A stretch of 64,000 bases of DNA from an uncultured Candidatus Pelagibacter sp. (lineage in GTDB: Bacteria; Pseudomonadota; Alphaproteobacteria; Pelagibacterales; Pelagibacteraceae), in NCBI GenBank assembly GCA_905618915.1, contig CAJQTI010000002.1, positions 1 to 64,000 on the forward strand, written 5' to 3'. The position numbers and the translations under genes were made by a program. This document shows positions 1 through 64,000 of the stretch, in pieces. Within the stretch, counting starts at the first letter, position 1; each line of letters opens with the position of its first letter. The notes below the pieces were generated by a model. It was not told where the DNA came from. It did no database searches and saw nothing but the letters and a program-made list of their open reading frames with translations.

Positions 1-55
1 GATCTTTATTACTAAAGTCTCTACTCGCACCAAAAAGTTCAAGTTTAATTTTCAT
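1..55 (-). CDS. moaD: Molybdopterin synthase small subunit MoaD, N-terminal fragment cut by window edge
   Basis: Minus-strand ATG at 53-55 reads MKIKLELFGASRDFSNKD..., MoaD-like start, next to moaC/moaA. Confidence 0.5.
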   Translation of the reverse strand, partial: MKIKLELFGASRDFSNKD

Positions 56-519
56 TTTTTAATTTTAGATGAAAATTTTAAATCTTCATTATTAAAATTA
101 TCTTTATTTTGATCAATAAAATGATCCATAATTTCTAACTTCTCATTTTCAAATTCTGTAACCTTTCTAGCTTCTAGGTTAATGTATAAGGAAAGCCACT
201 CTATAGAGGCTGAAATTTTTTTTGTTTTTTTTTCAATCATTTCAAGTTTTAAATGTAGTCTTTTTTTATCATGATCAAAAAAGGTAAGCATGATATCCAC
301 TTCATCTTCTTGTTTTATTTCACTAATATATTTAGTATTGGTTTCAACTACCATTGTGCTCCTCTTTTCAATTTTAGCTGAGTCGGCACCCATTTTAAAT
401 TTTTCAAGCATTACCTCAAGAGCTTGATCAAATATTAAAATATAATAAGCCATATTGAGATGATTATTATAATCAACCCATTCTTTAATTACCTTTTGTG
501 ATTTTAAAAAAACAGACAC
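52..519 (-). CDS. Acyl-CoA thioesterase-like (hotdog fold) protein
   Basis: VKEWVDYNNHLNMAYYILIFDQALE resembles 4HBT/hotdog thioesterase motif (D-x-N-x-H-(L/M)-N). Confidence 0.7.
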   Translation of the reverse strand: MSVFLKSQKVIKEWVDYNNHLNMAYYILIFDQALEVMLEKFKMGADSAKIEKRSTMVVETNTKYISEIKQEDEVDIMLTFFDHDKKRLHLKLEMIEKKTKKISASIEWLSLYINLEARKVTEFENEKLEIMDHFIDQNKDNFNNEDLKFSSKIKK

Positions 520-525
520 AATAAA

Positions 526-1071
526 CTAAAAGATATCTTTTAAAAATTCTGGTAAGCCATCAGGATTAGTCCATAAACCGCTTTTTCCACCTTCTTTAAT
601 CAGTAGCCTAACATTATCAATTCTCAGATGTGGATTTACAATTTTACTTAGATCGTAAATAGTTATTAGTGCTGTATTAACACCCATAATAGCTTCCATT
701 TCTACACCAGTTTTTGCAACAGCAGAGACAACACAAAAAACTTCTAATGAAGCGTCCTCATCATGCATGATAATTTTAGTTGCCGTATGATCTATTGGAA
801 GTGGGTGACATAGTGGAATCAATTCACTTGTTTTTTTAACACCTAAGACTGCTGATACCTCAGCTAAAGTGATAGGATCACCTTTAGGCATTTCTTTATT
901 TTTAATTAGGTTAAAAACTTCTTTTCCTACAAAAATTTTACCAGAAGCCAATGCTCTTCTAAATGTTTCTTTTTTTGACGAAACATCAATCATGTTAAAT
1001 GAGTTTTTTTTAAAAATTTCCTTAGCCCAATCTTTTAATTTTTCTTCATTTATCACCTTTAAGTTTTCCAC
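526..1071 (-). CDS. moaC: Cyclic pyranopterin monophosphate synthase MoaC
   Basis: KTSELIPLCHPLPI, GVEMEAIMGVNTALITIYDLSK motifs; adjacent to moaA. Confidence 0.93.
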   Translation of the reverse strand: MENLKVINEEKLKDWAKEIFKKNSFNMIDVSSKKETFRRALASGKIFVGKEVFNLIKNKEMPKGDPITLAEVSAVLGVKKTSELIPLCHPLPIDHTATKIIMHDEDASLEVFCVVSAVAKTGVEMEAIMGVNTALITIYDLSKIVNPHLRIDNVRLLIKEGGKSGLWTNPDGLPEFLKDIF

Positions 1072-2064
1072 TTATCCTCCAGTAGTTGATAAATTTGGAG
1101 TAATTCCAGTATCTCCAAGCTCTAAATAATGTGACTCTTTTTTAAGGTGTAATTGTTTAATTATTAGATTTACAAGTTCATCTTTTTGAGCATCGTCTTG
1201 CAATAAATGCCTAATACTAATTCCAGTATTACCAAATAAACATAATCTTAAATCACCTCTAGAGGTAACTCTCAATCTGTTACATGTTTGACAAAAATCT
1301 TTAGTGTAGGGAGCGATTAATCCAAATTTCCCCTTAAATTCCGGATGTATAAAATTTAATGAAGGACCTGCATCTTTCCCATATGTTTGAGGGATCCAGT
1401 TATTTTTTTCTAAAAAATCTTTGAATATTTTAGAGGAAACATGATTTTTCTTAAAATACTCCAAATTATCACCTGTTTGCATTAACTCTATAAATCTAAA
1501 ATCAATATTGTTATCTTTTATGAAATTTCCAAATTTTTTAAACTCATCATAGGTGTCATTAATACCCTTAAGTAAAACAGCATTAATTTTTATATTTTTG
1601 AAATTTAATTTTTGTAAAGTCCTTATGCCTTCTAAAATTTCATCAAGCCTATCATGACCTGTTAGTTTTTTAAAAGTTTCTCTATTTAAACTGTCTATAC
1701 TAATATTTATTCCATCTAAACCAGCCTCACATAATTGCTCTGCAATTTTGTTCAAACGATAACCGTTAGTCGTCATTGTTACTTTGGGAATATTTGAATT
1801 TTGCTTCATATCTTTAAGGATATCAAAAAAGTCTTTTCTAACCGTTGGTTCTCCACCAGTTAATCTAATTTTACAAACACCTAATTCAGATAACGCTTTT
1901 GTTAATCTGGATATTTCTTGGGCAGACATAAAGCTTCTCTTATCTCCAGGTGTTTTTTTATAACCTTGTGGCAAACAATAGGTACAACTGTAATTACATA
2001 CATCCGTAATTGATAATCTTATGTAGGGGAATTTTCTTCCAAAAGTATCACTTAATGTTTCCAT
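1072..2064 (-). CDS. moaA: GTP 3',8-cyclase MoaA (radical SAM)
   Basis: CNYSCTYCLPQG radical SAM motif, RLTGGEPTVR, C-terminal C-x2-C-N-R-L cluster motif. Confidence 0.95.
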   Translation of the reverse strand: METLSDTFGRKFPYIRLSITDVCNYSCTYCLPQGYKKTPGDKRSFMSAQEISRLTKALSELGVCKIRLTGGEPTVRKDFFDILKDMKQNSNIPKVTMTTNGYRLNKIAEQLCEAGLDGINISIDSLNRETFKKLTGHDRLDEILEGIRTLQKLNFKNIKINAVLLKGINDTYDEFKKFGNFIKDNNIDFRFIELMQTGDNLEYFKKNHVSSKIFKDFLEKNNWIPQTYGKDAGPSLNFIHPEFKGKFGLIAPYTKDFCQTCNRLRVTSRGDLRLCLFGNTGISIRHLLQDDAQKDELVNLIIKQLHLKKESHYLELGDTGITPNLSTTGG

Positions 2065-2099
2065 CTTATTTTTATTACATTATATTATAATAATAATAT

Positions 2100-2933
2100 A
2101 TGAGCAAAATTATTACCAAGGCAAAAGTCGATCTATTTAAAAAAGATGGTGCAGTCTTGATTAAAGACAAATTTGATAACGCATGGATTGAAAAGTTAAA
2201 AAAAGGAATTAAAAAAGGCAAAGAAAGTCCTAGTCCAAGATTTGTAAATCACACAAAAGATCAAAAACTACCTGGATATTATGAGGATTTTTGGACCTGG
2301 GATTTACATGAAGAATTCAAAGATTTTGTATTTAATTCACCAACTGCCAAAATTGGAGCGGAACTTTTGGAAGCACGAAAGATTAATTTAGTGATGGATA
2401 ATTGGTTTTTCAGGGAAGAAGGGTCGAAGTCATCACCACCTTTTCATCATGATATTTCATATTTTGATTTTGAAGGATCTATGTGTGTTTTATGGATACC
2501 ACTTGAATCAGTTAAAAAAGAAGATGGTATAGCTTGGGTTAAAGGTTCACATTTATGGGATAAGCTATTTTTAAGAACAAGATTTAATGATGGCTATGAA
2601 GTTGATGGCAAGGTTGGAGTTGTTAATGGAAAAAAATATGAATTAACTCCCAATATATTAGAAAATAAAGATGATTATGAATTTTTACAATGGGATCTAG
2701 AAGTTGGTGACTGTATTTATTTTGATATTAGAACACTACACGGAGGATTAAATACTGTTACACCTAAAAAAGATGTTCATCGATACACATTAAGAATGGC
2801 AAAAGAAAACTCTAAAATTATTTATAGGGGAAATTGGGCTAGAGAAGAAAGAGCTATTATGGAAGATAATGGTTATAAAAATGGTGATGATTTATCTGGA
2901 AAAATGTTTCCAACTTTATTTGAAACTAGTTAA
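2100..2933 (+). CDS. Phytanoyl-CoA dioxygenase (PhyH) family protein
   Basis: FHHDISYFDFEG Fe-binding HxD region, LHGGLNTVTPKKDVHRYTLRM distal His/Arg. Confidence 0.8.
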   Translation: MSKIITKAKVDLFKKDGAVLIKDKFDNAWIEKLKKGIKKGKESPSPRFVNHTKDQKLPGYYEDFWTWDLHEEFKDFVFNSPTAKIGAELLEARKINLVMDNWFFREEGSKSSPPFHHDISYFDFEGSMCVLWIPLESVKKEDGIAWVKGSHLWDKLFLRTRFNDGYEVDGKVGVVNGKKYELTPNILENKDDYEFLQWDLEVGDCIYFDIRTLHGGLNTVTPKKDVHRYTLRMAKENSKIIYRGNWAREERAIMEDNGYKNGDDLSGKMFPTLFETS

Positions 2934-2960
2934 CTTCCAGTTTTTTAACTGGAAGTTAAC
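2929..2960. terminator. Perfect 14-bp inverted repeat, 4-nt loop, between convergent genes
   Basis: GTTAACTTCCAGTT-TTTT-AACTGGAAGTTAAC; overlaps stop codon of the 2100 ORF; no long U-tract. Confidence 0.65.
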
Positions 2961-2967
2961 ATAATAA

Positions 2968-3294
2968 TTAACCAGCAGGTTTGTAGCCAGCCATAGCTTT
3001 AGCGGCAAGCTCAGCTGTTTTATTCATATCCATCTCCTCAAGAATAACCATATTTTCTACTGTCCCACTAGCTTCCACAGCTAATTTTATACCAGCAAAA
3101 TTTTCATAAGGCATATCTCCTGAAGTGATAGCAACAAAATCATAAGGACCTCTCGTAATATAAAAAGATTCAAACGTTCCACCAACTGCTTCAGTTAATG
3201 CTTTTACAGCAGTTGATCTATCTTGCTTAGGGTCTTTCATAAAACCTTGGAAGGCCTTTGCTGTATAATTGCCCATTACAATATATTTTTTCAT
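2968..3294 (-). CDS. GYD domain-containing protein
   Basis: Small protein with GYD-like pattern (YIVMGNYT...RGPYDFVAITSGD). Confidence 0.75.
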   Translation of the reverse strand: MKKYIVMGNYTAKAFQGFMKDPKQDRSTAVKALTEAVGGTFESFYITRGPYDFVAITSGDMPYENFAGIKLAVEASGTVENMVILEEMDMNKTAELAAKAMAGYKPAG

Positions 3295-3379
3295 AAACCT
3301 CTCCTTTATTATTTTGGAATATTAAAACATAATTTTTTAGATCTTTGAAATTAATTTTTAAAAAAAAATCTTTATTTAA

Positions 3380-3928
3380 TTAGGAATTGAGACGATCCAT
3401 TTCTTTAAGTTCAACTTCTAGTTTAACAAGTTCTTTCCCATCAGCCATCATGCTTAATAATTCTTCTCTACTAATATCTTTCTTTTGAAAAGTTCATAAG
3501 CTTTTACCTCTGTTTAAAACTGCAAAACTATTTCCAACAGGATAAGCATGGTGAACGTTATGAGTAATTAAAATCACAGCTAATCCGTTAGCAGCAGCTT
3601 CAACTATATATTTTAAAACCATAGATGCTTGATGAACACCTAAGGCAGACGTAGGTTCATCTAATACTAATACTTTTGCTCCAAAGTAAATTGCTCTTGA
3701 TATTGCCAAACATTGTCTTTCTCCTCCAGACATAGTTCCAACAGCCTGAGTAGGATCTCTTACATCAATTCCTATTTGTCCCATTCTTTCTGCTGCAATT
3801 TTGTTAGCTTTTTCAATATCAAATGTTTTAAATGGGTGTAATCCTTTTTGGGGCTCTCTTCCCATAAAAAAATTTCTAGTTGCAAATATCCGAAATAGAA
3901 AGTCGTATGTATGGAAATCTTCTACCAA
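3380..3928 (-). pseudogene. Degraded sugar ABC transporter ATP-binding protein
   Basis: Signature MSGGERQ, Walker [13 protein letters not shown] and H-loop ITHN kept; Walker A region absent; in-frame TGA at 3494-3496, after which the same frame continues TFQKKDISREELLSMMADGKELVKLEVELKEMDRLNS to TAA at 3380-3382. Confidence 0.85.
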
Positions 3929-3962
3929 AGCTATCCTTAAGAATATTCATATACAATTTAAA

Positions 3963-4925
3963 TTATCCTGATGTAAAAACTCTTTCAGACTCAGGGTCAT
4001 TAGTAGAAAATGGTAGTTTTGATATTTCATCCCAAAATTCACCAGAAATTTCAGCATTAGCCCAAACCAAATTTTTTTCTATGCTTTCAACACTAGTTAC
4101 ACCACATATCGTTGAGGTAATTCTATTATCTCTTAAAGAAAACTGAAGTGCAGCTGCTCCTAATTCCACATTATGTTTTTTGCAAACTTTTTCAAACTCA
4201 CGAGCAGGGGCTAATTTCTCTTCCGTAGCATCCTGATAGGTCACTTTTTTAAAATTATCAGGACCTTTTGCTAAAACTCCTCCTGCGTATGGAGCAGCAT
4301 TAAAAATTGCTATATTTTTACTAGAAGCATAATCATACATTTCATTAGCCTCTCTATTTATTAGGGTATATCTGTTATGATTAATTATCACGTCAAAATC
4401 CCAATCTTTTAGCAAAGGAAACATAATATCTACTTTACCCATTGCAACACCTGCTGCTTTAGCAAGACCTTCATTTTTAATTTTAAATAACTCATCCATT
4501 GCTCCACCTTTTTTTGTAATATCAGTAATGTCTTTTGCATATTCTGGATCATGTAAAAATAAAATATCAACAGAGTCTACATTTAACGTTTTTAAACTTT
4601 CTTCTAACGATTCTCTAACTCTATTTTTATCAAGAACTAAGGTGTCCATATTTCTGTCTAGTTTTGTAGATAAAAGAAAACCATTAGGCCATCCTCCATT
4701 TTCCTTAATTGCTTTTCCAATTCTTTTTTCACTTTCACCCATTGCGTAATTTCTTGACGTATCAAGCATATTAACAGGCCCTTGAAAAAATCTATTTAGA
4801 GTTTTTTGAGCTCTATCTTCAGACACTTCATAACCATATGTGTCTGGCATACTTCCCAACGAAGATGTACCAAAACTTAATTCTGTAACTTCTAAGCCTG
4901 TGTCTTTTATTTTATTTTTTTTCAT
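3963..4925 (-). CDS. Aldo/keto reductase (aldose/L-fucose-type dehydrogenase)
   Basis: LSFGTSSLGSMPDTYG, MLDTSRNYAMGESEKRIG, VDILFLHDPE AKR motifs. Confidence 0.85.
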   Translation of the reverse strand: MKKNKIKDTGLEVTELSFGTSSLGSMPDTYGYEVSEDRAQKTLNRFFQGPVNMLDTSRNYAMGESEKRIGKAIKENGGWPNGFLLSTKLDRNMDTLVLDKNRVRESLEESLKTLNVDSVDILFLHDPEYAKDITDITKKGGAMDELFKIKNEGLAKAAGVAMGKVDIMFPLLKDWDFDVIINHNRYTLINREANEMYDYASSKNIAIFNAAPYAGGVLAKGPDNFKKVTYQDATEEKLAPAREFEKVCKKHNVELGAAALQFSLRDNRITSTICGVTSVESIEKNLVWANAEISGEFWDEISKLPFSTNDPESERVFTSG

Positions 4926-4928
4926 AAT

Positions 4929-5771
4929 TTAAATTTTTAGTTTGTAAAATTTTATTGCATTCTCATAAAATATATTTTGTTTTTGATCTAAACTCAAATT
5001 ATTAGTTAAATTTTGTGCAGTGTTAAACCAACCAATATAGTCTGTTCTTAAATTACATACTGGCCAATCAGACCCCCATAATATCTTTTTATCCGTAAAT
5101 ATTCTTAAAATTTCATTTATATAAGGTTTTAAATCATCTTCAGTCCAATTTTTAGAAGCCTCAGTAACCATTCCAGAAAACTTACAATAAACATTATCTA
5201 AATTAGAAAATTTACTCATTACATTCTTCCAATGATCAAATTCTTTTTGATCATTATTGCAAATTTTTGGTTTCATTAAATGATCAATTACAAATCTTAA
5301 AGATGGATACTTAGATGCAATAATATAAAAATTATCTAAATGAATTGGAAAGCCAAGTGCATCAAAACTCAAATCAAGATCTATAATATTTTTAAAAAAA
5401 ATATCAAAATCTTTGTTTAAAACCCAATTTTCATCAGGGATGTCTTGTATCATAGGTCTCACACCTACAAATTTTGGATTTTTAGCAAAAGTCTTTAACT
5501 GTTTTAATTGGTTTGGATCTTCAAAGTTTACCCATCCCACAACTCCAGAAACTAAATCTGAATTTTCAGCGATATTAAGCATATATTCTGTTTCAGCATT
5601 AGTTGCAGCTGCTTGTACTAAAACTGTTTTGCATAAATCAATTGATCTTGAATCTTTAGCAAGATCTTCCAAATCATATTTTCTATTTAAAATTTTATTA
5701 TCTTGAGGCATCCATGAGTAATCTCCTCTAGATGGATCCCAAAAATGGTGATGTGCATCAATTATTTCCAT
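4929..5771 (-). CDS. Amidohydrolase family 2, L-fuconolactonase/rhamnonolactonase-like
   Basis: IDAHHHFWDPSRGDYSWM N-terminus, ILWGSDWPVCNL near C-terminus. Confidence 0.85.
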   Translation of the reverse strand: MEIIDAHHHFWDPSRGDYSWMPQDNKILNRKYDLEDLAKDSRSIDLCKTVLVQAAATNAETEYMLNIAENSDLVSGVVGWVNFEDPNQLKQLKTFAKNPKFVGVRPMIQDIPDENWVLNKDFDIFFKNIIDLDLSFDALGFPIHLDNFYIIASKYPSLRFVIDHLMKPKICNNDQKEFDHWKNVMSKFSNLDNVYCKFSGMVTEASKNWTEDDLKPYINEILRIFTDKKILWGSDWPVCNLRTDYIGWFNTAQNLTNNLSLDQKQNIFYENAIKFYKLKI

Positions 5772-5797
5772 TTAACTAACTATATAAAGAATTATAG

Positions 5798-6652
5798 TTA
5801 TTCACCTAAGATACTATCATCCAAGATTTTAGTATCATAAGCTGAATAGGAGTGCCATCCAGCAACTGTTTGATCAAAATCAACAATACTTCCAGTCATA
5901 ATACCGGATTCATCTGAACATAAAAAAGCTAATATTTTTGCAACATCTAGAGGTTTATTAAGTCTTTTAAATGGAACTTTTGCCTCTGCTTCTTTAAGCC
6001 AATTGTCATCAGCATCATGAAATTTTTTTTGTATAGTTGTTTCTGCTGGAGTATCAGTCCAACCTAAGTTTACGCCATTAACTCTAATTTGGTGTCCTGA
6101 AACTGAATTAGCAACGTTCTTGATCATTATTCCTAAAGCTGCTTTTGAAGCGCTATAAGCAGTTAAAAAAGGCATACCGCTATAAGCTGCCATTGATAAA
6201 ATATGTGCTATAGTTCCTTTTTTTTTATCTCTTATCATTATTTTTATAACATCTTGCATCATAAAAAGGGGAGCTTTTACATTTACATTAAAATTTTTAT
6301 CATAATTTTCTTCTGTTGTGCTTAAGATCGTTCCTCTCTCGGTAAAAGCAGCAACATTAATAAAAGAATCTACGGTATTAAATTTTTTGTCAGTCTCAGA
6401 AACTATTTTTTTACAGTCGGTAAGTTTCTCTAAATCTGCTTGAACGTATAAGCATTCTGTACCAATGCTTTCTATTTCAGATTTTACTTTATTTCCTTTA
6501 TCTCTATTTCTTCCACAAATAGTTATTCCCTTAGCACCTCTGCTTGCTAGTAATTTTGCAGTCTCAGCTCCGCTTCCTTGAGTACTTCCTGTTACAATTA
6601 TTATCTTATCTTTAAATTGGTTAGATTGATTAGATATATATTTATTAGACAT
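5798..6652 (-). CDS. SDR family oxidoreductase
   Basis: IIIVTGSTQGSGAETA Rossmann motif, YSASKAALG catalytic region. Confidence 0.85.
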   Translation of the reverse strand: MSNKYISNQSNQFKDKIIIVTGSTQGSGAETAKLLASRGAKGITICGRNRDKGNKVKSEIESIGTECLYVQADLEKLTDCKKIVSETDKKFNTVDSFINVAAFTERGTILSTTEENYDKNFNVNVKAPLFMMQDVIKIMIRDKKKGTIAHILSMAAYSGMPFLTAYSASKAALGIMIKNVANSVSGHQIRVNGVNLGWTDTPAETTIQKKFHDADDNWLKEAEAKVPFKRLNKPLDVAKILAFLCSDESGIMTGSIVDFDQTVAGWHSYSAYDTKILDDSILGE

Positions 6653-6653
6653 A

Positions 6654-7655
6654 TTAGAATTTTATATCTACTACTTTACCACTTTCAAACGACTGATATG
6701 CTGCATTAGCTATTATCAAAGCATTTCTGCCATCTTCAAATCCAACTAATGGTTTTGTTTTATCTTCAACACATTTTACAAATTCATTGAATTGATCTCT
6801 GTAAGCTTGCTCATATCTTTCAATAAAAAAGAAATGTATAGGCTCTTTTTCATTTGTAGATGTACTTGTGTATCTTTCTAGAGAAGTAGGAGTTTGATTA
6901 TTAGAGATTACCATTCCTTTACTACCAAATACTTCAACTCTTTGATCATAACCATACACAGCTCTTCTAGAATTATTTATATGAATTAAAACTCCATTTT
7001 TTGACTTTAAAATAAACATAGCAGTATCCAGATCTTTTTCCTGTTGCGCATTTTTATCAAATAAAGCACCTCCAAATGCAGATATTTGAACTACAGGATC
7101 ATCCCCCAATATAAATCTAGTTAAATCAAAATCATGGATAGTAGTATCTCTAAAAAATCCTCCTGCAGCTTTTAAATAATCAATTCCTGGAGGCTCAGGA
7201 TCTCTACTTGTAATAACAACCATTTCCAATTCACCAATTTCTTTTTTTACTTTTGCCTGTTGCGCTTTTGCATGACTGGCATCAAATCTTCTATTAAAAC
7301 CAATTTGAATAGGAACGTTTGATCCCTTAATATTTTCCATACATTCGTTTACTTTTTTGATATCTAAATCAATTGGCTTTTCACAAAAAATTGCTTTTCC
7401 AGCTTTCGCTGCCATTGTAATAAATTGAGTGTGAGTTGGAGTAGCAGAAGCTATAAGAACTGCATCTATACTGTCAGCGTTGATAGCTTCTTCTGGAGAA
7501 GATGCTATTGAGCAACCTGTTGATTTTGCTACTTCTTCAGCAAACTGAGAATTAACATCATATACATATTTTAATTTTGCTTTTGGATGTAATGCTATAA
7601 ATTTAGCATGCATTTTTCCAATCCGTCCTGCTCCCATTAAAGTAAAATTAATCAT
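6654..7655 (-). CDS. Gfo/Idh/MocA oxidoreductase, inositol 2-dehydrogenase-like
   Basis: LMGAGRIGKMHAKFI, FCEKPIDLD, FRDTTIHDFDLTRFILGDDP as in IolG-type enzymes. Confidence 0.85.
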   Translation of the reverse strand: MINFTLMGAGRIGKMHAKFIALHPKAKLKYVYDVNSQFAEEVAKSTGCSIASSPEEAINADSIDAVLIASATPTHTQFITMAAKAGKAIFCEKPIDLDIKKVNECMENIKGSNVPIQIGFNRRFDASHAKAQQAKVKKEIGELEMVVITSRDPEPPGIDYLKAAGGFFRDTTIHDFDLTRFILGDDPVVQISAFGGALFDKNAQQEKDLDTAMFILKSKNGVLIHINNSRRAVYGYDQRVEVFGSKGMVISNNQTPTSLERYTSTSTNEKEPIHFFFIERYEQAYRDQFNEFVKCVEDKTKPLVGFEDGRNALIIANAAYQSFESGKVVDIKF

Positions 7656-7791
7656 AAGAATTTACACCAGAATTAAAGATTAAAATCAAGAATTTTTTTC
7701 ATGATGAATTAAATATAAATTATAAAAATAATTTTCTTGATACACAAAAGATCATAATTTAGAAATACATTTAATTTTTTAATAATTTTAT

Positions 7792-8694
7792 ATGTCAATT
7801 AAATTAGGAATAGCACCAATAGCATGGAGTAACGATGATATGCCTGAATTGGGAGGCGATACTTCTTTAGAACAATGTTTGTCTGAAGCTAGTCAGGCAG
7901 GGTTTATTGGAATTGAGTCTGGTGGTAAATTTCCAAAAAAATCAGAAGAATTAATTCCTAAACTTAATGAATTTAACCTAAATCTTTGCTCAGGTTGGTA
8001 TGGAGCCAATTTAAGAACAAATAGTGTTAATGAAGAAAAAAATCTAATTCAAGAACAGTTAAAACTTTTTAAAGATTGTAATTCACCTTGCATGGTTTTT
8101 GCTGAAGTTTCTGGTTCAATCCAAGGAGATCCAAATCGAAAATTATCTACAAGACCACAAATGGATCTTGAAGAGTCTAAAAAATACTATGAAAAAATTT
8201 CAGAAATGGGAAAATATCTTGAAGATGAGGGGATGCCACTTGCTTACCATCATCATATGGGCACTGTAATAGAGACTGAAAAGGATACAGTGAGATTGCT
8301 TGAAAACACGCATGATAGTGTAAAACTTACATTAGATACTGGTCACATGTTATTTGCTCAAGGAGAATCGTTAAAAATATTAAATGATTTTAGTGAAAGA
8401 TTAATTCATATGCATTGTAAAGATATTAGAAAAAGTGTTTTAGAAAAATCTTTGAAAGAAGATTTAAGTTTTAGAGGGGCATTTTTAGAGGGTGCATTTA
8501 CAGTTCCAGGTGATGGGTGTATTGATTACAAGCCTTTGTTCGATGTATTGAAAGAAAAAAATTACTCAGGATGGTTAGTAGTAGAGGCCGAACAAGATCC
8601 TTCAAAAGCAAATCCTTTTGAATACGCAAAGATTGGCTATAAATATTTAACAGGAACTCTTAAAAAGAGTAACTTAGAAGTTTTTCAAAACTAA
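7792..8694 (+). CDS. iolE: Myo-inosose-2 dehydratase
   Basis: KLGIAPIAWSNDDMPELGGDTSLEQCLSEASQAGFIGIESGGKFP; AYHHHMGTVIET; TIM-barrel VPGDGCIDY. Confidence 0.9.
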   Translation: MSIKLGIAPIAWSNDDMPELGGDTSLEQCLSEASQAGFIGIESGGKFPKKSEELIPKLNEFNLNLCSGWYGANLRTNSVNEEKNLIQEQLKLFKDCNSPCMVFAEVSGSIQGDPNRKLSTRPQMDLEESKKYYEKISEMGKYLEDEGMPLAYHHHMGTVIETEKDTVRLLENTHDSVKLTLDTGHMLFAQGESLKILNDFSERLIHMHCKDIRKSVLEKSLKEDLSFRGAFLEGAFTVPGDGCIDYKPLFDVLKEKNYSGWLVVEAEQDPSKANPFEYAKIGYKYLTGTLKKSNLEVFQN

Positions 8695-8702
8695 TTTTTA
8701 TA

Positions 8703-9659
8703 TTATAATTTTACAGTTTTAGATTTTTCTAACTTTTCATCAAAAAAATCAATAATATTTTGTATTGTCTCTTTCCCCATTCTAATCATACACTCTTCAG
8801 TAAAAGCTGCTGTGTGTGGGCTTAAAAAAACTTTATCATTTTTAAGTAAAGGGTTATTTAATTCAGGTGGCTCTATTTCAAATACATCCAGACCAGCACC
8901 AAAAATCAAGTTATCATTTAAAGCCTTATCAAGGTCAATTTCATTAATAATCCCACCACGCGCAGCATTAATTATTATACAATTTTTTTTCATAGTCTTT
9001 AATAAATCTAAGTTTATCATATTTTTTGTTTCATCATTTAAAGGTATGTGTAGTGATATAGCGTCTATAGTCTTAACGGCTTCTTTTAAGTCATCAACTT
9101 TTTTTCCTCCAAAAGATTCTATTATTTCTGCAGATACAAATGGGTCATAAACAAAAACGTTCATTTCAAAACCCAAACATCTTTTAATTAAACATTGACC
9201 TATTCTACCAAATCCAGCAATTAAGATATTTTTACCCCATATTTCAATAGTTTTTGGCAATTTATTTCTGTCATTAAAATTACCTTTTTTAACACAATCA
9301 TCGTACATACTTTTTCTTTTGGAAATATTAAGAAGCATAAACATTACATGTTCAGCAACCGCTACTGCATTTGCTGTTGCTGTTATAGCTACTGTAATGT
9401 CATTTTTTTTACATGCGTCTAAATCAATATTGTCATATCCAACTCCATGTCTTGAAATGATCTTTAGTTTTTTTCCAAGATTTATAATTTCACTAGATAA
9501 TTTTGCAGTTCTTAAAGAAGCCCCATCACAATCTGCAATTTTTTCTTTTAAAGATGGGTCATTAATGTCTTCAATTATTTCAAATTCATAATCAGGGTGA
9601 TCTGTTAATAATTTAGGACCAGCTTCATTTATATTTTGGATAATTAAAATTTTTTTCAT
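8703..9659 (-). CDS. D-isomer-specific 2-hydroxyacid dehydrogenase
   Basis: SRHGVGYDNIDLDAC, IAGFGRIGQ, INAARGGIINE motifs. Confidence 0.88.
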   Translation of the reverse strand: MKKILIIQNINEAGPKLLTDHPDYEFEIIEDINDPSLKEKIADCDGASLRTAKLSSEIINLGKKLKIISRHGVGYDNIDLDACKKNDITVAITATANAVAVAEHVMFMLLNISKRKSMYDDCVKKGNFNDRNKLPKTIEIWGKNILIAGFGRIGQCLIKRCLGFEMNVFVYDPFVSAEIIESFGGKKVDDLKEAVKTIDAISLHIPLNDETKNMINLDLLKTMKKNCIIINAARGGIINEIDLDKALNDNLIFGAGLDVFEIEPPELNNPLLKNDKVFLSPHTAAFTEECMIRMGKETIQNIIDFFDEKLEKSKTVKL

Positions 9660-9689
9660 AAAAAATATATACTTTGATTATTAAGAAAA

Positions 9690-10673
9690 CTAAATAAGAT
9701 TAATTAAATCTTTTTTGGTTCCTTTGAATGTTGGTATTGTGTATTTAAAGGCATATTTTCTTGGAATACATTTCTTTTTAGCTTTTTCCCATAAGCCTAG
9801 CCATTGTTTATAGTTGATAATTTTTAGGTTTTTTTTACTTTTACTTCTTACATAAAAGCTAGGCAAAGGTTCTCTACCTGAGGGCTGACCAGCTTTATTA
9901 TATCTTAAGTCTGCACTAATTCTAAAATTATTAGATTTATTTGGTAGTGAGCAATGAACAGAATGCTTGTGTAGTAATATAATGTCTCCAATATTTGCTT
10001 CTAATGCCACTGCTTTATGTTTGTCTATTATTTCACTATTTTTGATTTGAACTTCACCATTAGAGTTTGATATGTGATTTAATAGTCCTAATTTGTTGAG
10101 TTTACTTACTGTAATCATGCAACCATTTTTAATAGTTGTTTTGGTAAAAGGAATCCAGACCGTAACCATATTCGTTAATCTTTGACCTTTTTTAGATAGC
10201 ACTGCAGCATCTTGGTGCCAGGGTGTTCTACCACTTAAACCATTAAAGATAGATTTTTTTTGTAATTTTTTTTCAGGTTGCTTAATACGAGTATTTTGAA
10301 CTGGATTAGATAAAACCTCAGGGCCTAAAATTTTTTCAACAACATTTAAAATCTTTTTATTATTAATCAAATTCCATAAAGAATTAGTTGCAAAATAATC
10401 GCTATCTTTTTTTACATGATCTCTTGGTAGCCGGGTATTAAAATACTGATCAAGATCATGTATTTTTAATTTAGATATATAGCTATATTTTTTTTTAAAA
10501 TCATATTTTAAAACTTTTTGGTGAAGTTTTATTGACACAAATTTTAATATCAATTCGTTCATCACAAGCTCCATATCATTTAATATTGGCTTTAGATCAT
10601 AATCAAAATTTAAAACATTCTTAATTTTAAGGTAACCATGCTTTTCTAAAAGAGTTTTATAATTTTTATTCAT
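9690..10673 (-). CDS. Phytanoyl-CoA dioxygenase family protein
   Basis: TPWHQDAAVL metal site, GDIILLHKHSVHCSLPNKSNNFRIS. Confidence 0.78.
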   Translation of the reverse strand: MNKNYKTLLEKHGYLKIKNVLNFDYDLKPILNDMELVMNELILKFVSIKLHQKVLKYDFKKKYSYISKLKIHDLDQYFNTRLPRDHVKKDSDYFATNSLWNLINNKKILNVVEKILGPEVLSNPVQNTRIKQPEKKLQKKSIFNGLSGRTPWHQDAAVLSKKGQRLTNMVTVWIPFTKTTIKNGCMITVSKLNKLGLLNHISNSNGEVQIKNSEIIDKHKAVALEANIGDIILLHKHSVHCSLPNKSNNFRISADLRYNKAGQPSGREPLPSFYVRSKSKKNLKIINYKQWLGLWEKAKKKCIPRKYAFKYTIPTFKGTKKDLINLI

Positions 10674-10682
10674 ATCTAATAT

Positions 10683-11540
10683 CTATTTAATCAAATAATT
10701 GGAGTCATGAAAAGAACTCAGCATCTTTTTGTTATTATCAGAAATTTCTGGGTAATATTTATTGCCCTCAAAGCTCCATATGACTGGTTTATTTAAAGCA
10801 TAACTTCCATATATAAAATACCTCTTTTCATTTCTAAATTCCTTAAATTTTTTTACACCATGGTAAGAATTAGGAGTTGATTGAAAAAATATAATAGTTC
10901 CTTTTTTTGGGGTAAATTCCTTAGTTACATCTAGTTCCTTAATATTTGGAAACCGACTAAAGCTTTTTCTTAAATCTTTGACACCTTTTTTTTTATATAG
11001 AGTTAATGAGCCACCATTTTTTTTTGGTATATCGTTTAGATAAATTAAGAAATTAAATAAACGAGTAATATCATCTCTGTGAGGTCTTAGTTGATACCCA
11101 CTCTTAGAAACTGAGAAATCCATATCTAAATTAACTTTAGGATTTTTATAACTATTACCAAATATTTTTTGTAATTCAGATGAGGTTACTTTACTCTTTG
11201 TTGTAAATTTTTTTTCATCAAATATCTCTGGTACAAATACATTAGACCATGAACTTTTCTTAAATTTTTGATCAAATATTTTTTCTATTTTTTTATAAAA
11301 AATTTTACTATTAAAATACGTAAAAATTTTTTGTGAAACGTTAGACTTTTTTAAATATATATTAAAATTTTTTGAACCTTTGTTAATCCTACTTCTTCCA
11401 CCCATAATCGTATCATCAAAGGAATTCATGTCTTTAATCTCTTTAATTAGCTGATCACATAGTTTTTTAGAAAGAGCCTCATCACCAGTTAAGACTGGAA
11501 AATTATTTTTTAATTTTTTTAATTTTGTTACTTGAATCAT
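10683..11540 (-). CDS. 2OG-Fe(II) oxygenase-like protein
   Basis: LRPHRDDITRLFNFLIYLND (HxD) and FFQSTPNSYHGVKKF distal His. Confidence 0.7.
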   Translation of the reverse strand: MIQVTKLKKLKNNFPVLTGDEALSKKLCDQLIKEIKDMNSFDDTIMGGRSRINKGSKNFNIYLKKSNVSQKIFTYFNSKIFYKKIEKIFDQKFKKSSWSNVFVPEIFDEKKFTTKSKVTSSELQKIFGNSYKNPKVNLDMDFSVSKSGYQLRPHRDDITRLFNFLIYLNDIPKKNGGSLTLYKKKGVKDLRKSFSRFPNIKELDVTKEFTPKKGTIIFFQSTPNSYHGVKKFKEFRNEKRYFIYGSYALNKPVIWSFEGNKYYPEISDNNKKMLSSFHDSNYLIK

Positions 11541-11544
11541 TTAT

Positions 11545-12492
11545 TCAAATAAACATTCCTTCTTTAATTTTGATCATTTTATACATTAAATCGTTTAAAG
11601 GTGTTTCAATTCCGTGACCTTTAGCAATTTTTGAAACTGCACCACTAATAAAGTCAATTTCAGATTTTCTCTTATAAAGAATATCAAATGCCATTGATGA
11701 TTTATTAGTTTGTTTTGAATCAACAATTTTATTAAACATATCCAAACATTCATCTTCAGATACTTCAACACCGTCAGCTAAAGCAATTTTTCTTGTTTCT
11801 AAAATAATTTGTTTACCTAAAGCTCTTGAAGTTAGTTGTTCCTTATTATCTATATAAAGCTCAGTATGATTGAGGTCAAAAATCGCAGACAATGGTCCAA
11901 TAGCTGTTAATGCAAATAATTTCATCCATTTTCTTTTTTTAACATTTTCTGATGCGATTGTTTCCAAACCATAATCCGTAAAAGTTTCTGCAATATCTTT
12001 TACTCTTTCGCTCATACCACCTTTATCATATTCTCCAATCCAAGAGGGTAAGCCTGCATGATTTTTAATATGCCCAGGTCCTAAAATATTTGCTGCTTGG
12101 GTAGTTGTGCCTCCAAGGACTTTCTCTTTACCAATAATTTCTTGCATAATTGCTTCATGACCAATTCCATTTTGAAAAGACATTAAAACTGTTTTTTCTC
12201 CAACAATATTCTTAATGCTATTCAAAGCTGGTGTTAAGGCTGTTGCTTTGCACATTACAATTATAGCGTCAACTTTTTCTAAGTTAGAAGTATCTGTTGT
12301 TGCTTTTACTTTTATAAATCTATCACCACCATGACCATCCATCTTTAAGCCATTGTTATTTATTGCATCAACATGTTCTTTCCATACGTCAATTAAAATT
12401 ACGTCTAAACCTTTTTCAGCCAAAAGGCCTCCAAATAAACATCCCATTGCTCCTGCACCAAGAACTGCTACTTTTAAATCTTTATTAATCAT
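11545..12492 (-). CDS. 2-dehydropantoate 2-reductase (ApbA/PanE family)
   Basis: VAVLGAGAMGCLFGGLLAEKG, MCKATALTPALNSI, QNGIGHEAIM. Confidence 0.87.
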   Translation of the reverse strand: MINKDLKVAVLGAGAMGCLFGGLLAEKGLDVILIDVWKEHVDAINNNGLKMDGHGGDRFIKVKATTDTSNLEKVDAIIVMCKATALTPALNSIKNIVGEKTVLMSFQNGIGHEAIMQEIIGKEKVLGGTTTQAANILGPGHIKNHAGLPSWIGEYDKGGMSERVKDIAETFTDYGLETIASENVKKRKWMKLFALTAIGPLSAIFDLNHTELYIDNKEQLTSRALGKQIILETRKIALADGVEVSEDECLDMFNKIVDSKQTNKSSMAFDILYKRKSEIDFISGAVSKIAKGHGIETPLNDLMYKMIKIKEGMFI

Positions 12493-12599
12493 TGATAATT
12501 TCTTTCATTGTTATAAATAGGTATAGATATTATATATAATTCTTATAGACATCAAGAATAATATTAAATAAAATTGATTTAAAAAATAGGAATAAATAA

Positions 12600-13568
12600 A
12601 TGCAATTAAAAATTGAAAAAGCAGATTTTAAAGAAATTTCTTTAGACAAAATTTCAGAAGCACTCCAGAGTGGATTAAAAAAAAATTATCATCAAGTAGA
12701 AGTTTCTGTGCAAGATTGTCCTAATTTAAAGGAGTGGGGATGTCCAGCTGAAGGGATAAGTGGAAATGAAAGAATTATAGATGTAGGTGGAGAGCCCTAT
12801 ATGCATGACCCGAAGCATTTGGGCGCTGAATTTGATTATGAAGAAATTTCAAAAAAAATTGGATCTGAAAAATCTTATGCATTAGGTGCTGGTTCAGGTG
12901 CAATGTCATGTCTGGATGGTCATTGTGGAGAACTAGTAATTAATGAAAACTTAATTACCTCTGAATCAAAATCAATCATAGCTAGGGTTGGAACGAACAA
13001 AGAGTGTATTGCTGAAAAATATACAGCAAGAAAACATGGTGGGTTAGGAAATGTTTATTATACAGATGGCGTTAAAGGAAAAGTTATAAAAATTAAAATA
13101 AAGGGTAGATCTGGAGATCAAGGCTCTCTTCCTCAAGCAATGAGGAAAGCTTTGTCTGATAATTTACCAATTAAGGATAATGAGCATATTGCTTTAGCTG
13201 GTATTTTTAGAATTTTAAATGGACAAATTAAATCACACGTGCAGCCTGATTATGCTGATATTAAACATGAATACTATGATGCTAAGCAAATGAAATGCAT
13301 AAAAGATTTTTTACAATTTTATGAGCCTGTTGGCCCTGAGCTACAAGGTTATAGCGTACTTTGGACAGGAGATCCTACTGGAGGTAATCTTGATTTAAGA
13401 GAATCTGGTGAGCACACACATTTTCACTCCTACACTAAAGAAAATGTAGCTGGTCATTATCATTTTGATGTAACTCCTAATGATATTGAATATGAGGGTT
13501 ATTTTAATATTGCTAAAGAAGTTCATAGAGTTAATAATATCTACAAAGAACTTAGAGATAAAAATTAG
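12600..13568 (+). CDS. DUF1907 / C11orf54-like ester hydrolase family protein
   Basis: VSVQDCPNLKEW, IDVGGEPYM, QIKSHVQPDYA, HTHFHSYTKENVAGHYHFDVTPNDIEYEGYF match recalled features of human C11orf54 including the HxHx(n)H Zn site. Confidence 0.85.
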   Translation: MQLKIEKADFKEISLDKISEALQSGLKKNYHQVEVSVQDCPNLKEWGCPAEGISGNERIIDVGGEPYMHDPKHLGAEFDYEEISKKIGSEKSYALGAGSGAMSCLDGHCGELVINENLITSESKSIIARVGTNKECIAEKYTARKHGGLGNVYYTDGVKGKVIKIKIKGRSGDQGSLPQAMRKALSDNLPIKDNEHIALAGIFRILNGQIKSHVQPDYADIKHEYYDAKQMKCIKDFLQFYEPVGPELQGYSVLWTGDPTGGNLDLRESGEHTHFHSYTKENVAGHYHFDVTPNDIEYEGYFNIAKEVHRVNNIYKELRDKN

Positions 13569-13988
13569 ATGACACAAAAGATTAAAAAAAAATCTTCCAC
13601 ATTTACTTATAAAAACAGCCCTTACACAAAAGAAATTCAAAAAAGAATAAATATAGCAGAAATTTCATTGGGAGACTTTGCTGGAAGAATGTCAAATGAT
13701 TTACTTAAATGGTTTTCTTTAACTGCACAGCATTGGATTATGTTGCATATGGTTATGCTTGCTTATTACAAGAATGAAACAATAACTAAAAATCAACTTT
13801 TAAAATTTATCGAAAAATCTTATCTAACATCAAATGTTTATATCGATACAGCCATTAAAAGAGGATATTTTAGGATTATTAGAAACCAAGAAGACAAAAG
13901 ATCAATATTTATTTTACCATCAGTCGTAACAATAAAAACATTTGAAGAATTTGTTGATAGAAGAGAGTTTTTATATAAAAAAGTTTAA
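13569..13988 (+). CDS. Putative winged-helix (MarR-like) protein
   Basis: ITKNQLLKFIEKSYLTSNVYIDTAIKRGYFRIIRNQEDKRSIFILPS resembles wHTH plus beta-wing; starts directly after the DUF1907 stop. Confidence 0.5.
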   Translation: MTQKIKKKSSTFTYKNSPYTKEIQKRINIAEISLGDFAGRMSNDLLKWFSLTAQHWIMLHMVMLAYYKNETITKNQLLKFIEKSYLTSNVYIDTAIKRGYFRIIRNQEDKRSIFILPSVVTIKTFEEFVDRREFLYKKV

Positions 13989-13997
13989 AGATCTTAC

Positions 13998-14789
13998 TTA
14001 ATAAGCTTTAGATTCTTCTTTTTTAGAAAAACCTTTCATTTTATCAACTATAGCTTTTGAACCAGCAGCCAATGCTCTTTGGTCAGCACCTATAGTCACA
14101 AAATTAAAACCTTTATCAATCATTTTTTGTGCATACTCAGGCGTACCATTATGAATACCAGCAAAAATATTATTTTTCTTTGCATGTTCTAATATTCTTA
14201 AAATTTCAGAATAAGCTTTTGTATCTTCTGGTCTATCAAAACCTGGCTCTTCACCAATAGCTAAACTTAAATCAGCTGGACCAACATAAATTCCATCAAG
14301 CCCAGGTGTTGACATTATTTCATCAAGTTTTTCTAAAGATTCTTTTGTTTCAATCATTGCAAGTTTAAGCATTTCATCATTTGAATGTTTTGCATAATCA
14401 GATCCACCATATATTAAGCCCCTTACAGGACCAAAACTTCTGTATCCATGAGGTGGGTACATACATGCTTGAACAAATTTTTCCGCCTCTTCTTTATTGC
14501 TTACCATTGGACATATTATTCCATAACAGCCAGCATCTAAAATTTTCATTATTTGTCCTGGTTCATTCCAATTAACTCTTGCAAGTGGTGTTACATCTGT
14601 TGTTGATATAGTTTGTAACATTGGTAATGCATTAGTGTAATCAACTAACCCATGTTGCATATCAATAGTAAGTGAGTCCCAACCTTGATGTGCCATTACT
14701 TCAGCTGAAACTGTACTTGGAATTTGTAACCATCCATTAATTACAGGTTTGCCTGCCTTCATCATTTCTTTAATTTTATTTTTTCTCAT
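13998..14789 (-). CDS. HpcH/HpaI family aldolase (2-keto-3-deoxy sugar acid aldolase-like)
   Basis: GWDSLTIDMQHGLVDY, PLARVNWNEPGQIMKILDAGCYGIICPMV, DGIYVGPADLSLAIG. Confidence 0.9.
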   Translation of the reverse strand: MRKNKIKEMMKAGKPVINGWLQIPSTVSAEVMAHQGWDSLTIDMQHGLVDYTNALPMLQTISTTDVTPLARVNWNEPGQIMKILDAGCYGIICPMVSNKEEAEKFVQACMYPPHGYRSFGPVRGLIYGGSDYAKHSNDEMLKLAMIETKESLEKLDEIMSTPGLDGIYVGPADLSLAIGEEPGFDRPEDTKAYSEILRILEHAKKNNIFAGIHNGTPEYAQKMIDKGFNFVTIGADQRALAAGSKAIVDKMKGFSKKEESKAY

Positions 14790-14791
14790 AA

Positions 14792-16234
14792 TTATATTTT
14801 TAAACCCATGTGAGTATATTTAACATTCAAGTAATCTTTGATTGCACCAGATCCACCTTCACGTCCATAACCAGTTTGTTTTATGCCACCAAAGGGAGCT
14901 TCAGCAAGTGCGACCACACCAGTATTAACTGCAACACACCCTGACTCTAAAAGATCAGATCCTCTATGAGCTTGATCCATTGAGTTTGTATATAAATAAC
15001 TACACAAACCTAGGTCATTATCATTTGCTCTCTTAATAACTTCATCAAAAGATTTAAATGTTAAAATTGGTACAAGCGGACCAAAAGGTTCCTCCTTCAT
15101 AATTGTGAAATTATCTTTAACATCATCAAAAACTGTTGGTTCATAATAATATCCTTTATTAAAACCAGAGGGTCTTTTTCCACCCATTAAAACTTTAGCG
15201 CCTTCATTTTTAGTGGTCTCAACTAATTTTTCTATTTCCTCTAATCTTTTAGCTGTGGATAGTGGCCCCAATTCAACACCTTCATCCATTCCATTACCAA
15301 TTTTAAGTTTTTTTGCTCTATCCATAAAAGCGCTAACAAATTCATCTTTTCTATTTTCTTGAATATAAAATCTATTAGGTGAAATACAAACTTGACCGTT
15401 GTTTCTAAATTTACCAGTTATAGCTATGTCAGCAACTTTGTTCATGTCCACATCCTCACATACTATAAAGGGAGAGTGCCCACTTAACTCCATTGTAACT
15501 CTTTGAACTTTATCAGCTGCTTTTTTTAAAATTATTTTACCAACTCTTGTTGAGCCTGTAATTGAAACTTTTTTAACTATATCAGATTCTAATAATTCAT
15601 TTGAAATTTCTGCTGGATCACCAGATAAAAGATTTACAACCCCATCAGGAACACCAGCTTCTTTACAAATATTTACCAATTCCATTACAGCACCAGGTGT
15701 AATTGTATCTGGTTTACAAATAACAGAACAACCTGCTGCTAAAGCAGTTGAAATTTTTCTTGATGCTAAAACGATTGGAAAATTCCAAGGTATCAAAGCA
15801 GCTACCACACCTACTGGCTGATAGTAAACATGCACTCTAGTATCTGGAAATCTACTTTGTTGTGTTTGTCCATAAATTCTTTTTGTCTCTTCAGCGTTCC
15901 ATTCAAAAATATCAGCTCCACCACCAACTTCTCCAACACCTTCTGCAAGTGGTTTTCCAACTTCAAGGGTTAACCATTTAGCAAGAACGTCTTTTCTTTC
16001 TCTCATTAAGTCTGCAATTTTTCTAAGCACATAAGACCTTTGCCAAGGTGCAGTATTTTTCCAAACTTCCAAACCTTTTTCTGCAGATTTTAATGCTTTT
16101 TGTACATCTACTGAAGATGCTTTTGAGGCTTTTCCAATTACCTCTTCAGTAGCTGGGTTAATAACATCGTAAGTTTCTTTTTTTTCTGCTTGTTGCCATT
16201 TTCCGTCAATGAACTGTCCAAATTTGCTATACAT
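14792..16234 (-). CDS. NAD(P)-dependent aldehyde dehydrogenase
   Basis: PWNFPIVLASRKISTALAAG, MELSGHSPFIV, NNGQVCISPNRFYI catalytic Cys. Confidence 0.93.
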   Translation of the reverse strand: MYSKFGQFIDGKWQQAEKKETYDVINPATEEVIGKASKASSVDVQKALKSAEKGLEVWKNTAPWQRSYVLRKIADLMRERKDVLAKWLTLEVGKPLAEGVGEVGGGADIFEWNAEETKRIYGQTQQSRFPDTRVHVYYQPVGVVAALIPWNFPIVLASRKISTALAAGCSVICKPDTITPGAVMELVNICKEAGVPDGVVNLLSGDPAEISNELLESDIVKKVSITGSTRVGKIILKKAADKVQRVTMELSGHSPFIVCEDVDMNKVADIAITGKFRNNGQVCISPNRFYIQENRKDEFVSAFMDRAKKLKIGNGMDEGVELGPLSTAKRLEEIEKLVETTKNEGAKVLMGGKRPSGFNKGYYYEPTVFDDVKDNFTIMKEEPFGPLVPILTFKSFDEVIKRANDNDLGLCSYLYTNSMDQAHRGSDLLESGCVAVNTGVVALAEAPFGGIKQTGYGREGGSGAIKDYLNVKYTHMGLKI

Positions 16235-16328
16235 AAATATTTATTTTTAAGTTTACTTAATGTGGTTTTTTAAATTATAAATATAAATATATATACTAAT
16301 TATACTTATTAAAAGACTAAATTTATAA

Positions 16329-18173
16329 ATGAAAAAAATTAAACTTACTTGTGCTCATGCAGTGGTTAAATACTTAATTGCTCAAAAAATATTAATTGAT
16401 GGTAAAAAAGAACCTTTGTTCCCAGGTGTATTTGGAATTTTTGGTCATGGAAATGTAGCCTGCTTAGGTCAAGCCTTAGAAGAAAATCAAAAAGAACTAC
16501 CAACATATAGAGGCCATCATGAACAAAACATGGCTTTAACAGGCATAGGTTATGCTAGAGCAAAAAGAAGACAACAAATTTTTATAGCAACAGCATCGGT
16601 CGGACCAGGAGCAACAAATATGGTTACAGCTGCAGCCGTTGCAATGAGCAACCGATTGCCAATTTTATTTTTACCAGGCGATACTTTCGCAAATAGAATG
16701 CCTGATCCAGTTTTACAACAAGTAGAAAATTTTAATAATCCGGGAATTACTGCAAATGATGCATTTAAACCTGTAACTAGATATTTTGATAGAATTACAA
16801 GACCAGAGCAAATAATTCAATCCTTTCCAGCTGCAGTACAAACCATGTTGGATCCAGCAGATTGTGGACCAGCTTGCATATCTTTAAGCCAGGATATTCA
16901 AGGACAAACTTTTGATTATCCAGAAGATTTTTTTAAAGAAAAAATTCATGCTATTAGAAGACCTAGACCTGATGAATTTCAAATTAAAGAAGCAGCAGAA
17001 AAAATTAAGGCATCAAAAAATCCAATAATTATTTCTGGTGGTGGAGTTTTTTATTCTAATGCAATGGAAGAGCTAAGTAAGTTTGCTATTAAACATAATA
17101 TTCCAGTTACTCAAACTGTAATGGGATATTCTACAATGAAGAGAGATCATTCACACTATGCTGGACAAATAGGTGCACTAGGTGGAAAAAATACGAATTC
17201 ACTTGCAAAACAAACGGATCTTGCAATTGCAGTTGGAACTAAACTTGCAGATTTTACAACAGGCTCGTGGACTAACTTTGAAAATGAAAACTTTAAACTT
17301 GTTTCAATTAATGTCTCAAGATTTGATGCAAATAAACATTTGGCTCAAGCAGTTGTAGGAGATGCCAGAGCTTCTTTAAATGAATTATCAGCTGCTCTAG
17401 GAGATTGGAAAGCACCAGACGAGTGGAATAATAAATCTCAAATAGAATTAAAAGCTTGGAATGAACATGTGGATAAAGAAAGTGCACCGACAAATCAGGA
17501 AGTACCTAGTTATGTTCAAGTTGTTGGTGCTGTCTATAGAAATTCTGATCCTTCAGATATTGCGGTTACTGCAGCCGGGGGATTAGTTGGAGAAGTTATC
17601 CAAGTTTGGAGACCAAGAGAATTAAATACACACGAAACAGAATGGGGTTTTAGCTGTATGAGCTATGAAATATCTGGTGCACTAGGAATTAAAATGGCCA
17701 ACCCAGATAAAGAAGTAATTTCATTTATTGGAGACGGTTCATATTTATTAAATAATTCTGATATTTATTCTTCAGTAATCACCAAGAATAAACTTATAAT
17801 AATTGTTTGTGATAATGGTGGTTTTGCAGTGATTAATAGACTTCAATTATTCAAAGGTGGAAAAGAGTTTAATAATTTACTTAAAAGTTCAAAAACACCA
17901 GGCCTTGTTGGTGTTGATTTTGCCAAACATGCTGCAAGTATGGGGGCTAAATCAGAAGAGGTGAGTTCAATCTCAGATTTAGAAGAAGCTTTTAAAAGAG
18001 CAAAAAAATCAGATGTGACTTATGTAATTTCAATTAAAACACATGCTTACCAATGGCTAGAAGGTTCAGCTTTTTGGGATAGTCCAACATTAGAAATTCC
18101 AACCACAGAAGAGAATAAAGAAGCTTTAAAACTTCATAAAGAAGGAAAGAATAAGCAAAGACAAGGCGTATAA
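16329..18173 (+). CDS. iolD: 3D-(3,5/4)-trihydroxycyclohexane-1,2-dione acylhydrolase
   Basis: ThDP enzyme: FPGVFGIFGHGNVACLGQAL, YRGHHEQNMALTGIGYARAKRR, GDGSYLLNNSD. Confidence 0.93.
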   Translation: MKKIKLTCAHAVVKYLIAQKILIDGKKEPLFPGVFGIFGHGNVACLGQALEENQKELPTYRGHHEQNMALTGIGYARAKRRQQIFIATASVGPGATNMVTAAAVAMSNRLPILFLPGDTFANRMPDPVLQQVENFNNPGITANDAFKPVTRYFDRITRPEQIIQSFPAAVQTMLDPADCGPACISLSQDIQGQTFDYPEDFFKEKIHAIRRPRPDEFQIKEAAEKIKASKNPIIISGGGVFYSNAMEELSKFAIKHNIPVTQTVMGYSTMKRDHSHYAGQIGALGGKNTNSLAKQTDLAIAVGTKLADFTTGSWTNFENENFKLVSINVSRFDANKHLAQAVVGDARASLNELSAALGDWKAPDEWNNKSQIELKAWNEHVDKESAPTNQEVPSYVQVVGAVYRNSDPSDIAVTAAGGLVGEVIQVWRPRELNTHETEWGFSCMSYEISGALGIKMANPDKEVISFIGDGSYLLNNSDIYSSVITKNKLIIIVCDNGGFAVINRLQLFKGGKEFNNLLKSSKTPGLVGVDFAKHAASMGAKSEEVSSISDLEEAFKRAKKSDVTYVISIKTHAYQWLEGSAFWDSPTLEIPTTEENKEALKLHKEGKNKQRQGV

Positions 18174-18179
18174 TTCTCT

Positions 18180-19337
18180 ATGAATAAAATATTTAAAGTC
18201 GGCTTAATTGGCTGTGGACATATTTCAGAAACTTATTTTAGAGCTGAAAAATACTTTAATAATATCAAAATTATTAAATGTGCAGATATTAACCATAATA
18301 ATGCATTAAAATGCGCCAAAAACTTTAAGATTGAGGCATTAACAGTAAAAGAGTTATTAAAAGATAGTGAGATAGAAATTATTCTTAATCTAACAATTCC
18401 AAAAGCACACTATCAAGTAGCAAAGCAAGCCTTAATTAATGGAAAACATGTTTATTCAGAAAAACCACTAGCGATCAATTTTGAAGATGGAAAAAATCTT
18501 TTAAAATTAGCAAAAAAGAAAAAACTTTATATTGGTAATGCACCAGATACATTTTTAGGTGGTGGTATTCAGAAATCAAAGGAATTAGTGGATAAAAAAA
18601 TTATTGGTAAGATTAATTTTGGCAATGCAATCTTTGCTTTTCCTGGAGTTCAATCATATCATCCTAATCCTGAACCATGGTTTGCAAAAAAAGAAGGTGG
18701 TCCAGTAATTGATATGGGTCCTTATTATCTAACAGCTTTAGTAAATTTACTGGGACCAGCAAAAAAGGTAACAGGCAGTGTTGTTAATGGAATTAAAAGA
18801 CGAACTATTGGTATAGGACCAAGAAAAAATAAAACATTTAAAGTTGAGTGTCCTACTACATATTTATCTACAATCACTTTTGAGAACGGAAGTGTTATTA
18901 GGTTAACTCTTTCCTTTGATGTTATTGCTCATCAAAGAAATCATATAGAACTATATGGTGATAAAGGTTCAATGATTGTTCCAGATCCAAATATGTTTGG
19001 CGGTTCTGTTTATGTCTGTAAAAATTTAGGAGATCCTTGGAAGGAATATAAAACTAACAAGATGCCTTTAGGAAAAATTAATATTAGATCACAAAGTTCT
19101 AGAGCAAACGAGTCTGCAACAAACTCTAATTACAGAGGAGCTGGTTTAGCGGAAATGGCTTATTCAATAGAAAATAAAAAAATTAATAAATGTAACGGTG
19201 AACTTTCATTACATGTTTTAGATATTATCCAATCAACAATGAAAGCTTGTACATCAGGCAAACTACAATCAATCAAAACAACTTGCACAAAGCCCCAACC
19301 TTTTTCTTTGAAAGAAGTAAAAAAAATAATAAAGTAA
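18180..19337 (+). CDS. Gfo/Idh/MocA family oxidoreductase
   Basis: VGLIGCGHISETYFR, VYSEKPLAINFEDG, GGPVIDMGPYYLTALVNLLGP. Confidence 0.88.
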   Translation: MNKIFKVGLIGCGHISETYFRAEKYFNNIKIIKCADINHNNALKCAKNFKIEALTVKELLKDSEIEIILNLTIPKAHYQVAKQALINGKHVYSEKPLAINFEDGKNLLKLAKKKKLYIGNAPDTFLGGGIQKSKELVDKKIIGKINFGNAIFAFPGVQSYHPNPEPWFAKKEGGPVIDMGPYYLTALVNLLGPAKKVTGSVVNGIKRRTIGIGPRKNKTFKVECPTTYLSTITFENGSVIRLTLSFDVIAHQRNHIELYGDKGSMIVPDPNMFGGSVYVCKNLGDPWKEYKTNKMPLGKINIRSQSSRANESATNSNYRGAGLAEMAYSIENKKINKCNGELSLHVLDIIQSTMKACTSGKLQSIKTTCTKPQPFSLKEVKKIIK

Positions 19338-19355
19338 TTGTTTAAATAACAATTT

Positions 19356-20378
19356 ATGGCAAAATTAATCGTTATATCCGATCCTTACCCAAGAACACTT
19401 GATCTTATTTTTACAAAAAAAAAACTTAAAGAGTTAAAATCTAAATATGAAATAATAACTCCTCCAAAAATTAATAAAAAAAAATTTTATGAAACTAATA
19501 TTCATAAGGCTACATTTATAATGGGTCAGCCTGATTTAGATAGTTTACTTTTATCAAAAGCAAAAAAACTTAAAGCAGTAATTAATGTAGAAAGTAATTT
19601 TATGGATAATATTGATTATGAATATTGTTTTCAAAAGGGCATACATGTAATTGCCACCTCTCCTGTATTTTCTAAACCAGTTGCCGAGTTGGCATTAGGT
19701 TTAACATTGTCATTGTTAAGAGATATTCATAATGCTCAGATAGACTTTCTCAGTGGAAAAGAAAAATATGGATTAGAAGGTAATTTAAAATCTTCTCTTT
19801 TAAGTGGAAAAAAAATAGGGCTTTTGGGTTTTGGAGATTTGGCTAAATCTTTAACTCCATTATTGTTGCCTTTTTCCAAGGATATTAATGTTTATGACCC
19901 ATGGGTGCCTAGCAAGATTATTGAAGATAGTGGTTTTAAGCCCATTACTTTAGACAACATGTTTAAAAATTGTGATGTGATTTATGTACTTGCCGCTATT
20001 ACAAAAAATAATCAGGCCTTAATTGACAAAAAACTTCTTAAAAAATTAAAGGCTCAATCATTATTCATTCTTATGAGTAGAGCAGCTGTTGTAAATTTTA
20101 AAGACTTAATAAGCCGTGCTAAAAAGGGTGATATTTATATAGCTTCAGATGTTTTTCCAGAAGAGCCTGTGAAAAAAAATGATCCAATAAGAAATGTGAA
20201 AAATATTTTATTTTCTGCACATCGTGCAGGTGCGCTCACTAGTGCATTTACTGAAATGGGAGATATAGTTTTGTCTGATATGAGTTTAATTGCAAATAAT
20301 CTTCCACCCAGACTATGTAAAAGAGCTGAAAGAGAGACTGTTAGGCTTCTAAGGTCAAAACCTGTTGCAATTAATTAA
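19356..20378 (+). CDS. 2-hydroxyacid dehydrogenase family protein
   Basis: IGLLGFGDLAKSL, FILMSRAAVVNFKDL, FSAHRAGALTSAF. Confidence 0.8.
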   Translation: MAKLIVISDPYPRTLDLIFTKKKLKELKSKYEIITPPKINKKKFYETNIHKATFIMGQPDLDSLLLSKAKKLKAVINVESNFMDNIDYEYCFQKGIHVIATSPVFSKPVAELALGLTLSLLRDIHNAQIDFLSGKEKYGLEGNLKSSLLSGKKIGLLGFGDLAKSLTPLLLPFSKDINVYDPWVPSKIIEDSGFKPITLDNMFKNCDVIYVLAAITKNNQALIDKKLLKKLKAQSLFILMSRAAVVNFKDLISRAKKGDIYIASDVFPEEPVKKNDPIRNVKNILFSAHRAGALTSAFTEMGDIVLSDMSLIANNLPPRLCKRAERETVRLLRSKPVAIN

Positions 20379-20399
20379 TTTTTTTTTTAGATTGCCTGA

Positions 20400-21149
20400 A
20401 TGTCCTCAAGAAATAAAATAATTTTAGAAGCCAAAGGTATTAGTAAATACTTTGGAACAATCACGGCATTAGAAAATGTTAATTTAAGCATTAAAGAAGG
20501 AGAGTGCTTAGGAGTTGTTGGTGATAATGGTGCTGGAAAATCAACTTTTATGAAAGTTTTGTCCGGTCTGTATAAACCAAGTAAGGGAGCTTTATATTTT
20601 AATGGTAACAGGGAAATACTTGATAGTCCAAGAGACTCTCAAAATTTAGGTCTTGAGATGGTTTACCAAGATCTTGCTTTAGCAGGGAATTTGCCGATTG
20701 GTGAAAATATTTTTCTTGGTCGTGAACCAACTAAAAAATTTGGTTTTTTAAAACTGCTTGATTATAAAAAAATTAAAGAAATGTCAGAGGCTCATTTAGA
20801 TAAATTAAAGATTCATGTAAAAAGTGCAGATCAAAAAGTTGAAGAGTTGTCTGGAGGTCAAAGACAAGCAATTGCGATTGCAAGAGCCACAGCGTTTAAT
20901 TCTAAATTAGTAATTATGGATGAACCTACTGCAGCCTTAGCAATTAAGGAAGTTGGAAAGGTTCTAGATCTTATTAATAGTTTAAAAAAAATGGGTGTAA
21001 GTGTAATTATTATTAGCCATAGAATGGATGATATTTTTGCAGTTTGCGATAGGGTAATGGCACTTTTTCAAGGCACTAACTTTGCAGAATCTGAATTATC
21101 AAAAACATCACGAGATGAAGTGATTGGTTGGATTATGGGAAAAAAATAA
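20400..21149 (+). CDS. Sugar/polyol ABC transporter ATP-binding protein
   Basis: Walker A GDNGAGKST, signature LSGGQRQAIAIARA, Walker B LVIMDEPTAALA. Confidence 0.93.
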   Translation: MSSRNKIILEAKGISKYFGTITALENVNLSIKEGECLGVVGDNGAGKSTFMKVLSGLYKPSKGALYFNGNREILDSPRDSQNLGLEMVYQDLALAGNLPIGENIFLGREPTKKFGFLKLLDYKKIKEMSEAHLDKLKIHVKSADQKVEELSGGQRQAIAIARATAFNSKLVIMDEPTAALAIKEVGKVLDLINSLKKMGVSVIIISHRMDDIFAVCDRVMALFQGTNFAESELSKTSRDEVIGWIMGKK

Positions 21150-21152
21150 ATT

Positions 21153-22166
21153 ATGGATACCAAAGAAACTAAAAAACAAAATCTTTTTTTAAAAGCCATC
21201 CCTTATTTTGATAAATATGGAATATTAATTTTACTTTTTTTAATGATAACAGTTCTGCACTTTTTGCAGCCTGATGTATTTCTTTCATGGAGAAACATAA
21301 CAAACGTTTTTAAACAAATTTCGTGGCAATCGATGCTTGCACTGGGTGTATTTGTAGTAATTGTAACAGCTGGAATTGATTTATCAGTAGGATCTATAAT
21401 GATGTTATCTCTTATGGTTTTAGCGATAACCTCAAAAGCAGGGGCTGCTTGGTACATTGTTATTACAATTCCTATTTTAATGGGTGCACTTTGTGGAATG
21501 GTCAATGGATTGGGCATAACAATTCTCCGCATGCCTCACCCTTTTATTATGACATTGGGAACACTTTATATATTTAGAGGTACCGGTAACCTAATTTCAG
21601 GTGGTGTTCCTATTAGTGGATTTACTGAAGAGGTGAGATTACTTGGTAATGGAAGAATTGACTTAACTTGGTTAGGTTTAGAGGAATCTCAGTATCTTCC
21701 TGTGAGTGTTGTTTTAATAACAGTTGTTTTTGTCTTGATGTGGGCATTTTTAAATCATACTCGAACTGGAAAGTGGATTTATGCAATTGGTGGAAATCCA
21801 AATGCGGCAAGAGCCGCTGGAATAAATGTTAATAAAATTTTAGTAATTGTTTATTCATTATGTGGATTATTAGCTGGGTTTGGTGCATTAATTTTAGCAG
21901 GAAGAGCCGATTCGGGTTATCCAAATGCTGGATTAAATGCTGAGTTAGATGCTATTGCAGCATGCATTATTGGAGGTGCTAGTTTCTTTGGTGGAAGAGG
22001 AACTGTGCTTGGTGTTTTTGTTGGAGTAATGATTATGGGTATATTAAGAAATGGATTAAATTTAATGGATGTCAGTTCTTTTTGGCAACAAGTATTAATA
22101 GGAGCTATCATTGTTTTTGCAGTTTATATTGACGTTTTAAGAAAAGATTTAGGAACTAGAAAATAA
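21153..22166 (+). CDS. Sugar/polyol ABC transporter permease (RbsC/FrcC type)
   Basis: GIDLSVGSIMML, GKWIYAIGGNPNAARAAGI, GGRGTVLGVFVGVMIMGILRNGLNL. Confidence 0.92.
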   Translation: MDTKETKKQNLFLKAIPYFDKYGILILLFLMITVLHFLQPDVFLSWRNITNVFKQISWQSMLALGVFVVIVTAGIDLSVGSIMMLSLMVLAITSKAGAAWYIVITIPILMGALCGMVNGLGITILRMPHPFIMTLGTLYIFRGTGNLISGGVPISGFTEEVRLLGNGRIDLTWLGLEESQYLPVSVVLITVVFVLMWAFLNHTRTGKWIYAIGGNPNAARAAGINVNKILVIVYSLCGLLAGFGALILAGRADSGYPNAGLNAELDAIAACIIGGASFFGGRGTVLGVFVGVMIMGILRNGLNLMDVSSFWQQVLIGAIIVFAVYIDVLRKDLGTRK

Positions 22167-22341
22167 TAGTACAAATTTAATACACGCAATAGTTGATCTA
22201 CAATCTGTTGAAATATATTCGCTTATAACTTCAAAAAAAAATTTCTTTAAAATTTAAATTCAAATAAGAGTTGTTTTTTTTTAACAAATATTATTCACTA
22301 TGTTTTTAAGTTTAATTAAAAAGTAACAAGAGGAATAAATA

Positions 22342-23268
22342 ATGAATAAAATGATAAAAAAAATTAGTGCGTTGCTTGCATCTGCATTTCTTTTACTAAA
22401 CATAACTGCAGTAAGTTCTTCTGCAGAAAAAACTATTCTGTTTAGTATAAAAGGTCCAGGATCTGGAAACCCTTTTTGGGCTTCTGTTGAAAAAGGAGCT
22501 AAAGATGAAGCGAAAAAATTAGGAGTTAAATTAATTCTTATAGCACCACCTCAAGAAGGTGATGTTCAAGCTCAAGTTAATCAACTAGAAGATCAAATTG
22601 CAAAAGGTGTTGACGCTATAGCACTTGCACCTTCTGATCCTAACGCTCTAGCACCAATAGTAGATGACGCTATTAAAAGTGGAGTGCCAGTTGTATTTGT
22701 TGATACAATGGGAAGCAATAAAGGTGTAACTTTTATTGGAACTAATAATAAAAATGGTGCAGAATTAGCTGCTAAATTTATTTGTGATAAAACTGCAAAA
22801 GGTTCTGATGTTGCAATCTTAACTGGTGTTGAGTCTCAATCTACAGCTCTTCTTAGAAGAGATGGTGCGATTAAAGGATTTAAAGACTGTGGTTTAAACC
22901 TTGTAGCTACTCAAACTGCTGAATGGGATACTGCAAAAGCAAGATCAGTTACAGAATCTATTCTTGTAAAAAACCCTAACATTAAAGCAATTTTTGGATC
23001 TAACGATAATATGGCGTTAGGTGCAATTCAAGCTCTTAAAGATGCTGGAATGAATGATGTTACTGTAGTAGGTTTTGATGCAACTCCTGATGCTGCTAAG
23101 AGTATTTTAGCTGGTGAAATGACTGCAACTATTGCTCAGTTTTCATACAACATGGGTGCTTATGGTGTTAAATATGCACTTGCTTTAGCTAATGGTGAAA
23201 AAATCGATGCAAATATCGATACTGGAACTCAATTAGTTACTACAAAAAATGCTAACGACTTTAAATAG
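22342..23268 (+). CDS. Sugar/polyol ABC transporter periplasmic substrate-binding protein
   Basis: Signal peptide; GNPFWASVEKGAKDEAKKLG; NQLEDQIAKGVDAIALAPSDP; VVGFDATPDA. Confidence 0.92.
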   Translation: MNKMIKKISALLASAFLLLNITAVSSSAEKTILFSIKGPGSGNPFWASVEKGAKDEAKKLGVKLILIAPPQEGDVQAQVNQLEDQIAKGVDAIALAPSDPNALAPIVDDAIKSGVPVVFVDTMGSNKGVTFIGTNNKNGAELAAKFICDKTAKGSDVAILTGVESQSTALLRRDGAIKGFKDCGLNLVATQTAEWDTAKARSVTESILVKNPNIKAIFGSNDNMALGAIQALKDAGMNDVTVVGFDATPDAAKSILAGEMTATIAQFSYNMGAYGVKYALALANGEKIDANIDTGTQLVTTKNANDFK

Positions 23269-23291
23269 TCTTTAGATTAAATTTTAAGATC

Positions 23292-23322
23292 AAAGGGTGG
23301 AATTTTTATTCCACCCTTTTTT
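23292..23322 (+). terminator. Intrinsic terminator after SBP gene
   Basis: AAAGGGTGGAAT-TTTT-ATTCCACCCTTT followed by TTT. Confidence 0.88.
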
Positions 23323-23343
23323 CTTATGTAATATAATATTCTC

Positions 23344-23814
23344 ATGTTAATAAAAATTGATCCCATTCTAAGCCCAGAACTTTTATTTACACTTCGTACT
23401 ATGGGTCATGGAGATAAATTAGTTTTAGCAGATGCAAATTTTCCCGCAAACTCTATGAATAAAAATGTCATAAGATTAGATGGTGTAAATATTAAAGATG
23501 CAGCAAAAGCAATCCTTTCTGTATTTCCTTTAGATAGTTTTATTGTATCTCAAGGCGGAACTGCAGCCAATAGAATGGAAGTTGATGACAATCCTAATGA
23601 ATTAACAGAAACTCATAAAGAATTTATTAAAGCAGTTAAAGATGTTTCGGGTGAAAGCTGGAAAGTAGGATCTATTGAAAGGCAATCTTTTTATAATGAA
23701 GCAAAAAAATCTTATGCAATTGTTATAACAACAGATGCTAGACCATTTGGATGCTTTATATTAACCAAAGGTGTAATTAAACCAGATGGAAGTGTTTGGG
23801 TTCTTGAAAAGTAA
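23344..23814 (+). CDS. RbsD/FucU family sugar mutarotase
   Basis: LSPELLFTLRTMGHGDKLVLADANFPA conserved RbsD/FucU N-terminus. Confidence 0.88.
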   Translation: MLIKIDPILSPELLFTLRTMGHGDKLVLADANFPANSMNKNVIRLDGVNIKDAAKAILSVFPLDSFIVSQGGTAANRMEVDDNPNELTETHKEFIKAVKDVSGESWKVGSIERQSFYNEAKKSYAIVITTDARPFGCFILTKGVIKPDGSVWVLEK

Positions 23815-24725
23815 TGAATTCAATTAGTATTTTTGGTGTATTTGTTGCTGACCTTTGTTTTTTTGGAAATAAAATACCTACTAGAGGTGAGACAGTTTTA
23901 GGAAACAACCATTTAGTTGGACCAGGTGGAAAAGGTTCAAACCAAGCAATTGCAGCTGCAAGATTAGACGGCAATGTTAAGTTTATAACTAAAATTGGTA
24001 AAGATAGTCATGCTGAAATGGCACTCTCATTATATAAAGAAGCAGGAGTGAATACAGGATCTGTAATACAAGATCCAAGTCTTTCTACTGGTGTTGCGGG
24101 AATAATGATTGATGAAAATGGACACAATGCAATTAATATTGTTGCAGGTGCTGCTGGGCATTTACAAAATATAGATATTGATAGAAATTTAGATGTAATA
24201 AAAGATTCAAAGATATTTTTAACACAAATGGAGACCCCAGATCAAACTACAATGTATGCTTTAAAAAAAGCCAAAGAAAATAATTGTCTTACAATTTTAA
24301 ATCCAGCACCAGCAAGAAAAATACAAAAAGAAGATTTTTCATTACTAGATTTTTTCACACCAAATGAGACAGAAGCAGAGTTTTATCTTAATAAAAAAAT
24401 TGAGACAAAAGAAGATATTCAAAATGCTGCAAAAGAATTTTTAAGTATGGGTGTTAAGAATATTATTATTACCTTAGGTGCAAAAGGAGTTTATTTTGAA
24501 AATAAGGAAGAAAATTATTTTATTGATGCGTTAAGTTTGAAAGATGAAGTTATCGATACTACTGGAGCGGGGGATGCGTTTAATGGAGCACTAGCTGTAG
24601 CACTTGCCAAAGGCTCTAATTATAAAGATGCAATAATTTTTGCAAATAAAGTGGGTGGTATATCAACTACTAGGTTAGGTGCTGCTAGCTCAATGCCTTT
24701 ATTAAAAGAAGTAGAAGAATATTAA
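23814..24725 (+). CDS. Ribokinase-like PfkB family carbohydrate kinase
   Basis: GPGGKGSNQAIAAARL and DTTGAGDAFNGALAVAL PfkB signatures. Confidence 0.9.
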   Translation: MNSISIFGVFVADLCFFGNKIPTRGETVLGNNHLVGPGGKGSNQAIAAARLDGNVKFITKIGKDSHAEMALSLYKEAGVNTGSVIQDPSLSTGVAGIMIDENGHNAINIVAGAAGHLQNIDIDRNLDVIKDSKIFLTQMETPDQTTMYALKKAKENNCLTILNPAPARKIQKEDFSLLDFFTPNETEAEFYLNKKIETKEDIQNAAKEFLSMGVKNIIITLGAKGVYFENKEENYFIDALSLKDEVIDTTGAGDAFNGALAVALAKGSNYKDAIIFANKVGGISTTRLGAASSMPLLKEVEEY

Positions 24726-25754
24726 ATGACATATAAAGCAAACCATAAAAGATATAATGAGATGCAATATAGAAATTGTGGCTCTAGTGGTCTTAAACTT
24801 CCTTTAATAAGCTTGGGTCTTTGGCACAATTTTGGAGGAAAAACTATCAATCCAGAATCTAAAAAAGTTTTATTTAAAGCATTTGATTTAGGAATTACTC
24901 ATTTCGACCTGGCAAATAATTATGGACCACCATATGGAAGTGCAGAGACAAATTTTGGTAAAGTAATGAAGAGTGATCTAAAAAAGTATAGAGATGAGCT
25001 TATTATTTCTTCAAAAGCTGGGTATGATATGTGGGAAGGTCCATATGGGGAATGGGGATCAAAAAAACATATAATAGCAAGTTGTGATCAAAGTCTAAAA
25101 AGAATGAATTTAGATTATGTTGATATCTTTTACTCACATAGATTCGACCCTAATACACCACTTGAAGAAACGGCAGATGCACTCGAAAGTATTTATAGAT
25201 CTGGAAAAGCTCAGTATATTGGTGTTTCCTCTTATTCTTCAAAAAAAACTAATCAAATGTTTCAAATTTTAAAATCACGAAATATAAAAATTCTAATTCA
25301 TCAACCGTCATACTCACTAATAAATAGATGGATTGAAAAAGATTTAACTAAAACACTTTTAAAAAAAGGAATTGGTTGCATCGCATTTTCCCCGTTAGCA
25401 CAAGGAATGCTTTCTGAAAAATATCTAAAAGGAATTCCGAAAATCTCTAGAGCAAATCAAAAAATTACTTCATTAGATAAAAGTTTAATTACAAAAAAAA
25501 ATATTAAAATGATTAATGAGTTAAACTCAATTGCAAAAAAAAGAGGCCAATCATTATCTCAAATGGCCGTTGCATGGACATTAAACAATAAAGCAGTCAC
25601 TTCAGCTTTAATTGGTGTGAGAAATTTAAAACAATTAAAAGAAAATGTGGCTAGTTTAAATAATTTAAATTTTACAAAAAGTGAGTTATCCCTAGTTAGT
25701 AAAAAGGCTAGGGATGGAAATATTAATTTATGGTTAGCTTCAAGCTCTCATTAA
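24726..25754 (+). CDS. Aldo/keto reductase (YghZ/glyceraldehyde-3-phosphate reductase-like)
   Basis: MQYRNCGSSGLKLPLISLGLWHNFG, HFDLANNYGPPYGSAE, VDIFYSHRFDPNTPLEET. Confidence 0.87.
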   Translation: MTYKANHKRYNEMQYRNCGSSGLKLPLISLGLWHNFGGKTINPESKKVLFKAFDLGITHFDLANNYGPPYGSAETNFGKVMKSDLKKYRDELIISSKAGYDMWEGPYGEWGSKKHIIASCDQSLKRMNLDYVDIFYSHRFDPNTPLEETADALESIYRSGKAQYIGVSSYSSKKTNQMFQILKSRNIKILIHQPSYSLINRWIEKDLTKTLLKKGIGCIAFSPLAQGMLSEKYLKGIPKISRANQKITSLDKSLITKKNIKMINELNSIAKKRGQSLSQMAVAWTLNNKAVTSALIGVRNLKQLKENVASLNNLNFTKSELSLVSKKARDGNINLWLASSSH

Positions 25755-26930
25755 CTATTCTATTATATTAAAGTCAGATTTATATTTATCAGTAATAGTT
25801 AGACCTAATCCGGGTTTATTATCATCTAAATCTATAAATCCATTTTCAGGTACTGGGTCACCATCAAAAATATAATAAAATAATTCATTGCCAACCTCAA
25901 CATCGTGAACAGGAAAAAATTCTGACAAAGGACAATTCAAACTTGACATTGTCAAATGATAATTATGCATTTGACCTGCATGAGGGACTACCGGGATTTG
26001 ATAGGCTTCTGCTAAAGCATTAATTTTATGGGCAGCCGTAATACCACCAACTCTATTAGTATCATATTGAATATAACTTAACGCTTTTAAATCAAGTAAC
26101 TGTCTAAATCCTAATAAGCTAAACTCATGTTCGCCACCTGAAATTGGAATAGCATTCATGTTATTCAGCTCTGCATAGCCATGGATATCATCAGCTATTA
26201 CCGGTTCTTCTAACCATCTAGGGTTAAATTTTATTAATCGTGGAATCATTCTTTTGGTATAATCTAAGTTCCAACCCATATAGCAATCCATCATAAGGTC
26301 TGTATCTTCACCTATAACTTCACGAAGTGCCTCAACTAATTGAATATTTTTTTTCATTCCTTCAGCACCATCTTTAGGGCCCCAACCAAATCTCATTTTA
26401 AACATTGTAAAACCTTGCGACTTGTATAGCTCGGCTTCCTTCTGTAGATCTTTTAACGGTTGGCTATAAAGTTTAGAAGCATAAACAGGTATCTTTTCTT
26501 TAGTCCTTCCACCTAATAATTTAAATACTGGTTGTTTTAAAAGTTTTCCTATTAGATCCCAAATTGCAATATCAATAGCTGAAATTGCAATCATACCAAT
26601 TCCTTTTCTTCCCCAAGCATGGGTTCTTCGATACATCTTTTCCCAGATATAATTGTAATCAAATGGACTTTCACCAATTACTAAGGGTTTTAAATAAGTA
26701 TCAATTGTTTTTTTAGTAACTTGAGGTGCCAGCGCCGCGTTGCCAATTCCTATAGTTCCATCTTCTGTTTCAATTTCACATACTAGCCACTCATGAAACC
26801 TAAAAGATCCCATTGCATCTGATTTTTCATACAATACATCAGAAGCGTTAGTACAAAAATTACCTTGAGGAGGTACAGTTTTACCTTTCCACTGATAGAC
26901 GGTAGTTTTAATATTTTTAATTTTGCTCAT
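25755..26930 (-). CDS. Mandelate racemase/enolase superfamily, L-rhamnonate dehydratase-like
   Basis: Pattern [15 protein letters not shown] (as [13 protein letters not shown]), [50 protein letters not shown]. Confidence 0.8.
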
Positions 26931-27921
26931 TTGATCTATTTTCTGCCATTGTTAATGCAATTTTGAAAGAATTTAAAGTAGGTTCTAGATTAGCCTTATT
27001 TTTTCCAGCTATATCAAAGGCAGTTCCATGAGCAGGAGTTGTAATAGGTACTGGTAATCCACCTTGAACAGTAACACCCCTGTCAAAACCAAACGCTTTT
27101 AAGCCTGATTGTAAAGCGTCATGGTACATTCCAACAATGCAGTCGTGATTCTTATTTTTAAAAGCAGTAATAAAAGAAGTATCACAAGGAAGAGGGCCAT
27201 CAGCATTAATACCCAAGCTTTTAGCTAACTCGATAGCTGGAATAATTTCATCTTTTTCTTCAGTACCAAATTCTGCATGTGGGTTAAGAGCTTGAACAGC
27301 AACTCTAGGATTTTTAACACCATTAAGTATCATCGCTTCATTAATTAATTTAATCGGTTTAATAATTTTTTCTTTTTTAATATGTGAAGGAACCTCACTA
27401 ATAGGTATATGCGAAGTAACTCGAGCAGTCCAAAAATTATCCACAACATTAAATTCACAAAAAAAATTTTTTACTTCTAATTTTTCAGCCATTAAATGAA
27501 GTTCGTCAGAGAATTTGTTACCTCCTAGTTTTAAACTTGTTTTATTAAAGGGACCAAAGTTAATTGCATCAATTTTATTTTCTTTTGCTAAATCTAATGC
27601 TAAATTTAAAGCTGATAAAACACTTTCACCTGACTCTTTAGAACATTCTGATAATTTATAGTTATGATTTTTACCATTAGAAATATCTAAAAAGAATTTA
27701 TTTCCATCTTCAAAATTAATTTGTTCAAAATTTTCCACAAATTTTAAATTTTGAGATTTTCCAGAAATTTTATTTCCTTGTTCTAAAATATTTTTTTCAC
27801 CTATCACAACTATGTTTGCTTTATTAGTAATTTCTTCTGATAGTAATTTAGTGACCAATTCAGGGCCAATCCCTGATGGATCCCCTAATAGTATCGCTAT
27901 ATTAATTTTATTTTTAGTCAT
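26917..27921 (-). CDS. PdxA family 4-hydroxythreonine-4-phosphate dehydrogenase-like
   Basis: [42 protein letters not shown]. Confidence 0.88.
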
Positions 27922-27989
27922 TATTTTCTTAAACTTTGTAGCAGACTATGTTTAAATATTTAAATATAAATTAACAATAGAGGAAAATA

Positions 27990-28961
27990 ATGAAAAAAAC
28001 ATTTAAAGCTTTTTTAGTTGCTGCTTTTGTAGTAACTGAATTTTTTGTGATTGCATTACCTTTAGTAACTACATCTGCAAAAGCAGATGGTGCTATCCAA
28101 GCAATTACGCATGCTGGTTTTGGTGGTGGTACAGATGTTACTACTAGAATGATGCTTTTAAGAGCTAGAAGAGTTCTTAAACAAGATATGCAGTTAGTTA
28201 ATAAAAAAGGTGGTGGTGGAGCAGTATCTATGGATTACATGATGTCACTTCCTGCTGATGGTCAACACACTTTAACTTGGACTACTGGTCACGCTGTTTC
28301 TATGGCACTAGGTAAAACAAAAGTTAAATTAAGTGATATGCAACCTTTGGCAAGAGGAACTGATGATCCTCAATTATTTGTTGTAAACTGTAAAGCTGAC
28401 ATTAAAGACGCTAAAAAATTTATTAGTGTTCAAAAATCAAAATCACTTAAATATGGAACAACTCATACAGGTGGAATTGACGATGTAAGTGCAATTGCTT
28501 TTACAAAAAAAGGTGGATTAAAAGATCCTACAATCGTTGCATACAAAGGTGTTGCACCAATTAAAACAAACTTAATCAAAGGAGATATTGATGTGGGTGT
28601 TTTAAATTTAGGTGAAGCATTAACAGAGATTAACGAGGGAACATTGTGTGTTTCTGTAGTTCTTGCAAACGAAAGAATGGCTAAAATTGGGGATTCTCCA
28701 ACAGCTAAAGAGTTGGGAATACCAGTTTCTTTATCTACTGTTAGAGGATTTGTAACTAAAAAAGGCGCTCCTGCCGCAAGAGTTAAAGAGCTTGAAGCTG
28801 GAATGATGAAAGCTATGGGGCATAACTATTACAAAAATTTCTTAACTGAAATTGGTCTTGATGACACTAGTGTAGTTGGTGCTGATGAGTGGGGTAAGCA
28901 AATGGAAGAAATGCTTAAAGAAATGACTGCTCAGTTAAAAGCTTTAGGTTACCTTAATTAA
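27990..28961 (+). CDS. Tripartite tricarboxylate transporter substrate-binding protein (TctC family)
   Basis: Signal peptide; GFGGGTDVTTRMM; followed by TctB/TctA-like genes. Confidence 0.85.
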   Translation: MKKTFKAFLVAAFVVTEFFVIALPLVTTSAKADGAIQAITHAGFGGGTDVTTRMMLLRARRVLKQDMQLVNKKGGGGAVSMDYMMSLPADGQHTLTWTTGHAVSMALGKTKVKLSDMQPLARGTDDPQLFVVNCKADIKDAKKFISVQKSKSLKYGTTHTGGIDDVSAIAFTKKGGLKDPTIVAYKGVAPIKTNLIKGDIDVGVLNLGEALTEINEGTLCVSVVLANERMAKIGDSPTAKELGIPVSLSTVRGFVTKKGAPAARVKELEAGMMKAMGHNYYKNFLTEIGLDDTSVVGADEWGKQMEEMLKEMTAQLKALGYLN

Positions 28962-28984
28962 TTAAAAGCAGTACATTTTTTGAT

Positions 28985-29494
28985 ATGAATAATGTACTTA
29001 AGAAAAAAAGGGCGAACAAAAGTAGTTTGCCCTTTTTTTTAAAAAGCTCTTTTAAAGTATCTTTTATAATAATATTAATTTCACTAATTTTATTAATAAC
29101 AACATTTACATTTGATGCAGTACCACCGATTTTAAATAGAGGTATTCAGCCTGCTACATTTCCTAAAGCATTATTAGTCTTAATAATTTTTTTAACATCA
29201 GTTGTTTTTTATTTATCAATTAAAACACCTTGGAAAAAAGAAAGTAAATTACCAAAGTCATTTTTTATAACATTAATGGCTTTTATTTTATTTTTAGTCA
29301 TTGCAAAAACATTAGATTTTTTCTTAGCTATTGCAGTCTTTTCAGCTTTAGTTTCTTATTATTGGGGAGAAAAAAGAATAATTTATCTTTTGATTGTAAG
29401 TATATTATTTCCAATAATTGTATTTATATTTTTTGAAACATTTTTAGGCTTAAGATTTCCACCAGGAATAATTACTAATATTTATTATAATTAA
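28985..29494 (+). CDS. Tripartite tricarboxylate transporter small membrane subunit (TctB family)
   Basis: About 4 TM small protein between TctC and TctA; start codon uncertain because a terminator hairpin covers the first codons. Confidence 0.75.
   Translation: MNNVLKKKRANKSSLPFFLKSSFKVSFIIILISLILLITTFTFDAVPPILNRGIQPATFPKALLVLIIFLTSVVFYLSIKTPWKKESKLPKSFFITLMAFILFLVIAKTLDFFLAIAVFSALVSYYWGEKRIIYLLIVSILFPIIVFIFFETFLGLRFPPGIITNIYYN
29003..29040 (+). terminator. Intrinsic terminator-like hairpin overlapping 5' end of tctB ORF
   Basis: AAAAAAAGGGCGAAC-AAAAGTA-GTTTGCCC-TTTTTTTT. Confidence 0.85.
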
Positions 29495-29495
29495 T

Positions 29496-30980
29496 ATGGA
29501 AAATTTATCTTATATGTTAGCTCCTCTATTTAGCTCTAAGCTATTAATAGTTTTATTTTTTGGGACTTTGTTTGGATTAATTTTAGGAGTATTACCTGGG
29601 TTGGGTCCGACAACTGGCGGTGCATTAATTTTACCTTTTACAATGACACTTGATCCACTTTCAGCAATCGTACTTCTGACAGCAATTTATTGTGCAGGAA
29701 CATATGGTGGAGCAATTACTGCAATATTAATTAATACACCAGGAACACCTGCCGCCGCCGCCACATGTCTTGATGGATATCCATTGGCACAAAAAGGAGA
29801 AGCAGGAAGGGCATTAGGTATGGCAACCGTTTCTAGTACAATTGGAGGAATTTTTAGTGTTATTATTCTTGTCTTCTTTGCACCTTTACTAGCAAAACTT
29901 GCTTATGAATTTGGTCAACCAGAATATTTTGCTCTAGCAATATTTGGCTTAACTATGCTTGCATCAATTGGTGAAGGTAGCCCAGTTAAAAATTTGATTG
30001 CAGCAGCATTTGGTATTTTGATTTCAACTGTTGGAAAAGATTTTATGACTTCAATAGATAGATTTACATATGGTATTAATGAATTATCAGAAGGTATTGG
30101 TTTTATCCCAGTAGTAGTTGGGTTATTTGCAATTAGTGAAATGTTAACTCAGTCAACTATGTTAGACCAAGTATTTAAAAGAGTTGCTTTAAAAGCTGTA
30201 AAATTACCATCACTAAAAGATTATAAATTAACTTGGAAAACAATCCTTAGGTCTTCAGGAATAGGTTCGTTTATCGGTGTGCTTCCCGCAGAAGGAGGAA
30301 CGGTTGCTTCTTTAATTGGATATTCAGAAGCTAAACGTTGGTCAAAAACCCCAGAAGAATTCGGAAAGGGATCTATTGAAGGAATTGCTGGAGCAGAAGC
30401 TGCAAATAACGCTGCAACTGGAGGCGCAATGGTCCCAACATTAGCATTAGGAATTCCTGGTAGTGCAACAACTGCAGTGATCTTAACGGGTCTAATAATT
30501 CATGGAGTAAGACCAGGCCCAGAGCTATTTAGAGAACAGCCAGAGTTTTTGTATGGAATTTTTGGATCAATGCTGATTGCAAATATATTATTTTTTATTT
30601 TTGGTTTTTTTGGAGCTAAACTTTTTGCTAGAATTACTTTGGTACCAAATAAGATTTTATGGCCAATGATTTTTGCACTTTCAGTTTGTGGAACCTACTC
30701 TTTAAGTCAATCTATTACGGATGTTTGGATAATGTTATTCTTTGGTGTTGTGGGTTTTTTTATGAGAAGATATGGTTTTTCTGTAGTACCAGTTATTATA
30801 GGGTTGATTTTAGGAGAGTTAGTTGAGGGAACTTTAAGACAATCTCTAGTAATATTTGATGGCAATTGGTTAATGTTTTTAACAAGACCAATAGCCTTAA
30901 CATTTTTTACATTAGCAATTATTGCTTTGCTTTTTCCATTATTTAAGAAAAAAAAAATAACTAAATTAAAAAAAAATTAA
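29496..30980 (+). CDS. Tripartite tricarboxylate transporter large permease (TctA family)
   Basis: GVLPGLGPTTGGALILPFT, YGGAITAILINTPGTPAAAATCLDGYPLAQKGEAGRALG. Confidence 0.95.
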   Translation: MENLSYMLAPLFSSKLLIVLFFGTLFGLILGVLPGLGPTTGGALILPFTMTLDPLSAIVLLTAIYCAGTYGGAITAILINTPGTPAAAATCLDGYPLAQKGEAGRALGMATVSSTIGGIFSVIILVFFAPLLAKLAYEFGQPEYFALAIFGLTMLASIGEGSPVKNLIAAAFGILISTVGKDFMTSIDRFTYGINELSEGIGFIPVVVGLFAISEMLTQSTMLDQVFKRVALKAVKLPSLKDYKLTWKTILRSSGIGSFIGVLPAEGGTVASLIGYSEAKRWSKTPEEFGKGSIEGIAGAEAANNAATGGAMVPTLALGIPGSATTAVILTGLIIHGVRPGPELFREQPEFLYGIFGSMLIANILFFIFGFFGAKLFARITLVPNKILWPMIFALSVCGTYSLSQSITDVWIMLFFGVVGFFMRRYGFSVVPVIIGLILGELVEGTLRQSLVIFDGNWLMFLTRPIALTFFTLAIIALLFPLFKKKKITKLKKN

Positions 30981-31127
30981 GATAAAAAGTCAGCCATACG
31001 AATTATTGTAATCTAAAAAAAAGAAAAGCGATATTAACTAGTGAAGCACGGAGTTTTTGGGTTAGCTATTACAAAAAAGTTATTACATTTAAATAACAAC
31101 TTAACTTTTTTCATAACTTTTCAAATC

Positions 31128-32135
31128 TTATAAATAGTGTGCTTTATCTTTAATTCGCACCATCACGTCTTTTGTTGCTTCTTCAGACCCATCATGAAAG
31201 GTACCCATTAGTTTATCTAAGAAACTCGTGTTGCCTCCTGAATAATTACATTCAAAATATTTATGATGCACATAATGATTATAATCTCCTGTTGGAAGTG
31301 ATGCACCATTTTTAAAAGTCATTTTTTCATATCCAGTATGACCTGGTGTTGGTGCTAGTCCTGCATGAAAGACGTGATACATCGCTACTAGTGGATGAGA
31401 TGGTATTATCCAATGAATAAGAACACCTGAAAAATAAAGTATATGTTCTATTGGATGCATAGACAGGCCAGACCAAGCACCTGTATTCGTATTACGATGA
31501 TGTACTTTGTGTGAAATTTTGTACAACGGACCCCAGTGCAACAATCTATGTGTTAAATAAAAATGTGCATCTCTAATAAAAGGTACAAGAAAGAATAAAA
31601 TACAACAATAAACTGGGTATATTTCCCAACTAACATATGGAATTATTTGATTTGCAAATGCCCAGAAAGTAATGACTTCATACGCTGTCCACAAAGGTAC
31701 ACCACTGCAAAAAGTATAAAATAGATTATCCTTAGTTTGGTCATTAAATAAAAATGTTGGATTATTTGTTTCTAAAGGTCTTGGATTATATTTAAAAGAA
31801 GTTCCTTGATTTTTCAGTCGTAAATGAAAAAACCCAGTCCAAACTAATAAAATACCTGCATTTCTAAAAAATATAAACGCTATCCAACTTACTTCTAGTG
31901 TTTTCATTGTTTCTAATGAAGGTGTAAGAAAAAAATATGTTGCAACTGTTATTAATCCAAAAATAAATGTCCAAGGAAACATCATTCCTGGATATTTAAA
32001 ATAATACTTAAATAATTTTATGGGTTTAAATGGAATTACATAAGGTGGATTAACAGCTATAGTCCCAAAAGGCTTCCAATGACCTCTTTTATTCCTAGTA
32101 CCAAAATTTTCATCGTTTAATTTATCTTCACTCAT
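31128..32135 (-). CDS. Fatty acid hydroxylase/sterol desaturase superfamily membrane di-iron oxygenase
   Basis: His boxes HRLLH, HKVHH, HPIEH, YNHYVHHKYF. Confidence 0.8.
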   Translation of the reverse strand: MSEDKLNDENFGTRNKRGHWKPFGTIAVNPPYVIPFKPIKLFKYYFKYPGMMFPWTFIFGLITVATYFFLTPSLETMKTLEVSWIAFIFFRNAGILLVWTGFFHLRLKNQGTSFKYNPRPLETNNPTFLFNDQTKDNLFYTFCSGVPLWTAYEVITFWAFANQIIPYVSWEIYPVYCCILFFLVPFIRDAHFYLTHRLLHWGPLYKISHKVHHRNTNTGAWSGLSMHPIEHILYFSGVLIHWIIPSHPLVAMYHVFHAGLAPTPGHTGYEKMTFKNGASLPTGDYNHYVHHKYFECNYSGGNTSFLDKLMGTFHDGSEEATKDVMVRIKDKAHYL

Positions 32136-32138
32136 TTG

Positions 32139-32969
32139 TTAAAATTTTTTTTCTAAATTATTTAAAAAAGTATCTAATTCTTTTTCATCAATTTCAACAA
32201 TATTTTTCTTATCTGGAAAAATCCCTTCTTGAACATCGTTATAAAACTCTTGAAAAGCATTCACTCTTTCTACTTGTAATCTTTCAAATTCTTGTGAAAA
32301 ATTTCTATAAGATTTTGCATGTCTAGGCACATGACCAGTTGTTGTTCCTAAAATGTCGCAGGCAAACAAATATTGAACATCGCAACCTGAGCCACTTCCT
32401 AATGAAAGAATTGTTGTATCAATTTTTTTTGAAATTGCTGAAGCAACTTGATGTGGCACACATTCCATTTCAATTGCAACAGCACCAGCATCTTGAAACC
32501 TTAAACAGTCTTCATAAACTTTAAGAGCATCATCAGAGTTTTTTCCTACAGCTTTAAAACCACCAGTCCAAGTTGTTCGTTGAGGAATTAACCCCACATG
32601 ACCTAAACATGGAATACCTTCTTCGTATAATGATTTTAAAATTTCAATTCGGTGACAGTAGAACATATCAAAATCATGCTCCAACATTTTAAAGGCTAAT
32701 TTTTTTGCTTCATCAAGTGTTGGCCAAAGAGTATCTGGAGCTCCATAATGCATAAAAGCATTAGGTGCTGCTTTTCGAATATTTAACACTTCCTCAAAAC
32801 TAGCATGATCATGTGGATTATTGTATTTTCCACCTGCTCCTGTACCTACCATTTCAATTCCCACTTGATCAGCTGCAAGTGCTTCTTCTTTATTTTTTAC
32901 AAGTATTAAAGTGAGTTGTTTTTTCCCTTTTAAACTCTTTAAATCTTTTACTGTAATTTTTTTTGTCAT
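32139..32969 (-). CDS. PanB-like (ketopantoate hydroxymethyltransferase family) protein, copy 2, divergent
   Basis: GHVGLIPQRTTWTGGFKAVGK, EMECVPHQVASAISKKI, GSGSGCDVQYLFACDILGTTTGHVPRHAKSY follow the PanB scaffold; canonical VGDS/ADLPF/KIEGG not seen. Confidence 0.8.
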   Translation of the reverse strand: MTKKITVKDLKSLKGKKQLTLILVKNKEEALAADQVGIEMVGTGAGGKYNNPHDHASFEEVLNIRKAAPNAFMHYGAPDTLWPTLDEAKKLAFKMLEHDFDMFYCHRIEILKSLYEEGIPCLGHVGLIPQRTTWTGGFKAVGKNSDDALKVYEDCLRFQDAGAVAIEMECVPHQVASAISKKIDTTILSLGSGSGCDVQYLFACDILGTTTGHVPRHAKSYRNFSQEFERLQVERVNAFQEFYNDVQEGIFPDKKNIVEIDEKELDTFLNNLEKKF

Positions 32970-32972
32970 TGA

Positions 32973-33989
32973 TTAATTATTTACATCTGGAACTTCAACA
33001 TCTACAAAATAATCCTTGTCTTTGGATTGTTTTAAAATAGCTGGAATAATAGATTTATATGCCTGAAATATACCTTTATAGGGTTTTGGCATTTGACCTT
33101 CTACTTCCTCATGAAATCTTTTTAAATTATGACATGGAACTTTTGGGAAGATATGATGTTCAATATGATATTCCATGTGAGAATATAAAAAACTAAAAAA
33201 TGGATTCATTATTACTGTACGCGTACTTTTACGATGATCTTTAACATTATCAGCTAAGCCAGCATGCTGTGTCATGGTGCAGATCATTAAAATAGTATTA
33301 CCATAAAATGGTGGTAACATTATCATAATTACAGGAAGCCACGATTGCAGGTAGACTGAAGTAGCGACAACCAAAAGCCACAGTAGAACATATATACGAG
33401 ACATATTAATGACATTCTTAACTTCGTTTTCAGGGACAGTAATTTTTACAACTGGAGACATAATACCTAATGAATGTTTAATAATTTCAAAATGAGTAAA
33501 ATGCATTACTTTTTGAATATTAAATAACGGACCTAAAGGTAAGAAATTCAAAAAAAATCTTATAGGTTCTGTTGGTCTGGGGCTATTATTTTCATAATCA
33601 TAAACTTCTTTATGAGTGAAAATTGTATACGTGTGGTGGTGAAAATGACTCCACTTCCATCTAACGGACTCAAAGCCTCCAAGAAAAGATGTAATTTCAT
33701 AAAAAATTTTATTTAATCGCCTTGATCTAAAATATGTCTCATGATTTGTTTCATGGTTTACACTTATAGTTTTACAATAAAAGATATTTCCATAAAGCAA
33801 TAAAGCGGGGATAGACCACCATGTGCCCCATGAAATAACACAAAGATATCCTGAAAATAGTAATGCTATGCCAAATATAGAAATATCAATGATACCTTTA
33901 ACATCAGATCTTTTAGATAGGTCCTTAAGAACTTTTTTGTCAATTTTGGGTTTGTACCAACTATTTAGATCAACTTCTCCAGCAAACAT
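32973..33989 (-). CDS. Fatty acid desaturase/MocD-like membrane di-iron oxygenase, copy 2
   Basis: His boxes HETNHE, HFHHHTYT, EYHIEHHIFPKVP. Confidence 0.85.
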   Translation of the reverse strand: MFAGEVDLNSWYKPKIDKKVLKDLSKRSDVKGIIDISIFGIALLFSGYLCVISWGTWWSIPALLLYGNIFYCKTISVNHETNHETYFRSRRLNKIFYEITSFLGGFESVRWKWSHFHHHTYTIFTHKEVYDYENNSPRPTEPIRFFLNFLPLGPLFNIQKVMHFTHFEIIKHSLGIMSPVVKITVPENEVKNVINMSRIYVLLWLLVVATSVYLQSWLPVIMIMLPPFYGNTILMICTMTQHAGLADNVKDHRKSTRTVIMNPFFSFLYSHMEYHIEHHIFPKVPCHNLKRFHEEVEGQMPKPYKGIFQAYKSIIPAILKQSKDKDYFVDVEVPDVNN

Positions 33990-33993
33990 ATAT

Positions 33994-34821
33994 CTATAAT
34001 TTTTCTGAGAGTTTTAAAAAGTTTTCAAACTCTTTATCATCAATACCAACAGTAATTTTAGGATCATTAAAATTTTTGTTAATAGTATCTTCATGAAATT
34101 CCCTAAAAGCATTAACTCTTTCAGCTTGAAGTTTAGCAAATTCTTTTTTGAAATCTCTATAAATTCTTGCATGTCTAGGGGTATGGCCTTCAGTGTAGCC
34201 CAGCACATCATTAGCAAACAAATACTGCCCATCACACCCTGATCCACTTCCCATAGAAAGCGTCATTATATTTACTTTTTTAGATATTACCTCAGCAACT
34301 TTAGGAGGAACAACTTCTAATTCTACACCAATGACCCCAGCTTCTTGTAATTCTATTGTATTTTGCAAAATTTTCATCGCTGTATCAGCTGTTTTTCCTT
34401 GAGCTTTAAAACCACCTATCCATGTAGCAATGCCTGGAACTAAACCAACATGACCATTAATAGGAATAAATTCATCTCTTAAAGCTCTAATCCATTTATA
34501 GCTCCAATTACCTCCGTAAACAACATCGGCTCCTACATCTAAATATTTATGACATAATTTCATTGCTTCATACTCTGAAGCTATTCGTACGGCACCACCT
34601 GATTGCATAAAGCATGTTGGAGCAGCTTCCCGAATTCTTTTTAATTCATCGAATGAGTTATAAATTCCATATTGAGGAGCGTCATGAGAAGTGCAAATCA
34701 TATCAATACCAGCTTCTTCTGCAGCTGCAGCTTCTTCAGCATTATGAACAAACATAACACTTAATTGTCTTTTACCCTTACACTGCAAATAATCGTGAAC
34801 TGTTAGTTTTTTTCTAGTCAT
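33994..34821 (-). CDS. PanB-like protein, copy 1, divergent
   Basis: GHVGLVPGIATWIGGFKAQGK, GSGSGCDGQYLFANDVLGYTEGHTPRHARIY; canonical metal-site motifs not seen. Confidence 0.8.
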   Translation of the reverse strand: MTRKKLTVHDYLQCKGKRQLSVMFVHNAEEAAAAEEAGIDMICTSHDAPQYGIYNSFDELKRIREAAPTCFMQSGGAVRIASEYEAMKLCHKYLDVGADVVYGGNWSYKWIRALRDEFIPINGHVGLVPGIATWIGGFKAQGKTADTAMKILQNTIELQEAGVIGVELEVVPPKVAEVISKKVNIMTLSMGSGSGCDGQYLFANDVLGYTEGHTPRHARIYRDFKKEFAKLQAERVNAFREFHEDTINKNFNDPKITVGIDDKEFENFLKLSEKL

Positions 34822-34840
34822 TAATATTTCTTAATTATAG

Positions 34841-35164
34841 TTAAGATATCTTAATATAAACCTTATCATTTTCAACTTTTATTGGATAAGTTTTTAAATC
34901 CTTACAAGCAGGGGGGCTTATAGCTTCTCCAGATTTAATGTTAAATATACCTTGATGCATTGGGCATTCAATTTCTCCATCCACAACTATACCATCTTCT
35001 AAGTGAACCGCCTCATGAGTGCAAACTCCATCAGTTGCATAAAATCCATCTTCCAGTTTGTAGATGCAGTAAGTTTTGTCTTTATGATCAAACCTAAGAA
35101 TATCTTCGACATCCATATTATCTGTTTCACCTACATGTTGCCAATTTTCGTTTTCAATTACCAT
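34841..35164 (-). CDS. MocE-like Rieske 2Fe-2S ferredoxin
   Basis: CTHEAVHLEDG...ECPMHQGIFNIKSGEAISPP Rieske motif. Confidence 0.9.
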   Translation of the reverse strand: MVIENENWQHVGETDNMDVEDILRFDHKDKTYCIYKLEDGFYATDGVCTHEAVHLEDGIVVDGEIECPMHQGIFNIKSGEAISPPACKDLKTYPIKVENDKVYIKIS

Positions 35165-35198
35165 ATAATTTAATTTAGTTAGTATTTTTATATTAAAT

Positions 35199-35204
35199 TT
35201 TATA
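35199..35204 (-). promoter_or_regulatory. Putative -10 (TATAAA) of the Rieske-PanB-desaturase operon
   Basis: Minus-strand TATAAA 34 bp downstream of the 21-bp operator and 40 nt before ATG at 35164. Confidence 0.5.
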
Positions 35205-35238
35205 CATTTTTTTTTAGTAAAATAAAATTTTAAATGCT

Positions 35239-35259
35239 ATAATATGAAAATCATACTAT
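35239..35259. promoter_or_regulatory. Candidate HxlR operator, site 1
   Basis: ATAATATGA-AAA-TCATACTAT, arms 8/9 complementary; 18/21 or better identity to site 2 at 37972-37992; overlaps hxlR TATAAT (35238-35243). Confidence 0.65.
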
Positions 35260-35267
35260 AGTACATT

Positions 35268-35633
35268 ATGTCGCAAAAAAAAATAAATTATCCACTCAAG
35301 AACACTCTTAACCTTTTAGATAATAGATTTAAGTTTGAAATTATTTTTTATTTAACACAAAATAAAATGCGTTTTGGAGAAATTAAAAGTAGCTTATTGC
35401 ATATAAATCAACAATTATTAGCAAAGCTACTGAAGCAATTAGAAAAAGATAAACTTATTAAAAAAAAAGAATTCAAAGGATTTCCAAAAAAAGTTGAATA
35501 TAGCATCACATTCTTTGGCCTTTTATTCAAACCATTAGTGGACAATATGCATAAGTGGGAAGAAAAGAATAAGAAAACTTTACTGAAAAATATCAATAAG
35601 AAAAATTCTGATTCTTTGTATGATTATTATTAA
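35268..35633 (+). CDS. HxlR family winged-helix transcriptional regulator
   Basis: YPLKNTLNLLDNRFKFEIIFYLTQNKMRFGEIKSSLLHINQQLLAKLLKQLEKDKLIKKKEF...KVEYSITFFG HxlR fold pattern. Confidence 0.8.
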   Translation: MSQKKINYPLKNTLNLLDNRFKFEIIFYLTQNKMRFGEIKSSLLHINQQLLAKLLKQLEKDKLIKKKEFKGFPKKVEYSITFFGLLFKPLVDNMHKWEEKNKKTLLKNINKKNSDSLYDYY

Positions 35634-35639
35634 TATAAA

Positions 35640-36875
35640 TTAAATTTTATTTAATTTATTTTTTTTATCAGATAGCAATTGGTTTGTTACCTTGGTTTTT
35701 TTTTCAGAAAGTTTTCCAGCTAGACGAATATCTCTACCTATTTTTCCTCCCACTCCTAAGCCGCAAGCACCAATTATTTTTCTATTTTTTAGAAAAAAAT
35801 ATATAATACCTTCCTCAAGTGACGAACCTCTTTGCGCTACAGAATCGTAATCATTGCATATTCCTGTAAGTTGTAAGTTTAAATTAAACTGATCAGACCA
35901 CATCCATGGTATAGCGTTATAAGAATTTTGTAATCCTGCAATATTTTTACCTGCATTTATACCATGATTTTGTGCATGCTTAAAAGACTCAAGGCGCATA
36001 TGTTCCTTATAAAAGGGATGATAAAAATTTGATACATCACCTGCCGCATAAACGTCTTCTATTGATGTTGCAGAAAATTCATCAGTGATAATTCCATTAT
36101 CGACTTTTAAAGATGTATTGTTAAAAATATCAGTATTAGGTATGGAACCAACACCTATAATGATTAAATCTGAGGTTAAAACTTGATTAGTATTAAGATA
36201 AATTTTAAATGTTTTATTATGTTTTTTAATATTTTCAATTTGAGTATTTAAGTTTATTTTCGCGCCTTCAGATTCATGTTTTTCTAGAATTAAATTAGCT
36301 ATTTGTTTTGGGATTACTCTCCCCATCAGCTGTTCTCCTTTCTCTAGGATTGTAACATTCTTCCCTTTTTGCAATGCTGATGAAGCAATTTCCAAACCTA
36401 TAAAACCACCCCCAATAATTGTTATATTGTTGGCTTTATTAATTTTATTTTTTAAATTATTGCTTTCTTCAAAGCTCCTTAAATAAATTATATTTTCTTC
36501 AGGTAAAATTATTTCCCCATTTATTTTTAAATGTCTGTTTGAACAGCCGGTGGCAATTAAAAGTCTGTCATACTGATAGGTATTTAATGAACAGCTAATT
36601 TTTTTGTTATCAAAATCTACCTTGGTTATTTTTGTGCTACCTTTAAATTTAATATTATTTTCTTTATAGAAATTTTCTGAAAAAAAAAGAAGATCATCAA
36701 ATGTAACTTTATCTAAAACATAATCTTTAGATAAGGGTGGTTTTTCGTAGGGTAAATATTTTTCGTCACTAATAATAGTTATATCTGAATTCTTATCAAT
36801 TAATCTAATTTCTTTTGCAGCATAGGCTGCAGCCTGACCGCCACCAAGAATTAATATTTTTTTTGTTTTATTCAT
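35640..36875 (-). CDS. NAD(P)/FAD-dependent ferredoxin reductase
   Basis: ILGGGQAAAYAAKEIR, YLPYEKPPLSKDY, IIGGGFIGLEIASSALQKG, VYAAGDVSNF. Confidence 0.9.
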   Translation of the reverse strand: MNKTKKILILGGGQAAAYAAKEIRLIDKNSDITIISDEKYLPYEKPPLSKDYVLDKVTFDDLLFFSENFYKENNIKFKGSTKITKVDFDNKKISCSLNTYQYDRLLIATGCSNRHLKINGEIILPEENIIYLRSFEESNNLKNKINKANNITIIGGGFIGLEIASSALQKGKNVTILEKGEQLMGRVIPKQIANLILEKHESEGAKINLNTQIENIKKHNKTFKIYLNTNQVLTSDLIIIGVGSIPNTDIFNNTSLKVDNGIITDEFSATSIEDVYAAGDVSNFYHPFYKEHMRLESFKHAQNHGINAGKNIAGLQNSYNAIPWMWSDQFNLNLQLTGICNDYDSVAQRGSSLEEGIIYFFLKNRKIIGACGLGVGGKIGRDIRLAGKLSEKKTKVTNQLLSDKKNKLNKI

Positions 36876-36917
36876 CTATTAAAAATATAAGTAAATATCT
36901 AAAATATTCATGAGCAC

Positions 36918-37898
36918 TTAACCTGGAACTGTTAAAGGTATTTTATAATCTGGATCTTTGGCCTGTTTAAGTAATGCTGGAACAATCTCTTTATATGCAC
37001 CCCATAATCCTTTTCTTGCAGCTGGTGTTTGGTCTTTAATTAATACGTGTAATCTTTTTAAATTATAGGATGGAACCTGAGGAAACATGTGATGCTCAAC
37101 ATGATATTCCATATGCCAATATAAAAAACTAAAAATAGGATTTAGATAAACTGTTCTTGTTGATAAGCGATGATCTTTTACATCTTCTTGTAAACCCGCA
37201 TGCTGGGTAAGCCCCATTAACATAACTAATGTTTTTCCATAGAAATTTGGAAGAACAATAAATAATACTGGCAACCAAGACTGAAAATATACTGAGCAGA
37301 ATATTGTTGCTAGCCAAATAAATACATGGCTTCTTGCTGACCATCTACATTTAGATCTATCATCTTCAGGAATGCACACTTTCATTACTTCTGTTGTTAC
37401 TCCAAATGCATGTTTTATTGTTTCCCATTGAAGAGACTTTTTAAAAAAAACAAAACCTGAAAAAGGAATGAAATGAGAAAAGAAAACTAAAAGGTCAGTT
37501 GGTTTTTTAACGGCTAATTCAAAATCAACTGGATCACTAAAACTCGTGTAGGTATGATGATGGTAATGTGAATATCTCCATCTGATTGGCTCAAAATTAT
37601 CCATAAAGCTAGCTATGTAATAAAAAAAATCATTCCAAAATTTAGATTTAAATGCTGTTCTATGTCCAGTTTCATGCCACATGGCATCACTACATCCCCA
37701 TATATTTCCATAAATTAAGAAGAACAATAAAGACCACCAAGTACCCCATGTAGCGTAGGCTAAATAACCAAAAAATATTAAAGAAGAAAAATATATTAGC
37801 ATGTGCTTAAAGCCCTGCCAGTCAGATTTTTTGCAAAGTTCTTTGAATTCTTTTTTATCCACTTCACATCTAAACCACTTATCTATATCCACATCCAT
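36918..37898 (-). CDS. Fatty acid desaturase/MocD-like membrane di-iron oxygenase, copy 1
   Basis: His boxes HETGHR, HYHHHTYT, EYHVEHHMFPQVP. Confidence 0.88.
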   Translation of the reverse strand: MDVDIDKWFRCEVDKKEFKELCKKSDWQGFKHMLIYFSSLIFFGYLAYATWGTWWSLLFFLIYGNIWGCSDAMWHETGHRTAFKSKFWNDFFYYIASFMDNFEPIRWRYSHYHHHTYTSFSDPVDFELAVKKPTDLLVFFSHFIPFSGFVFFKKSLQWETIKHAFGVTTEVMKVCIPEDDRSKCRWSARSHVFIWLATIFCSVYFQSWLPVLFIVLPNFYGKTLVMLMGLTQHAGLQEDVKDHRLSTRTVYLNPIFSFLYWHMEYHVEHHMFPQVPSYNLKRLHVLIKDQTPAARKGLWGAYKEIVPALLKQAKDPDYKIPLTVPG

Positions 37899-37931
37899 AT
37901 TATTAATTTACCATATTTTCATTAATTTTAA

Positions 37932-37937
37932 ATTATA
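37932..37937 (-). promoter_or_regulatory. Putative -10 (TATAAT) of the desaturase-ferredoxin reductase operon
   Basis: Minus-strand TATAAT 34 bp downstream of operator site 2 and 39 nt before ATG at 37898. Confidence 0.5.
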
Positions 37938-37971
37938 AAAATTAATCTTTTTAACAAATAATAGCCCATTC

Positions 37972-37992
37972 ATAGTGTGATTTTCATAGTAT
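37972..37992. promoter_or_regulatory. Candidate HxlR operator, site 2
   Basis: Minus strand ATACTATGA-AAA-TCACACTAT; matches site 1 at 35239-35259; lies in divergent region between desaturase and SBP genes. Confidence 0.65.
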
Positions 37993-38083
37993 GGCTACTT
38001 AAGAATTATTAATTTTTAAGTTTGTAATAAATAAATTTATTACATAGAGTAAAAAAATAAAAAAATAATCTAATGGAGAAATA

Positions 38084-39061
38084 ATGAAAAAAATCTTAAC
38101 TTTCGTAGCGATACTTTTTGCTTTTGCATCAACTTCTGCAATGGCAAATGACTACAAATGTGATAAAAAATTTATCTTTTTTCCAGGTGGACCTGAAGGT
38201 GGACCATTTGGAACGATAGTTTATAATGGTGCAGTTGCAGCCGCAGAGCACACAGGTTGTAAAGTTGATTATTACTGGTCTCAATGGAACTCAGAAATAA
38301 TGATAAAACAATTTAAAGAAGCAGTAGCTCTTCAACCAGATGGAATTGCCATTTATGGTTTTCCTGGTGATGCTGCAATGAGACCTATTATTAATGAAGC
38401 AATAGAAATGGGAATAGTAATTACTACTATGAACACTCCACTTCCTGATTTAGAAGCAGAATTTAAAACTTCAGGATTTGGTTATGCAGGTGCTGATCTT
38501 TTTGATGCTGGTTTTAATCTTGGTAAAAAAGGTGTTGAAGTATGTGGCCTTAAAGCTGGAGATAAAGCTTTTATATGGGGTCTTGCAAGTATGCCAAATA
38601 GAGGTGAAAGAACTAAAGGTGCTATAGCTGGTGTTGAGTCTATGGGTGTTAAAGTTGTGTATCAGGAAATTCCTGACAACGTAAACTCTGATGCTTCTCA
38701 AGGTACTCCAATGTATGTTGCTACCTACGCTGCAAATCCTGATATCAAAATGGCTATTACTGATCATGGTGGTTTAACAGCAAGTTTACCTACTTACATG
38801 AAAGCTGCTGGCCACGGAACAGAAGCTGTTTGTGGTGCAGGTTTTGATTTATCAGCACCAATTGTTGATGGAATTAATTCTGGATACATTGATGTTGTAA
38901 TTGATCAACAACCTTTTATTCAAGGATATATGCCAATTGTGCAGCTTTACCTTTCTACTAAATTTGGTATGGCTGGTTTAGCAATGGATACTGGAGCAGC
39001 ATTTGTTACAAAAGCAAATATTGATGCAATAGCTCCGTTAGCAGCGCAACAAATCCGATAA
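38084..39061 (+). CDS. Sugar ABC transporter substrate-binding protein
   Basis: Signal peptide; FFPGGPEGGPFGTIVYNGAVAAAEHTG periplasmic binding protein pattern. Confidence 0.87.
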   Translation: MKKILTFVAILFAFASTSAMANDYKCDKKFIFFPGGPEGGPFGTIVYNGAVAAAEHTGCKVDYYWSQWNSEIMIKQFKEAVALQPDGIAIYGFPGDAAMRPIINEAIEMGIVITTMNTPLPDLEAEFKTSGFGYAGADLFDAGFNLGKKGVEVCGLKAGDKAFIWGLASMPNRGERTKGAIAGVESMGVKVVYQEIPDNVNSDASQGTPMYVATYAANPDIKMAITDHGGLTASLPTYMKAAGHGTEAVCGAGFDLSAPIVDGINSGYIDVVIDQQPFIQGYMPIVQLYLSTKFGMAGLAMDTGAAFVTKANIDAIAPLAAQQIR

Positions 39062-39081
39062 TAATATAATATAATCATAAC

Positions 39082-39127
39082 AAGCCTGTCTTTTTAGTTG
39101 AAAAACTTTAAAAGACAGGCTTATTTT
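39082..39127 (+). terminator. Intrinsic terminator-like hairpin between SBP and ATPase genes
   Basis: AAGCCTGTCTTTT...AAAAGACAGGCTT then ATTTTTAA. Confidence 0.8.
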
Positions 39128-39138
39128 TAAGAAAAAAA

Positions 39139-39903
39139 ATGGAAGATCTTTTACAATTAAAAAATATTTATAAAGACTTTGGGAATGTTAAAGTTCTTAA
39201 GGACGTTAATATTAATATCAAAAAAGGTGAGGTAGTGGCTCTTATTGGCGATAATGGTGCTGGAAAATCTACTTTAATTAAAGTTATAACGGGAGTGCAT
39301 AAACCTTCATCAGGTCAAGTTTATTTTAAAGGCAATGAAGTTGTTTTAAAATCTGTCGCCCAATCAAGAAAAATGGGTATTGAAGCAGTATATCAAGAAA
39401 GAGCTTTATGCGATCAGCAAGAATTATGGAGAAATATATTTGCAGGAAGAGAAATTACTAATACTTTTGGTTTCATAGATATCAAGAAACAAAGAAAAGA
39501 AGCTGAGAAAATTCTAAGAGATTATATAGGCTTTACCTCTAAAGCTATCACTGTTGACTCAACTATAATGGGATTATCGGGTGGTGAAAAACAAGGAGTA
39601 GCTTTTGGAAGATCTTTATATTTTGATTCAGACTTAATTGTTCTTGACGAACCTACAATGGGCCTATCAATTCAGGAAACTGAAAAAGTTTTAAATTTTG
39701 TTAAAGGACTAAAAAAAGAAAATAAGTCTGCAATTTTTATAGATCATAATATTATTCATGTTTATGGAGCAGCTGATAGGTTTATAATTTTAGATAGAGG
39801 AGAAGTTGCGGGGGAGTTTAATAAAAATGAAATATCTAGAGATGAACTTGTTAAAAAAATGATTCAACTACATGAATCTGGAAAAATAAAGGTGAATGAT
39901 TAG
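39139..39903 (+). CDS. Sugar ABC transporter ATP-binding protein
   Basis: GDNGAGKST, LSGGEKQGVAFGRSLYFDSDLIVLDEPTMGLS. Confidence 0.92.
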   Translation: MEDLLQLKNIYKDFGNVKVLKDVNINIKKGEVVALIGDNGAGKSTLIKVITGVHKPSSGQVYFKGNEVVLKSVAQSRKMGIEAVYQERALCDQQELWRNIFAGREITNTFGFIDIKKQRKEAEKILRDYIGFTSKAITVDSTIMGLSGGEKQGVAFGRSLYFDSDLIVLDEPTMGLSIQETEKVLNFVKGLKKENKSAIFIDHNIIHVYGAADRFIILDRGEVAGEFNKNEISRDELVKKMIQLHESGKIKVND

Positions 39904-40881
39904 ATGAGCGCAATACTAAATAGCTATTTTGTAAAAACACATCGATTAGAGATAAGCATAACAATTATAGCAATTATTCTTTTCTTAATTTATTTGATAG
40001 GTGCCCCTCAAGTTTTCACACGATTTCCTATCTATAGAGCTTTTATGCAATCTATGCCATTTTTTGGTATCATAGCAATTTCAGTCACCTTTGTAATAAC
40101 ACTTGGTGAAATCGATTTATCATTTCCCTCAATTGTGGGAATAACTTCACTTACTTTTGGCTCTATATTAACTGTGACCGACGGTAATTTCTTTATCGCT
40201 TTTGCTTTAGCTTCAATGTTAGGGATGTTTGCAGGACTTATTAATGGACTTCTAGTAACTAAAATTGGGATACCCTCGATAGTTGCTACTATTGGAACAT
40301 TGTATTTTTGGAGAGGATTAGTGAATGTTGTTTCTCAAGGAAAAGGTGTTGCAATAGTAGATGTAGCAGATGGCACATGGCATCATGCTTTATTTGTGGA
40401 AAAATTTTTAGATAAAATCCCAGCACAATTTATTTGGTTCATCGTCTTAACTGGTTTAATGCAATGGGTTTACCGATATCATAAGTTTGGTAACCATATT
40501 CACTTTGTTGGTGATAACAAAGCTAGCTCTCAAATGATGGGTATCAACGTTGATAATGTTAAGATAATTGCTTTTGTTCAATTAGGTTTCTTCTCTTCTC
40601 TTGCTGGAATATTTACTATGTATGAAATGCTATATTTTTGGCCAACTCAGGGATCAGGATTAATGCTCACTACATTAGCTGCTGTTTTTGTTGGTGGAAC
40701 ATCAGTATTTGGTGGCAAAGGAACCATATTTGGAACCTTTATAGGGGTGTTAATTATTGGCTCTCTCGAGTCAGGTATAATCGCCTTAGGTTTATCTGGT
40801 TTTTATGTTCAGTTTATAAATGGGATAATGATAACTGGTGCAGTTACAATATATGCATTAATTCAGCGAAAAAAAACTTAG
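39904..40881 (+). CDS. Sugar ABC transporter permease
   Basis: GEIDLSFPSIVGI, GDNKASSQMMGI, VFGGKGTIFGTFIGVLIIGSLESGI. Confidence 0.9.
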   Translation: MSAILNSYFVKTHRLEISITIIAIILFLIYLIGAPQVFTRFPIYRAFMQSMPFFGIIAISVTFVITLGEIDLSFPSIVGITSLTFGSILTVTDGNFFIAFALASMLGMFAGLINGLLVTKIGIPSIVATIGTLYFWRGLVNVVSQGKGVAIVDVADGTWHHALFVEKFLDKIPAQFIWFIVLTGLMQWVYRYHKFGNHIHFVGDNKASSQMMGINVDNVKIIAFVQLGFFSSLAGIFTMYEMLYFWPTQGSGLMLTTLAAVFVGGTSVFGGKGTIFGTFIGVLIIGSLESGIIALGLSGFYVQFINGIMITGAVTIYALIQRKKT

Positions 40882-41024
40882 CTATTGTTTCTGTGTTAAA
40901 GCAAATTATATGGAAGAAAAAAAATATAGATATTAAGATTGGTATAAGTCAAAATTGGATAGAAAAAATATATTGATTGCTTTAGCTTTTTAATTATTAA
41001 CACCAAAAAAAAGGAAAAAATATT

Positions 41025-41774
41025 ATGAATAAATTTGATTTAACTAACAGGGTAGCGATTGTAACTGGTGGAGCCCAAGGTTTTGGTTTAGCTATTACAG
41101 AGAGATTTATTGAAGCTGGAGCAAAGGTTGTGATTTGGGATATCGATGAAGATGCTGCTAAAAAAGCAATAGATAAAGTAAACTCTAAAAACCTAAGTTA
41201 TCAAATTGTCGATGTAAGTAGTTTTGAGATTATTAACAAAAATTTATCTGAAATTGAAAGTAAGCATGGAAAAATTGATATCTTTATAAATAATGCTGGT
41301 ATTGCAGGAATGAATACAACGGTTGCTGAATACCCAATTGAAGAATGGAACAAAGTGATAAATTTAAATTTAAATTCAGTATTTTATTGCTGTAAAGCAG
41401 TTGTGCCATTTATGATTAAAAATGACTATGGAAGAATAGTTAATATTGCATCTATTGCTGGCAAAGAAGGTAACCCAAATGCGAGTGCTTACAGCACATC
41501 TAAAGCAGGAGTTATAGGATTAACTAAATCTTTAGGTAAAGAATTAGCTCTTAAAAATATTGCAGTAAATTGCATAACTCCAGCTGCAGCAAAAACAAGA
41601 ATATTTGACCAAATGACTGAAGAGCATATTAATTACATGCTTTCTAAAATTCCAAGAAATAGATTTGCTAAGGTTGATGAATTAGCATCATTAGTTACAT
41701 GGCTATCAAGCGAAGAAAATTCTTTTTCAACAGCCGCAGTATTTGATCTAAGCGGTGGTAGAGCAACTTACTAA
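41025..41774 (+). CDS. SDR family sugar dehydrogenase-like
   Basis: AIVTGGAQGFGLAITERF, INNAGIAG, YSTSKAGVIGLTKSLGKELA. Confidence 0.9.
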   Translation: MNKFDLTNRVAIVTGGAQGFGLAITERFIEAGAKVVIWDIDEDAAKKAIDKVNSKNLSYQIVDVSSFEIINKNLSEIESKHGKIDIFINNAGIAGMNTTVAEYPIEEWNKVINLNLNSVFYCCKAVVPFMIKNDYGRIVNIASIAGKEGNPNASAYSTSKAGVIGLTKSLGKELALKNIAVNCITPAAAKTRIFDQMTEEHINYMLSKIPRNRFAKVDELASLVTWLSSEENSFSTAAVFDLSGGRATY

Positions 41775-41779
41775 TAATT

Positions 41780-42682
41780 ATGCAAGTAGGTATAGATGTT
41801 GGTGCAACAAAGATAGAGAGTGTTTTACTTGAAAAAGATGGACAAGAAAAACATAGATCTAGAATACCATGCCCAAAAAATTACACTCAAATTATTACTT
41901 CAATAAGAGATATCCATAGACAATTAGAACTAGAATTTAAACAAGAACTTCCAGTTGGTGTTTGTCATCCAGGAGTTCACTCTCCTCAAACAGGATTGGT
42001 TAAAAACGCTCCCAACATAACTTGGTTAGAAAAAAAACCCTTTCAAAATGATTTACGCAAAGCACTTGGGAAAGAAGTGTTTTGTGAAAATGATGCAAAT
42101 TGTTTTGCTTTGTCAGAGGCTATAGATGGATCGGGCAAACATTACAAAATTGTTTATGGTATAATCTTGGGATCTGGAGTTGGAGGTGGTTTAGTGATTG
42201 ATAAAAAAATAGTAAGTGGTCCCAATGGTATTGCAGGAGAATGGGGTCATAATCAAATTGCTTATTTTGCTGCTAAAAAAGAAAATTTTGACTCGAGTAA
42301 TCCAAAAGAAGCTGAGATTGAAAGTTTTTTATCTGGCTTAGGTTTAGCGAAAAGATTTAACAAAATTCATGGAAAAAACTTAAAAACAAATGAAATTTTT
42401 GAACTTAATAGAAAACATGATTTAGATGCAGAAAGATTTATAGATGATTTTAAAGTAAATTTAGCAATGTCACTTTCAAGTATAATAAATATTTTAGATC
42501 CCGATGCTTTTGTTTTTGGAGGAGGAGTTTCAAATGAAATTGATTTTTTACATGAAATAGATTCACTAGTGAGGAAATTTGTTGTTGGCAGAGAATACGA
42601 AGGTGTTTTTTTAAAACCAAGATATGGTGATGCTAGTGGTGTTCGTGGTGCCGCAAGATTGGGAAGAAGCGTGACATATTAA
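41780..42682 (+). CDS. ROK family sugar kinase
   Basis: GIDVGATKIESVLLE, ENDANCFALSEA, ILGSGVGGGLVID, GPNGIAGEWGHN (ROK). Confidence 0.88.
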   Translation: MQVGIDVGATKIESVLLEKDGQEKHRSRIPCPKNYTQIITSIRDIHRQLELEFKQELPVGVCHPGVHSPQTGLVKNAPNITWLEKKPFQNDLRKALGKEVFCENDANCFALSEAIDGSGKHYKIVYGIILGSGVGGGLVIDKKIVSGPNGIAGEWGHNQIAYFAAKKENFDSSNPKEAEIESFLSGLGLAKRFNKIHGKNLKTNEIFELNRKHDLDAERFIDDFKVNLAMSLSSIINILDPDAFVFGGGVSNEIDFLHEIDSLVRKFVVGREYEGVFLKPRYGDASGVRGAARLGRSVTY

Positions 42683-42861
42683 TTATAAATTTCTCATTAT
42701 AATTCAATTTAGAAAATTATAATTCTACTAAAAACAAGAAAAGTAGGGAAAAAATCTTGATAAAAGAATGTCAATTAAAAGTTGTATTTATATTTTTTGT
42801 TATGATCTTTTCTCAAAGTAGTTATATTTATTTTTTTAAATTAAATTAACAGGGAGAGATA

Positions 42862-43767
42862 ATGAAAAAACTTATACTTTCAATTGCAGCCCTAGTATTT
42901 ATTACGAGTTCTGCATTTGCTGAGAGATACATCATGGTAACACATGGTGAAGGAAAAGATCCTTTTTGGCCAGTAGTTCAAAAAGGTGGTGAAGATGCAG
43001 CTCGAGCAATTGGTGCTGATTTTGAATACATCTACACCCCATCTGCTGATATGGCTGATATGGCAAGCGCAATTCAAGCTGCTGCAGCTACTCAACCAGA
43101 TGGTATGGTAGTTTCTTTACCAGACCCAGATGCATTAGGTCCAGCTATTAAAGCTGCTGTTGCTGCTGGTGTTCCAGTAATTACAATGAACTCTGGTTTA
43201 GAGTCTTCTGCTAGCCTAGGTGCTCTTATGCACGTTGGTCAACCTGAATTACTTGCTGGACAAAAAGCTGGTGAAAGAGCAAAAGCTGAAGGTGCTTCTA
43301 AAGCACTTTGTATGATTCAAGAAGCATACAACACAGCTCTTGTAGACAGATGTGAAGGTTACGGTGCAGCAGTTCCTATGCAAATGACTGATACTACATC
43401 TGACCCTGCAACTATTCAAACTAGAGCTACTGCTGCTTTACAAGCTAATAAAGATGTCGATGCAGTCCTTTCAGTAGGACCACACGTATGTGAAGCTGTT
43501 GATAAAGCTTTAGCTGATCTTGGTATGACAGTGCACCACTCTTGCTTTGACTTAAGTCCTGGAGTTATGGACCTAATCGGATCTGGAAGAGTTGCTTTCA
43601 CTATTGATCAACAACAAAGATTACAGGGTTATTTACCAATTATCGTATTACACCTGTACAATAACAGTGCTGGACTTCTTCCAGGAGCTAACATCCCTTC
43701 AGGACCAGGCTTCGTAGATAAGTCTAACGCTTCTTCAGTTGCTGCTCTTGCAGGAATTGACAGATAG
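42862..43767 (+). CDS. Sugar ABC transporter substrate-binding protein
   Basis: Signal peptide; KDPFWPVVQKGGEDAARAIGADFEY; paralogue of 38084 ORF. Confidence 0.92.
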   Translation: MKKLILSIAALVFITSSAFAERYIMVTHGEGKDPFWPVVQKGGEDAARAIGADFEYIYTPSADMADMASAIQAAAATQPDGMVVSLPDPDALGPAIKAAVAAGVPVITMNSGLESSASLGALMHVGQPELLAGQKAGERAKAEGASKALCMIQEAYNTALVDRCEGYGAAVPMQMTDTTSDPATIQTRATAALQANKDVDAVLSVGPHVCEAVDKALADLGMTVHHSCFDLSPGVMDLIGSGRVAFTIDQQQRLQGYLPIIVLHLYNNSAGLLPGANIPSGPGFVDKSNASSVAALAGIDR

Positions 43768-43780
43768 TTAGTTAAAATTT

Positions 43781-43812
43781 AAAGGGCCGATTATTTAATC
43801 GGCCCTTTTTTT
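43781..43812 (+). terminator. Intrinsic terminator between SBP and permease genes
   Basis: AAAGGGCCGATT-ATTT-AATCGGCCCTTT then T-run. Confidence 0.9.
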
Positions 43813-43839
43813 TATTAAATTAACAAAACTTTTTTATAA

Positions 43840-45435
43840 ATGAATACATCAACAACAAACAAACCAAGACAAGAGTCAGACCGACAAGGTGAAAAAAAAT
43901 GGTATTCTGCATTAATGTCTCGTCCAGAGACTGGACCTTTGGGGGTAATGATCTTACTTTTTTGTATGTTGGGATACTTTTCTATTCCAGAAGGAGAATT
44001 TTCTCTTAATCCTTTTTCTGGTGAAGGATTTAACGCTTTAGGTATTAGAAATAATTTTAGGGTAATTGCTCAATTAGGAATCGTAGCACTTGCTGCTGGG
44101 ATGTTAATTATTGCAGGTGAATTCGATCTTTCAGTTGGTTCAATGATCGGTTTTGCCGGTGGTTGTATGGCAATGATACTAAAATGGGGTTTTGCTTTTA
44201 TTATTCCTTACATATCTTTTGAAGGAGGTCTTCATTTTGAGGGGTTAAAATTATTTGAAATTAGAGATGTCTCACCATTATTAGCAATATTAATTACATT
44301 ATGTATGACTCTATCCTTTGGATGGCTACAGGGATTGATAATTGTTAAAAGTGGTATATCTTCTTTCATCGTTACACTAGGTGGACTTTTCTTTTTACGA
44401 GGTATTACAGAAGTATCGTATAGAGCATTTAATAGAGCCCCCGATCAAACTGCTGGATCAACAACTGTTACAGATTTACCAGATATCAAAAATATTATAA
44501 ATGTACCAGGTCATGGAGAAATGGAAAGAGATGCGGCTAAAGCTTTACCAAATGACCAATTATTAGAAATTCTTAGCAACGCGCCAGCAAGCACTGTTGC
44601 AAAATTAACTGAACGACTAACATATATTTATGAAAAAGTTGCAACTTTGAAAACTGAAATAAATTCAACAAAAATGATTGAAACCTTAGAAAAATCTTTA
44701 GTTGGGGCAAAAAAATCTGGCAATGAATCAATGGTAGAAATTTTGACAAAGAAAATTGAAGCTGGAATTGATATTCCTACAGTTACTGCAAAAGCGGTCA
44801 CTGATATTGATATAGCAAAAGCTTACATCGACACCATAGTTACTGCAAGACCAGTAGCCAATTTCTTTGGAGGCGACATTATGGAACCGGTTTTTAATTG
44901 GTTGTATTTTACAGCAGATTGGAACGTAAATAACTTTGGAAACATTTTTGCTAAAGGAATGTATTCTGCTTTAATGATTTGGGGACTTATTGCTTTTATT
45001 TGTTATTTTATTTTGAGCAAAACTCAAGCAGGTAACTGGATTTATTCAACCGGGGGAAATCTTAATGCTGCTAAGGCTAATGGTGTGCCAACGAACAAAG
45101 TTAAGATTGCATTATTTGTGAATACTGCATTCTGCGCAACTATGTTTGCAGCATGTCAGGTTTTTGAAGTTAATACTGCGGATACAGCTAAAGGTAATTT
45201 GAAAGAATTAGAAGCAATTGCTGCTGCGGTTATTGGTGGTGTTGTGCTAACAGGAGGTTTTGGAACAATAGGTGGAATTATCTTAGGCACAATTATTTTT
45301 GGAATAGCAAAAGAAGCTTTCTTTTATATTCCTGGAATTGATGGATCATTCTATAGGGTGTTCCTTGGAGTAGTTCTTGTTACTGCTGCCTTTACAAATG
45401 AGAATATTAGGAAACGAATTATGGGAAATATCTAA
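43840..45435 (+). CDS. Sugar ABC transporter permease with about 120-aa internal insertion
   Basis: GEFDLSVGSMIGFAGG, GNWIYSTGGNLNAAKANGV, GGFGTIGGIILGTIIFGIAKEAFF; 531 aa versus 325 and 337 aa for the other two permeases here. Confidence 0.9.
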   Translation: MNTSTTNKPRQESDRQGEKKWYSALMSRPETGPLGVMILLFCMLGYFSIPEGEFSLNPFSGEGFNALGIRNNFRVIAQLGIVALAAGMLIIAGEFDLSVGSMIGFAGGCMAMILKWGFAFIIPYISFEGGLHFEGLKLFEIRDVSPLLAILITLCMTLSFGWLQGLIIVKSGISSFIVTLGGLFFLRGITEVSYRAFNRAPDQTAGSTTVTDLPDIKNIINVPGHGEMERDAAKALPNDQLLEILSNAPASTVAKLTERLTYIYEKVATLKTEINSTKMIETLEKSLVGAKKSGNESMVEILTKKIEAGIDIPTVTAKAVTDIDIAKAYIDTIVTARPVANFFGGDIMEPVFNWLYFTADWNVNNFGNIFAKGMYSALMIWGLIAFICYFILSKTQAGNWIYSTGGNLNAAKANGVPTNKVKIALFVNTAFCATMFAACQVFEVNTADTAKGNLKELEAIAAAVIGGVVLTGGFGTIGGIILGTIIFGIAKEAFFYIPGIDGSFYRVFLGVVLVTAAFTNENIRKRIMGNI

Positions 45436-46214
45436 TGGATAAAAAACCATTAATTGAAATAAAGAATTTAGTAAAAAAATTTGGATCATTTACTGCTTTA
45501 AATGGCGTTTCATTGGATGTTTATCCAGGTGAAGTTCATGCTCTTTTAGGTGACAATGGAGCTGGAAAGTCAACTTTGATCAAGGTGTTATCTGGGGTTC
45601 ATTCTATGACAAGTGGAGAAATAAAAGTTGATGGAAAAATTGTTAATTTTACTTCACCACGTCAAGCATCTGATGAGGGTATTGGTACAGTTTATCAAGA
45701 TTTAGCACTCAATGCCTTAACTTCAGTTACAAGAAATTTTTTTCTAGGACGTGAAATAAAAAAAGGACCTGGCCCATTTGGTTTATTGCAAATGGATGAG
45801 ATGGATAAAATAACAACAGAAGAAATGTCTAAAATTGGAATTAACATTTCAAACCTCAATCAACCAGTTGGAACAATGTCAGGTGGACAAAGACAAACTT
45901 TGGCTATTGCAAGAGCAATTTACTTTGGTGCAAAGATATTAATATTAGATGAACCTACATCAGCATTAGGTCAAAAGCAGCAAATGGAAGTTTTAAAAAC
46001 AATAAAAAAAGTTCAAAATTATGGAAATATTGCAATTATACTTATTACTCACAACGAAATTCATGCACGCCTTATAGCTGATCGCTTTACTTTTTTAAGC
46101 TTGGGAGAAGTAATTGGCTCAGGATTGTCTTCAGAGCTTGGCAGTGAGGAAGTAAAAAGATTGATGGCAGGTGGTGCAAAAATTGGTGATCTTGCTAAAG
46201 AATTAGAATTATAA
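45435..46214 (+). CDS. Sugar ABC transporter ATP-binding protein
   Basis: [51 protein letters not shown]. Confidence 0.93.
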   Translation: MDKKPLIEIKNLVKKFGSFTALNGVSLDVYPGEVHALLGDNGAGKSTLIKVLSGVHSMTSGEIKVDGKIVNFTSPRQASDEGIGTVYQDLALNALTSVTRNFFLGREIKKGPGPFGLLQMDEMDKITTEEMSKIGINISNLNQPVGTMSGGQRQTLAIARAIYFGAKILILDEPTSALGQKQQMEVLKTIKKVQNYGNIAIILITHNEIHARLIADRFTFLSLGEVIGSGLSSELGSEEVKRLMAGGAKIGDLAKELEL

Positions 46215-46259
46215 TTTTTTTTTATTTTTTTTTTTATTTTTTTCATTTAAGATTTATCC

Positions 46260-47108
46260 ATGCAGAAATTCTCGAGAGATAGTTTTAATGTTAATGAAGC
46301 AATAAACGAATTAATGCATGAATCTGGAGTTATAGTTATTGAAAATGCCTATAATTTAAATGATATCAAAGAAGCAAGAGAAATTGTTAATCATTTTGCA
46401 GATACAGAAGAGCAAAAAGAAACCCACTTTAATGCCGAGGCTGAAGCATCTAAGCAAATTAAGCTTCAACAAAGGATATGGAATTTATTTGGCAAGGGAG
46501 ATATTTTCAGTAAATTAATTTCAGATGACATTATTTTTAGCTTAATTTCTAAACTTTTAGGCTCAGAATTTTTTTGTGGTTCTTACTGTGGAAGTAGATT
46601 GCTCCCAGGGTCCCTAGGGCAGGAACTGCATATAGATTATCCATATTGGGATTTTTATAATAGTGAGACTTTTCCTATGGGTCTTAATAGTTCATTTGCA
46701 CAAAACTGTCAGGCCACTATACCCCTGGATATTTGTTCAGAAGCATCAGGGGCAACAACCTACATACCAAGATCACAAAAAAAATTACACTATCCAAATG
46801 AAAATGATGACTTTTCAAATAAACAACAAATGATTGCTAATCCTGGAGATTTAGTTTTTTTTAATGGTAATTGCTGGCATGGAGCTTCGCCTAATAAATC
46901 AAATCACCAAAGAGCAGCATTACTGATAGAGTTTCTCCCTAAATATATAAAACCAGTTGAAGATTTAGTGACTTATCTATCCAAAGATTTTAAAAATAAT
47001 TCAAATCCAAAAGTTCGACAACTTTTAGGATTAAATTATGAATATCCAAAGATTATGGATACGAGCAAAAAAACAAATAATATTGGTTTAGGTTACAAAG
47101 CTAAATAA
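46260..47108 (+). CDS. Phytanoyl-CoA dioxygenase family protein
   Basis: LHIDYPYWDF (HxD), GDLVFFNGNCWHGASPNKSNHQRAALLIEF. Confidence 0.78.
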   Translation: MQKFSRDSFNVNEAINELMHESGVIVIENAYNLNDIKEAREIVNHFADTEEQKETHFNAEAEASKQIKLQQRIWNLFGKGDIFSKLISDDIIFSLISKLLGSEFFCGSYCGSRLLPGSLGQELHIDYPYWDFYNSETFPMGLNSSFAQNCQATIPLDICSEASGATTYIPRSQKKLHYPNENDDFSNKQQMIANPGDLVFFNGNCWHGASPNKSNHQRAALLIEFLPKYIKPVEDLVTYLSKDFKNNSNPKVRQLLGLNYEYPKIMDTSKKTNNIGLGYKAK

Positions 47109-47235
47109 AATCTATATTATTAAGTTATATGCTCTATAAATATTAAATATAATAAAAACAGTATGAAAAAAATTAGTCCAATATTAAATACAAATAATGC
47201 TGAGAAGAATTTATAACTAGTGGAGGCTTAGGAAA

Positions 47236-47997
47236 ATGAAAGTAAAATATTATGATTTAAAAAATAAAAGAGTATTTGTAACAGGCGGAGGATCAGGAAT
47301 TGGAGCTTCAATTGTTGAACATTTTTGTGAACAAGGAAGTGAAGTTTATTTCGTAGATATCGATTTAAAAGAGACAAAAAAACTTTTAAACAAAATTAAG
47401 AGAAAAAAATTTAGAACACCAACTTTCATTGAATGTAATTTGTTGGATATTAATAAATTAGAGAAAATAATTAAAGACGTAATTGTTAAAAAAGGTCCTA
47501 TTCATGCTTTAGTTAACAATGCTGCTAATGATGACAGACATACTACAGAACAAGTGGATGAAAAATATTGGGATAATAGAATGGCAATTAATTTAAAACA
47601 TTACTTTTTTGCTGCAAAAGCAGTAATTCATTCTATGAAAAAAATAAAGTCAGGTTCTATTATTAATTTAAGTTCAGTTTCGTGGGTTATGGGTGAAGGT
47701 GATAAAGTTGTTTATGAAACAGCAAAATCAGCCGCTGTTGGTTTAACACGATCTTTTGCTCAAGAATATGGAAAATATAACATTAGAACAAATACTGTCA
47801 TACCGGGATGTATTGCGACTGAAAGACAAATTAAACTTTGGTATACCCCTAAATATAAGAAGTTTATTTGGGATAAACAAGCTTTAAAAAGAACGATATT
47901 TCCAAATGATGTTGCTCAAATGGTCATGTTTTTAGCCTCCGATCAATCTACGGGGTGCACAAAACAAATCTTTACAGTTGACGGTGGATTAACTTGA
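47236..47997 (+). CDS. SDR dehydrogenase, D-xylose 1-dehydrogenase-like
   Basis: VFVTGGGSGIGASIVEHF, VYETAKSAAVGLTRSFAQE, PGCIATERQIKLWYTP pattern recalled from Caulobacter NAD xylose dehydrogenase. Confidence 0.8.
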   Translation: MKVKYYDLKNKRVFVTGGGSGIGASIVEHFCEQGSEVYFVDIDLKETKKLLNKIKRKKFRTPTFIECNLLDINKLEKIIKDVIVKKGPIHALVNNAANDDRHTTEQVDEKYWDNRMAINLKHYFFAAKAVIHSMKKIKSGSIINLSSVSWVMGEGDKVVYETAKSAAVGLTRSFAQEYGKYNIRTNTVIPGCIATERQIKLWYTPKYKKFIWDKQALKRTIFPNDVAQMVMFLASDQSTGCTKQIFTVDGGLT

Positions 47998-48002
47998 TCT
48001 AG

Positions 48003-48971
48003 GTGAAAGTTGAAAGTTCAATAATCCAAAATAAATATCTTAGAGTTCAAACTCTTAACTATGGAGCTAGTCTCTATGAAGTTTTTCATAAGAACAAGAA
48101 AATAAATTTAATTTTAGATTTAGGTTCTAAAAAAAATTATCGTTTTAAGCACGCAAGTGTTGGGTCAACTTGTGGAAGATATGCCGGTAGAATTTCTAAT
48201 TCAAAATTTCAAATTTCAAAAGAGCAATATATTTTAAGCTCAAACGAAGGAAAAAACACTCTTCATGGAGGAAAAACTGGTTTTTCAAAACTCCCATGGG
48301 AAAAAATAAAACAAACGAAAGATAAAATTGTTTATCAGCTTTATTCACCTGATAATGATCAAGGTTTTCCAGGAAATTTAATTGTTAATTGTACTTATCA
48401 AGTAAAAAATAAATTTTTGCATATTAAGTATGAATATAGATCTGACAAAAAAACTCATGTAAATTTAACTAATCATAGCTATTGGAACTTAGAGAAAAAC
48501 AAAAAGAATATGATTTATAATCATGACTTAAAATTAAATTCAAATAAGTATCTTCAAGTAAATAAAAATTTAATACCAACAGGTAACTTTAAGAGTGTAA
48601 AAAAATCTATATTTGATTTTTTAAAATTTCAAAATATTGGAAAAAAATTAAGTTTTTTTAAAAATAAAAAAATAGAAACAAAACACAAAGGTTTTGACAC
48701 CACATATATCATAAAAAAAAATTCTAGAAATTTTATTGGATCTTTAAAAAATAATAAAAGTAAAATCCAAGTTGATTTTTTTTCAAATTTACCAGCAGTT
48801 CAACTTTATTCAGCTCAAAATTTAAATTATAAAAAAAAACTATTTCCTTATCAGGGGATTTGTTTAGAAACGCAATATTTTCCTGATGCACCTAATAAAA
48901 AAAATTTTCCAAGCACTTTAATTAAAGCAAATAAAAGATATACATGCTTAACAAAAATTATGATTAATTAA
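48003..48971 (+). CDS. Aldose 1-epimerase (GalM family)
   Basis: GTG start; CGRYAGRISNSKF, NTLHGGKTGFSKLPWE, NLTNHSYWNL, GICLETQYFPDAPN. Confidence 0.92.
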   Translation: MKVESSIIQNKYLRVQTLNYGASLYEVFHKNKKINLILDLGSKKNYRFKHASVGSTCGRYAGRISNSKFQISKEQYILSSNEGKNTLHGGKTGFSKLPWEKIKQTKDKIVYQLYSPDNDQGFPGNLIVNCTYQVKNKFLHIKYEYRSDKKTHVNLTNHSYWNLEKNKKNMIYNHDLKLNSNKYLQVNKNLIPTGNFKSVKKSIFDFLKFQNIGKKLSFFKNKKIETKHKGFDTTYIIKKNSRNFIGSLKNNKSKIQVDFFSNLPAVQLYSAQNLNYKKKLFPYQGICLETQYFPDAPNKKNFPSTLIKANKRYTCLTKIMIN

Positions 48972-48973
48972 CT

Positions 48974-50011
48974 ATGAATAAGAAAATCAATATCTCTATT
49001 GTAGGAACTGGACTAATGGGATTACAGCATATAAAGGCAATTTCAAAATCAAAAAAAGTTAATCTTCATTCAATAGTAGATATTAGCAATAACTCTAAAA
49101 GTTTATCAAAAAAATATAAAATTCCATTGTACTCAAACGTAAATGAACTTTTAAACTCAAAAAACTTAGATGCAGTGATTGTTGCTACACCAAATCAATT
49201 GCATGAAAAGCATACAATTAGTTTTCTTAAAAATAAAATTCCAGTTTTATTGGAAAAACCTATTTCTGATAATATTAATTCAGCTAAAAAAATTATTAGT
49301 AGTGCCAATAAAAATAGGACACCGTTATTGATAGGGTATCACAGAAGACATAACCCAATAGTATCAAAGGTAAAAGAGCTTATTGACAAAGGTAAATTAG
49401 GAAACATAGTTTCAGCAAATGTGTTGTGTTGGCTTTATAAGCATAAAGCATACTACAATGAAAAATGGAGGATAAGTAAAGGAGGAGGTCCTTTAGGAAT
49501 AAATCTTGTCCATGACCTTGATATGATTTGTTATTTACTTGGTTCAATTAAATATGTTCAAGCCTTTACGTCTAATTCTGTTCGTAAATTTAAGGTGGAA
49601 GATACAGCAACCATTAACTTAGTTTTAAAATCTGGAGCACTATGCACACTAAATATCTCAGATACCATTGTAGCACCATGGAGCTACGAGTTAACAGCAG
49701 GAGAAAATCCAGCATATCCTAAAACTAACCAATCAGCTTATTTTATAGGTGGAACCAAGGGTTCTCTTCAATTTCCAAATTTAAATTCATGGTATTATAA
49801 ATCTGAAAGAAGTTGGTGGAAAAATATTTTTGATAAAAAATACAATATTAAATCAGACGGTAACACTTTAGTAAATCAAATTGATCATTTTTGTGATGTG
49901 GTATCTAAAAAAATTAAACCAAAAGTTAATGGTAATGACGGTCTTAACTCATTAAAAATTTTTGATGCAATATTAAAGAGTGTTAAGACAGGTAAAAAAA
50001 TTAAAGTTTAA
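48974..50011 (+). CDS. Gfo/Idh/MocA family oxidoreductase
   Basis: ISIVGTGLMGLQHIKAI, VLLEKPISDN, GYHRRHNP, GPLGINLVHDLDMICYLLG. Confidence 0.9.
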   Translation: MNKKINISIVGTGLMGLQHIKAISKSKKVNLHSIVDISNNSKSLSKKYKIPLYSNVNELLNSKNLDAVIVATPNQLHEKHTISFLKNKIPVLLEKPISDNINSAKKIISSANKNRTPLLIGYHRRHNPIVSKVKELIDKGKLGNIVSANVLCWLYKHKAYYNEKWRISKGGGPLGINLVHDLDMICYLLGSIKYVQAFTSNSVRKFKVEDTATINLVLKSGALCTLNISDTIVAPWSYELTAGENPAYPKTNQSAYFIGGTKGSLQFPNLNSWYYKSERSWWKNIFDKKYNIKSDGNTLVNQIDHFCDVVSKKIKPKVNGNDGLNSLKIFDAILKSVKTGKKIKV

Positions 50012-50024
50012 AGTACAATGGTAT

Positions 50025-50897
50025 TTAATTATTTTTTTTACCTTCAGTTTTAATAAACAATATACCAAATACTATAATTCCAATTACACCGAAAATTTTA
50101 TTCACATCGAATGGAACACCAAAAATCAAAAAATTAATTATTGTGGACCAAAGTAATTGAGAATATTGAAAGTTTGTTACAAAAGATAAATTAGAAAGCT
50201 GGATTGCTTGGATTAATATAAAATGGCTTACAAATCCAGATAGACCCATCACCATTAAAGGTATCCAATAAATATTTTTTTCCAAAGGAACCCAATTAAA
50301 AAAAATATAAATTGAAAAAATAATAGTTCCAGTAATTGCCGTATAAAATACTGAAGCAAATGGATCGTTGTTTTTTGAGATAACTTTAGTAAAAAATTGG
50401 TATAGAGCCCAACATATTGGAGGTACTAAAGGAAAAATTAATTCTGGAGAAAGCACTTTCATACTTGGTCCAAGAGAATAAATTATTGACCCAAAACTTA
50501 AAATCATTAAAAAAAATCCCTTATAACTGAGCACATCTTTTAAAAAGTATGCTGATAAAATGGCTACTATTAGTGGAGCTGAAAAAAAGACTACATAAAT
50601 ATCCACTAAGTCAAATCTTTGAAGTGAATTGAACATAAAAAAAGTAGCAGTAACCATCAATATTGATCTTAATATTTGAATTTTAAAATTTTTTGTTAAG
50701 TTTATCTTTGGTCTAAAGATTAAAAAATAAACTCCCATAGCTATAAAATGAAAGAAAAACCTCCCCCATACAGCCTGTGTAACTGGCATAACACTACCTA
50801 AAAATTTTGCTAGTGAATCCATACACACAAACATAAAAAATCCTGTTGAGGCTAATAAAACTATCTTTAATAGAGGGGCTTTTTTATTTTGTGTCAT
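50025..50897 (-). CDS. EamA/DMT family transporter
   Basis: About 10 hydrophobic helices; FVCMDSLAKFLGSVMPVTQAVWGRFF EamA pattern. Confidence 0.85.
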   Translation of the reverse strand: MTQNKKAPLLKIVLLASTGFFMFVCMDSLAKFLGSVMPVTQAVWGRFFFHFIAMGVYFLIFRPKINLTKNFKIQILRSILMVTATFFMFNSLQRFDLVDIYVVFFSAPLIVAILSAYFLKDVLSYKGFFLMILSFGSIIYSLGPSMKVLSPELIFPLVPPICWALYQFFTKVISKNNDPFASVFYTAITGTIIFSIYIFFNWVPLEKNIYWIPLMVMGLSGFVSHFILIQAIQLSNLSFVTNFQYSQLLWSTIINFLIFGVPFDVNKIFGVIGIIVFGILFIKTEGKKNN

Positions 50898-50934
50898 TAG
50901 ATGAGTAAAGAGTAAATATTTCTATAAAAAATAT

Positions 50935-52443
50935 TTACATTACCACGCCAACTTGCCAAGGGTTAAATTCTTCATCACCATAGCCATTAAGCTCACTTTT
51001 GGTAGGACTACCAGAGGCAGTAGTAATCACTAGTTCAAAAATTTTTTTTCCAACTTCTTCTATTTCTTCTTTACCTTCTATAATTGTCCCACAATTAATA
51101 TCCATGTCCTCAATCATCTTCTCATACATAGTGGTGTTAGTTGATAGCTTTAAACTAGGCGCAGGCTTACATCCAAAACAAGAACCTCGTCCAGTTGTGA
51201 AACATATTACATTTGCACCAGATGCCACTTGACCTGTTACAGAAACAGGATCGTACCCTGGCGAATCCATAAAATTAAATCCTTTGTTTTTTAAGGGTTC
51301 AGCGTAACTTAAAACATCTTCTAAAATAGAATTTCCACCTTTAGCAACAGCACCTAATGATTTTTCAAGAATTGTAGTTAGTCCACCTTTTTTATTTCCT
51401 GGTGCTGGATTATTATCCATAGAGCTATTATTTATAGATGTGTAGTGCTGCCACCATTTAATTTTAGCTATTAGTTTATCTGCCGTTTCTTGTTTATTTG
51501 CTCTATTAATCAATAAATGTTCTGCACCATAAATTTCTGGTGTTTCTGATAAAATAGAACTACCCCCTTGCTTAACCAGCATATCAGCCGCAACTCCCAA
51601 AGCAGGATTTGCCGAAATTCCAGAATAACCATCAGACCCTCCACATTGTAGTGCTAAAGTTATATTATTAACTGATAAAGGTTCTCTTTTTATATTATTT
51701 GAAACAACTAATAGATTTTTGATTTCACTTAAAACTTTATCAACAATTTTTTTTGTTCCACCTTCATCCTGTATTGTTAAAAAGTGAATACGGTCATGCT
51801 GTTTTACATTATCTTTGAATATATCAACTTGAGCACACTCACAGCCTAATCCTAGTACAAACACATGTGAAAAATTTGGGTGATTTTTAAAGCCATCAAT
51901 TGTTCTTTGAAATATTTGCATTCCTTCACTCTCCGTATTCATTCCACATCCAGTTGAGTGAGTTATTGGCACTATCCCATCTATATTTGGAAAATCTTTT
52001 AAAATATTACTTTGTTTAATTTTTTCAGAAATCATCTTAGTAACAGTTGCGGAACAATTTACTGTACTTATGATACCTATATAGTTTCTTGTAGCTACCT
52101 GACCATTGTCTCTCATTATACCGTTGAAAAATAATTCACTTTTTTCATTTATAATTGATTTCTTTTCTATAACTTTAAATTTTCTATCAAAATCTTTAAA
52201 CTCTAAATTATGCGAGTGAACATGTTCGCCAGGATTAATATTTTTAGAAGCAAATCCTATAATCTGGTCATACTTGATAACTGGATCACCTTTATTTACA
52301 GTTTTTAAACAAATCTTATGACCAAAAGGTATGTCGTCAATACTTGAAATATTTTGGCCTTCAATTTTTGTTTTAGCTGGAATTATAAATGGTGTGACAG
52401 CAACGTTATCATTTTTGTTTAAAACTATTAGATTATTTTGCAT
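50935..52443 (-). CDS. UxaA-type altronate/galactarate dehydratase family
   Basis: SAF-like N-terminus; HSTGCGMNTESEGM, GLGCECAQVDIF, LALQCGGSDGYSGISANPALG, TTGRGSCFGCKPAPSLKLSTN. Confidence 0.92.
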   Translation of the reverse strand: MQNNLIVLNKNDNVAVTPFIIPAKTKIEGQNISSIDDIPFGHKICLKTVNKGDPVIKYDQIIGFASKNINPGEHVHSHNLEFKDFDRKFKVIEKKSIINEKSELFFNGIMRDNGQVATRNYIGIISTVNCSATVTKMISEKIKQSNILKDFPNIDGIVPITHSTGCGMNTESEGMQIFQRTIDGFKNHPNFSHVFVLGLGCECAQVDIFKDNVKQHDRIHFLTIQDEGGTKKIVDKVLSEIKNLLVVSNNIKREPLSVNNITLALQCGGSDGYSGISANPALGVAADMLVKQGGSSILSETPEIYGAEHLLINRANKQETADKLIAKIKWWQHYTSINNSSMDNNPAPGNKKGGLTTILEKSLGAVAKGGNSILEDVLSYAEPLKNKGFNFMDSPGYDPVSVTGQVASGANVICFTTGRGSCFGCKPAPSLKLSTNTTMYEKMIEDMDINCGTIIEGKEEIEEVGKKIFELVITTASGSPTKSELNGYGDEEFNPWQVGVVM

Positions 52444-52510
52444 TTTATAATATAGTTTAGTAAATTATAAGTAATATAACAAAGGGTATTTCCAATAAAA
52501 TATTTTAATT

Positions 52511-54286
52511 ATGCGAAAAAAAAATTTAAGAAGCCGACAATGGTTTGATAATCCTAAAGACCCTGAGATGACAGCTCTATATCTTGAGAGATATCTAAAT
52601 TATGGTTTAACAAGAAAAGAATTACAGTCTGGTAACCCGATTATAGGTATAGCTCAATCTGGTAGTGATTTATCACCATGCAACAGACATTTCCTATCTT
52701 TGAGTAATAGAATTAAAGATGGAATTAGAAGAGCAGGAGGTATTCCAATGGAATTTCCAACTCACCCAATTCAAGAAACTGGAAAAAGACCAACAGCAAT
52801 GCTTGATAGAAATTTATCTTACTTATCTTTAGTTGAGGTTCTTTATGGCTATCCAATTGATGGAGTAATTTTAACAACTGGTTGTGATAAAACAACTCCT
52901 GCTGCATTAATGGCAGCTGCTACTGTAAATATTCCGGCAATTGTTTTATCTGGAGGTCCAATGTTGGATGGAGTTTACAAAGGTAAGTTAGCTGGATCAG
53001 GAATGGTTGTTTGGGAAGCAAGAAAACTATTAGCTAAAGGTGAAATTAATTATGATGAATTTATGGATATGGTCGCATCATCCGCACCAAGTATAGGTCA
53101 CTGTAATACTATGGGAACAGCATCATCAATGAATTCAGTTGCTGAAGCTTTAGGAATGTCTTTAACAGGATGCGCTGTAATCCCAGCACCATATAAGGAA
53201 AGAGAACAAATTTCTTATGAAACGGGAAAAAGAATAGTATCTATGGTCCATGAGGATCTTACACCATCTAAGATTATGACACGTAAAGCATTTGAAAATG
53301 CAGTCATTGTTGCCAGTGCTATTGGTGGCTCTAGTAACTGTACAACTCACTTAAGTGCAATTGCAAAACACATGGGAATTAAATTTGACTTATCTAATTG
53401 GCAAAAATTAGGACATGAAATTCCGTTATTAGTAAATTGCCAACCAGCCGGTGAATATTTAATGGAAAGTTTTTATAGAGCAGGGGGAGTTCCCGCTGTT
53501 ATGCAAGAGTTAATAAAGCATAAAAAGATCCACACTAATATAATGACTGTCTCAGGTAAGACTGTTGGTATTAATTTAAAAAGAAAAATCGAAACTGATA
53601 ATAAGGTTATAAAAACTTTTAAAGATTGTTTAACTGAAAAAGCTGGATTTTTAGTAATGAAAAGTAATTTTTTTGATAGCGCAATAATGAAAACTTCAGT
53701 AATCAGTAAGGACTTTAGAGAAAGATATCTTTCAAATCCCAAACAACTGAATGCTTTTGTTGGTAAAGCAGTAGTTTTTGAAGGTCCCGAAGATTATCAT
53801 AAAAATATTAATAATAAAAAGTTAGATATAAATGAAAATTCTATTTTGATAATAAGGGGGTGTGGACCAGTTGGTTACCCTGGTGCAGCAGAAGTGGTTA
53901 ATATGCAACCTCCAGCGCATTTATTAAAAAAAGGAATAAATGCTCTTCCAACATTAGGTGATGGAAGACAAAGTGGAACCTCTGAAAGTCCCTCAATACT
54001 TCATGTCTCTCCTGAGTCAGCAGTTGGTGGTGATTTATTAATTGTTAAAACAGGTGATGAGATGAAGATAGATTTGAACAAAAGAAGAGTAGATCTGCTG
54101 ATTTCACAATCAGAATTTAAGAAACGTAGAAAGAAAAAGAAAATACCTAAGTTTGAAAATCAAACACCTTGGCAAGAAATATTTAGAGATACAGTTGGAC
54201 AATTAGATGATGGAGCTTGTATTAAATCTAAAGGTGTGTATTTAGATATTACCAACAAAAAAGGACTACCAAGAAACTCACATTAA
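52511..54286 (+). CDS. xylD: IlvD/Edd family sugar acid dehydratase, D-xylonate dehydratase-like
   Basis: RSRQWFDNPKDPEMTALYLERYLNYGLT, PIIGIAQSGSDLSPCNRHFL, LTTGCDKTTPAALMAA, GHCNTMGTASSMN; strong resemblance to recalled Caulobacter XylD. Confidence 0.8.
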   Translation: MRKKNLRSRQWFDNPKDPEMTALYLERYLNYGLTRKELQSGNPIIGIAQSGSDLSPCNRHFLSLSNRIKDGIRRAGGIPMEFPTHPIQETGKRPTAMLDRNLSYLSLVEVLYGYPIDGVILTTGCDKTTPAALMAAATVNIPAIVLSGGPMLDGVYKGKLAGSGMVVWEARKLLAKGEINYDEFMDMVASSAPSIGHCNTMGTASSMNSVAEALGMSLTGCAVIPAPYKEREQISYETGKRIVSMVHEDLTPSKIMTRKAFENAVIVASAIGGSSNCTTHLSAIAKHMGIKFDLSNWQKLGHEIPLLVNCQPAGEYLMESFYRAGGVPAVMQELIKHKKIHTNIMTVSGKTVGINLKRKIETDNKVIKTFKDCLTEKAGFLVMKSNFFDSAIMKTSVISKDFRERYLSNPKQLNAFVGKAVVFEGPEDYHKNINNKKLDINENSILIIRGCGPVGYPGAAEVVNMQPPAHLLKKGINALPTLGDGRQSGTSESPSILHVSPESAVGGDLLIVKTGDEMKIDLNKRRVDLLISQSEFKKRRKKKKIPKFENQTPWQEIFRDTVGQLDDGACIKSKGVYLDITNKKGLPRNSH

Positions 54287-54287
54287 T

Positions 54288-55256
54288 ATGAAACCAAAAA
54301 TTTTAGTAACAAGAAAATTATCAGATGGTGCAGAAGTAAAATTAAAACAAGATTTTGATGTAACGTTGAATCTTAAAGATGAGCCCATTCCAACTGACGA
54401 ACTTATAAAGATGGCAAATGAGTATGATGGTTTTATTTCAACTGGATTTGATAAAATAGGTGAGGAATTTTTTAAAGATTTAAATGGAAAACTAAAAATA
54501 ATTGCTCAAGTCGGTGTAGGGTATGATAATATTTCAATAAAATCTGCTGAAAGTAAAAAAATTAAGATAACGAATACACCAAATGTATTAAATGAAGCTG
54601 TTGCCGAGACAACTATTCTTTTAATCTTAGCTGCTTCAAGAAGGATTGGAGAGGCTTATAATTTAGTTAGATCTGGAAAATGGAAAGATCAAAAACCTGA
54701 TTTAACAAAATTTATGGTAGGAAATTCAGTTACAGGAAAAACACTTGGTATAATTGGTATGGGTAGAATTGGTAGAATTGTTGCAAAATGTGCAAAAGCA
54801 TTTGGAATGAAAATTATTTATTATAACAGAAGTAGACTTTCTGAAGATTTAGAAGATGGAGCAAAATATTTTTCTGATATTAATTCAATGATGCCTGAGT
54901 GTGATTTTGTAAGCATACATACTCCGGCTACAGCTGAAACAAAACATATATTAAATGCGACCACTATTAATTTATTACCAAAGCATGCTGTTGTTATAAA
55001 CACATCAAGAGGATCAACTATTGATGATGAAGCATTAATAGACGCTCTTCAAAATAATAAAATTTATGCTGCGGGACTAGATGTTTTTAATAATGAACCT
55101 AATCTTGATGAAAGATATATGAAACTAGACAATTGTTTTGTCTTACCTCATGTGGGAAGCGCAACACACGAAACTCGCTTAGCAATGAGCATGATGGCAG
55201 TAGAAAATATCATATGCTACTTTAATAATAAGCAATTAATTTCAGAAGTTATATAA
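54288..55256 (+). CDS. 2-hydroxyacid dehydrogenase (glyoxylate/hydroxypyruvate reductase-like)
   Basis: AQVGVGYDNISIKSAESK, GKTLGIIGMGRIGRIVAKCAKAF, INTSRGSTIDDEAL, VLPHVGSATHETR. Confidence 0.9.
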   Translation: MKPKILVTRKLSDGAEVKLKQDFDVTLNLKDEPIPTDELIKMANEYDGFISTGFDKIGEEFFKDLNGKLKIIAQVGVGYDNISIKSAESKKIKITNTPNVLNEAVAETTILLILAASRRIGEAYNLVRSGKWKDQKPDLTKFMVGNSVTGKTLGIIGMGRIGRIVAKCAKAFGMKIIYYNRSRLSEDLEDGAKYFSDINSMMPECDFVSIHTPATAETKHILNATTINLLPKHAVVINTSRGSTIDDEALIDALQNNKIYAAGLDVFNNEPNLDERYMKLDNCFVLPHVGSATHETRLAMSMMAVENIICYFNNKQLISEVI

Positions 55257-55259
55257 GGT

Positions 55260-55280
55260 AAAACAACTTAGAGTTGTTTT
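55260..55280 (+). terminator. Hairpin after 2-hydroxyacid dehydrogenase gene
   Basis: AAAACAACT-TAG-AGTTGTTTT directly downstream of the stop. Confidence 0.6.
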
Positions 55281-55459
55281 CATTATCAATATTTAATTTG
55301 ATTCGTTTATTTTATTTTGCTCTTAATAACAAAGCTTAAAAATTATATATAATACTTATACTTACTTACACATCATTAATTTACATAACTTTTTACTTTG
55401 TTTTTATTTCGCTTTGTGTTTTAGTACCAACTTAAATAAACAAACCGAGAGGGAAAATA

Positions 55460-56476
55460 ATGTTTAAATTAATAACAAAAACTATAGCTACAGTAGCTAT
55501 TGTTTCAGTTGCTTTATTAGGCTCTGCTAACGCAAAGACTTTAAAGATTGAAACGCACTTTACTGCTAATTCACCAAATGGTGAAGTTGCAGCACAATTC
55601 GCTAAAAACGTAGAAATGTTTTCTGGTGGAAGCTTAAAAGTAGAAATGTTTTACTCATCTTCAGTTTCAGGAAAATCTGCTGAGGTATTTAACTCTGCAC
55701 AAACTGGAATCATTGACTGTGATATGACTGGTGCTGGTTACCAAACTGGTAAGAATGCAGCATTTCAATTTGCAGGTGATGTAATGGGTGGATACGATAC
55801 TCCTTATCAACAATACGATTTCTTAAAGTTCCCAGGAGCTCAAGATGCTGTTGATAATCTTTACAACAAATACGGAATGACACTTATTGGTTGGTGGATA
55901 CCTGGACATGAGTCACTTATTTCAAGTGTTCCAATTCCAGATGTAGCATCTATCAAAGACTTTAAATTTAGATCACCTCCAGGAATGGAAAGTATGATCT
56001 TTGCTGAGTTAGGCGCTAAACCAATCGTAATGGATTTCGGTGAAGTTCCTACTGCGTTACAAACTGGTCTAATTGATGGTGCTGACTATTCTAGTCTAGC
56101 AACTAACACTGCAGGTGGACACTATGAGCAAAATAAATATGCTACATATCCTGGTTTCCACTCTATGCCAGCTGACCACTTAGCTTGTAACTCTAAAGTT
56201 TGGAAGAAGCTTAAGAAGCATGAAAAAGGTGCTATGAAAGCTGGAATAGAAATTGCTGGTAGAACTATCACTAGTTTAGTTGAGAGAAAAAACACAGAAG
56301 CTGTTAAACAATTAATGGCTGAAGGTGTTACTCTTCATGACTGGGCTCCATCAGAAAGAGCTAAGTTCAGAGCATCTGCATTAAAAGCTTGGGAAACTTG
56401 GAAGACAAAATCTCCTGAGGCTGCTCAACTTATAGAAATGCACAAAGCTTACATGAAAGCAAACGGTATCCTATAA
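55460..56476 (+). CDS. TRAP transporter substrate-binding protein DctP family
   Basis: Signal peptide; GKSAEVFNSAQTGIIDCDMTGAGY; FRSPPGMESMIFAELGAKPIVMDFGEVPTALQTGLIDGADYSS. Confidence 0.93.
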   Translation: MFKLITKTIATVAIVSVALLGSANAKTLKIETHFTANSPNGEVAAQFAKNVEMFSGGSLKVEMFYSSSVSGKSAEVFNSAQTGIIDCDMTGAGYQTGKNAAFQFAGDVMGGYDTPYQQYDFLKFPGAQDAVDNLYNKYGMTLIGWWIPGHESLISSVPIPDVASIKDFKFRSPPGMESMIFAELGAKPIVMDFGEVPTALQTGLIDGADYSSLATNTAGGHYEQNKYATYPGFHSMPADHLACNSKVWKKLKKHEKGAMKAGIEIAGRTITSLVERKNTEAVKQLMAEGVTLHDWAPSERAKFRASALKAWETWKTKSPEAAQLIEMHKAYMKANGIL

Positions 56477-56497
56477 TTATAGAATACAAGAAATCTT

Positions 56498-56526
56498 GAA
56501 GGGCCTGAAAAGGCCCTTCTTTTTTT
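56498..56526 (+). terminator. Intrinsic terminator between DctP and DctQ genes
   Basis: GAAGGGCCT-GAAA-AGGCCCTTC then T-run. Confidence 0.9.
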
Positions 56527-56541
56527 TAAAATTTTAAATTT

Positions 56542-57111
56542 ATGCTTGATAAATCTTTACAAGAGCAAACAGAAAAAGTTGCAAGCAAAGATAATTTTCC
56601 AATAACATGGGTAGATAAAATTACTTTAACCATAAGTCATACGATTAAATACTTAATTCCAGTTATTGTGGCTGTGATGATGTATGAAATTTTTATGAGA
56701 TATATAATGGAAAAACCTACGATGTGGGTTAATGAACTATCTTTATGGCTTGCTGGTATTATTTATTTAGTTGGTGGAATATATGCAACAAGACTGAGAA
56801 GCCACATTAGAATTGTAATGTTATATGACTATGTAGAAAGACCAACACAAAGAGTTTTTGATGTAATAAGCACATTGGTAATCGTCACATTTGCAGCAGC
56901 TGTAGTTTATGGAGGTTGGGAAGACGCACATAGATCGTTTACTACATGGGAGAGATTTGCAACTTATTGGGATCCACCAATTCCTGCTATTATGAAGCCA
57001 CTAACACTGTTATGTGTATTTCTTATTGCAGTTCAGTCAGTAAATAATTTAATTATTGATTGGAAAAATCCAAAAGAAAAACAATACGACCCAGCTAAAG
57101 ATTTAGAATAA
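56542..57111 (+). CDS. TRAP transporter small permease DctQ family
   Basis: Four TM pattern; YIMEKPTMWVNELSLWLAGIIYLVGG. Confidence 0.9.
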   Translation: MLDKSLQEQTEKVASKDNFPITWVDKITLTISHTIKYLIPVIVAVMMYEIFMRYIMEKPTMWVNELSLWLAGIIYLVGGIYATRLRSHIRIVMLYDYVERPTQRVFDVISTLVIVTFAAAVVYGGWEDAHRSFTTWERFATYWDPPIPAIMKPLTLLCVFLIAVQSVNNLIIDWKNPKEKQYDPAKDLE

Positions 57112-58425
57112 ATGGATATAGGAACACTCTCACTAATAGTTATATTTGGATTAATAGCCCTTATCTCAATAGGAGTTCCTCTTGGTTTTGCGTCTGGCTT
57201 TATGGGTGCAGTTATAGTGATTGTACATATTGGTGAACATGCCCTTGGTATATTGCTCACTAGATATTATTCCCTTGTTGTTACCTATTCTTTTTTATCT
57301 GTTCCTTTGTTTATATTTATGGCCTCCTTGCTTGAACGTTCGAACATAGCGAGAGATTTGTATGATGCATTAAATGCATGGTTAAGAAAAACTAGAGGTG
57401 GAGTAGGAGTTGTAACAGCAATAATGGCAACACTCATGGCTGCGATGAGTGGAATTATTGGAGGAGAAATAGTTTTATTAGGATTGATTGCATTACCCCA
57501 GATGTTGAGATTAAAATATGATCAAGACATGTCTATTGGAATTATTTGTGCATCAGGTTCTTTAGGTACAATGATACCACCATCAATTGTTTTAATTATT
57601 TACGGTTTAACAACTCAAACTTCTATAACGATGTTATTTCAAGAAGCGATAGTGCCTGGTTTAATGATTTCAGGTTTAATTATTTCATATATTCTTGTTA
57701 GGACAAGATTGCAGCCTCATCTAGCACCGTTAAGTGATGAACCGGCTTTAACTTTTAAAGAAAAGATGTCATACCTACCAGGACTTTTACCACCGATTGC
57801 AATAGTTGTAATAGTTTTAGGTTCGATTTATTCTGGTATCACAGGAATTACTGAAGCAGCTGGCATGGGTGTTGTTGCAACTTTAATAATAATTACTGGA
57901 AGAAGAGAGCTAACTTGGTTTTTATTTAGAGACGCATTAGTAAGAACTTTTAAAGCTACAGGAACAATTTTAACAATTACTTTTGGGGCAACTGTACTAG
58001 CAGGGGCATATTCACTTGCAGGTGGCCCTACTTATGTAGCAGAAATGATTTTAGCTTATGATTTAAGACCCATGTATCTAATTTTTATGATGCAAATAAT
58101 GTTTTTAATTTTAGGTGCGTTTATGGATTGGGTTGGAATTGTCTTATTGGCAATGCCAGTTTTTTTACCGATAGTACTTACACTTGGTTTTGACCCCATA
58201 TGGTTTGGAATTTTATTTTGTGTAAATATGCAAGTTTCTTTCTTAAGTCCACCATTTGGTCCAGCAGCGTTTTATCTAAAATCTGTTACACCACCACATA
58301 TATCTTTAACAGATATTTTCAGAGGATTTGGTCCTTTTATTGTAATCCAATTAATTGTTTTAGCTTGTGTGATGTTCTTTCCAGAATTTACCACACAAAA
58401 TTTCCACGAGTTCAAACCAAAATAG
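57112..58425 (+). CDS. TRAP transporter large permease DctM family
   Basis: SYSFLSVPLFIFMASLLERS-like (TYSFLSVPLFIFMASLLE), GSLGTMIPPSIVLIIYG, LSPPFGPAAFYLKSV. Confidence 0.94.
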   Translation: MDIGTLSLIVIFGLIALISIGVPLGFASGFMGAVIVIVHIGEHALGILLTRYYSLVVTYSFLSVPLFIFMASLLERSNIARDLYDALNAWLRKTRGGVGVVTAIMATLMAAMSGIIGGEIVLLGLIALPQMLRLKYDQDMSIGIICASGSLGTMIPPSIVLIIYGLTTQTSITMLFQEAIVPGLMISGLIISYILVRTRLQPHLAPLSDEPALTFKEKMSYLPGLLPPIAIVVIVLGSIYSGITGITEAAGMGVVATLIIITGRRELTWFLFRDALVRTFKATGTILTITFGATVLAGAYSLAGGPTYVAEMILAYDLRPMYLIFMMQIMFLILGAFMDWVGIVLLAMPVFLPIVLTLGFDPIWFGILFCVNMQVSFLSPPFGPAAFYLKSVTPPHISLTDIFRGFGPFIVIQLIVLACVMFFPEFTTQNFHEFKPK

Positions 58426-59295
58426 ATGAAAAAGATTGGGTTTATAGGGATAGGCCTAATGGGTCTACCAATGGCAAAAAACTTATTAAAAGCAGGTTAT
58501 GAACTTAAAGCTTTTAATAGAACTGAAAGTAAGGCCGAACCGTTAAGAGAGTTTGGTGGAAAAATTTCTAAATCTATTAAGGAAGTGGTGAGCGATAATG
58601 ACGTTGTTATTACAATGCTAACAGATGATAACTCTGTTGATGCTGTGATGAATAGTCAGGAATTTTTAGATAACCTAAAGGTTGATGCTACAGTAATAGA
58701 TATGAGCTCAGTAAAACCAACTACAGCAATAAAACATGGTAACAATTTACATTCAAAGAATATTAACTATCTAGATGCTCCAGTTTCAGGAGGAACTATT
58801 GGTGCAGAAGAAGCAACTTTAGCAATTATGGTAGGTGGAGAACAAAAAGTTTTTGATAATGTTATAGATGTTTTAAAAGCAATGGGTAACCCAACTCTTG
58901 TTGGACCACTATCAAGTGGACAAGTTTCTAAACTAGCAAATCAAATCATTGTTGGTTTAACAATAGGTGCCGTTGCAGAAGCAGTAACACTTTGTGAAAA
59001 AGCAGGAGCCAATCCAAATAAAATGATCAAAGCTTTGTCAGGTGGTTGGGCAGATAGTAAAATTCTTCAAACGCATGGAAAAAGAATGATAGAAAAAGAT
59101 TTTACTCCAAAAGGAAGAACTTCAGTACATTTGAAGGACATGAATAATATTTTAGAATGTGCAGAAAGTTATAAAACACATTTACCTATTTCAAATTTAG
59201 TCAAAGAAATGTATAAAAGGCTTGTTGAAAATGGACACGGTGAAAAAGATCATAGTTCACTTTACAAGGAAATTGAAAGGATAAATAAAAAATGA
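58426..59295 (+). CDS. 3-hydroxyisobutyrate dehydrogenase/tartronate semialdehyde reductase family
   Basis: IGFIGIGLMGLPMAKNLLKAG, LDAPVSGGTIGAEEATLAIMVGG, KLANQIIV. Confidence 0.9.
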   Translation: MKKIGFIGIGLMGLPMAKNLLKAGYELKAFNRTESKAEPLREFGGKISKSIKEVVSDNDVVITMLTDDNSVDAVMNSQEFLDNLKVDATVIDMSSVKPTTAIKHGNNLHSKNINYLDAPVSGGTIGAEEATLAIMVGGEQKVFDNVIDVLKAMGNPTLVGPLSSGQVSKLANQIIVGLTIGAVAEAVTLCEKAGANPNKMIKALSGGWADSKILQTHGKRMIEKDFTPKGRTSVHLKDMNNILECAESYKTHLPISNLVKEMYKRLVENGHGEKDHSSLYKEIERINKK

Positions 59296-60035
59296 ATAGA
59301 AGATTAGAAGGTAAAAAAATTATAGTAACAGCTGCAGGGCAAGGAATTGGAAAAGCAACTGCAATAGCATTTCATAATGAAGGGGCTCACGTTATTGCAA
59401 CAGATTTAAATGATAAAACTTTAGCAGAATTAAATAAAGAGTTTCCCAATATTAAAGTTCGAACACTTGACTCAACTGATAATAATGCAATTTTAGAATT
59501 TGTTAAAACTTTGGATAAAGTTGATGTTTTATTTAATGCTGTTGGTTTTGTTCATCATGGAACTATTTTAGAATGTGAAGAAAAAGATTGGGATTTCTCA
59601 TTTAATGTAAACATTAAAGCAATGTATTTTATGTGCAAAGCAATTTTACCACTAATGATTAAACAAAATAGTGGAAGCATAGTTAACATTTCATCATGCG
59701 CCTCTAGTTTAAAAGGATTTCCAAACAGATTTGCTTATGGAACTTCAAAAGGAGCAGTAATTGCTTTAACTAAATCAATAGCTGCAGATTTTGTAAAACA
59801 AAACATTAGATGTAATTCTATTGCACCAGGAACGGTATTTTCACCTTCATGGCAAGATAGAGTCAATCAAAGTCCAGACCCTGTCCAAGCTAAAAAAGAT
59901 TTCATAGCAAGACAGCCAATGGGAAGATTAGGTACAGCAGAAGAAATAGCATCAATGGCTATTTATTTAGCGAGTGATGAATCAACCTTTACAACAGGAA
60001 CTACTATTTCTGTCGATGGTGGAATTTCAATTTAA
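59292..60035 (+). CDS. SDR oxidoreductase, 2-keto-3-deoxy-L-fuconate dehydrogenase-like
   Basis: KKIIVTAAGQGIGKATAIAFHNEGAHVIATDLN; YGTSKGAVIALTKSIAADFV; CNSIAPGTVFSPSW. Confidence 0.85.
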   Translation: MNRRLEGKKIIVTAAGQGIGKATAIAFHNEGAHVIATDLNDKTLAELNKEFPNIKVRTLDSTDNNAILEFVKTLDKVDVLFNAVGFVHHGTILECEEKDWDFSFNVNIKAMYFMCKAILPLMIKQNSGSIVNISSCASSLKGFPNRFAYGTSKGAVIALTKSIAADFVKQNIRCNSIAPGTVFSPSWQDRVNQSPDPVQAKKDFIARQPMGRLGTAEEIASMAIYLASDESTFTTGTTISVDGGISI

Positions 60036-60056
60036 TTAATAAAAAAAAGGAAAGTT

Positions 60057-60899
60057 ATGAAATTATTAAGAGTAGGACAAAAAGGAAAAGAAAAACCAGC
60101 TGTATTAGATAAAGAGGGTAAAATTAGAGATATTAGCTCTTATATAACAGACTTAAGTCCAGATTATGTAAATTTTGAAACAGTATCTAAATTACAAAAT
60201 GTAGACTTATCATCACTTCCGGAGTTGTCTTCAAATGAGAGAGTTGGATCTTGTATTGCAAAGCCAGGTAAATTTGTTGCAATAGGTTTGAATTATTCAG
60301 ACCATGCAGCTGAAACAGGCGCCGAAGTTCCATCAGAACCAATAACATTTATGAAAGCTACAAGTTCAATTAATGGACCAAATGATGATATTGAAATTGT
60401 ATCTGGCTCAACCAAGCTAGATTGGGAAGTAGAGCTTGGAATTATTATTGGTAAAGAAGCTAAACATATCTCGGAAGATAAAGCACAAGATCATATACTT
60501 GGATATTGCCTTGTTAACGATGTTAGTGAAAGAGAATGGCAAATTGAGAAAATGGGTCAATGGGTTAAAGGAAAATCTCATGATACTTATGGACCAATTG
60601 GACCTTATTTAGTTACTAAAGATGAAATTACAGACATTAATAATCTTAAAATGAGTCTAGATTTAAATGGAAATAGAATGCAGACTGGAAACACAAGCAC
60701 TATGATATTTAATGTGAATGTTATTGTTTCATATGTAAGTAAATTTATGTCTTTACAAGCAGGAGATATAATTACTACAGGAACTCCTCCAGGAGTAGGA
60801 ATGGGAATGAAACCACAGCTATTTCTTAAAGCAGGAGATAGTATGAAATTATCAATCGAAAATTTAGGAGAACAAAACTCTAAAGTGGTTGCTTTATAG
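60057..60899 (+). CDS. Fumarylacetoacetate hydrolase family (diketo-deoxy-fuconate hydrolase/ureidoglycolate lyase-like)
   Basis: GKFVAIGLNYSDHAAETGAEVPSEPITFMKATSSINGPND; DWEVELGIIIGKEA; GDIITTGTPPGVGMGMKP. Confidence 0.92.
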   Translation: MKLLRVGQKGKEKPAVLDKEGKIRDISSYITDLSPDYVNFETVSKLQNVDLSSLPELSSNERVGSCIAKPGKFVAIGLNYSDHAAETGAEVPSEPITFMKATSSINGPNDDIEIVSGSTKLDWEVELGIIIGKEAKHISEDKAQDHILGYCLVNDVSEREWQIEKMGQWVKGKSHDTYGPIGPYLVTKDEITDINNLKMSLDLNGNRMQTGNTSTMIFNVNVIVSYVSKFMSLQAGDIITTGTPPGVGMGMKPQLFLKAGDSMKLSIENLGEQNSKVVAL

Positions 60900-60909
60900 T
60901 TAGATAATT

Positions 60910-62082
60910 GTGAAAATAACTTCTATTAAAAGTCATGTACTTAGATATGAGTTAGAAGCTGAGTTAGGCTATTCACAACAATACTATAAACACCGTACAA
61001 CCCATCTTGTACAAGTAGAAACTGACGAAGGAATTACTGGGTGGGGAGAATGTTTTGGACCAGGTAATATTGCTCTAGCAAATAAATATATTGTTGAAAA
61101 AGTTATCCAACCATTAATTGTTGGTGAAGACCCTTTAAATAAAGAATATATTTGGCATAAAGTTTACAATTTACTAAGAGATAGTGGGCAAAAAGGAATG
61201 CCTATTCAAGCACTATCAGGCATCGATATAGCTTTATGGGATATTCTTGGTAAGAAAACTAAAACTCCTCTTTATCAGTTAGTTGGTGGAAAGTGTAATG
61301 ATCAAATTCCAGTTTATGGATATGGAATGATGTTACAGAAAAAATCAGTTGATGAGTTAGTTGAATTATTCAAAGAAGAGGCAAAACAAATTAAATCCAA
61401 AAACTTTAAAGCAATGAAAATGAAAATTGGACTAGGTCCAAAAGAAGATCTTAAGTTAGTTCAAGCAGTTAGAGAAGCCATTGGTAAAGATTTTAAATTA
61501 ATGGTGGATGCAAATCATGCTTATAATGTAAATGATGCTTTGTATGTTGGAAGAGGTTTGGATGAATTGGATATTTTTTGGTTTGAAGAGCCGGTAGCAC
61601 CTGAAAATTATGATGGATACAAAGAATTAAAACAGAAAATAAATACTAATATTGCTGGTGGTGAGGCAGAATTTACAAAATACGGTTGGAACGAGTTAAT
61701 TAAAAACAAATGTATTGATATAGCTCAACCAGAAGTTTGTGGTTTAGGTGGCATTACAGAGTATTTAAAAGTATCAGCAATAGCTCAGGCAAATTTTATA
61801 CCAGTTATTAATCATGTTTGGGGATCAGCTGTAAGTATTGCTGTTAACTTGCATCTGCTAATAGCTCAGCCTGATATGCCAGGTGGATTATTCCAATCAA
61901 AACCAATGTTAGAATTTGATACAACAGAAAAGAATATCTTTATTACCGATCTCCCCCAGGAAGATTTTTCTATTTTAGATCAAGTAAAACAAAATAATGG
62001 ATTTGCCTCAATTACTGATAATCCAGGTATTGGAATAACACCTAATGAAGATTTTATTAAGGAATTTGAAGTTAATGAATAA
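60910..62082 (+). CDS. Mandelate racemase/enolase superfamily, fuconate/galactonate dehydratase or galactarolactone cycloisomerase-like
   Basis: GTG start; HLVQVETDEGITGWGECFGPG, ALSGIDIALWDILGKKT, MKMKIGLGPKEDL, LMVDANHAYNV, WFEEPVAPE, NHVWGSAVSIAVN. Confidence 0.85.
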   Translation: MKITSIKSHVLRYELEAELGYSQQYYKHRTTHLVQVETDEGITGWGECFGPGNIALANKYIVEKVIQPLIVGEDPLNKEYIWHKVYNLLRDSGQKGMPIQALSGIDIALWDILGKKTKTPLYQLVGGKCNDQIPVYGYGMMLQKKSVDELVELFKEEAKQIKSKNFKAMKMKIGLGPKEDLKLVQAVREAIGKDFKLMVDANHAYNVNDALYVGRGLDELDIFWFEEPVAPENYDGYKELKQKINTNIAGGEAEFTKYGWNELIKNKCIDIAQPEVCGLGGITEYLKVSAIAQANFIPVINHVWGSAVSIAVNLHLLIAQPDMPGGLFQSKPMLEFDTTEKNIFITDLPQEDFSILDQVKQNNGFASITDNPGIGITPNEDFIKEFEVNE

Positions 62083-62986
62083 AATTCAAACGTCAGAACC
62101 AAAAACACTTTGGAAACTAAAATGTAAATTGGGTGAAGGAACTTTGTGGGTCAAAGAACATAATTCAATATATTTTGTAGACATTAAAAAAAAACAAATT
62201 TGTATTTTAAATACCAATAATAATAAAAAAAAAATATTTAAAGTTAATAAGGAAATAGGATTTTTAGCACATGTTAGAGATAATATTTTTATTTTAGGAC
62301 TTCAAGGGGAATTACGAATTCAAAATTTAAAATCAAAAAAAATTATTAAATCAATCTTGATAGAACCAGATATTAAATTAAACAGAACTAACGATGGTAA
62401 AACAGATCCAGCTGGAAATTTATGGTTTGGCACAATGGATAACTTAGAGAGAAAAATTGAAAAGGGATCATTATATAAATTAGATAAAAATTTAATACTT
62501 ACTAAAGTTGATACTAATTACATGATTACAAATGGTCCCGCTTTTATTGATCAGTATAATTTTTATCATACAGACAGTAGTAAAAAATTAATTTATAAAA
62601 TTAAGATTAATAAAAAAGACAAAATTATAAGTAAAAAAATATTTAAAAAATTCCATATAAAAGATGGCTCACCAGATGGAATGACACTAGACAAGAATCA
62701 AAATTTATGGGTAGCTCATTATCATGGTGCTTGTGTCTCTGTTTTCAATAAAAAAGGAAACATGATACATAAAATTGAACTTCCAGCAAAAAATATTACT
62801 AATTGTGCATTTGGAGGTAAGAAAAATTCTGAAATTTTCATTACTTCAGCAACAAAAGGAATGAATACCAGAGAGTTGAAAAAATATAGTTACTCTGGAT
62901 TTTTATTTAGTGTAAAAACTAATACGAGAGGATTTTTACAAAAAAAATTTATTTTAAGTAATGAAAAAAAGAGATCTTTACTATGA
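62075..62986 (+). CDS. SMP-30/gluconolactonase family protein
   Basis: KCKLGEGTLWVKEHNSIYFVDI, NRTNDGKTDPAGNLWFGTMD, ITNGPAFIDQYNFYHTDSS. ORF track start 62045 gives a 38-nt overlap; ATG 62075 in ATGAATAA overlap preferred. Confidence 0.9.
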   Translation: MNKIQTSEPKTLWKLKCKLGEGTLWVKEHNSIYFVDIKKKQICILNTNNNKKKIFKVNKEIGFLAHVRDNIFILGLQGELRIQNLKSKKIIKSILIEPDIKLNRTNDGKTDPAGNLWFGTMDNLERKIEKGSLYKLDKNLILTKVDTNYMITNGPAFIDQYNFYHTDSSKKLIYKIKINKKDKIISKKIFKKFHIKDGSPDGMTLDKNQNLWVAHYHGACVSVFNKKGNMIHKIELPAKNITNCAFGGKKNSEIFITSATKGMNTRELKKYSYSGFLFSVKTNTRGFLQKKFILSNEKKRSLL

Positions 62987-64000
62987 AAGAATACCTACTA
63001 AGCTTTTAAGAGAAGATATAAGGCTATTAGGTACATTTTTGGGAAGAGTTATAAGAGATCAAGAAGGTTTAGCTTTTTATAAAATAGTAGAAAGATTAAG
63101 GCTTTTATCAAAAAACACCTTATTAGATAAAAATAAAAGCAAAGTTTTTTTAAAAGTCTCAAAAGAAGTTAAAAAACTTAAACCAAAAGATATTTTTAGA
63201 TTAACTCGATCATTTTCACATATTTTAAATTTAATGAATCTAGCTGAGTCTCTGGACGCATCTAGAAAACTGAATGAATATGAAAATCCTTACTTTAAAA
63301 ATAAAAATCAAAATATCTTTATTGAAGACATAATAAAAAATCTTTTTAAAAATAGAAACATTTCCAATAATAAGATTTATGAACAAGCAACAAAACTAGA
63401 TATAGGAATAGTACTCACAGCGCATCCAACTGAAGTTAAAAGAAGAACTTTAATTCAAAAATATGCAAATTTAATAGAATTAATGGAACAGAGGCATCTT
63501 TATAAAAAATACCCAACAAAAATATTAGAAATAGACAGAAAGATTTATACTGAAATTACAGTTATTTGGAAAACAGATGAATTGAAAAGATCAAAACCCT
63601 CACCACTAGATGAGGCTAAGTGGGGTTTGGCAGTAATAGAAGATAGTTTATGGGATACAATTCCAAAAGTTTATAAAAGATTAAATGATATTTTTAGAAA
63701 AAACTTAGGTAAAGATTTGCCACGTGGATATAATCCTATTCAATTTGGTTCTTGGATGGGAGGTGATCGTGATGGCAACCCTAATGTTACTGCCGATGTT
63801 ACAAAAAAAGTAATTTTATTTTCTAGATGGCAAGCAGCAAAATTATATGAAAAAGAACTTACAAAACTAATTCAAGATTTGTCCATGAAAGAATGCTCTC
63901 CTAGGATAAAGAAAATTGCAGGTAATAGCTTTGAGCCATACAGAGTTTATCTTAGACCTATTAGAGACAAGATAAGATTAACTTATCAACTAATTGAAAA
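62961..64000 (+). CDS. ppc: Phosphoenolpyruvate carboxylase, 3' truncated by window edge
   Basis: ATG at 62961 opens MKKRDLYYERIPTKLLREDIRLLGTFLGRVIRDQEG...VLTAHPTEVKRRTLIQKY...FGSWMGGDRDGNPNVTADVT; PEPC active-site motifs; not in ORF track. Confidence 0.95.
   Translation, partial: MKKRDLYYERIPTKLLREDIRLLGTFLGRVIRDQEGLAFYKIVERLRLLSKNTLLDKNKSKVFLKVSKEVKKLKPKDIFRLTRSFSHILNLMNLAESLDASRKLNEYENPYFKNKNQNIFIEDIIKNLFKNRNISNNKIYEQATKLDIGIVLTAHPTEVKRRTLIQKYANLIELMEQRHLYKKYPTKILEIDRKIYTEITVIWKTDELKRSKPSPLDEAKWGLAVIEDSLWDTIPKVYKRLNDIFRKNLGKDLPRGYNPIQFGSWMGGDRDGNPNVTADVTKKVILFSRWQAAKLYEKELTKLIQDLSMKECSPRIKKIAGNSFEPYRVYLRPIRDKIRLTYQLIE

Follow-up and report, generated by a model that had tools for sequence, protein, structure and literature searches.

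How does a regulator of the HxlR family come to lie, in antisense orientation, within an oxygenase operon of a SAR11 bacterium, and which promoters does it control? The question is raised by a locus of an uncultured Candidatus Pelagibacter sp. that is contained in a stretch of 64,000 nucleotides (hereafter, the window). An earlier inspection of this DNA (hereafter, the original prediction) described a 21-bp dyad shared by the promoters of two operons next to hxlR and proposed a candidate HxlR regulon. The best explanation, in which we place considerable confidence, is that the neighbouring HxlR uses the dyad as its operator, that the gain of an antisense hxlR gene split the operon, and that both halves are under this one regulator.

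An oxygenase operon split by an antisense hxlR gene

The hxlR gene (positions 35268-35633, plus strand) encodes a protein of 121 amino acids that belongs to the HxlR family by its match to the Pfam profile (PF01638; 70.8 bits versus a cut-off of 20.8, E = 8.6e-20) and lies antisense between two minus-strand genes, fdr and rieske. The upstream half-operon starts with desA (36918-37898, minus strand), which codes for a MocD-like membrane desaturase (PF00487), and includes fdr (35640-36875, minus strand), coding for a ferredoxin reductase with Pyr_redox_2 and Reductase_C domains that is MocF-like by position. The first gene of the downstream half-operon is rieske (34841-35164), encoding a MocE-like Rieske [2Fe-2S] ferredoxin that scores 126.9 bits against TIGR02377, just under the cut-off of 136.15. 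It is followed, also on the minus strand, by genes for a PanB-like protein of the ketopantoate hydroxymethyltransferase fold that falls far under the PanB equivalog cut-off (33994-34821), a second membrane desaturase/hydroxylase (PF00487; 32973-33989), a second PanB-like protein (32139-32969) and, at the end of the conserved operon, a fatty acid hydroxylase superfamily protein (PF04116; 31128-32135). Divergently from desA, the plus strand carries sbp (38084-39061), encoding a sugar-type periplasmic binding protein (PF13407) whose best NCBIfam model is the rhizopine-binding protein, at a score of 84 versus a cut-off of 420, and the ATPase and permease genes of the ABC transporter to which this protein belongs (39139-40881).

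A similar row of genes, for a desaturase with 43% identity to desA, a MocE-type ferredoxin, an FAD reductase and a PanB-like protein, is present on pSymB of S. meliloti, where it adjoins ABC transport genes. Rhizobial plasmids also carry LacI-desaturase-MocE-reductase-PanB-like cassettes (L214, 6679-11673; L215, 6757-11420), that is, the same module with another regulator, and the regulator of the rhizopine moc genes, MocR, is of the LacI type (PMC10107442). The local regulator is of the LacI type in the rhizobial cassette and an HxlR in the window, whereas the other SAR11 clusters have none. The likeness to MocDEF invites the guess that a methylated sugar or inositol is the substrate of the pathway. 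Both PanB-like proteins of the window, as well as another (L208, 2750-3568), are far under the PanB cut-offs; such proteins recur beside oxygenases in SAR11 and rhizobial clusters and are possibly tied to one-carbon units.

The closest clusters are those of SAR11 bacteria, in records from alphaproteobacterial single-cell genomes and from MAGs of Pelagibacteraceae. Dozens of other SAR11 genomes share the conserved desaturase-reductase-Rieske-PanB-like-desaturase-hydroxylase operon along with its divergently oriented ABC transporter, and fdr and rieske adjoin in one unbroken operon in most of the near loci (75-90% desA identity). Among the 80 loci that were fetched with desA and mapped for gene content, none has an HxlR in the cluster, even at an E-value of 0.01; the window alone has hxlR in the gap between fdr and rieske, where, on the opposite strand and 6 bp away from the end of fdr, it splits the operon. 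No orthologue of the window HxlR was found in 399 genomes of the same genus (best identity, 43%), and a search of viral contigs and plasmids for relatives of this HxlR returned none. The possibility that fdr had been replaced from outside along with hxlR was considered and rejected because fdr, which in the window shares 55-59% identity with its relatives, is equally divergent between those relatives, for example, L047 and L049. In several SAR11 loci (L088, L089, L090, L097 and L099), a PanB-like gene precedes desA and the cluster is without its fdr-rieske part.

We propose that this lineage would have gained hxlR by its insertion, in antisense orientation, into the conserved SAR11 MocDEF/PanB-like oxygenase operon, at the junction of fdr and rieske, and that the insertion would have turned one transcription unit into two.

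Two matching dyads within the cluster

Each half of the split operon has one dyad, and among the loci compared these dyads were seen in the window only. Their coordinates and sequences, as well as the positions of the genes, are exactly those originally given. The putative operator 1 has its core at 35239-35259; its palindrome is real but had been drawn too short, the full 11-3-11 form (CTATAaTATGA-AAA-TCATAcTATAG, 35237-35261) having 10 of 11 positions paired. This site overlaps the TATAAT of hxlR (35238-35243) and ends 6-8 bp before the hxlR ATG. The putative operator 2 (37972-37992; minus-strand sequence ATACTATGAAAATCACACTAT) is located 73 bp 5' of the desA ATG and 91 bp from the ATG of the divergent sbp, and has 7 of 9 positions paired, or 8 of 10 in an extended form.

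Could the likeness of the two sites be a chance match in AT-rich DNA? Aligned without gaps, the two intergenic regions match at best 19/21 over a 21-mer, a level reached by 22 of 2000 dinucleotide shuffles (1.1%, P ~0.011). Against TAGTAT-N7-ATACTA, the arms derived from other hxlR promoters, the score is 11/12 for site 1 (P 0.006) and 10/12 for site 2 (P 0.07), so that the arms of site 2 alone are not significant. Against chance, the pattern ATAnTATGAnnnTCAyACTAT is matched without mismatches only at sites 1 and 2 in the 853-kb assembly of this genome (54 contigs, ~60% complete), the next-best place having 2 mismatches; with site 1 as the query, site 2 is the sole other match at up to 2 mismatches. 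Many copies of the dyad at unrelated places were thus not found, and both exact sites fall within the cluster, as would be the case for a shared operator, although further sites may exist because the assembly is 60% complete. Looser matches are taken as noise, since at up to 3 mismatches the read-backwards control gave 14 matches versus 11; genome-wide operator scans at this threshold, or for the N8 form with 2 mismatches, yielded only background, not above the controls. Given also the position of one site in the hxlR promoter and the independent occurrence of the arms at other hxlR promoters, we consider a chance match very unlikely.

The comparison across SAR11 bears on a further alternative, namely that a regulator other than HxlR uses the dyads, to which hxlR would have no relation. 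Binding of HxlR to the dyads is predicted from sequence, and a conserved element of another kind, GTCGCACTTA or ATGCGACATA, is located upstream of desA in the hxlR-less relatives. However, hxlR and the dyads occur together only in this genome, with one dyad inside the hxlR promoter and with arms that match other hxlR promoters, which makes assignment to another regulator improbable. The dyad is absent from all 60 testable desA/sbp intergenic regions, where the best partial match has at least 4 mismatches in 21. Some conserved clusters do lack the dyad, which had been named as an argument against the assignment to HxlR, yet hxlR is missing from all of these clusters as well; because of this joint absence, the finding counts as support for the assignment, with the weight of one observation, given that the co-occurrence of hxlR and dyad represents one gain event in one genome. 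The GTCGCACTTA or ATGCGACATA element is located ~55-65 bp before desA in the hxlR-less relatives (L050-L112; also L049, L092 and L095) and is lacking from the desA promoter of the window; it may be bound by an older regulator.

The same arms at other hxlR promoters

We gathered the upstream regions of 41 other hxlR-family genes and required at least 9 of 10 arm bases for a match. By this measure, AGTAT-N8-ATACT is present in 20 of the 41, versus 0.8 expected from shuffles, many of these being related SAR11 sequences and not 20 independent events; each of the other gap lengths that were tried matched 0 to 7 of the 41. The N8 palindrome was also found in distant alphaproteobacteria (L160, L167), and the background of dyads scoring 11/12 or better, in the N7 or N8 form, is 3 in 1036 kb. 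The arms in the window are those of the other hxlR promoters, with a gap of 7 bp (N7) versus the 8 bp that prevails at cysteine-bearing SAR11 and other alphaproteobacterial hxlR promoters. An operator-like palindrome in the own promoter is a feature that the window HxlR shares with the HxlR/DUF24 regulators HxlR, YodB, YybR and YdzF, and site 1 is such a palindrome of the family type, with N7 in place of N8, in the place usual for the dyads of SAR11 hxlR genes, over the -10 and 8 bp before the ATG.

Dyads of the N7 form, at 10/12, were detected once each at the hxlR genes of G006, G041, G483 and G581, all of which encode an HxlR without an equivalent of Cys11. The genome of the window itself has a second HxlR (G000:C11:5716-6075, L204), which is cysteine-bearing and has an N8 operator. 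This paralogue adjoins DoxX-, pirin- and quinone-oxidoreductase-like genes and recurs in other SAR11 genomes.

Another SAR11 genome, G024 (L203), encodes a cysteine-free HxlR with 43% identity to that of the window and has dyads scoring 11, 12 and 12 of 12 at its GMC/PhyH, hxlR/SDR and TRAP binding-protein promoters, respectively, as well as a further TAGTAT-N7-ATACTA dyad at an unlinked promoter of the TctCBA/enolase type. Like the window HxlR, the G024 regulator has no Cys11 equivalent, and N7 dyads mark hxlR as well as other promoters in its catabolic oxygenase cluster; unlike in the window, this cluster consists of PhyH-like, flavin monooxygenase-like, GMC oxidoreductase, SDR, ALDH and TRAP genes and is complemented by the unlinked fourth site. 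Gene names in clusters of this type (PhyH, GMC, TRAP, TctCBA and others) are readings of translations, not the outcome of profile searches. Across the 399 same-genus genomes, exact TAGTAT-N7-ATACTA occurs at 15 sites in 12 genomes, and six of these sites belong to the G024-type regulon: the cluster of G024 has two and the unlinked TctCBA/enolase promoter of this genome one, G602 has two, at TRAP and TctCBA promoters, and G439 has one at a TRAP promoter, the contigs of G602 and G439 ending before the expected place of hxlR. Positions recorded for the motif are 3609, 7261 and 10628 in L203, 4235 in L239, 4446 in L237, 3259 in L238 and 2072 in L236.

The core of the original prediction, that is, the dyad as the HxlR operator, autoregulation and a local regulon of two operons, is strengthened because hxlR and the dyad are present or absent together across SAR11 and because the same arms recur at other hxlR promoters; it thereby gains strong independent support. 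Judging from the sequence evidence, the HxlR of the window very probably governs both operon halves as well as its own gene. An HxlR dimer would bind site 1, in the core promoter of hxlR and upstream of the rieske half-operon, and a dimer would likewise bind site 2, upstream of the desA half-operon, and the two bound sites would keep both halves of the pathway under a single regulator. We regard this arrangement as a genuine, lineage-specific local HxlR regulon, in which the kind of regulator is known and the example is new.

Sign of regulation and nature of the signal

Both -10-like hexamers of the half-operons are found where predicted, 34 bp from the dyads: TATAAA for the rieske half-operon (35199-35204, minus strand), the identity of which is not secure, and TATAAT for desA (37932-37937, minus strand), which is embedded in a TTTTTATA-rich block partly common to relatives. 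The identical spacing had been offered as evidence, a use that does not hold given that a shared TATAAT-like offset appears in 22% of shuffled pairs (P ~0.22). Duplication of one promoter region from the other was rejected, as the regions downstream of the two dyads align no better than shuffles (P 0.58).

Activation of both half-operons from the upstream dyads, with repression of hxlR only, would resemble the action of B. subtilis HxlR at hxlAB, and we give this mode roughly even odds. B. subtilis HxlR is an activator (PMC7835342), the L203 dyads are located ~115-130 bp upstream of their target ATGs, and both dyads of the window end 34 bp upstream of a -10-like hexamer that has no good -35 at 15-19 bp (best, 3/6). 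Conversely, -10-like hexamers are everywhere in AT-rich DNA and, at a shared offset, are as frequent in shuffles as noted above, the hxlR-less relatives likewise have only moderate -35 elements, and the start sites of the half-operons in the window are presumed ones. Comparison of the -35 regions with those of relatives did not decide the sign of regulation, and the -35 argument originally made for activator dependence is too weak to support it.

The other possible mode, in which all three promoters are kept under repression by HxlR until a substrate or intermediate releases it, in the manner of YodB or CatR but driven by a ligand, appears somewhat less probable. It accords with the overlap of site 1 with the hxlR -10, as is usual for SAR11 hxlR dyads, and with the position of one L203 dyad, 11 bp from where the GMC oxidoreductase gene starts, whereas the dyads at the two half-operons of the window sit upstream of the presumed core promoters. 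Negative autoregulation of hxlR is likely, given that its -10 is covered by site 1, the end of which is 8 bp from the ATG. For the half-operons, the placement of the dyads, 73-74 bp before the ATGs and upstream of the presumed core promoters, leans slightly to activation.

The relatives of the window HxlR in the PDB are YybR (4a5n, E = 1.8e-14), YdzF (9wvg), HxlR (7bze) and YodB (5hs7). In B. subtilis HxlR, Cys11 forms a formaldehyde crosslink with Lys13 (PMC7835342). There is no cysteine among the 121 residues of the window HxlR, in which Tyr8 aligns with the sensor Cys11 and the family motif GGKWK reads DNRFK. The protein therefore falls outside the thiol- or formaldehyde-sensing subtype, which is defined by Cys11 or, for formaldehyde, by Cys11 and Lys13. 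Sensing of thiol stress or formaldehyde is accordingly judged unlikely from the protein sequence, as is a link of formaldehyde sensing to demethylation. Because the protein is devoid of cysteine, its signal is probably a bound pathway metabolite or ligand.

Inclusion of the ABC transporter in the regulon had proximity as its sole ground. By analogy with the G024 regulon, which includes transporter promoters, membership of sbp is plausible and remains a possible extension.

On a broader scale, we tentatively suggest, at somewhat less than even confidence, that cysteine-free SAR11 HxlRs form a ligand-responsive subgroup that reads TAGTAT-N7-ATACTA, is separated by this spacing from the N8 sites of cysteine-bearing paralogues in the same cell, and supplies plug-in local regulators to oxygenase catabolic clusters. 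Here, an operon that had lacked a local regulator would have received a gene of this type in antisense orientation, with both halves then gaining an operator, which would amount to a recent rewiring in a streamlined genome. Independent cases of this subgroup are few, and in the tree the window HxlR is on a very long branch (2.49), not firmly placed with the cysteine-free N7 group. The division into N7 and N8 operators points to a simple code that would keep HxlR paralogues from cross-talk. The split and unsplit operons of SAR11 provide a natural before-and-after case of operon splitting accompanied by the gain of a regulator, and in these streamlined genomes, with their few regulators, a local regulator with mapped, predicted operators offers a rare handle on catabolic control.
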